Part shown: positions 1-33,373 of the stretch, piece after piece
How positions within the stretch are numbered: position 1 is the first letter of the stretch
Layout: each line of letters begins with the position of its first letter
Assembly: GCA_947504035.1 (NCBI GenBank)
Contig: CANNGA010000025.1
Coordinates: 1 to 33,373, forward strand
Direction: 5' to 3'
DNA from: an uncultured Flavobacteriaceae bacterium
GTDB taxonomy: Bacteria; Bacteroidota; Bacteroidia; Flavobacteriales; Flavobacteriaceae
DNA: 33,373 nucleotides
Made by a program: the position numbers and the translations under genes
Notes under the pieces: model-generated
What the model was told of the DNA's origin: nothing
What the model saw: only the letters and a program-made list of their open reading frames with translations
Databases searched by the model: none

Positions 1-387
1 ATTGACAACAGTAATATTGCCTTACAAGGGTATAGCCCCGTATCGTATTTAGATTTAGGATTAGCACAGATAGGAAATAAGGAATTTAAATCGGAGTATA
101 ATAAAGTGAATTACTACTTTACCTCTGCAGCACAGAAAGCCACTTTCGATAAAAACCCTAGTAAATACATGCCAGAATTTGGAGGCTTTTGTGCCTTTGG
201 CATTTATGCAGGCGCAAAGTTTAGAGTAGATCCTAACAAATTTATTGTAGAAGATGGTAAATACTACCTGTACTTAAACAATGTAGAGTTAGACGCGAAA
301 CAATTATGGTTGGCAGAGAACAATCACAATAAACTAGCGAAAGTAGCCGATAAAAACTGGGAAAAATTAAGTAAGACACACAATTAA
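1..387 (+). CDS. YHS domain-containing protein, 5' end cut by window
   Basis: The reading frame is open from base 1, so the gene starts before the window; 128 codons are visible before the TAA. It contains the YHS-family pattern found in small secreted flavobacterial proteins: an N-terminal NIALQGYSPVSYLD stretch, then the NYYFTSAAQKATFDKNPSKY core, then YGG/FGG-FCAFG with a conserved cysteine, and a C-terminal LWLAENNHNKLAKVADKNW tail. YHS domains are short, and in metal-handling ATPases and hydroxylases they sit beside metal-binding sites, so a metal-related role is possible but not shown. The missing N-terminus would probably carry a signal peptide. Thirty bases separate it from the SPW-repeat gene, so the two are probably co-transcribed. 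Confidence 0.88.
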   Translation: MDNSNIALQGYSPVSYLDLGLAQIGNKEFKSEYNKVNYYFTSAAQKATFDKNPSKYMPEFGGFCAFGIYAGAKFRVDPNKFIVEDGKYYLYLNNVELDAKQLWLAENNHNKLAKVADKNWEKLSKTHN

Positions 388-417
388 TAAATAGATAATC
401 AAAAAAATATAGAAATC

Positions 418-786
418 ATGAAATTTGTAACCAAGAGAATACACGCGTTTTTAGATTATCCAGTAGCTATAGCATTAATTGTACTTCCTTTTCTATTAGG
501 TTTAGGTAGCTCTAACCCTTTAGCACTACAGTTATCAGTAGTAACGGGAATAGCAGCATTAATTTTAACGATACTCACAGACCATCATTTAGGATTAGTT
601 AAAGTGGTATCTTATAAAATGCATTTAATAGTAGACTTTTTAGTGGCAATCGTATTTATTATAGCGCCTTTTATCTTTTCATTTAAAGGCTTAGATGCAT
701 CTTATTATTGGATGAACGGCATTGCAGTTTTAGCAGTGGTGAGCTTACATAAATCAGAAGAGGCAACAGTTATAAGTGCCGCATAA
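418..786 (+). CDS. SPW repeat-like small integral membrane protein
   Basis: A 122-residue, strongly hydrophobic protein with about four membrane helices. It is an internal duplication: the first half has RIHAFLDYPVAIALIVLPFLL and the second has KMHLIVDFLVAIVFIIAPF, each a histidine plus an aspartate leading into a helix that ends in a proline-containing turn. This fits the SPW repeat family of small bacterial membrane proteins, whose function is unknown to me. It lies 30 bases after the YHS gene and before a strong hairpin terminator, so it looks like the last gene of that unit. There is no Shine-Dalgarno motif before the ATG, as usual in Bacteroidota. Confidence 0.8.
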   Translation: MKFVTKRIHAFLDYPVAIALIVLPFLLGLGSSNPLALQLSVVTGIAALILTILTDHHLGLVKVVSYKMHLIVDFLVAIVFIIAPFIFSFKGLDASYYWMNGIAVLAVVSLHKSEEATVISAA

Positions 787-848
787 CATAACATGTATTG
801 GCAGGTGTGTATTGCACAAGCCAGTAATAATAAAACAACAGGTTTTAG

Positions 849-875
849 AGCTGTCCGAAAGGGCAGCTTTTTTTT
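849..875 (+). terminator. Intrinsic terminator after the YHS-SPW unit
   Basis: An 8-bp stem (AGCTGTCC / GGGCAGCT, one G-T pair) encloses a GAAA tetraloop and runs into a T tract. It lies about 60 bases after the SPW gene stop. Confidence 0.88.
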
Positions 876-1361
876 GTTTGCCTGAATTTTTTTTAGATGG
901 ATTACAGTGGGATTTAGTACTATTGTTTTTAGATATCGTAATTTAAGTTAAATTACTTTAGAAAAAGACATTCGAATCTATTTCTATGAGTTTACTTTGA
1001 TTTCTGTTATAAACAGCACGTTTTTAATAAGTTGATGGTTTAAATTATTCTAAGAGCTTTTTATAATTAAGAAGATTCTATTTTTCATAATTTGAGGATA
1101 TATACGAGAATAGTATATTGCGATGGGATATATTCAATTTAAATTGTTGTTGTGAATAAGAGATTATAAACTATACAGCAGCCCAAATAACAGGAATATT
1201 ATTTGCGCGAGAAGGAATAGCTTTCAAATTATTAAAAACCATTAGATTTGTAAGATATAAATGAGATATATAAGATTTGATGTTTTATATACTAGTCATA
1301 AACAATAAAGTATATCGAATTCATAATACACATATACCTTTTTTTTCGATTTTGGATAGTA
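876..1361. other. AT-rich gene-free stretch
   Basis: About 490 bases with no convincing gene. One short open frame on the plus strand near 1147-1263 (about 35 codons, no good start) has mildly protein-like composition but matches nothing I recognise. No tRNA, repeat or clear promoter was seen. Confidence 0.5.
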
Positions 1362-1736
1362 ATGATTTACCATAAGAACTCATTGCCAAAAGAAAGAAGA
1401 AATTCTACTCCTAAAATAGAAATTGAGGGTATGTCTTGGGCAGTTTATTGGGAAGATGAAGGTATACCAAACCCGTCATATAATTTGACTCGGGCTTTTA
1501 TTTACGTAATTCATTTTAGAACTTATTTAATCATTGGAGACAAAGGTAAAATAGAAGATTATGGGCCAAAACATTTTAGTAAGCTAATGTTTAAACTTGC
1601 GAAATTTCATTTCCCTGATTGGCTAGGCTTTGATAAAGACAGGTGTTCATATAATCCTGAATTAGCAAATAGAATTCTAAGGATTCAAAAAGTAGCTGAA
1701 TGGCAGTTGCATAAAATATCTGAAAATAAAATTTGA
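1362..1736 (+). CDS. Hypothetical protein, 124 aa
   Basis: Not recognised. The product is soluble-looking, with no signal peptide or membrane segment. It is rich in aromatic residues: a WAVYWEDEG segment near residue 26, a central hydrophobic AFIYVIHFRTYLIIG stretch, and a FHFPDWLGFD segment followed by a basic helix. The gene stands alone, with about 490 AT-rich bases before it and about 330 after it, inside an accessory stretch of isolated plus-strand genes. A lineage-specific or horizontally gained gene is plausible. The ATG at 1362 is the first in the frame. Confidence 0.55.
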   Translation: MIYHKNSLPKERRNSTPKIEIEGMSWAVYWEDEGIPNPSYNLTRAFIYVIHFRTYLIIGDKGKIEDYGPKHFSKLMFKLAKFHFPDWLGFDKDRCSYNPELANRILRIQKVAEWQLHKISENKI

Positions 1737-2063
1737 AAAGCTTATAATATTAGATATAAAATCAGAAGAAAATTTAGTATAAGATAGAAAGATCTTTTCC
1801 TGTTGTATTAATACTAAATTTTTATAAATTTAATAAGAAATAAAATGTATGAATAAATCGTTGGTTTCAAGGATGTTTTTTAATTTCATATATTTAAAGT
1901 TACAGGTCATTAAGAGGGATAATGTTAGAGTTTGGAATAGATCATTTTTTTTAAATAATTAATTACAGTACTCTCCTTACAGTCAAATTTTTAGTTCAAG
2001 AAAACTTTAAGAGAAAGGCAATAGTCCAACACATTCTATAAAATACAAGAAATAAATTCATGA
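1737..2063. other. AT-rich gene-free stretch
   Basis: About 330 bases of very AT-rich sequence between two isolated small genes. I see no hairpin with a T tract, no repeat and no RNA gene. Confidence 0.5.
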
Positions 2064-2441
2064 ATGGAATATCGAGAATGTAATTTGAATATAAGATATG
2101 ATTTGCCCAAAGCGGTTTGGAGTAGGGTACCATTGATTTATGAAAAAATGACTGGTTGGATTGGGTTTGGAAAAAACGGGATTCCCTATTGGTTTAGTTA
2201 TAACAAAGCGGAAAAATTCATTTTAGCATCAGTTGAGCCTAGCGGGCTTAAAATTTTAGCAAACATGGAATTAAATGAGTGGACAGAATGGAAAACTGAA
2301 TTTAAAAAAATTGCAACAGAAGTTCTTGGATTTAAAGTTGGTGAAATAGAAAATGGAGAAGTTGGACATGAAATAGAATGGATAAACAAAACAGATGATA
2401 GAATTGTTTCTTACAAGAATAAGTGGTGGAAGTTTTTCTAA
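2064..2441 (+). CDS. Conserved hypothetical protein, 125 aa
   Basis: A soluble protein without signal peptide or membrane helix. The pattern W-x-x-V-P-x-I-Y-E-K-M-x-G-W-I-G-F-G, then GIPYWFSYN, an SVEPSGLKIL strand and a WTEWKTEFKKIATEVLGFKV helix looks like a compact alpha/beta fold. I have the impression of having seen similar small proteins in many bacteria without assigned function, some near toxin-immunity genes, but cannot name a family. It is a solitary gene in the accessory stretch, 66 bases before a broken DinB-family gene. An immunity-like role is only a guess. Confidence 0.62.
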   Translation: MEYRECNLNIRYDLPKAVWSRVPLIYEKMTGWIGFGKNGIPYWFSYNKAEKFILASVEPSGLKILANMELNEWTEWKTEFKKIATEVLGFKVGEIENGEVGHEIEWINKTDDRIVSYKNKWWKFF

Positions 2442-2507
2442 TGTATTGGTTAAATAATCTGTAATTTAAGTGAATGTAGATAATTAAAATAAACTATTAG
2501 AGCCAAA

Positions 2508-2975
2508 ATGAAACGAAGTGCATATCTAGCGAACCGATTGAAAGAGATTTTTATAGATGGTAAATGGGTTTTGGGTACAAATTTCAAAGCAGAAATAATT
2601 GACCTTGATTAGAGTCAAGCTACTCAAAAAATAGATGATTTTAACACTATTGCCGATTTAACGTTTCATATAAATTACTACATAGTAGGAGTAGCAAATG
2701 TTCTTAAAGGCGGAACACTTGATATACGCGACAAATATAGTTTCGACGCCCCTCCAATAAAAACTGAATACGATTGGAAAAACTTAGTAAACGCGTTTTG
2801 TCTTAACTCGAAAATGTTTATTGAACTTGTTGAAAATATGACTGAAGAAAAGATCGTTTCAGATTTTAGTGATAAAGACTATGGCAGCTATTACAGAAAT
2901 ATTGACGTAATCATTGAACATACTTATTACCATCTTGGACAGATAATCCTCATAAAAAAAGCATTAAATAAATAA
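2508..2975 (+). pseudogene. DinB-superfamily (DUF1572-like) gene with in-frame amber stop
   Basis: The ATG at 2508 opens a frame of 34 codons that ends in TAG at 2610-2612. The same frame then continues for another 120 codons to TAA at 2973. The joined 155-codon product reads as one DinB-like four-helix protein: an N-terminal RLKEIFIDGKWVLGTNF segment, a DLTFHINYY helix with the first expected metal-ligand histidine, and a C-terminal H-x3-H (HTYYH) with the other two, followed by LGQI. Relatives usually have a tryptophan at the stop position, so a single TGG-to-TAG change would explain it. No start codon lies close after the stop, so the 3' part cannot easily be re-initiated. Recent inactivation is the simplest reading; a sequencing error or suppression are alternatives. 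Confidence 0.8.
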
Positions 2976-3063
2976 GCCTTGAAATAGAAGGTATAGAGAA
3001 GACCTAATGGAAAAATGCATTATACCTAAACTGTGAATGGGATTAAAATTGAATACACAATAA

Positions 3064-3600
3064 ATGAAAATTCATATAGAAACAGAACGGTTTATTATAA
3101 GAGACATAGAAACATATGATGCTAAGGGAATCTATGAACTTGATTCAGATCCAGATGTCCATGAGTATTTAGGAAAGAAGCCAATACAAACAATAAAAGA
3201 AGCCAAACAAATTATTGATTTTATAAGACACCAATATATTGAGAATGGAATTGGACGTTGGGCTATTATTGATAAAAAAACAGGAGACTTTATAGGTTGG
3301 ACTGGATTGAAATATGAGCAAGGGTTAAGAAAAAATTTTGATTATTATGATTTAGGCTACAGGCTTAAGAAAATATATTGGGGATATGGAATCGCTACAG
3401 AAACAGCTATCGAGTCACTTAAATACGGATTTGAGAATCTTGGTTTGAAAGAAATTGGTGCAGCTGCTAATAGGAATCATTTGGTCTCTAATAAAATTTT
3501 GAAGAAAGTTGGCCTAAAGTTTATTGAAACATTTGATTTTGAAGGGGTATCTCATAATTGGTATAATCTCAAAAAAACGGAATGGTTAGCATTAAAATGA
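3064..3600 (+). CDS. GNAT family N-acetyltransferase (RimJ/RimL-like)
   Basis: A 178-residue single-domain protein of typical RimJ/RimL size. It opens with the strand ETERFIIRDIETYDA, has the central W-A-I-I-D-x-x-T-G-D-F-I-G-W-T-G-L segment (about 66-82), and then the acetyl-CoA pyrophosphate loop in YWGYGIATE (about 105-113) leading into a helix. The end holds the N-x-x-S-N-K-I-L-K-K-V-G-L-K-F motif seen in ribosomal-protein or small-molecule acetyltransferases of this group. It would transfer acetyl from acetyl-CoA to an amine; the acceptor cannot be predicted. It lies 88 bases after the broken DinB gene. Such genes are common cargo of accessory regions. Confidence 0.86.
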   Translation: MKIHIETERFIIRDIETYDAKGIYELDSDPDVHEYLGKKPIQTIKEAKQIIDFIRHQYIENGIGRWAIIDKKTGDFIGWTGLKYEQGLRKNFDYYDLGYRLKKIYWGYGIATETAIESLKYGFENLGLKEIGAAANRNHLVSNKILKKVGLKFIETFDFEGVSHNWYNLKKTEWLALK

Positions 3601-3971
3601 ATCATTAGGATTAACGAATTGCAAATAAAAAATGAATAAAATTAAATGCGTTGATTACATTTAATTGTCTAGCATAAAAAAACATAACAACTTGATATAT
3701 AGTTTGAAAGTGTGCCTTTTTGATGTAGTGATTGCTGTCGTCTTAGAAAAGAGTAATACTTTAAAAATGAAATAATGGCAATTCACGTCTAGATAATGTT
3801 GATAGTTGAGTAACATTTTGTTCTGTTGTAACACTTATTAAATGGTATCGGTTAATTAAATTCGACCAATCAAAAATTAATAAAAAAGAACCCGTTTCTA
3901 CAGCAAATTATTTTTTAGTGCTATTGAATTGGTATCTTTATGATAATCAGAATACAAATAGTAAAAATAAC
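3601..3971. other. AT-rich gene-free stretch
   Basis: About 370 bases without a supported gene. A frame in phase with the next gene could start at GTG 3918, but the extra 18 residues are asparagine-rich and not protein-like, so I place the next start at 3972. No terminator or repeat was seen. Confidence 0.5.
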
Positions 3972-4580
3972 ATGAAACATCAAATTATTCCACTTGGAGA
4001 AGAAAAACGTAAAGTTTTTGGATTTACAGAAGAGCAAATTATCATTAGTACTAAAGGCCATAAAACATTTGATGCCCTCTTGGAATCAACTACAAAATCA
4101 GGGATACTTGAAACTGTAAAGACGATTCCTTTGAAATCAATAAAAGAATTAAACTTTAATGAGAAGGGTAAAACATTTAGTATCAAATACGAAAAAGAGG
4201 GTAAGGATAAAAAGGATTCAATACAGTTAGATGACAAGAGTATCCGAGAATCCCTCGTTTCAGAAATAGCGGAGATCAAAAACTTTAGTAAGAGTGTATC
4301 TTTAGAATCAAAAATAAAACCCCTGCTTTTAAATGCAATAGGTCTTGTTCTAATTCCAATACTCACTTATTTTTTTAGAGAAATGGCGCTTGATGCCCAA
4401 AATGGAGAACATTATGTGGCATATGGAAGAAGAAGTGGCTTAAAGCAATTATTAGGAAATGCTGTTGAAGCCCTAGGACCAACAAAAGTAACTGTAATAG
4501 GAGCATTAGGATTGGTTTATATGCTGTACATAACTTATAAACGATATAATAATCCAGCTTCTGAACTCATATTTAGGTAG
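3972..4580 (+). CDS. Hypothetical membrane protein, PH-like N-terminus and two TM helices
   Basis: A 202-residue product when started at ATG 3972; a GTG at 3918 would add 18 poor residues. Residues 1 to about 110 alternate strands and charged turns, with a pattern like bacterial PH/GRAM-type domains: FTEEQIIIS, then TIPLKSIKEL, then TFSIKYEKEGK, then an acidic helix. Two hydrophobic helices follow: one near 118-140 (NAIGLVLIPILTYFF) and one near 177-195 (VTVIGALGLVYMLYITYKRY). A polar loop of about 35 residues lies between them. It could be a cytoplasmic sensor domain anchored to the inner membrane. I do not recognise a named family and the gene is solitary. Confidence 0.6.
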   Translation: MKHQIIPLGEEKRKVFGFTEEQIIISTKGHKTFDALLESTTKSGILETVKTIPLKSIKELNFNEKGKTFSIKYEKEGKDKKDSIQLDDKSIRESLVSEIAEIKNFSKSVSLESKIKPLLLNAIGLVLIPILTYFFREMALDAQNGEHYVAYGRRSGLKQLLGNAVEALGPTKVTVIGALGLVYMLYITYKRYNNPASELIFR

Positions 4581-4645
4581 AAAAACTATGAATAGATAAT
4601 ATTGAATAGAGTGAAAACAAAAAGATTAAATTGCAGCGGTCCTTA

Positions 4646-4807
4646 ATGAGTAAATACTTGGAAGGTAATAACGAAACTTTCTTAGAAGCCATATCATACC
4701 ACGTTAGGCATTTAGTTTTTGAATTCAATCTATTAGAAGAACATTTAACTTCTTTCTTTTGTCAATTATTCATAGATGACCATGATGCTAAGAATGAAAA
4801 AGGGTGA
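4646..4807 (+). CDS. Possible small ORF, 53 aa, or remnant of a larger gene
   Basis: ATG at 4646 to TGA at 4807. The peptide MSKYLEGNNETFLEAISY followed by HVRHLVFEFNLLEEHL reads like an amphipathic helical protein rather than random AT-rich translation. It has no recognised domain and ends abruptly in a charged DDHDAKNEKG tail. It may be the N-terminus of a truncated gene. It fills the otherwise empty gap before the DJ-1/PfpI gene. Confidence 0.28.
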   Translation: MSKYLEGNNETFLEAISYHVRHLVFEFNLLEEHLTSFFCQLFIDDHDAKNEKG

Positions 4808-4913
4808 GATAACTCAAGAATTTACTTATTAATTTATTAATGTTACTTTGAAAAATTCTCGATTACGACCATGTAATAACTCATACACCTAACCATTATC
4901 TCTAATTTGAAAA

Positions 4914-5627
4914 ATGAAAATAGTAATTTACATATATAACGGAATCACAATGCTTGATGCTATTGGCCCTTATGAAGTTTTGAAAAACATTAGAGGTGCT
5001 GAAGTTTACTTTGTAGCAGAAGCCAAAGGAGAGATAAAAGCAGATTCTAACTTTGTACATTTAAACGCAAAATATGATATTAATGATATCGAAAGTGCAG
5101 ATGTATTATTAATTCCAGGCTCAGCAATTACTTTTATTAGAGAAATGAAAAACAAAAAAGTACTGCATTGGATTAACAAAATAGATAAGACCAGTACATG
5201 GACAACTTCGGTATGCTCTGGTTCTCTTATTTTGGCAGCCACAGGACTATTAAAAGGTAAAGAAGCTACCTCACATTGGAAACCAATGACGATACTAAAA
5301 GATTTTGAAGTGACACCTAAAAATGAAAGAATAGTTAAACAAGGTAAATATATAACAGCAGCAGGTGTTTCTGCAGGAATAGATATGGCACTATATTTAT
5401 CAAACGAAATTGTAGGAGAAGCAGAGACTAAAGCCATACAGCTTGTTATTGAATACGATCCAAATCCAATTTACGATTGTGGTCATATTTCTAAAGCCTC
5501 AAATGAAGTTATTGAAATGGCAGAAATAAAACTAGCAAAAGATGCAAAAAAAGAAATAGGTTTAATGGACATGTTAAAATCAGGAAAGACACTACTAAAA
5601 ATGAAAACCCCAAGTAGTAAAGACTAA
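4914..5627 (+). CDS. DJ-1/PfpI family protein (isonitrile hydratase-like / GATase1-like)
   Basis: A 237-residue protein with the flavodoxin-like DJ-1/PfpI fold. It starts with KIVIYIYNGITMLDAIGPYE, where D15 and the GPYEVL segment match the isonitrile hydratase/AraC-partner subgroup. The nucleophile elbow is TTSVCSGSLILAATGLL with the predicted catalytic cysteine at 101. SHWKPM (about 120-125) and the ITAAGVSAGIDMALYL segment near 157 are further hallmarks. The last 40 residues are a basic tail beyond the domain. Members include isonitrile hydratase, glyoxalase-type and regulatory proteins; the substrate cannot be told. No DNA-binding AraC domain is fused. The gene begins 330 bases after the previous large gene and is followed by an alpha/beta hydrolase. 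Confidence 0.87.
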   Translation: MKIVIYIYNGITMLDAIGPYEVLKNIRGAEVYFVAEAKGEIKADSNFVHLNAKYDINDIESADVLLIPGSAITFIREMKNKKVLHWINKIDKTSTWTTSVCSGSLILAATGLLKGKEATSHWKPMTILKDFEVTPKNERIVKQGKYITAAGVSAGIDMALYLSNEIVGEAETKAIQLVIEYDPNPIYDCGHISKASNEVIEMAEIKLAKDAKKEIGLMDMLKSGKTLLKMKTPSSKD

Positions 5628-5784
5628 AATTTGCGATACCTTAGATTAGCAAAAAAAAGTGAATGCTCAATATTTTGTGTTAGAAATCGTAATAAGTTGT
5701 TAAATTTCAAGTATTTTCATCTGATGAAATGCTGTGGAGCTGTGCTTATAACGTTTACAGTGCCACTTATAAAATACCAAAGGC

Positions 5785-6657
5785 ATGAATGGAAATTTTG
5801 TGGATACGTTAAGGTATCGCTTCAAGAAAAAGAAGGCTGTATTGGAGCAGAATTTTTTCTTTATCGCAACCGATTATGGAGATGTAAGAGTTTTTGATAC
5901 AAAAGAAAAGAAGCCTGTACTGTTATCTGTCCCAGACGGTCCCAATGTTATCGAACATCACCAAAACCTGATTTCAAAATTGTCGAGAGACTATCGTGTG
6001 ATTTGCTTTGAATACATTGGTGTTGGACAATCTTATCCAAATTCAAAATACGACTATTCCTGTGCTAAGGCATCGCGACTCATTATAAATGTAATGGATA
6101 GTTTATGTATTGAAAGGGCTGCACTCTGCTTTTCCTGTTCTAACGGTTTTTATGCCATCAAAGCAGCAGAACAATTTCCAGAACGTATTCATCATTTATT
6201 TTTGTCACAGACCCCTTCCCTCCATGCCATGGAAGAATGGACGGCAAGTAATATCCCAAAACTACTAAAGTATCCTGTAGTAGGGCAAATTGTAAATTCG
6301 CTTTCCGAAGAAAAACTAATAAAAACGTGGTACAGATATGCGCTGCCAAAAGAAACGGATAGGTCCCCCTTTATAGATACAGCAATAAACAACCTCAATA
6401 AAGGTGGTTGTTTCTGCCTTTCAGGACTTGTTCAAGGGCTTGAAAACGAAAAGATATCTAAATTACATGTATTGGAAGTTCCATCAACTTTAATTTGGGG
6501 AGCTAAAGACTACACGCATAGAAAGACAGATTATAAATCAATACTGGAACACTTGCCAAACTGCGAAATAATTGAATTTGAAAATTGTGGACATTTCCCT
6601 GAATTAGAAGCTACAGATAGATATGTGGAGCTTTTAAAGGAAGCATTGAAAACATAA
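5785..6657 (+). CDS. Alpha/beta-fold hydrolase
   Basis: A 290-residue alpha/beta hydrolase without signal peptide. The core shows HHQNLISKLS, then DYRVICFEYIGVGQSYP (oxyanion region and the strand after it), and the nucleophile elbow CFSCSNGFYA. In that elbow Ser119 is the likely nucleophile, and the usual first glycine of G-x-S-x-G is a serine. A cap of about 80 residues follows. The acid is probably Asp242 in LIWGAKDYTH and the base His270 in ENCGHFPELE. The substrate is unknown; esterase, lipase or C-C hydrolase activity are all possible. It lies 157 bases after the DJ-1/PfpI gene. A cysteine-rich overlapping frame just upstream looks like a shadow. Confidence 0.84.
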   Translation: MNGNFVDTLRYRFKKKKAVLEQNFFFIATDYGDVRVFDTKEKKPVLLSVPDGPNVIEHHQNLISKLSRDYRVICFEYIGVGQSYPNSKYDYSCAKASRLIINVMDSLCIERAALCFSCSNGFYAIKAAEQFPERIHHLFLSQTPSLHAMEEWTASNIPKLLKYPVVGQIVNSLSEEKLIKTWYRYALPKETDRSPFIDTAINNLNKGGCFCLSGLVQGLENEKISKLHVLEVPSTLIWGAKDYTHRKTDYKSILEHLPNCEIIEFENCGHFPELEATDRYVELLKEALKT

Positions 6658-6801
6658 AAAAATCTGCATCTAATTATATAACAGAGTAATAGATTTTTGT
6701 AACGCACATTTTTACTGCTACCTCTATGTGCACAGAATAGAAAATTCAATGATTTTAAAAGTGTTTTTCATAAACTTAAAAACGGTCTTATTGTTATACG
6801 T

Positions 6802-7572
6802 TTATTTTTGCCTACCCTGTCGGCGTTTCTTCTCCAAATTTTTAATATAAATGTGTTTATATCTACTGTTATTGGGGGCATTGCGTTCTTCAATATCAAA
6901 AGCTTTAGTGGCCTTTAAAAGCGGCGTTAGTTTTTGAAATCCATAGTTTCTAGAATCAAAATTAGGGCGTTTCTTTTGAATCAAACTTCCTACATCCCCA
7001 AGAAAGGCCCAACCATCTTCATCTGAAAGATCTTCTATAGAGGAGCGGATTAAATTGATTTCTTTGGCCGTTATGGTGTCTACTGAAGATTTTTGATTGG
7101 ATTTACTAGTATCACTATCGCTGTCTTCGTTATCAGTAATACTGTTTTTTAAGATTTCGATATAAATAAACTTATCACAAGCGACAATAAAGGGTGTGGG
7201 TGTCTTCTTTTCCCCAATACCAATCACTTGCATGCGTGCTTCTCTAAGTCGCGTTGCTAAGCGCGTAAAATCACTATCGCTAGATACCAAACAAAAACCG
7301 TCTACTTTCCCAGAATATAAGATATCCATGGCATCTATAATCATGGCAGAGTCTGTGGCGTTTTTACCAGTAGTATAAGCATATTGTTGTATAGGAGTAA
7401 TTGCATTTTCTAAAAGAATAGCTTTCCATTTATTTAAATGGGGTTTGGTCCAATCGCCATAAATACGTTTAATGGTTGGATTACCATATTTGGTAATTTC
7501 CTCCATCATTTCTTTAACATTGGCAGAAGGAATGTTATCTCCATCTATTAAAACAGCAAGATTTGTATTCAT
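6802..7572 (-). CDS. NYN domain / LOTUS (OST-HTH) RNase-like protein
   Basis: A 256-residue cytoplasmic protein. The N-terminal NYN domain (about 1-145), a PIN-like nuclease fold, carries the expected acidic residues: D10 and D12 in VLIDGDNIP, D74 in GKNATDSAMIIDAMD, and D99/D101 in LVSSDSDFTRLA. A serine- and aspartate-rich linker (about 144-165) leads to an OST-HTH/LOTUS domain (about 168-250) with GWAFLGDVGSLIQKKRPNFD and the YGFQKLTPLLK helix. The C-terminus is strongly basic. NYN-LOTUS proteins such as the LabA/DUF88 group are thought to bind and cut RNA; the target is unknown. The gene faces the hydrolase tail to tail. A 12-bp palindrome lies 54 bases upstream of its start. Confidence 0.88.
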   Translation of the reverse strand: MNTNLAVLIDGDNIPSANVKEMMEEITKYGNPTIKRIYGDWTKPHLNKWKAILLENAITPIQQYAYTTGKNATDSAMIIDAMDILYSGKVDGFCLVSSDSDFTRLATRLREARMQVIGIGEKKTPTPFIVACDKFIYIEILKNSITDNEDSDSDTSKSNQKSSVDTITAKEINLIRSSIEDLSDEDGWAFLGDVGSLIQKKRPNFDSRNYGFQKLTPLLKATKAFDIEERNAPNNSRYKHIYIKNLEKKRRQGRQK

Positions 7573-7625
7573 AAGACATGATTCTAATAAGGTTCTAAGG
7601 TAGTGAACAGCTTTTTATTATCAAG

Positions 7626-7637
7626 GTAAACGTTTAC
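7626..7637. promoter_or_regulatory. Perfect 12-bp palindrome GTAAACGTTTAC
   Basis: A perfect palindrome with a central CG lies between the NYN-LOTUS start (7572) and the stop of the LETM1-related gene (7723), so it is in the promoter region of the NYN-LOTUS gene. The shape resembles LacI/GalR-family operators. No regulator of that family is present in the window. Confidence 0.35.
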
Positions 7638-7722
7638 AAATATGACGTTAGTCTACAAAAATAGTATTAAGGACTACGAAGCGTTAAGTGTATTGAAAGT
7701 TTAGACATTTTAGCATAGTAAT

Positions 7723-8904
7723 TTACAAAGTATCCTCATCAATTCTATTGTCATCAAAGGCAGAAGGTAAGAGTTTAGGGATGAATTTTATAACTATAGG
7801 TAAAAGTAAAGCGCCTCCGGGAAGTAAAAATAGCGCTAAACTTGGTATGGATTTAAAAATATCTAAAAGTTGATCTTGAACTTTTTTTTGCTCTTTGGGA
7901 GTGAGCTCTCTAACTGTAGATTGGGTTAAGAGCACCATCAATTCTTTACTGCCTACTAGTTCTTCATAAAGACGTTTACTATTTCTAGAAATGAGTTTGC
8001 TAACCATAGTACTAGAATTTGTATAAAAACTCTGAACACTATTTTTAGAACTAAATAAAGCAATACGCGCTTTATTGAAATTGTAAAAATCATTCACAGC
8101 TGCAATCGCTGTGTTTAAAGCCGAGACGTTCATCTCAAAATCATGACCAAGTTGCAATAAGAAATGCTGTTCGGAGGCTTCAAGGTATTGGTCACTCCAT
8201 GTCGCCATACATGCAATATCTAAAATATATTTTTTTTCGGCTTTGCTTTTTATATACGACAATGCTGTAGTATAAGATACTTTGTTGGTGCCGCTGTACC
8301 TTAAAGAGGCCTCAAAAAGTTTTATTAAACTATCGTCATACGCCGTTTTAATAGATTTAGAGGTCATCACATTTAGAAAGACCACTTCAATACAAGCCTC
8401 TAAACGTTTTAAGTAGGTTAAGGTTTCCGTTTTGTGAAATAGATAGGTGCTATAAGCGAGAACATCTATATATAGTAAGCCGTTTATTAAAAAGTCATTA
8501 AAATTTTTAGTAATGATATTGTCATCAATTTGAGACCGTTTATGAATGATATCCTCTAACTGTTCTTCAGCAGCGCTAGTGCCTAGTAACTCATTAAAAA
8601 ACGAAAGTTTATAGGCATCTATATGCTTATAGAAATCAATAATACTGTTTAAAAAGTCGATTTTAGGGTGTTGTCGAGCATGAACAAACCGAAATGCTAA
8701 ATAAAGATTGACTTTACACATTTCAGTTTCAGTAAGTTTTGCGTTGGGGAGCAGGTCTCCTATGATAGTAAGATTTGTACCATAAATGAAGCCACAGCGT
8801 CTTAGTTCGTTATAAAACATGCTTTCTGTGGTATTAGAAAAGTAAAGTTCTTTTGCTAATACAGTATTTAATTTTTTTATCCAACCAGATGCCGATGGGT
8901 TCAT
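7723..8904 (-). CDS. LETM1-related (biofilm-associated type) protein
   Basis: A 393-residue protein. The C-terminal 60 residues hold the LETM1-like signature LTPKEQKKVQDQLLDIFKSI followed by PSLALFLLPGGALLLPIVIK, a proline-interrupted hydrophobic segment (about 352-381) that is probably membrane-associated. The N-terminal 330 residues are helical and soluble, with a middle region (about 215-270, DIACMATWSDQYLEASEQHF) that reminds me of TerB-like folds. Flavobacteria carry such proteins annotated as LETM1-related biofilm-associated; the molecular role is unknown. Mitochondrial LETM1 is a cation/proton exchange factor. There is no signal peptide. It is co-directional with the NYN-LOTUS gene, 150 bases upstream of it, and divergent from the DUF4331 operon. 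Confidence 0.82.
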   Translation of the reverse strand: MNPSASGWIKKLNTVLAKELYFSNTTESMFYNELRRCGFIYGTNLTIIGDLLPNAKLTETEMCKVNLYLAFRFVHARQHPKIDFLNSIIDFYKHIDAYKLSFFNELLGTSAAEEQLEDIIHKRSQIDDNIITKNFNDFLINGLLYIDVLAYSTYLFHKTETLTYLKRLEACIEVVFLNVMTSKSIKTAYDDSLIKLFEASLRYSGTNKVSYTTALSYIKSKAEKKYILDIACMATWSDQYLEASEQHFLLQLGHDFEMNVSALNTAIAAVNDFYNFNKARIALFSSKNSVQSFYTNSSTMVSKLISRNSKRLYEELVGSKELMVLLTQSTVRELTPKEQKKVQDQLLDIFKSIPSLALFLLPGGALLLPIVIKFIPKLLPSAFDDNRIDEDTL

Positions 8905-8988
8905 GCTAAAGGGAGTAAACGCGTTGAAGTAAAAATAAGATTTTAAGCGGATATAATATTATTTTTTTCTATTAACATAAATTTAACA

Positions 8989-9026
8989 AAACCACCCCGT
9001 GTCTTTTTCCGTAAGTAGGAGGAGAG
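8989..9026 (+). promoter_or_regulatory. Candidate ECF-type promoter/leader of the DUF4331 operon
   Basis: The leader just before the first DUF4331 gene contains ACCACCCCGTGTC, then CTTTTTCCGTAAGTAG, which is GC-richer than its surroundings. A CGTA element about 11 bases after GTGTC, and 50 bases before the ATG, could be the -10 of an ECF sigma promoter. The standard flavobacterial TAnnTTTG box is absent. This is visual evidence only. Confidence 0.25.
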
Positions 9027-9059
9027 TTAAAAAATTAAACTTAAAAAATCTCAAAAAAC

Positions 9060-9710
9060 ATGAAAAATTTAAAATCAATTTTAGGAGTAGGAGCACTAGC
9101 CGTAGCTAGTTTTTTTACAATTGCAGCAGACCACATAGATGCTCCAGCCGTAAGTGGTGGTTCTAGTGATGTGACAGATTTTTACGCCTTTCAAGGTGAA
9201 AACACAGAAAATTTAGTCTTTGTAGCCAACGTTCAGGGTTTATTGAGCCCAGGAGAAACTGCGGGAGCTACGTTTAGCGAAAATGTACTGGTAGAAATTA
9301 ATATCGATACAGACGGGGATGCTGTAGAAGATTTAGTCATTCAAGCCATTCCAAGGGATGGCGATATGTACTTTTTTGGACCAGTAGCACCAGCACAGAC
9401 AGGTTTAGACAGTAGCATTCAAACGACAGCTACGCAACAAGGCGTCGTTGAGATATCTAGGTACAATGAGGCTCCAATTATAGGAACAAATGCAGGCATG
9501 AGCTTTTTTGCAGGACCAAGAGATGATCCTTTTTTTATGGACTTTGCGCAGTATACAGAAATCATAGCAGGAAATGCTACAGGGTTTAATACTCCAGGAA
9601 CAGACACGTTTGCAGGAACTAATGTTTTATCTATTGTAGTAGAGGTACCAAAACGTCTTATAGGCAATTCAGGAACGATCAATACATGGGTAGAAACTAA
9701 AACAAAATAA
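9060..9710 (+). CDS. DUF4331 family secreted protein
   Basis: A 216-residue exported protein. Signal peptide at about 1-22, then mature DHIDAPAVSGGSSDVTDFYA, the classic N-terminal DUF4331 motif. This is followed by NLVFVANVQGLLSPGET, an IDTDGDAVEDL acidic turn that could hold calcium, and GPRDDPFFMDFAQY near 150. The end has VLSIVVEVPKRLIG. In longer bacterial homologues the family continues beyond this point; here the remainder is a separate gene 35 bases downstream, so the two products may form one complex. The function of DUF4331 is not known to me. It is first in an operon with a DUF4331-like lipoprotein and a TPR lipoprotein. Confidence 0.88.
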   Translation: MKNLKSILGVGALAVASFFTIAADHIDAPAVSGGSSDVTDFYAFQGENTENLVFVANVQGLLSPGETAGATFSENVLVEINIDTDGDAVEDLVIQAIPRDGDMYFFGPVAPAQTGLDSSIQTTATQQGVVEISRYNEAPIIGTNAGMSFFAGPRDDPFFMDFAQYTEIIAGNATGFNTPGTDTFAGTNVLSIVVEVPKRLIGNSGTINTWVETKTK

Positions 9711-9745
9711 TACGTAAATAGATAAATTTAACGATACAATATATT

Positions 9746-10303
9746 ATGAAAACTTTAAAAATAGTAACACTTAGTGTAGTTCTTTCTTTTTTGACTTTTA
9801 GCTGCTCTAATGATGATAACGGGGACAGCACTATAGAAGAAGCACCAGATTTTTCTGGAACATATAGTCAAGCAGACCAAATGGGAAGACCTGCAGTGAA
9901 TACCGTATTTGTAACACCTTCTAGTAAAGATACGTTTAACAGAACCATTCCTTCAGAACAGAATGCAACATTTCAAAATATGTTCGAGACCAATTTAACA
10001 GCATTAAGTCCAGCTTTTACAACTGCAGAAGATACGAATGCATTAGGTTTAACAGCTTCAGAATTTACAGGCTTATTGGCTACAGATGTTTTAAATGTGT
10101 CTCTCGATGGTACGACTACTTTTTTTGATGGTACCAATGTACTTACAGGACGTGCATTAGCGGATGATGTGATAACTGTAGAACTTTTATTAATTTTTGG
10201 AGGTGAAGATTTTACGGAAAATCCAAGTCTTTCTAATGATAATGTAGATGCAAATGATAAACCTTTTTTAACCTCATTTCCTTACTTAGCTAGCCCTTGG
10301 TAG
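9746..10303 (+). CDS. DUF4331-type lipoprotein
   Basis: A 185-residue lipoprotein. The lipobox ends at Cys20 (SFLTFSCSNDD), giving the acidic mature start typical of outer-membrane lipoproteins in Bacteroidota. The body matches the second half of DUF4331 proteins: GTYSQADQMGRPAVNTVFV, TTTFFDGTNVLTGRALADDV, and a tail DNVDANDKPFLTSFPYLASP. It begins 35 bases after the first DUF4331 gene and is followed by a hairpin before the TPR gene. It probably works with the preceding protein at the cell surface or in the periplasm; the activity is unknown. Confidence 0.86.
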   Translation: MKTLKIVTLSVVLSFLTFSCSNDDNGDSTIEEAPDFSGTYSQADQMGRPAVNTVFVTPSSKDTFNRTIPSEQNATFQNMFETNLTALSPAFTTAEDTNALGLTASEFTGLLATDVLNVSLDGTTTFFDGTNVLTGRALADDVITVELLLIFGGEDFTENPSLSNDNVDANDKPFLTSFPYLASPW

Positions 10304-10312
10304 CATATAAAG

Positions 10313-10352
10313 ACTGCATGTGTAGATCACAAAACACATGCAGTTATTTTTA
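10313..10352 (+). terminator. Hairpin between DUF4331 lipoprotein and TPR gene
   Basis: A perfect 11-bp stem (ACTGCATGTGT / ACACATGCAGT) with a 10-base loop is followed by a T-rich run. It sits 10 bases after the lipoprotein stop and about 28 bases before the TPR start, so it probably acts as a partial terminator lowering TPR expression. Confidence 0.75.
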
Positions 10353-10379
10353 GATACAAACAACACAAAAACATAAATA

Positions 10380-11690
10380 ATGGCAACAATTAAATGTATT
10401 TTAGGGACTTTACTTTTACTAGTTTTAGCATGTAATACAGCTACAGAAGTAAAGCAACAGATTACTAATGTAGATGATTACAATGCATTTTTATACACAA
10501 CAGATCGCACAGCAATACAGCAAACACTTCAAAATTATGAATTTTGGATGCATAAATTAGAGGCAACTCCAAATCAATATCCCTATCTGGTAAAAGCAGC
10601 GGCAGCGCAGTCCCAACTATTTAATCAAACGGGAGCCATTAAACATTTAGCTAAAGCAGAAGAATTGTTAGTAAAAGCAAATGCTGAAACACATTATAAA
10701 AATTCAGCATATTTAAGAACCTTAGCAAGAAATTATATAACACAGCATAAATTTAAAGCGGCTTTAGAGCTTTTAAAAATTGCCGAAACCAATGGCGATG
10801 CTTTATACGGAACTCAAAACATGCTGTTTGATGTGTATTTAGAATTAGGAGACCGTGAAAAGGCAAAGACGTATTTAAGTAAAATTGAAAATTATGATGC
10901 ATTTGATTTTTTAATCCGATTATCAAAATGGAGTGACCATGAGGGACAGTTAGATAAAGCCATTTTGTATTTGCAAAAAGCAACTGAAATTGCAGCGCGA
11001 CACCGTCAAGAGGGACTGTTGCAATGGTCGTATACAAATAGTGCAGATTATTATGGACATGCGGGGAACATTTCGGCAGCTTACCAACACTACTTAAAAG
11101 CCTTAGCTTTAGATCCAAACGATGCGTATGCCAAACGTGGTATCGCATGGATTGTGTATGCTCATGAGAAGAATGCTGAAGAAGCTTTACGTATTTTAAA
11201 TGCTATAACCGAGACGTATAAGACCCCAGATTACCATTTGCTTAAAGCTGAAATTGCTGAATTTAAAGGGGCAGAAGATCTTAGAGTTAAGGCTATAGCG
11301 GCATATAAAGACGCTACGAATAATGCCTTATATGGCGATATGTATAATGCCTACACTATAGATGTGTTAACTTCAAAACCTATACATATAGATTCTAATA
11401 CTGAAACGGCATTGCAGCTTGCAGTTAAAGAAGTTGCCAATAGACCAACAGCATTATCTTACGATTTATTAGCATGGACTCACCATGTAAAAGGCGATAC
11501 AGCCACAGCACTTCATATTATGGAAAATCATGTTGCAGGGCATACTTCAGAGCCTAAAGCGGTATACCATATGGCTGAAATTTATAAAGCCAACGGTGCA
11601 TTAGAGAAAGCTAAAGCATTAAAACAAGAACTGTTAGAGAGTACATTCGAATTAGGGCCGTTAATGGCTGAAAATATAAAACGGATTTAG
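10380..11690 (+). CDS. Tetratricopeptide repeat lipoprotein
   Basis: A 436-residue protein. The N-terminus LLLLVLACNTA gives a lipobox with Cys18, so it should be an exported lipoprotein. Several TPR units are visible, for example LRTLARNYITQHKFKAALEL (about 110), a unit near LQWSYTNSADYYGHAGNISA, and AYQHYLKALALDPNDAYAKR (about 235-255), plus AVYHMAEIYKANGALEKAKA near the end. TPRs act as protein-protein scaffolds. It is third in the DUF4331 operon. From memory, similar loci in other flavobacteria carry a HupE/UreJ-type membrane protein next, which is absent here. Confidence 0.85.
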   Translation: MATIKCILGTLLLLVLACNTATEVKQQITNVDDYNAFLYTTDRTAIQQTLQNYEFWMHKLEATPNQYPYLVKAAAAQSQLFNQTGAIKHLAKAEELLVKANAETHYKNSAYLRTLARNYITQHKFKAALELLKIAETNGDALYGTQNMLFDVYLELGDREKAKTYLSKIENYDAFDFLIRLSKWSDHEGQLDKAILYLQKATEIAARHRQEGLLQWSYTNSADYYGHAGNISAAYQHYLKALALDPNDAYAKRGIAWIVYAHEKNAEEALRILNAITETYKTPDYHLLKAEIAEFKGAEDLRVKAIAAYKDATNNALYGDMYNAYTIDVLTSKPIHIDSNTETALQLAVKEVANRPTALSYDLLAWTHHVKGDTATALHIMENHVAGHTSEPKAVYHMAEIYKANGALEKAKALKQELLESTFELGPLMAENIKRI

Positions 11691-11803
11691 TGTATTAAAG
11701 CTTAAAGGTGTACTCTATTAATTTGAGGGAATTACTAGAGTTAATAGTACCTTTTATTTGATTCAAATGTTTTAACCTAAAAACTTCAGTTTTAGTTATG
11801 GAG

Positions 11804-11839
11804 GCCTTAATTGCAATACAAGCAATTAAGGCTTTTTTT
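11804..11839 (+). terminator. Intrinsic terminator after the DUF4331-TPR operon
   Basis: A perfect 11-bp stem (GCCTTAATTGC / GCAATTAAGGC) with a 7-base loop is followed by seven T. It lies 113 bases after the TPR stop, between convergent genes. The T run is on the plus side only, so it serves the operon to its left. Confidence 0.9.
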
Positions 11840-11856
11840 AGTTCGTAAGCACATTC

Positions 11857-13260
11857 TTAGCGTTTGGAAAGCAATAAAGATTTTGCATACCCAGATCCAG
11901 TAATGGCTACAATGTATACGCCAGCTTTTAATTTAGAAAGTTCCAATTGTATGTTACGTTGCTGTCTCGATTTTTGTTGTAGGAGACGTTTGCCTTGAAG
12001 GTCTATAAGTTGTATGTCTAAAGCTTGTAAAGGAAGGTTGTTAAGTGTTAAATTACCGCTTTTTAAAGGGTTTGGGAATGCGTATACAGTTGCTGTGTTA
12101 AGAGTGACATCTGTGGCGTTCAAAATAGGAGCTTCATCTTCACAAGGCATTATGTTCCAATCGGGGCAAGATAATACCATCGCTCTTAAGGAAAAATCAC
12201 TTATAGGGTCGTTACCATTAGGAGTACGCGTATTGTCCCAGAAATGAATTTCGGAAGGTTTTCCGCCTTTGGCACGCATAGAAGGAATGGCATTTGCTCT
12301 AAGACCAAGATGAAACGTATTGCTAAATACTGCATTTCGATAGCCTGTATTGTAATTGGTTTTCCGGTCTTGAAAATCGATAACGGCATTAATTACTGTA
12401 GAACCATCTAAATTAAAGGTGTTGTTATAAACATAGGTGTAAGCACCTTTAAGATCTATAAATGCATCTGCACTATTTTCACCGGTTATGCCTTCTGCCG
12501 AAAAGGTACAATTTCTAATAATGGTGTTTAAAGTACCTTCTTTAACATCGACACCTTCTGCAGTGACATGTGGCCCCACTATACAGTTCTCAATGGTATT
12601 GTTGTTACAGTCTGGATTATACGTTGTATGGTGTTGAGATTTATCAGATCCTACATATAAGCCTTCTCCAAAACCAGGTTTTTTAATTCCAGTATATGAT
12701 ATATTACAGTTTGTAATAAGATTATCACTAGAGCCATCCCTAAGGTGGATACCTTCCTCTCCAATATCGCGTACGGTAATATTTTCAATAATACCATGAT
12801 TTGCAGTATCGAAAACCAAACCTTTAGATCCGTCTTCTAAGATAAGGTCCTTAAGGTGCCAGTAGTCTCCTAAAATACGCATAACATACCCATCGTAACT
12901 GCCTTCAGGCGCTTTAAGAATTGGTGGATTAGAAGGGGTTTTTGCACGAATTGTAATGCGATTTTCAGCGTCGCCATCAGCTGCCGAGAAAAATCGAGAG
13001 GCCCTGCCATCTGTATTGTCTTTTTCAATAGGAATATAGGTGCCAGGCGCTATTACAATTTCATCGCCAGGTTGAGCAGTTCTCATGGCTTCTAAAATAC
13101 AAGCAACAGTATTACATTCAATAAAATCGTTTATTATAATAGGTTTTGATACTGTATTATAGGCTTTTTTCTTGAATGGAGTCTCTGGTGTTGCATTAGC
13201 GTAACATAATGCTATAAGAAACAACGAAAGGCAATAAAAAGAATGTGTTTTAAAAAGCAT
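11857..13260 (-). CDS. Secreted right-handed parallel beta-helix protein with T9SS sorting domain
   Basis: A 467-residue protein: signal peptide at about 1-23; parallel beta-helix domain at about 46-373; T9SS type A C-terminal domain at about 393-467 (AFPNPLKSGNLTL ... AGVYIVAI ... KSLLLSKR). The helix begins with C-x-A-x-R-x-A-x-P-G-D-E-I-V-I-A-P-G-T-Y, the opening typical of chondroitinase-B/alginate-lyase-like helices. Conserved polar turns include [34 protein letters not shown] and ADAFIDLKG, whose acids plus lysines could form a calcium/lyase-like site. The domain is about three-quarters identical by eye to the one inside the GH5 protein encoded just upstream. Polysaccharide binding or cleavage outside the cell is likely but unproven. 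Confidence 0.82.
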   Translation of the reverse strand: MLFKTHSFYCLSLFLIALCYANATPETPFKKKAYNTVSKPIIINDFIECNTVACILEAMRTAQPGDEIVIAPGTYIPIEKDNTDGRASRFFSAADGDAENRITIRAKTPSNPPILKAPEGSYDGYVMRILGDYWHLKDLILEDGSKGLVFDTANHGIIENITVRDIGEEGIHLRDGSSDNLITNCNISYTGIKKPGFGEGLYVGSDKSQHHTTYNPDCNNNTIENCIVGPHVTAEGVDVKEGTLNTIIRNCTFSAEGITGENSADAFIDLKGAYTYVYNNTFNLDGSTVINAVIDFQDRKTNYNTGYRNAVFSNTFHLGLRANAIPSMRAKGGKPSEIHFWDNTRTPNGNDPISDFSLRAMVLSCPDWNIMPCEDEAPILNATDVTLNTATVYAFPNPLKSGNLTLNNLPLQALDIQLIDLQGKRLLQQKSRQQRNIQLELSKLKAGVYIVAITGSGYAKSLLLSKR

Positions 13261-13724
13261 AGGGAGGGAGGTTTAATTTGTTTGTAGCGTTAGCGTTTGT
13301 TGTTTTACAGAGGCTCAGTCATGGTATTAAAACGAAAACAATATAGTTGAGTCATGTTTTATGATATACGGTATGAAAGTCATATTGGTTGTCTAATTGT
13401 AATAAAACGTTCAATTTTAACTCGTTTTATAGATTGGCGGTACCCTAGCGAAGCTGTAGTATAGAATACCTACTTGTATTTTCTTTATTTTAATGCCGTA
13501 GCGTTAGATAGAAATTGAAAGATGCAGTCTGCAATAGCATTTAAAGACACTCATAGTGTGCTAATATCTAAAACGGTTTTAGGAGGCGTACAGGGAAATT
13601 AATGGCATTAAATTTTGTAAAATGTAGAATTTGAAAGAGGGATGTGAAAATGGAAGACATAAAGAAGCCTCATAATGTATGGGTAACATTATGAGGCTTT
13701 CTTCTTCTTTTAAAAAACTATTAA
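13261..13724. other. Intergenic stretch between the two beta-helix genes
   Basis: About 460 bases. It holds the terminator of the GH5-beta-helix gene at its right end and presumably the promoter of the smaller beta-helix gene at its left. I see no coding frame. The mRNA leader just before the smaller gene is pyrimidine-rich, with no Shine-Dalgarno motif. Confidence 0.5.
13665..13699 (-). terminator. Hairpin terminator of the GH5-beta-helix gene
   Basis: A perfect 14-bp stem (AAGCCTCATAATGT / ACATTATGAGGCTT) with a 7-base loop lies 26 bases past the stop codon. On the minus strand it runs into CTTTATG, a weak T tract; on the plus side it runs into a longer TC/T stretch, so it may stop transcription in both directions. 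Confidence 0.75.
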
Positions 13725-16691
13725 TTAGTATTTAGAGAGTAAAATAGATTTTTGTAAGCCTTGTCCTTTAATACTTACCACATACAAACCTGTTTTTAAT
13801 ACAGAGACATCGAGTTGCGCTTTAGTATTGTTTTTAAAGGTATTTTGGATTATAATTTTACCTTGTAAATCCATAATTTGAATGCTAGCACCAGTTTCAG
13901 GAAGATGTGAAAGTGTTAGCAATTGATCTGTAATAGGGTTAGGGTATAGCTTAAGCGCAGAGGCAGCATCTACAGTTGCCGCTTTTTCTGCAATTTGTTT
14001 GGCGCTACAGTTTGGTGCCGTAGCCGTATTGCTAAAGTAAATTGTAAACCCACCTGTTTTAGAAACCATTACGAAATTGGTGCCATCTGCAGTAACCCAA
14101 TACGCCCCATCTAAGCCTGTTATTCCAGAGTTGTTTATGGCTACGTCTGGACTTGAGTTATTAAAATTATAGGTTAAACCCTCTTTTAAATCGACGTAAT
14201 AGCTAGGATTACCATTTGTAGTATTTATAGCGAATCTACGTAGTATGTTTTGATTTAAATTCCAGTTAATTCTAAAACGTCTCAAGTTAGAAAGATTAGG
14301 ACCTCCTGTTCCTAAAACATGAACATTAGAAAAAGAAGCATCATCAAAAGTAGGAAGTGCAGCATTTGCAGGCGTATTAAAGGTGCAATTAGACATCAAA
14401 ACCTCTTCTGTAACCTCAAAGGATGTATTTGCTTCAGCAGTTGCATTTTCATTATCGGTAGCTTTAACGCTTATGTTATAGGTGCCTATAATTGCATTTG
14501 AAATTGTATACTGGTATGGCGCATTACTATCTTCACCTAATTTTGTAGCGCCATTATAGAATTCTACTTTAGTGATATTCCCATCTGTATCTGTCGCATT
14601 TACAGCAATAGTGATCGTGCTATTTTCTAAAAATCTACTGTTATTGGCGGGAGATGTAATGGTGACTGATGGTGGTCTATTATCAAGATCGGTGTCGCAT
14701 GGTAAAATATTCCAACTTGGACATGATAAAACCATCGCTTTTAATGAAAAATCAGAAGTCGGATCTGGTGTATTAGGATGTCTTGTGTTATTCCAAAAGT
14801 GCATTTCAGAAGGACTACCGCCTTTAGCACGCATGGATGGTATCTCATCACCTCTGTTTTCTAGGTTAAAGGTATTGTTAAAAATAGCATTTCTAGTCCC
14901 TGTTTTATAGCCTGTTTTTCTATCTTGAAAATCTATTACAGAGTTAATTACTGTAGAGCCTTCTAAATTAAAGGTGTTATTATAAACAAAGGTATAAACA
15001 CCTTTGAGATCTAAAAATGCGTCGGCACTATTTTCTCCTGTAATACCTTTAGCAGAAAATGTACAATTTCTAATAATGGTATGTGTCGTACCTTCTTTAA
15101 CATCTACACCTTCTGCAGCAACATTAGGACCTATGATACAGTCTTCTAATATATTATTATCGCAATCGGGATCATACGGGTCGTTGTGTTGAGATTTGTC
15201 AGACCCCACATAAAGTCCTTCTCCAAATCCTGCTTTTACAACCCCTGTGTTAGAGACATTACAACCTCTAACAATATTATTACTAGAGCCATCTCTTAAA
15301 TGAATCCCTTCTTCTCCAATATCGCGTACTGTAATGTTTTCAATAAGACCGTGATTGGCATTATCAAACACTAACCCTTTAGAACCATCTTCCATGATAA
15401 GGTCTTTAATTTGCCAATAATCTCCAAGAATACGCATAACATAACCATCATAACTTCCTTCAGGCGCTTTTAAAATGGGAGGTCTCGACGGATTTTGTGC
15501 GCGTATGATGATCGGTTGCGATGCTGTACCATCCTTATCAGAGAAAAATCGAGATGCTCTGCCATTGGTGTTGTCTTTTTCTAAAGCGACATAAGTGCCT
15601 GGGGCAATAATAATTTCATCACCAGGTAAGGCGCGACGCATAGCATCAAGGATACATTCTGCAGTGTTACAGTTTATGGTACCATGGTTACCATCAATTA
15701 TTGGTGTTGCAGCATTCCAGTTTTCTATAATGTCTTTTATATAAATACCAGTATCTGTTAATTGATTGTTTTGTAGGCCTGCGACGCCTTGACGATCGGC
15801 GACAATTGAAGACCCTTCACCTTTATCACTTACAGACCAATTTACATGACTAATAGCGTTTTCTTTTAGGAAAGCCATCCATCTTTCGGTTTCGGGGGCA
15901 TCTACGTCGCCTCTACCATCAGCATTTATGGCACCCCACTCTGATACGAAAAGCGGTACACCATTATTTAAGGCCTGCTGTGCTTTATCTCTTAAAAACT
16001 GCCCATGTGTCCCAGAGTAAAAATGCAAGGTATAGGCTAAATTTGTATCTGCTATAGGGTCCTGTGAAGCTATATCTACGTTTTGAGACCATCTAGGAGA
16101 GCCAACAAGGATTAAATTATCAGGATCTTTGGCGCGTATGGCAGCAATAACTGCCGCAGCGTAGGTTTTAATTTCTTGCCAAGATTGATCTATAGGTTCA
16201 TTGTAAATCTCATAGATGATATGATCATTTGTGCCATAAATTTCAGCCATGTTTTCAAAAAAAGCGATAGCTTCATCTTGGTACTTTTCGGCTTCGTGAG
16301 TGTGCCAATCGATAATAACATACATACCTGCAGCAATAGCTGCGTCTATAATAGTTCTTGTTTTTGCAGTTTGGTTTTGTGGGCTATCAATGTAACCACG
16401 TCCGTTATCCCAGCTTTCTTTTACACCTACGGCAACTCTTATAATAGAACTTTTCCAAGCATTTGAAAGCTGATTTACCGTTTCTGCATTGTAAAAGTCT
16501 GAGGTATCGTCGGCATTACTCCAAAATAAGCTATTACCTGCTAAGCTAATGGGGGTGTTGGTTTTGTCTACGATTTTATTGCCGTTGGCTTGTAATCGTC
16601 CATGTTTTTCCACTATAGATTGCGCATATACTGTATGGAATAAACACGCAAAAATGAGGAATACGTAAAAATTAGTTTTGTTGGAAGTCAT
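13725..16691 (-). CDS. Secreted GH5 glycosidase fused to parallel beta-helix, with Ig-like and T9SS domains
   Basis: A 988-residue multidomain protein. Signal peptide at about 1-23. GH5 (cellulase-like) TIM barrel at about 25-325, with R85, the WHTH segment at 129-132, acid/base Glu165 in IYEIYNEP, H223/Y225 in TLHFYSGTH, nucleophile Glu251 in [10 protein letters not shown], and W285. It looks catalytically intact. Beta-helix domain at about 328-665, close to the neighbouring 467-residue protein. Ig-like domain at about 673-760 ([20 protein letters not shown]). A Cys-bracketed beta module at 769-895 of unknown type. T9SS type A sorting domain at about 907-988. It should be an extracellular enzyme cutting a beta-glucan or mannan, with the helix acting on or binding the same or a linked polymer. 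The fusion is unusual to me. Confidence 0.88.
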
Positions 16692-16728
16692 AATTTAATG
16701 ATATTTTAGTTTAATGGTTTAATAATTA

Positions 16729-16736
16729 CAAATTTA
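16729..16736 (-). promoter_or_regulatory. Candidate flavobacterial -7 box for the GH5-beta-helix gene
   Basis: On the minus strand the sequence reads TAAATTTG, an exact match to the TAnnTTTG box of primary sigma promoters in Bacteroidota, 37 bases before the ATG. No convincing TTG -33 partner was seen at the usual spacing. Confidence 0.4.
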
Positions 16737-17272
16737 GCAAAAACATGAGCTTTTTCTTGCACTTAGCATTACGTAAAGTGCTTAAATACAGGTATTTAGT
16801 TATAAAAGGACTATTTTACTCTTATTTGGTATTATTGGTATACTATCGCGGGATGGATGTATCGGCAAAAGGTGTAATATTTCTAAAATAAAACAGTGAA
16901 ATTGAGAGAAAGCTTATCTTTTGAGATAGATTTTAGTAGAGTTAATGCATTGAAAAGCAATTTAATAACATTTAATATTAAGGAGTTATAAGTATAAAAC
17001 ATTTACAATTACAAAACTTTCTTCTTTTAAATAGTGTCTATTGGCGTATTAAATGTTATGCGTATAGTGTTTAGGATATCCATAATATGTTGAACAGTAA
17101 ATTTGGAAGTGTATAGAAAACGAGAGCTGTAAATATGATTCGTGTTAATGCGCTCTGGGTTTAAAAACTTGAATAGCGTCTAAAGTGAGTTTTTATAAAA
17201 TCGGTTTCTCCTAGGTTAGAATTGGTAAAACCGTTTAGATAGATATTATGTTTTGGTTTTTTGAAGTTTGTA

Positions 17273-17300
17273 GCGCCTATTGTTTTGTACTTATAGGCGC
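17273..17300. repeat. Inverted repeat, 8-bp arms, 12-base spacer
   Basis: GCGCCTAT and ATAGGCGC are perfect arms in otherwise AT-rich intergenic DNA. No T tract follows on either side, so it is not an obvious terminator. An operator or RNA hairpin is possible. Confidence 0.45.
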
Positions 17301-17349
17301 AAATACAGTGCGTTTAATTTTAAAATAAGGTGCAATGGTATTACTTTAT

Positions 17350-17445
17350 CTAAAAAAAGCCACCATTTTCAGGAATACCCCTTGGGACATCGCCATAATT
17401 TTGGTTAATACTTCCATCTAATTTGTAATCCAGTTTGTGTAGGTT
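17350..17445 (-). pseudogene. Possible coding remnant (31 codons)
   Basis: A minus-strand open frame between two stops, without a start codon. Its translation, NLHKLDYKLDGSINQNYGD followed by VPRGIPENGGFF, looks like the C-terminal end of a real protein rather than translated AT-rich spacer. It lies just past the stop of the 126-residue secreted protein. The parent family was not recognised. Confidence 0.25.
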
Positions 17446-17465
17446 TTAAAATAAGTAGAATACCA

Positions 17466-17846
17466 TCAATTGAGTTTGATAAGTTTTAATTCAAGATCTA
17501 TTCGTCTGCTTTGCGCTTTTATAAGGGCTTTATTTTTTTTGACTTTAAGCATTTGTACATACACTTTTTGGCCTATGTATGGTGCGGCAGTGTCTTCTGT
17601 AACGTTTAGAATTTTTTCATACCTTAAAACATAACTACAGTCTGAAGTCCATTCTATAGAAGCATGAATTTCCAATCCAGTTTCTGGGTGTGTCTCAATT
17701 TGTGAGGTGAGTGTTCTAACTATTTTTTCAGGTCTTTGTTTATCTGCGTAAACAAATTCGCCAGTTTTAAATTGAGAACAATTTTTAATTTGAGAAAAAC
17801 AGCTAAGCGATAAGCTAAATATTAATATCGAAACCAATTCTTTCAT
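17466..17846 (-). CDS. Small secreted protein of unknown function, 126 aa
   Basis: A signal peptide (about 1-18, SILIFSLSLSCFS) is followed by KNCSQFKTGEFVY, a TLTSQIETHPETGLEIHASI strand pair, WTSDCSYVLRYEKIL and a basic C-terminus with KVYVQMLKVKKNKALI. The two mature cysteines could form a disulfide. The pattern fits a small flavobacterial family of periplasmic beta-rich proteins that I remember being misleadingly labelled as topoisomerase IV in some databases; nothing here supports that label. It is solitary, with long non-coding flanks. Confidence 0.72.
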   Translation of the reverse strand: MKELVSILIFSLSLSCFSQIKNCSQFKTGEFVYADKQRPEKIVRTLTSQIETHPETGLEIHASIEWTSDCSYVLRYEKILNVTEDTAAPYIGQKVYVQMLKVKKNKALIKAQSRRIDLELKLIKLN

Positions 17847-18444
17847 ATGATTGTCAACGTATTATATATGCAGTTTGTATTAAAACTAGACATAATGTTA
17901 TAAAATATAAAACCATTACATAATTTAAGTCATTGATTTACAAGGGTTATTGGTGTTTTGAGGCTGTGTTTAGTGGCGTAAATTGAGATAAATATAAGTA
18001 AAATAGTTTTTTATGTTAAAAAGAGGTTGCGTTAAATACTCTGATTATAAGTGATCTATCTTAAAATTAGGTTTGCGTATAGACGTTTTAGAATAAAAGT
18101 TAAGCAGATGTCTTTTGTTATAAGATGCATGTATGTCGTTATGTCTATTGTTATTATTTAAAAAGTACAGAAGGTTTTTAAAGCAATGAATGCAGCGTTC
18201 AAATTTGTTGTTCTAATTCTATTTATAGGGAATAATTAGGTCCTCTTTGTGGTACAAGGGGCAAACACAATCTACAGATTACGCCTCTAAATATTGTGTT
18301 GTATTGAACGTTAGAAATATAAGAGGTGTTCTATTTTGCGATACTTATAATGTTTAATAAGATTAGTACGGCCAAAATAGATAAAGCAGTTATACTGGTA
18401 TTAGATTTTTTATAGAGTTGTACTTTATGGGACTACACCAGTAA
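17847..18444. other. Long AT-rich intergenic stretch
   Basis: About 600 bases between the small secreted protein and the anti-sigma gene. I see a weak 8-bp inverted repeat (AACACAAT at 18264-18271 and ATTGTGTT at 18293-18300) and short coding-like minus-strand frames that do not join. No tRNA or terminator was recognised. Confidence 0.45.
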
Positions 18445-19254
18445 CTAAGAGGTGCTATTCACTGTACCTAATACATATAATTGATCCATTGTAGGTGTTT
18501 TACTGCCACCTAAAGGTTCTAAAGTAATACCAAAGGCTTCGCTCTTATTTGGGTTACTTATTTCGAATATTTTATTGGTATCATCACTAAAGTTTGTAAT
18601 GGTACCAAGGCTTGTTGGCGCTAGAGGTGCTAAAGTTAGAGACCATACTTGATAGACTTTACCTTTAGGAGGTTCTGGCAAACCTTCAGCATCTAAAAAA
18701 ATGCGTTGCTGGTCTTTGTCCCAATATACTTTTGCATAAGTAGCTGTAAAATGACCTTGTCCCCCTAAGTCAATTTTTGTAATGGCATCATCTCTTAATA
18801 TTGAAATTAAGCTATTCGCTTCGTTTAAATTAAGTTTGGCGTTTTCAATTTGAATTTCAAGTAATGATTGTTGGGTATTAGAAATTTCAATACGAGACTG
18901 TAAGTTTTTGTTTTGCAATACCATCCAAGTTAATCCAACTCCTAATACTAGTGCTGCAGCCCAACCCGAATAGGTGGCCCAATTGTAGTTTTGTTTTTGT
19001 AAGGTAATCGTTGGAGTAATTGTATGTTCTGCGTTATTTATTTTTGTTTTTATGGATTTTAAAAGGTGTTGTGTTTTACCGTGAGAGGTTGCAGCTGTTA
19101 AAGCAACCACAGCGCCCTCAATCTCTAAAACCTCTTGTAATAGTTCAGGGTATTTTTGTAGAAGAGCATATACTTCTGCATTTTCTTTTTCAGAAAGCGC
19201 TCCAGCAACATAAAGTTCTAGGATTCCAGATGATATGTAATGATTCTTGTCCAT
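18445..19254 (-). CDS. Anti-sigma factor, RskA-like C-terminal domain
   Basis: A 269-residue membrane protein. The cytoplasmic N-terminus (about 1-90, SGILELYVAGALSEKENAEV) is the helical sigma-binding region; it lacks the His-x3-Cys-x2-Cys zinc motif of ZAS anti-sigmas. One membrane helix lies at about 94-113 (YSGWAAALVLGVGLTWMVLQ), then a coiled-coil-like stretch to about 152. The periplasmic C-terminal domain (about 160-269) has AKVYWDKDQQRIFLDAEGLP, GKVYQVWSL and FGITLEPLGGSKTPT, hallmarks of the RskA C-terminal family. It starts three bases after the stop of the ECF sigma gene, so they are translated together. It should hold the sigma factor inactive until an envelope signal. Confidence 0.9.
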   Translation of the reverse strand: MDKNHYISSGILELYVAGALSEKENAEVYALLQKYPELLQEVLEIEGAVVALTAATSHGKTQHLLKSIKTKINNAEHTITPTITLQKQNYNWATYSGWAAALVLGVGLTWMVLQNKNLQSRIEISNTQQSLLEIQIENAKLNLNEANSLISILRDDAITKIDLGGQGHFTATYAKVYWDKDQQRIFLDAEGLPEPPKGKVYQVWSLTLAPLAPTSLGTITNFSDDTNKIFEISNPNKSEAFGITLEPLGGSKTPTMDQLYVLGTVNSTS

Positions 19255-19257
19255 AAG

Positions 19258-19788
19258 TTAACGCAGTACTATAGCCCTTAATGATTTAATACAACTTCTA
19301 TTTCTTGTTTTAACGGTACCTATTGGTATCTCAAGCGTCTCAGAAGCTTCACTTTGCGTAAAGCCTTTAAAATATAAGAGATCGATAATAGCTTTACAAG
19401 TTTCGGTGAGTTGCTCAACAAACTTTTTTATGCCAATAGCATCGGTGGTATGCTCTAAACGGTCATGCCCTGCAATGGTATCTACGAAAGAATCGGTACT
19501 AAGGTTTTGTTTTTCTGTTTTATAGCCTTTAGAACGAACAGTATCTATAGCCGCGTTACGCGCAATATTTAAAATCCAAGTAAAAAAGCGTCCTTTTTGT
19601 TTTGAATACGAATCTGATTTTTGCCAAATTTTCACGAAAACATCTTGCATAACTTCTTCTGCGACATCGTGTTTTTTTACAATATTAACAATAACACCAT
19701 GTATGCTATGGTGGTACATCTCATAGAGTTTTTCAAAAGCCTGAATATCTTTGGCTTTAAACTGTTCAACAAGCTTTTCTAAATCCAT
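19258..19788 (-). CDS. ECF-type RNA polymerase sigma-70 factor
   Basis: A 176-residue two-domain sigma factor. Region 2 (about 20-85) has EKLYEMYHHSI, DVAEEVMQDVFVKIWQKSD and the RFFTWILNIARNAAIDTVRS segment that melts and reads the -10. Region 4 (about 120-172) has CKAIIDLLYFKGFTQSEASE and a helix-turn-helix IPIGTVKTRNRSCIKSLR for the -35. The pairing with an RskA-like anti-sigma three bases downstream places it with SigK-like ECF groups. The regulon is unknown; envelope genes such as the DUF4331 operon are candidates. ECF sigma genes are often autoregulated, but I saw no clear matching promoter upstream of it. Confidence 0.93.
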   Translation of the reverse strand: MDLEKLVEQFKAKDIQAFEKLYEMYHHSIHGVIVNIVKKHDVAEEVMQDVFVKIWQKSDSYSKQKGRFFTWILNIARNAAIDTVRSKGYKTEKQNLSTDSFVDTIAGHDRLEHTTDAIGIKKFVEQLTETCKAIIDLLYFKGFTQSEASETLEIPIGTVKTRNRSCIKSLRAIVLR

Positions 19789-19840
19789 GACGTATTAATA
19801 TAGAGCTTCTAAATTAAGCATTAATTTTATAAGTTAAAGT

Positions 19841-20077
19841 TTACCCTTCGTAAACTTGACCGCGATGCGGTTTTAAAGCATCGCGAACAGGCTTCATGAG
19901 GTCTTCAGGAACAACCATATAGGCGATGGTATGCATATCGTTAAACGTTTGGATACCAGTGTTGTTTAAAGGCAGTTTTTCTAGTGTGATGTATTCCTTT
20001 AAGTGAATTTCATGGTGCGTCGCAATTTTCTTGGCATCAGGGCCACGAAAATCCCATATCAATTTTAGTTGTCGCAT
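19841..20077 (-). CDS. Conserved hypothetical protein, 78 aa
   Basis: A short soluble protein: QLKLIWDFRGPDAKKIATHHEIHLKEYITLEKL in outline, then MHTIAYMVVPEDLMKPVRDALKPHRG. It looks like a ferredoxin-like alpha/beta fold with several histidines. I have the impression that near-identical proteins are common in flavobacteria without an assigned role. It ends 52 bases before the ECF sigma gene in the same direction and may be co-transcribed with it. It is divergent from the PPIase operon, 119 bases away. Confidence 0.7.
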   Translation of the reverse strand: MRQLKLIWDFRGPDAKKIATHHEIHLKEYITLEKLPLNNTGIQTFNDMHTIAYMVVPEDLMKPVRDALKPHRGQVYEG

Positions 20078-20196
20078 GTCTTAATGTTTTCACCCCAAAG
20101 GTCTTAAAATTAGTTTTAAAGTTTAAAATAAAACCACTTTATTTGCGTTAGCTAACACAAACTAATTTAAACCATAAATTATAATATACATTATCT

Positions 20197-22146
20197 ATGA
20201 AATTGAAATTATTTTTTCTGCTTGCTGTATTAAATCTAAGCATATCAGGAATAGCTCAAACCAAAGCGAAAGAAGTTCTTTTTAAAGTTGAAGATGAACC
20301 CGTGTATATGTCTGAATTTATTAGAGTATACACTAAAAACTTAAATTTAGTTCAAGATGAGAGTCAAAAAGACGTTGATGAATATTTGAAATTATTCACG
20401 AACTATAAGTTAAAGTTAAAAGCGGCAAAAGCTAAGGGGTTCGATCAAAAAGAAACTTACAAGAAGGAGCTAGATAAGTATCGAAAGCAGTTGACTAAAA
20501 ACTATATGACAGATCATACCGTTACAGAGGCTTTGATACAAGAAGCCTATGATAACATATCTACAGATGTTAAAGCGAGTCATATCTTAGTCCGTTTAAA
20601 AGATAACGCCAGTCCAAAAGATACTTTGGCTGCTTTTAATCAAATAAAAGCGCTTAGAGCAAGAACCCTTAAAGAAGGTTTTGATGTTGTAAGTAAAGCA
20701 ATTCATAATGGTGAAACGCTTTTTGGCGAATCGTTAGGCTGGTTTACAGGATTTAGAATGGTATATAATTTTGAGAAAGTAGCTTTTAATACGCCAAAAG
20801 ATAGTATTTCTCAACCTTTTAAAACACGTTTTGGGTACCATATTCTTAAAGTGGAAGAAAAGCGTAAATCCAGAGGAAGTTGTACTGTGAAACACATTAT
20901 GATTAGTAAATCTAAGGATAGTGCTTCTGTAGCTAAAACGAGAATAGAAGAAATTTATAAGAAAATAGAACAAGGTGAAGAGTTTGAAGCTTTAGCGAAA
21001 CAGTTTTCTGACGATAAAAATTCAGCGTCACGAGGGGGGCTAATTCAAGAGTTTTCCAGTGGCGATTTAAGTGTCCCAGAGTTTGAAGATGCAGCATTTG
21101 CTTTAGAGCATAAAGGTGATATTTCTAAGCCCTTAGAAACTAATTTTGGATGGCATATTATAAAATTAGAAAAATCTACGCCAGTAGGCTCTTTTGAAAC
21201 GCTTAAATCAGAATTGGAGAAAAAGGTAAAACGTGATGCCAGATCTCAGCTTATTGAAACGGCCTTAATCGATAGATTAAAAACAAAATACAATGTAGAG
21301 TCAAAGCCAGAGGGCTTAAGCTATTTTACATCTATATTAACAGAGGCCTATTATGAAGGAAATTGGAGTTTACCAGAAGACTTTAAAGGAGATGCTGTTT
21401 TAATAAAATTAGGAAACGAAACGGTTTCTAATACAGAGTTTGGAGAATTTTTAGCAAATAATAAGAAGAAAAGAGCACCTAAAGACACCTTTGAAACTAG
21501 CGTTGAAAATGCGTATGAGCGCTTTTTGGAACAGAAATTAAAGACTGTAGAAGAACGTAATTTAGAATTTGAAAACGAAGAGTTTGCAAATATTTTAACC
21601 GAGTACAGAGAAGGTCTTTTATTATTTGATTTAATGGAAAGTACCATTTGGGAAGCTGCAAAAACAGATTCTACACAAATTAAAGCGTATTTCGAGACGA
21701 ATAAAGAGGATTACTTTTGGCCTAAACGAGTTAAAGCTGAAGTGGCTTCGGCATCTCATAAAAAAGTCATAAAAAAAGTGGCGCAGTTAATGCAAAATGG
21801 GGTGTCTGCAGAAGCTATAAAAAAACAGATAAATAGTAACGGCGCTGTAAATGTTATTTTTACTACAGATACCATGGCAGCAGGGCACCAGGCTTTACCA
21901 AAGGCTTTTGAATTGAAAAAAGGGGTTTCTAAAGTCTATAAACATAACAAAGGTTATGTTGTCGCTAAGGTTGAAGAAGTGTTTCCTAAAACCTTTAAAA
22001 CCTTTGATGAGGTTAAAGGTATTGTGATGAGCGATTACCAAAATCATAAAGAAGCCATGTGGTTAGAAGACTTGAGAAGCACCTATAAAGTAGTTGTTAA
22101 TCAAGAGGTCTTAAAAAAAGCTAAAGCCCAAATTAAAAAATTATAG
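20197..22146 (+). CDS. Periplasmic peptidyl-prolyl isomerase with two parvulin domains
   Basis: A 649-residue protein. Signal peptide at about 1-20 (SISGIAQ). A SurA-like N-terminal helical region (about 21-120, YKLKLKAAKAKGFDQKETYK) is followed by parvulin domain 1 at about 126-222 (KASHILVRL ... RFGYHILKVEEKR) and domain 2 at about 230-326 (VKHIMISKS ... QFSDDKNSASRGG ... FGWHIIKLE). About 320 further residues contain another helical chaperone region without a clear parvulin signature. It should help fold outer-membrane proteins in the periplasm. First gene of a four-gene operon; its stop overlaps the next start by one base (TAGTG). Confidence 0.9.
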   Translation: MKLKLFFLLAVLNLSISGIAQTKAKEVLFKVEDEPVYMSEFIRVYTKNLNLVQDESQKDVDEYLKLFTNYKLKLKAAKAKGFDQKETYKKELDKYRKQLTKNYMTDHTVTEALIQEAYDNISTDVKASHILVRLKDNASPKDTLAAFNQIKALRARTLKEGFDVVSKAIHNGETLFGESLGWFTGFRMVYNFEKVAFNTPKDSISQPFKTRFGYHILKVEEKRKSRGSCTVKHIMISKSKDSASVAKTRIEEIYKKIEQGEEFEALAKQFSDDKNSASRGGLIQEFSSGDLSVPEFEDAAFALEHKGDISKPLETNFGWHIIKLEKSTPVGSFETLKSELEKKVKRDARSQLIETALIDRLKTKYNVESKPEGLSYFTSILTEAYYEGNWSLPEDFKGDAVLIKLGNETVSNTEFGEFLANNKKKRAPKDTFETSVENAYERFLEQKLKTVEERNLEFENEEFANILTEYREGLLLFDLMESTIWEAAKTDSTQIKAYFETNKEDYFWPKRVKAEVASASHKKVIKKVAQLMQNGVSAEAIKKQINSNGAVNVIFTTDTMAAGHQALPKAFELKKGVSKVYKHNKGYVVAKVEEVFPKTFKTFDEVKGIVMSDYQNHKEAMWLEDLRSTYKVVVNQEVLKKAKAQIKKL

Positions 22147-22997
22147 TGTTCAATAAATCTCTCATAATACTGCTTATTTTAGCCGTTACATCTTGTAATA
22201 TTTTTCGAGATGAAGACGAAAGAATCCCAATAGCAAGGGTTGGTGATAATTATTTGTATAACGAAGATTTAAAAGATGTTCTTTTAAATGGCTTGTCTAA
22301 AGAAGACAGCAGTTTAGTTGTTCAAAATTTTATAACGAAATGGGCGACACAGCAGCTGTTAGTCGATGGCGCAAAACTTAATTTAAGTGCGCATAAACAA
22401 TACGGATTTGACAAACTGGTCGTGCAGTATAAGAACGACCTTTATAGTAAAGCCTATTTGGAAGCATTAGTCAATAAAAATTTAGATACTGTTGTAAAAC
22501 AAGAAGACGCTAAAATATATTACGAAGCCCATAAAGATGTGTTTAAACTAAATGAAGAACTTATTAAATTGAGATACATTCATCTTGATGCAGATATGAT
22601 TGATTTTAACACGATAAAAACACGTTTTGTAAATTTTAATGAAAAGGATAAACAGGTTTTAGATTCCATGTCTATTCAGTTTAAAACCTATTCACTTAAC
22701 GATTCTATTTGGGTAAGATTAAATCAAGTTGTTGCTAAAATTCCAAGTGTAAATTCAAGTAATAGTAGAGAACTGTTAAAAAAATCTAATTTTATACAAC
22801 TCAAAGATTCATTAGGAGTATATTTGATGCAAATTAAAGATGTGTTATTACGCAATGAGACCGCGCCTTTAGCATATGTAAGGCCAACAATTAATCAAAT
22901 CGTAATCAACAAGCGTAAGTTAGAGCTCATTAAAAAATTAGAAAAAGATATTACAAAGGATGCTATTAAAAACAAACAATTTGAAATATACAATTAA
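22146..22997 (+). CDS. SurA/PpiC-like lipoprotein without a recognisable parvulin core
   Basis: A 283-residue lipoprotein starting with GTG that shares its first base with the preceding stop codon. The lipobox is LAVTSC with Cys17. Residues 25-130 form a SurA-N-like helical region (RVGDNYLYNEDLKDVLL, then NFITKWATQQLLVDGAKLNL). The following part (about 130-250) sits where a parvulin domain would be and keeps KLRYIHL and YLMQIKDVL strands, but lacks the usual HI-L and FG-H-I motifs. I infer a chaperone with a lost isomerase site. It overlaps the next gene by 38 bases, so the operon is tightly coupled. Confidence 0.82.
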   Translation: MFNKSLIILLILAVTSCNIFRDEDERIPIARVGDNYLYNEDLKDVLLNGLSKEDSSLVVQNFITKWATQQLLVDGAKLNLSAHKQYGFDKLVVQYKNDLYSKAYLEALVNKNLDTVVKQEDAKIYYEAHKDVFKLNEELIKLRYIHLDADMIDFNTIKTRFVNFNEKDKQVLDSMSIQFKTYSLNDSIWVRLNQVVAKIPSVNSSNSRELLKKSNFIQLKDSLGVYLMQIKDVLLRNETAPLAYVRPTINQIVINKRKLELIKKLEKDITKDAIKNKQFEIYN

Positions 22998-24423
22998 GTT
23001 AGTATTAGTTGTTTTTCTGATATTGCCAACAGTTTCATTAGTAACTGCTCAGGAAATTATAGATGTGCCTGAAGTTGCTAAAAGTGTACAAGAAGACACA
23101 ACTGTTAGCGTTGATTCGGTATCAAAATTCAAGAAAATAAAAGTAGATGGTGTTGCCGGAGTCGTGGGGGAATATATTGTTTTGAATTCAGACATTGATA
23201 AAGAATTATTACAACTTAAAGCCTCTGGAGTAGACACTGAAGAGATTACAAATTGCCAGATATTTGGAAAGTTATTAGAAAACAAACTTTATGCACACCA
23301 TGCCATTCAAGATAGTATTGCTGTTTCTGATGCTGAAGTAAGACGACAAGTCGATTACCAATTACAACAATTTTTAGGACAGGTAAACGGAGATATAAAT
23401 CGTTTGTTAAAGATTTACAATAAGGATAGCGAAGAAACACTGCGCGATGAAATGTTCAAAACGAACAAAGACCTTATGTTATCACAGCGTATGCAAGCGA
23501 AGGTAATTCAAGATATAGAGATTACACCAGAAGAAGTACGTCAGTTCTTTAATAAAATACCAAAGGAAGAGCGTCCTAATTTTGGAACAGAGTTAAAGGT
23601 GGCACAAATTGTTGTTGAACCCAAAGTATCGCTTGCAGAAAAAGAAAAGATTAAAGATCAATTAAGGCAGTATAAGGCCGATGTAGAAGAAAATGGAGCG
23701 AGTTTTAGATCGAAAGTTATCTTATATGGTCAAGATCCAGGGATTAAACAATCGGGTTATAAATATACGCTTAATCGAAAGAAACCAAGAATGGTAAAAG
23801 AGTTTAGAGAGGTTGCTTTCGCCTTACAAGAAGGTGAAATATCTGAACCATTTGAAACCGATTTTGGATTTCATATCGTTCACTGCGAAAAAATAAGAGG
23901 ACAAGAATACGATATAAGTCATGTCTTGTTAATTCCTCAAGTGTCTACAGCATCTATAAAAAATGCCAAAGAGAAGATCGAAAAGGTAAGAGCAAAAATT
24001 GAAGCAGGAGAAATTACTTTTGAAGCAGCAGCAAGAGAAGTAAGTGATGAAAAGGAAACGCGATTAGATGGCGGGAAATTGATAAACCCTGAAACGCAAG
24101 ATTATAATTTTGAACTTACAAGAATGGATCCTGAATTGTATTCTCAAATACAAAATTTAAAAGAAGGAGAAATAAGTCAGGTATTGTCTGAAAGGGATAG
24201 AACGAATAAGTTGAAATTTAAATTACTTACTGTTTCTGATAGAGTAGAAGATCATGAAGCTAATTATGCAAAAGATTTTTTAAAAATAAAAGCCTTAGCA
24301 TTAAATGAGAAAAAGATTAAAGCCATAGAAAAATGGCAAGCAGAGAAAATTAATGATACTTATATAAAGATTTCTGGAGGAATGCGATCTTGTGAGTTTT
24401 CTAGTAACTGGTTAAAAAAATAA
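22960..24423 (+). CDS. surA: SurA-like periplasmic peptidyl-prolyl isomerase
   Basis: A 487-residue protein. ATG 22960 lies inside the preceding gene; a TTG at 22981 would give a more compact signal peptide, and both starts leave KYTIKLVLVVFLILPTVSLV as the export signal cleaved near residue 30. The SurA N-terminal domain (about 60-200) begins DGVAGVVGEYIVLNSDID and includes VDYQLQQFLGQVNGDINRLL. Parvulin 1 is at about 211-311 (LKVAQIVVEP ... DFGFHIVHCEK) and parvulin 2 at about 317-417 (YDISHVLLIPQ ... VSDEKETRLDGG). Layout matches E. coli SurA, the main chaperone for outer-membrane beta-barrels. The MoxR gene follows five bases later. Confidence 0.88.
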   Translation: MLLKTNNLKYTIKLVLVVFLILPTVSLVTAQEIIDVPEVAKSVQEDTTVSVDSVSKFKKIKVDGVAGVVGEYIVLNSDIDKELLQLKASGVDTEEITNCQIFGKLLENKLYAHHAIQDSIAVSDAEVRRQVDYQLQQFLGQVNGDINRLLKIYNKDSEETLRDEMFKTNKDLMLSQRMQAKVIQDIEITPEEVRQFFNKIPKEERPNFGTELKVAQIVVEPKVSLAEKEKIKDQLRQYKADVEENGASFRSKVILYGQDPGIKQSGYKYTLNRKKPRMVKEFREVAFALQEGEISEPFETDFGFHIVHCEKIRGQEYDISHVLLIPQVSTASIKNAKEKIEKVRAKIEAGEITFEAAAREVSDEKETRLDGGKLINPETQDYNFELTRMDPELYSQIQNLKEGEISQVLSERDRTNKLKFKLLTVSDRVEDHEANYAKDFLKIKALALNEKKIKAIEKWQAEKINDTYIKISGGMRSCEFSSNWLKK

Positions 24424-24428
24424 TATAA

Positions 24429-25382
24429 ATGTCTGACGTCGCCGCAGTAGAACAGTTTGTAAAAAAATATAAAGATTTAAAGGAAGAGATAGCAAAAGTC
24501 ATTATAGGGCAGGATGCTGTCGTGAATCAAATTTTAATCTCTGTTTTTTCTGGAGGACATTCCCTATTAATAGGAGTGCCAGGGCTTGCCAAAACATTAA
24601 TGGTAAATACTATAGCGCAAGCATTAGGTTTAGATTTTAAACGCATTCAGTTTACACCAGATTTAATGCCTAGTGATATTTTAGGAAGTGAGATTTTGGA
24701 TGAAGACCGTAACTTTAAATTTATTAAAGGCCCAATCTTTGCAAATATTGTTTTAGCCGATGAGATTAACAGAACGCCTCCAAAAACTCAAGCAGCCTTA
24801 TTAGAAGCTATGCAAGAGCGCGCTGTAACTGTAGCAGGACACCACTATAAATTAGATTTGCCTTATTTTGTATTGGCCACTCAAAATCCTATAGAACAAG
24901 AAGGCACATACCCTTTACCAGAAGCGCAGTTAGACCGTTTTATGTTTGCCATTAATTTAGAATACCCATCGTTCGAGGAAGAAGTTGAAGTTGTAAAAGC
25001 GACAACTACAGATGCAAAGGTGAAAGTTAAAGCTTTATTTTCTGCAGAAGATATTACACAGTATCAAAATGTAATTAGAAGAATTCCTGTAGCAGACAAT
25101 GTTATTGAATATGCCGTGAAAATGGTTGGAAAAACGAGGCCAAATGGAACAACAGTAACCGATTTGGTGAAAAAATATATAGACTGGGGAGCAGGGCCAA
25201 GAGCTTCACAAAATTTAATCCTTGCGGCAAAAACACACGCTGTGATTAATGGTAAATTTTCTCCAGATATAGAAGATGTTCAGGCTGTAGCAATTAGTAT
25301 TTTAAGACACCGAATCATTAAAAATTATAAAGCCGAAGCCGAAGGGGTCTCAGAACAAGAACTTATAGAAAGTTTGTTTTAA
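24429..25382 (+). CDS. MoxR family AAA+ ATPase
   Basis: A 317-residue cytoplasmic ATPase, the usual MoxR length. Walker A is GVPGLAKT (49-56), Walker B is IVLADE (107-112) followed by INRTPPKTQAALLEAMQE, sensor 1 is in YFVLATQNPIEQEGTYPLPE, and the C-terminal lid has GAGPRASQNLILAAK. MoxR proteins act as chaperones that mature or activate partner complexes, often with von Willebrand A-domain proteins; none is encoded here, because the next gene is convergent. It is last in the SurA-like operon, starting five bases after the preceding stop, and is followed by a strong terminator. Confidence 0.95.
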   Translation: MSDVAAVEQFVKKYKDLKEEIAKVIIGQDAVVNQILISVFSGGHSLLIGVPGLAKTLMVNTIAQALGLDFKRIQFTPDLMPSDILGSEILDEDRNFKFIKGPIFANIVLADEINRTPPKTQAALLEAMQERAVTVAGHHYKLDLPYFVLATQNPIEQEGTYPLPEAQLDRFMFAINLEYPSFEEEVEVVKATTTDAKVKVKALFSAEDITQYQNVIRRIPVADNVIEYAVKMVGKTRPNGTTVTDLVKKYIDWGAGPRASQNLILAAKTHAVINGKFSPDIEDVQAVAISILRHRIIKNYKAEAEGVSEQELIESLF

Positions 25383-25413
25383 TAAGAAACTTTCAAATCA
25401 TCACACTAAAAAA

Positions 25414-25447
25414 GGAGTATGCTTTACTTAAGCATACTCCTTTTTTT
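25414..25447. terminator. Bidirectional terminator between MoxR and the beta-propeller lipoprotein
   Basis: A perfect 11-bp stem (GGAGTATGCTT / AAGCATACTCC) with a 5-base loop is flanked by six A on the left and seven T on the right. It would stop transcription from both convergent genes. Confidence 0.92.
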
Positions 25448-25522
25448 ATCGTTAGAAACAATCTCTTACAAGGCATAATTAAGAAAAATTGAATTTATGA
25501 TGCTTACGTAATTTTAAAGAGT

Positions 25523-26554
25523 TTACCTATCAAGAACAATAAGACCTCTAGAACGATCTGCAATTACAATATAATTGAAAGATACAGCGATACCTCTAGC
25601 TTGTTCTATATCATTTACAACACGTCTTTCTATAGTATTTGTCACAGGATTTAAAATACTTATTATATCACTGGTAATTCCTATTGTGAAAAGTAATGTG
25701 CCATCTGTAGTTATATGCACAGGTTGGTACCCTAAGTCTATTACAGATGTCGTGTTAGCGGCATTAAAGTCAATAACCTCTAGACCGTTTACCGCAAAAT
25801 GAGCTACATAAAGTCTATTGTTTAAGAATTCACTTTCTACAGGAAAGTTAGCAGGGCTTACTGGTGCAAATCCGCCAGTGAATTGTAGCGAATTGAGTAC
25901 GACAACATCTTCTGTACTTTGCACCATACCGTTGGTATTAAAATCTACAATTTGTATGCCCCAGTTCGTCACTGCGCTTAAATCTTGAGAATAAAAGGCT
26001 CTAGCGCCATTTGTAGTTGGGATAACATGAACATCAGGATTACCTCTCACACTATCTACGAGGGCTATACCATCAGCTGTTAAATTAAAAGTGTTGTTAT
26101 TAAAATTATAGACTTGTGTGTTGCTCGACCTATTACCTCCAGAAACTACGACAACGCCATTTGCAGCACCAATCCCAGAAAATGTACCAAAATTAGTACC
26201 CACACTTGCGATTACAGTAGGAGTGAAAGGGTCTGTAATGCTTAAAGCTTCCACCGTATTTCCAGATTGTACAAAAAGTGTTTGATTGCTAGCGTCAAAA
26301 GCAATATCATCAGATGGAACAGGAACAGTATTTCGTTCTCCACTAGAGAGTGAAACGATTTCTAACTGCGTATCACAAGCACCGTAAGCATACCCATTAA
26401 CAATGATAACATTACTACAACTGTCTGAAGTTACTACGGGAATAACAATAGTATCTTCAGCAACAGGCGTATCATCATTGGTACTACAAGATGTGACAAG
26501 CATGCCTATGGCAAAACAAAATATAAGGGTGTAAAAGGAAAAGAATGATCTCAT
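25523..26554 (-). CDS. Beta-propeller (LVIVD-like) lipoprotein
   Basis: A 343-residue lipoprotein when started at the ATG whose complement is 26552-26554; a frame-open ATG 54 bases upstream adds a basic, non-signal-like extension. The lipobox is GMLVTSC with Cys23, then an acidic STNDD start. The rest is a series of about 40-residue beta repeats with patterns such as NVIIVNGYAYGACDTQLEIV, NTVEALSITDPFTPTVIASV, NGLEVIDFNAANTTSVIDLG and YIVIADRSRGLIVLD, matching LVIVD/YVTN-type propeller blades. Such proteins sit at the cell surface and bind ligands or partners; the specific role is unknown. Monocistronic, and divergent from acnB. Confidence 0.85.
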   Translation of the reverse strand: MRSFFSFYTLIFCFAIGMLVTSCSTNDDTPVAEDTIVIPVVTSDSCSNVIIVNGYAYGACDTQLEIVSLSSGERNTVPVPSDDIAFDASNQTLFVQSGNTVEALSITDPFTPTVIASVGTNFGTFSGIGAANGVVVVSGGNRSSNTQVYNFNNNTFNLTADGIALVDSVRGNPDVHVIPTTNGARAFYSQDLSAVTNWGIQIVDFNTNGMVQSTEDVVVLNSLQFTGGFAPVSPANFPVESEFLNNRLYVAHFAVNGLEVIDFNAANTTSVIDLGYQPVHITTDGTLLFTIGITSDIISILNPVTNTIERRVVNDIEQARGIAVSFNYIVIADRSRGLIVLDR

Positions 26555-27112
26555 GATGTTCGTTTTTTTTGATTTAATAAGGACGCTTAAGTTCCTAATT
26601 GTATTCATATTAGTAAGGTTTAGAACATAAAGCTTACGGTACGAGGCTAAAAAAACAAAATATTAAAGGCGAACATGTTTAAAAATAAGATTTGAGTAAG
26701 TCGTCTATAGAGCGTTAAACATCACTACGGCTAGAGATGTGCGGTAAGTGTCTTGTTATTAGTAGGTTATATGATTGGTCTTAACAAATGTCTATAGGTC
26801 ATAATTTTTATAGTCGCGAAAAATTATTGATTCAACAGAAATTAAGCCTAAGTTCTAAAAAAAACACAATCTTTCTGTTCAATATACGGACAATAGATAA
26901 TTACGTATTAATACGTAATTTAAATCAAAATATTATTTTCAAATCTGTATATTAATTTCGTAATTTGCCAAGCTGAAAAAAAGCAATTTTTTAGTTTTAA
27001 AGCAAGAGTGTAAAATAGTGTGTTTAGATACTAAACATGCATTTATGCGCAGCAAAAACCATTACATATTGCTAAGATTTCTATTTTAAATATTACCGAA
27101 AAGCATTCTATT
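26555..27112. other. Divergent intergenic region before acnB
   Basis: About 560 bases separating the beta-propeller lipoprotein from acnB. It holds a perfect 22-bp palindrome at 26899-26920 and a partly matching copy at about 26949-26966. No small gene was found. The promoter of acnB probably lies in the last 200 bases. Confidence 0.5.
26899..26920. promoter_or_regulatory. Perfect 22-bp palindrome upstream of acnB
   Basis: Two 11-base arms, AATTACGTATT and AATACGTAATT, meet without a spacer about 190 bases before the acnB start. A related half, TATTAATTTCGTAATTT, follows about 40 bases later. It looks like a binding site for a dimeric regulator. Confidence 0.5.
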
Positions 27113-29890
27113 ATGAGTATTTATAAAGATTATCTTAAGGAGATCGAAGAACGTAAAGGCCAAGGCTTACACCCTAAGCCTATTGATAGTGCAGAATTAT
27201 TAAGTGAAATTATCACGATAATAAAAGATGTAGATAACACCTACAGACCAGAAGCACTTAACTTTTTTATCTATAACACATTACCGGGCACAACGAGTGC
27301 AGCAGGTGTAAAGGCTAAATTCTTAAAGGAAATTATCTTAGGAACATCGGTTTTAGAAGAAATTACACCCGCTTTTGCTTTAGAGCAATTAGCACACATG
27401 AAAGGGGGACCATCTGTAGAGGTGTTATTAGATCTAGCTTTAGGTGATGCTGCTGATAGAGCTGAAGAAGCTGCTAAAGTATTGAAAACTCAAGTGTTTT
27501 TATACGAAGCAGATACAGAACGTTTAGAAAATGCTTATAAAGCAGGTAATGCAATCGCAAAATCGATTATTGAGAGTTATGCACAAGCTGAATTCTTTAC
27601 AAAGTTACCTGAAATTGAAGAAGAAATAGAGGTTGTAACATTTATTGCAGGTATTGGTGATATTTCAACAGATTTATTATCTCCAGGAGGTGATGCGCAT
27701 TCAAGATCAGACCGTGAACTTCATGGACAATGTATTTTTGAGCATAACCATGACATGCAAAATGAATTGTTGGCTTTAAAAGAAAAGCATCCCGATAAGC
27801 GTGTGATGCTAATAGCTGAAAAAGGTACTATGGGCGTTGGATCGTCAAGAATGTCTGGTGTAAATAACGTTGCATTATGGACAGGTGTGGCTTCTAGTCC
27901 TTATGTACCATTTATTAATATAGCGCCTGTAATAGCAGGAACAAATGGAATCTCTCCAATTTTCTTGACTACAGTTGGTGTAACAGGAGGTATAGGAATA
28001 GATCTTAAGAACTGGGTAAAACAGAAAGATGCAGATGGAAATACGGTTTTTGATGAAGATGGAGAACCTGTATTAGAACAAACGTACTCTGTAGAAACGG
28101 GTACAGTTCTTACCATAAATACAAAAACCAAAAAATTATATAACGGCGCTAAAGAATTAAAAGATATTTCTACAGCATTAACGCCACAAAAAATGGAATT
28201 TATCAAAGCAGGAGGCTCTTACGCTGTTGTATTTGGTAAAAAATTACAAACGTTTGCTGCTAAGGTACTAGGTATTGAAGTGCCTCAAGTATATGCCACT
28301 TCTAAAGAAATTTCTATAGAAGGACAAGGTTTAACAGCAGTAGAAAAGATATTTAATAAAAATGCAGTAGGAACAACGCCAGGAAAGACATTACATGCTG
28401 GGTCAGACGTTCGTGTAGAGGTTAATATTGTAGGTTCTCAGGATACTACAGGATTAATGACGTCTCAGGAACTAGAAATGATGGCTGCAACAGTAATATC
28501 TCCTATAGTTGATGGCGCTTACCAATCGGGATGTCACACCGCTTCTGTATGGGATGACAAATCGAAAGCCAATATTCCTAGATTAATGCAATTTATGAAT
28601 GATTTTGGTTTGATTACAGGTCGTGATCCTAAGGGTAAATATTTCCCAATGACCGATGTAATTCATAAAGTATTAAACGATATTACAGTAGGCGATTGGG
28701 ACATCATTATAGGTGGTGATTCACATACGCGTATGTCTAAAGGGGTTGCTTTTGGAGCAGATTCAGGAACGGTAGCACTCGCTTTAGCAACAGGAGAGGC
28801 TACAATGCCAATTCCACAGTCTGTAAAAGTGACGTTTAAAGGCGAGATGAAACCTTATATGGATTTCCGTGATGTGGTACATGCTACACAGCAACAAATG
28901 TTAAAGCAATTTGCTGGTGAGAATGTATTCCAAGGTCGAATTATAGAAGTACACATTGGTACATTAACGGCAGATCAAGCCTTTACATTTACAGATTGGA
29001 CCGCAGAGATGAAAGCTAAAGCTTCTATCTGTATCTCTGAAGACGACACTTTAATAGAATCTTTAGAAATTGCTAAAGGTCGTATCCAAATCATGATTGA
29101 AAAGGGTATGGATAACGAGACGCAAGTTCTTAAAGGTTTAGTAGATAAAGCGCAAACTAGAATTACAGAACTTAAAACAGGAATTAAGCCTGCGTTAAGA
29201 CCAGATGCAAATGCAAAATATCACGCGGAAGTTTTAATTGATTTGGATGAGATCATAGAACCTATGATTGCCGATCCAGATGTTAACAATGATGATGTTT
29301 CTAAACGTTATACACACGATGTTATTAGACCATTATCATTCTATGGCGGTACAAAAACTGTAGACTTAGGGTTTGTAGGCTCTTGTATGGTGCATAAAGG
29401 CGATATGAAAATATTAGCGCAAATGTTGAAAAACATAGAAGCACAGCACGGTAAGGTAGAATTTAAAGCGCCATTAGTGGTAGCGCCTCCAACGTACAAT
29501 ATTGTAGACGAGTTGAAAGCTGAAGGTGATTGGGAAGTTTTACAAAAATATTCTGGATTCGAATTTGATGACAGTGCACCTAAAGGATTAGCACGTACCA
29601 AATATGAAAACTTATTATACTTAGAGCGTCCAGGATGTAACTTATGTATGGGGAACCAAGAAAAAGCAGAACCAGGAGATACGGTAATGGCAACCTCTAC
29701 ACGTTTATTCCAAGGCCGTGTGGTTAAGGACTCTGGTGAGAAAAAAGGAGAATCTTTATTATCATCAACACCAGTAGTGGTATTATCTACAATTTTAGGA
29801 AGAACACCAACAATTGAAGAATACCAAGCCGCTGTAGAAGGTATCGTTTTAACTAAGTTTAAACCTTCACAAAAGCAATTAGTAAACTAA
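27113..29890 (+). CDS. acnB: Aconitate hydratase B (bifunctional, 2-methylisocitrate dehydratase type)
   Basis: A 925-residue cytoplasmic [4Fe-4S] enzyme that interconverts citrate and isocitrate in the TCA cycle; AcnB enzymes can also dehydrate 2-methylisocitrate. The AcnB-type HEAT-like N-terminal domain is at about 1-160 (EEITPAFALEQLAHMKGGPS). The swivel domain carries LLSPGGDAHSRSDRELHGQC, and the core has GCHTASVWDD and IIGGDSHTRMSKGVAFGADS. The cluster ligands are Cys758 (GFVGSCMVHKG) and Cys842/Cys845 (ERPGCNLCMGNQEKA). It is about 60 residues longer than the E. coli protein, with about 25 of these between Cys758 and the last cysteine pair. It has its own terminator. Confidence 0.97.
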   Translation: MSIYKDYLKEIEERKGQGLHPKPIDSAELLSEIITIIKDVDNTYRPEALNFFIYNTLPGTTSAAGVKAKFLKEIILGTSVLEEITPAFALEQLAHMKGGPSVEVLLDLALGDAADRAEEAAKVLKTQVFLYEADTERLENAYKAGNAIAKSIIESYAQAEFFTKLPEIEEEIEVVTFIAGIGDISTDLLSPGGDAHSRSDRELHGQCIFEHNHDMQNELLALKEKHPDKRVMLIAEKGTMGVGSSRMSGVNNVALWTGVASSPYVPFINIAPVIAGTNGISPIFLTTVGVTGGIGIDLKNWVKQKDADGNTVFDEDGEPVLEQTYSVETGTVLTINTKTKKLYNGAKELKDISTALTPQKMEFIKAGGSYAVVFGKKLQTFAAKVLGIEVPQVYATSKEISIEGQGLTAVEKIFNKNAVGTTPGKTLHAGSDVRVEVNIVGSQDTTGLMTSQELEMMAATVISPIVDGAYQSGCHTASVWDDKSKANIPRLMQFMNDFGLITGRDPKGKYFPMTDVIHKVLNDITVGDWDIIIGGDSHTRMSKGVAFGADSGTVALALATGEATMPIPQSVKVTFKGEMKPYMDFRDVVHATQQQMLKQFAGENVFQGRIIEVHIGTLTADQAFTFTDWTAEMKAKASICISEDDTLIESLEIAKGRIQIMIEKGMDNETQVLKGLVDKAQTRITELKTGIKPALRPDANAKYHAEVLIDLDEIIEPMIADPDVNNDDVSKRYTHDVIRPLSFYGGTKTVDLGFVGSCMVHKGDMKILAQMLKNIEAQHGKVEFKAPLVVAPPTYNIVDELKAEGDWEVLQKYSGFEFDDSAPKGLARTKYENLLYLERPGCNLCMGNQEKAEPGDTVMATSTRLFQGRVVKDSGEKKGESLLSSTPVVVLSTILGRTPTIEEYQAAVEGIVLTKFKPSQKQLVN

Positions 29891-29916
29891 ACGTTACTTA
29901 ATTTATAAATACACTA

Positions 29917-29945
29917 AAGTCCGAGTTCTTACTCGGACTTTTTTT
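29917..29945 (+). terminator. Intrinsic terminator of acnB
   Basis: A perfect 10-bp stem (AAGTCCGAGT / ACTCGGACTT) with a TCTT loop runs into a T tract, 26 bases after the acnB stop. Confidence 0.92.
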
Positions 29946-30173
29946 ATGGCCTATTCTTAAGAAACTATTTTTTATGGGTATGCTATAAAAACACATCCTT
30001 ATTTTAAGGTCTAAATAGCGAGAGTCCTTAAAGTAGCATAGCCCTATAAATGTATACATTGCATTTATAGATTTTATTAGAAAAACTAATTTAGTTCGGT
30101 TTTTCAATGGCTTTCTTATTTTGTATATTAGACCCTAGTAAACGTTAAACAAAAATTAAATACAGTTACTTAT

Positions 30174-32441
30174 ATGGCATTTGATATAGAAATGATAAAA
30201 GGAGTGTACTCCAAGATGGCAGAACGTGTCGATAAAGCACGAGAGATTGTTGGAAAACCATTAACGCTTTCTGAAAAGATATTATACAATCACTTATGGG
30301 ACGGGAATCCTACCAAAGCATTTGTTAGAGGTAAGGATTATGTCGATTTTGCGCCCGATAGAATTGCGTGTCAAGATGCCACAGCGCAAATGGCATTATT
30401 GCAATTTATGCAAGCAGGAAAACCAAAAGTAGCAGTACCAACCACAGTACATTGCGATCATTTGATACAAGCTAAAGAAGGTGCAGCAAAAGATTTGAAA
30501 AATGCAAATGATGTAAGTAGTGAGGTTTTTAATTTTTTAGAATCGGTGTCTAATAAATATGGCATTGGATTTTGGAAACCAGGCGCTGGTATTATACACC
30601 AAGTGGTGTTAGAGAATTATGCCTTCCCAGGTGGTATGATGATAGGAACAGATTCGCATACAGTAAATGCAGGGGGCTTAGGTATGGTCGCGATTGGTGT
30701 AGGTGGAGCCGACGCCGTAGATGTTATGGCAGGTATGGCTTGGGAGTTGAAATTCCCTAAACTTATAGGCGTAAAGTTAACAGGAAAATTATCAGGATGG
30801 ACAGCGCCTAAAGACGTGATATTAAAAGTTGCAGAGATTTTAACCGCTAAAGGCGGGACTGGCGCTATTGTAGAATATTTTGGCCCAGGGGCTACAGCGA
30901 TGTCATGTACAGGAAAAGGAACCATATGTAATATGGGGGCAGAAATAGGTGCAACCACATCTACCTTTGGATACGATACTTCTATGGAACGCTATTTACG
31001 TGCTACAGAACGTGCCGATGTGGCCGATGCAGCCAATGCTGTAAAAAGCTATTTGACTGCCGATCCAGAAGTGTATGAAGCTCCAGAACAGTACTTCGAT
31101 GAACTTATAGAAATTAACTTATCTGAGTTAGGGCCGCTTTTAAATGGACCATTCACACCAGATTTATCTACAGAAGTGGGCACAGCCATGACAACAAAGG
31201 CTAAGGCTAACGATTGGCCTATAAAAGTAGAGTGGGGGCTTATAGGGTCTTGTACAAATTCGTCGTATGAAGATTTGTCAAGAGCATCTTCTATAGCACA
31301 GCAAGCTCTAGATAAAGGCATTACCATGAAATCGGAATTAGGGATTAACCCAGGTTCTGAACAAGTGCGCTACACAGCAGAACGTGATGGTATTTTAGGC
31401 ATTTTTGAAAATCTTAATGCTAAAATATTTACCAATGCTTGTGGCCCTTGTATAGGGCAATGGGCAAGATATAGCGATCCTAAAAATGCACCAAAAAATA
31501 GTATTGTACATTCTTTTAATAGAAACTTTGCCAAGCGTGCCGATGGTAACCCTAATACACATGCTTTTGTAGCATCGCCAGAATTAACAGCAGCAATTGC
31601 CATTGCAGGCCGTTTAGATTTTAATCCGTTAAAAGATAAATTAATTAACGAAAACGGAGAAGAGGTGATGTTAGACGAACCTACAGGATGGGAATTGCCA
31701 CCAAAAGGGTTCGATGTGAAAGATAATGGCTACTTAGAACCAGAAGCCGATGGAAGCCATGTTAATGTTGCTGTAAAAGACGATTCAGAACGCTTACAAC
31801 TACTAACACCTTTTACGCCTTTAGGCGCTTCTATAACAGGAGCTAAACTTCTAATAAAAGCTTTTGGAAAGTGTACTACAGACCATATTTCTATGGCTGG
31901 ACCATGGTTGCGTTTTAGAGGCCATTTAGATAATATTGCCAATAATACTTTAATAGGTGCTGTAAATGCCTTTAATAAAAAGACCAATTTTGTTAAGAAT
32001 CAATTGACAGGCGATTATGGCGGTGTACCAGATGTACAACGTGCTTATAAAGCAGAAGGTATTAAAACCATAGTTGTGGGCGACCATAATTATGGTGAGG
32101 GCTCTTCGAGAGAGCATGCAGCCATGCAGCCAAGACATTTAGGCGTTGCAGCCGTAATTGTGAAATCTTTTGCTCGTATACACGAAACCAACCTTAAAAA
32201 ACAAGGGATGTTAGGATTAACATTTGCTAATGAAGCAGACTATGATCTGATCCAAGAAAATGACACCTTTAATTTTATAGATTTAGAAGATTTTGCGCCA
32301 GACACACCATTAACCTTAGAAGTGGTACATGCCGATGGTACTAAAGATACCATACGTTTAAACCACACCTATAACGATGCACAAATTGCATGGTATAATG
32401 AAGGCTCTGCTCTTAATTTAATTAAAAAGCAGAATGGATAG
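30174..32441 (+). CDS. acnA: Aconitate hydratase, mitochondrial-type
   Basis: A 755-residue aconitase of the mitochondrial (ACO2-like) type rather than the longer bacterial AcnA/IRP type. The N-terminal part has GRPDRIA-like [30 protein letters not shown] and [20 protein letters not shown] then DSHT. The [4Fe-4S] ligands are Cys360 ([13 protein letters not shown]) and Cys423/Cys426 ([10 protein letters not shown]), close to the spacing in the pig heart enzyme. The swivel domain has [20 protein letters not shown]. It catalyses the same citrate-isocitrate step as the AcnB encoded just upstream. The terminator between them and a 283-base gap imply separate expression. The symbol is used by analogy. 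Confidence 0.95.
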
Positions 32442-32476
32442 ATAGAGCTGCTTATAATTTTAAGTCAGTTTAACAG

Positions 32477-32510
32477 GCCACCTCATTTATTTTGAGGTGG
32501 CTTTTATTTT
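32477..32510 (+). terminator. Intrinsic terminator of the second aconitase gene
   Basis: A perfect 9-bp stem (GCCACCTCA / TGAGGTGGC) with a 7-base loop is followed by TTTTATTTT, 35 bases after the stop. Confidence 0.92.
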
Positions 32511-32669
32511 GTAATCTATGAATGTAGCGTACTAACGAAACATGTGTGATGGCCTAATGTTAAAAAAACGATGCAAAGGATTTTTTTGAATATATTTGAA
32601 GGCAAAAACGCTAATCAACACACGAAAAAACTTTCAGATGTGTTAGGTGTTTTTCCATAATTCAACTAA

Positions 32670-32972
32670 ATGACCATTAAAAAAATGATGAAAAATTTAA
32701 TGACACTGGTGTTTTTATGCCTTTGCACTGTATTTTATAATGTTAACTTATCCCCGATGACTATCATAGACAGAACAACCCCTATCCTTGTTTCTACACT
32801 ATCTACGTCTCAAACAGTTATAAAACCAAAATATGTCACATTATGTGGTAAGAGAATCCGTTTCTCTAAGATCCATTCATGTGCATATGGTGGATGTACG
32901 TTTATCAAACCAAATTATGGTAAATGTGTAAATTATAAGGAAATGAAGCTGTATTCGTGTTCTAGACGCTAA
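32670..32972 (+). CDS. Small secreted cysteine-containing protein, 100 aa
   Basis: A 100-residue product; ATGs at codons 6 and 7 are alternative starts and would give a shorter signal peptide. The hydrophobic NLMTLVFLCLCTVFYNVNL segment looks like a signal peptide ending near residue 30. The mature end is basic and holds five cysteines (59, 71, 76, 86, 97) in the pattern C-x11-C-x4-C-x9-C-x10-C, within TLCGKRIRFSKIHSCAYGGC. It resembles a small disulfide-rich secreted peptide; no family was recognised. It is solitary, between the aconitase terminator and a further hairpin. Confidence 0.6.
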   Translation: MTIKKMMKNLMTLVFLCLCTVFYNVNLSPMTIIDRTTPILVSTLSTSQTVIKPKYVTLCGKRIRFSKIHSCAYGGCTFIKPNYGKCVNYKEMKLYSCSRR

Positions 32973-33034
32973 TAAGCGGATAAGAGTAAGTCATTTCTAG
33001 TCCTTGACGGTGGTGTTTTACTGTTTCAGAACAA

Positions 33035-33067
33035 AACCTATACGTAGCAGGCTACAGATAGGTTTTT
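33035..33067. terminator. Hairpin terminator after the cysteine-rich gene
   Basis: AACCTAT and ATAGGTT form a 7-bp stem. Inside it, past a small AC/AG internal mismatch, GTAG and CTAC pair around a 4-base loop, and a T run follows. It lies between the plus-strand small gene and a minus-strand frame that ends at 33071, so it may serve both. Confidence 0.7.
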
Positions 33068-33070
33068 ATT

Positions 33071-33348
33071 TTAACGTGAGTGCTGAAACGCTTTGTTTTT
33101 CTCTTTTAGTACAGACAATTGTTTCTCTAAAAAGCTAATAACGTGTTCTGTTTTATAACTTGCTTTAGAAGCAACGTCTTTTAATTCTGCGTTAAATTTA
33201 GCTTTACCAGAGGCGGCCGTTTTAGAGACTTCTTCTTTAACCTCTTTAAAATCTTGGACATTTAATTTTTTAGTGTTTCTGTACCTTTTTATAATATAAT
33301 TAGGGCTTGCTGATTTTTAGGTTTGTTAATTTCTATAACTTTAAGCAA
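33071..33348 (-). pseudogene. Degenerate small coiled/helical protein gene, interrupted by stop and frameshift
   Basis: Two minus-strand frames read as one protein. From a TTG at 33348 the translation LLKVIEINKPKNQQALIIL runs to TAA at 33289-33291 and continues past the stop as KGTETLKN to a second stop. About there, at a run of six A in the coding sense (near 33266-33272), the other frame takes over with LNVQDFKEVKEEVSKTAASG and a helical lysine/glutamate-rich tail ending FLEKQLSVLKEKNKAFQHSR at 33073. No ATG is available for either frame. A decayed gene is the simplest view. The family was not recognised. Confidence 0.45.
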
Positions 33349-33373
33349 ATGATCTCATATTCGCAGAGCTTCT

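Follow-up and report, generated by a model that had tools for sequence, protein, structure and literature searches.

The window, that is, the whole 33,373-nucleotide stretch of an uncultured Flavobacteriaceae genome analyzed here, encodes on its reverse strand a protein in which a GH5 glycosidase is followed by a beta-helix. Is the helix an enzyme, is the combination new, and which polymers would such a chain attack? The first-pass annotation of this DNA read the product as a T9SS-exported GH5 barrel joined to a complete right-handed beta-helix, an Ig-like module and an unknown C-terminal module. It proposed an enzymatic role for the helix, regarded the combination as new, and suggested a mixed polymer as target, for example a beta-glucan or mannan bearing uronic acids. 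Our analysis indicates that the gene very probably encodes a bifunctional wall-degrading enzyme of the already described CelAly type. The features concerned are the following.

13725..16691, reverse strand: GH5-PL31-Big_7-UKD-CTD protein, very probably CelAly-type, 988 aa (ORF, domain and PDB searches)
16620..16691, reverse strand: putative N-terminal signal peptide, roughly residues 1-24 (judged by eye)
15708..16619, reverse strand: GH5 cellulase domain, residues 25-328; codons of Glu165 at 16197-16199 and Glu251 at 15939-15941
14688..15692, reverse strand: predicted PL31 beta-helix lyase domain, residues 334-668; codons of Tyr494 at 15210-15212 and Lys532 at 15096-15098
14466..14672, reverse strand: Big_7 Ig-like domain, residues 674-742; corresponds to B1 of CelAly, which binds alginate gel
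14007..14387, reverse strand: UKD/CBM113 domain, residues 769-895; Tyr50 and Lys100 of the CelAly UKD are replaced by Arg818 and Ala868
13728..13949, reverse strand: T9SS type A C-terminal sorting domain, residues 915-988
11857..13260, reverse strand: second, stand-alone PL31 lyase with its own T9SS tail, 467 aa; Tyr202, Lys240

Architecture and published counterpart

The frame reads through 988 codons without internal stops. Pfam recognized Cellulase/GH5 (residues 41-290, E 1.3e-61), Beta_helix (residues 425-550, E 8.8e-6, 25.9 bits, exactly the curated cut-off), Big_7 (residues 674-742, E 2.8e-19) and Por_Secre_tail (residues 915-978, E 9.6e-12); the T9SS domain was also found by NCBIfam. 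The GH5 domain, the Ig-like module and T9SS export were thus correctly recognized at first pass. The N-terminus, judged by eye, looks like a signal peptide. No PL31- or UKD-specific model in Pfam and NCBIfam matched, and since the hits were to generic models only, the fusion looks new in a domain scan.

The combination is not new, because CelAly of Aquimarina sp. 2-A2 (ISME J 2026), which was shown to cut both cellulose and alginate, is built in the same way, GH5_2-PL31-B1-B2-UKD-CTD, with PL31 being a characterized CAZy family, according to the accessible part of its description (PMC13235733). The helix of the window protein matches this family within the same GH5 arrangement; by the first-pass annotation's own criterion, this refutes its claim of novelty. 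In both proteins the GH5 and PL31 catalytic domains follow in this order in a single chain, and the four catalytic residues, the UKD/CBM113 module and the T9SS tail are shared. The window protein has one Ig domain, whereas CelAly has two; proteins of this type mostly have one or two Big domains, and a single one was reported in 16 of 58 CelAly homologues, 55 of which belong to Flavobacteriaceae (PMC13235733, accessible part). A further difference from CelAly is the stand-alone PL31 gene adjoining the fusion gene. By description, the window protein can also be likened to two related multimodular enzymes mentioned in the same source, ClGP of Cellulophaga lytica (cellulase, alginate lyase and glucuronan lyase) and CelA of Cellulophaga sp. 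RHA 52 (cellulase and alginate lyase).

CelAly numbering was transferred through a 1,099-aa Aquimarina protein (L009) collinear with CelAly, in which positions 173, 259, 501 and 538 are E, E, Y and K and the UKD starts at residue 884, just as published for CelAly. In this alignment, E173/E259/Y501/K538 correspond to E165/E251/Y494/K532 of the window protein. An independent GH5-helix combination unrelated to CelAly is practically precluded by the 62% identity to L009 over the aligned length, together with the common domain order and UKD.

The C-terminal module is indeed present, but "unknown" no longer describes it: residues 769-894 matched 9KVN, the UKD of CelAly, with E values of 1.3e-46 and 7.5e-48 in two PDB searches, and the match spans the whole 126-residue chain. 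The UKD of CelAly was proposed as the founder of CBM113, and it binds cellulose through Tyr50, Tyr63 and Tyr64, said to be conserved across homologues, and alginate through Lys100, while B1 binds alginate gel through K40, R49 and R75 (PMC13235733, accessible part). The Ig domain of the window protein matched B1 (9KVU, E 1e-21), and K40, R49 and R75 correspond to Lys708, Lys717 and Lys743 in the one of two registers tried that places K, R and R on basic residues, a register that fits the 9KVU sequence if its numbering runs one ahead of the chain count.

The window UKD keeps R36, Y63, Y64 and K110 but has Arg818 for Tyr50 and Ala868 for Lys100. Not all of the three cellulose-binding tyrosines, which are functional rather than family-defining residues, are therefore kept. 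Because of these two replacements, the module may bind less well than the CelAly UKD or in another manner; the change of Tyr50 lowers the cellulose-binding claim, while the membership in UKD/CBM113 is unaffected. The UKD of a sister genome of the same genus (G008; the window's genome is designated G000) has R820 and E870 at positions 50 and 100. Among 12 aligned UKDs, position 50 is Tyr in eight, Arg in two (this genus) and His in two (one GH9 protein), and position 100 varies widely. The Tyr50-to-Arg change offers a natural comparison for the share of this residue in binding. The window's genome also encodes a 1,505-aa GH9-CBM3-PKD protein with a T9SS tail (L098:2204-6721, G000:C26), whose two UKD copies both have His at the Tyr50 position.

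Catalytic domains

The glutamates at residues 165 and 251, correctly placed by the first-pass annotation, lie within EIYNEP and FVSEWG, at the positions of the two catalytic glutamates of CelAly. Matches of the GH5 domain in PDB were to cellulases and endoglucanases, e.g., 8C10, 4M1R, 1EGZ and 1TVN (E 4.7e-98 to 5.9e-83), which have the cellulase barrel in common with the window protein but, in the chains compared, carry no lyase domain. Assignment to GH5 subfamily 2 would follow from that of CelAly.

Searched against PDB by sequence, residues 328-669 matched two chains only, the alginate lyase PsAly of Paenibacillus sp. FPU-7 (6KFN, E 3.5e-59) and, as a weak match, a pectate lyase (1RU4, E 2.3e-6). 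PsAly is a PL31 enzyme with a beta-helix fold, as stated in the accessible parts of PMC8286568 and PMC8618178. The AlphaFold2 model of the helix, built with an eight-sequence alignment as input, had a mean pLDDT of 90 and a pTM of 0.90 and bears out a right-handed parallel beta-helix. In Foldseek, 6KFN ranked first (TM 0.82/0.93, E 5.4e-23), followed by a PL6 lyase (E 7.7e-9). Assignment of the helix to PL6 or PL9 was rejected, since structures of both ranked far below 6KFN by fold, and by sequence the weak match to 1RU4 was the only other one. The structural alignment with PsAly showed 36% identity, and the Tyr and Lys motifs are the same by sequence; the compared PsAly chain, unlike the window protein, has no cellulase domain. 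The PL31 domain scored 467 bits against its Aquimarina counterpart, while 200 shuffles of the same residues gave at most 27.7 bits. Since 6KFN came first both by sequence and by predicted fold, the helix is assigned to a described enzyme family, PL31, rather than being left as an unassigned helix, and the earlier proposal that it acts as an enzyme gains a probable basis from the retained Tyr494 and Lys532.

A catalytically dead helix that merely binds polymers is very improbable. Two of the reported binding residues are missing from the UKD of this chain, which makes decay elsewhere conceivable, but the catalytic Tyr and Lys of the helix are kept in all eight aligned PL31 domains, and of the motifs around them GEGLYVGSD is kept in seven and VDVKEGT in six, with conservative changes in the remainder; this alignment excluded a more distant PL31 frame (L116) in which a pattern search found neither catalytic motif. 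Moreover, the replacements E173A and Y501A of CelAly each abolished the respective activity, the lyase activity being wholly lost upon change of the tyrosine corresponding to Tyr494 (PMC13235733, accessible part). The window copy of the enzyme would probably behave like CelAly.

Candidate algal target

The fusion chain would leave the cell through the T9SS and be anchored to the wall of the alga by its Ig-like and UKD modules. Its PL31 helix could cleave a beta-1,4-linked polyuronate via beta-elimination using Tyr494 and Lys532; the polyuronate cut by the tested relative CelAly is M-containing alginate. The GH5 barrel (Glu165/Glu251) would then hydrolyze cellulose or mixed-linkage glucan laid bare by the lyase. 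The first-pass suggestion of a role against wall material bearing uronic acids is upheld. Two different polymers that adjoin each other, cellulose together with alginate or glucuronan, fit the evidence better than a single beta-glucan or mannan bearing uronic acids. In seaweed walls, the secreted enzyme should degrade both cellulose and a polymer of uronic acids.

Which seaweed is meant is less certain, and the genome context hints at green rather than brown algae. In that case, the PL31 domain would serve in this genus mainly for cutting glucuronan, and the same machine would attack the cellulose and glucuronan of green algae (Ulva) instead of brown-algal cellulose and alginate; we consider this possible but doubtful. 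PF08787 (PL7) had no matches in G000 and G008, against five in G355, three in G012 and two in the Aquimarina genome G406. The best PF07940 scores were 89.5 bits in G355, 98.3 in G012 and 96.3 in G406 (cut-off 24), and matches were weak in G000 (37.5 and 25.3 bits) and G008 (37.7 and 20.1 bits). Both PF07940 (Hepar_II_III) matches of G000, the genome in which PL40 homology was assessed, are homologues (E 3.2e-177 and 1.6e-84) of Uly1040, a PL40 ulvan lyase according to the accessible part of PMC12915356. PL6 had no matches in G000. These searches covered PL6 in G000 and PL7 and PF07940 in both genomes. The PF07940 search, with positive genomes alongside, revealed no strong PL15/17-type matches in G000 and G008. 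Since G000 is without PL7, PL6 and strong PL15/17-type matches, the bacterium may not feed on alginate. Its contig C11, with ulvan-type loci, carries four sulfatases in the stretches scanned, as well as GH88, GH2, GH3, GH43 and SusD, and the kinase, isomerase-like and aldolase-dehydrogenase genes found there could enable rhamnose use. Ulva walls contain cellulose, ulvan and minor glucuronan, as described in the accessible parts of PMC11395424 and PMC4498240, and glucuronan lyase activity was reported for the homologue ClGP (PMC13235733, accessible part).

Several observations speak against green algae. CelAly cut PM, PMG and sodium alginate but not PG, and among the lyase substrates tested it was active on alginate only, although glucuronan was perhaps outside that set (PMC13235733, accessible part). 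The bacterial glucuronan lyase CUL-I belongs to PL38 rather than PL31, as stated in the accessible part of PMC9227215. G355 and G406, which have the full enzyme, do possess PL7, as fits alginate, and the Aquimarina genome G407 matches neither PL7 nor PF07940. GH88 separates the groups uncleanly, because it is present in G012 and G406 and missing from G355, as well as from G407. The fusion gene does not adjoin the ulvan-type loci. With the genome in draft form (73 contigs; 99.2% complete), the lack of a family proves little. We found no published statement of the green-algal idea for the PL31/CelAly class, which does not prove its absence in print. The chance that cellulose plus glucuronan is the natural substrate is about one in three. 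Slightly less likely still is the broader view that the fusion has been turned in this genus to Ulva-type cellulose and glucuronan, with other uronate enzymes serving ulvan, and that the "brown-algal" class is really one for cellulose plus beta-1,4-polyuronate, the alga being set by the other loci of the host.

The gene thus adds a well-supported member to an enzyme class already in the literature, with a modest peculiarity tied to its host. It is unsurprising in a marine-type Bacteroidota genome because the architecture has already been published. Its value is that the enzyme is full-length and keeps its catalytic residues, and that its genome shows ulvan-type loci and none of the searched alginate families PL6, PL7 and PL15/17-type. 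This offers a natural way to examine how far the brown-algal account can be generalized. If PL31 here prefers glucuronan, the published class would span green and brown algae.

Gene neighborhood and distribution

The stand-alone PL31 is 75%–77% identical to the fused PL31 domain, depending on the alignment used. Its derivation from a former GH5 fusion, by comparison with a 761-aa GH5-PL31-CTD protein of G008, was considered and rejected: tblastn over 11700-13800 gave chance-level matches only (best E 0.23), and no GH5 remnant was found. A tree did not resolve the descent of the genus's four PL31 copies. The highest pairwise identities, 83% between the window 988-aa and G008 989-aa proteins and 80% between the window 467-aa and G008 761-aa proteins, give no more than a hint that the copies pair in this way.

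In G008, three GH5/PL31-type proteins (761-aa GH5-PL31-CTD, 346-aa GH5 and 989-aa full CelAly type) are encoded beside genes for NYN, LETM1-like and TPR proteins and two DUF4331 pieces, which are neighbors in the window as well. The 761-aa protein (L096:8859-11144), found beside the full CelAly type and the stand-alone GH5, lacks Ig and UKD domains. A coverage of 75% was required in the published survey of CelAly homologues, all of which are reported to have the UKD (PMC13235733, accessible part), so this shorter protein may have escaped it.

The TPR gene is present in 10 of the 12 genomes of the genus, with no match in G006 and G009. It adjoins an anti-sigma/sigma pair in all eight genus genomes that have it and lack PL31, with one ORF (199 or 225 aa) in between at two loci (L149 and L156). 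Seen from the TPR gene, the pair lies in the window beyond the two lyase genes, and the stretch 11690-18445, comprising both of them, is missing from the corresponding site in all eight fetched genus genomes. In G008, the pair was not found within about 46 kb around the locus. Because the lyase genes occupy a site that is empty in these eight genomes, they were either gained in two genomes or lost in the others. At 35.0%, the inserted stretch shows no contrast in base composition with its flanks (35.2% and 33.9%). A protein search for signs of mobility in 72,556 plasmid records gave matches in 22, none covering 80% of the query at one place. The best, on the unannotated Persicobacter record CP012863.1 (289179-292532), comprised residues 327-987, from PL31 onwards, in two pieces with 49.9% identity over 64% of the query.

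Within the genus, PL31 was found in 2 of the 12 genomes searched (G000 and G008). In the family sample, 25 of 397 genomes had a PL31 match at E 0.001 or better; matches were strong (E < 1e-60) in five (G000, G012, G355, G281 and G153), and the best E value in the remaining 20 was 1.5e-10 or worse. The full CelAly architecture occurs in the window and in G355 (L114), whereas L113 encodes PL31-Big-UKD-CTD and L115 PL31-CTD; in L116, PL31 alone was recognized and the frame runs off the locus. A contig-wide scan by short exact patterns, followed by a domain scan of ORFs of at least 150 aa, showed PL31 or UKD in at least five (L009, L010, L011, L024 and L032) of the best 80 of 583 loci, a selection that is no measure of prevalence; among these 80, only L009 had the full architecture.

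Two other observations concern neighboring genes of the window. At 9060-10303, two adjacent ORFs match separate parts of DUF4331, and their homologues lie side by side in G008. A tandem of two distinct aconitase-type genes lies at 27113-32441; one has an aconitase B N-terminal domain and the other a C-terminal aconitase domain.
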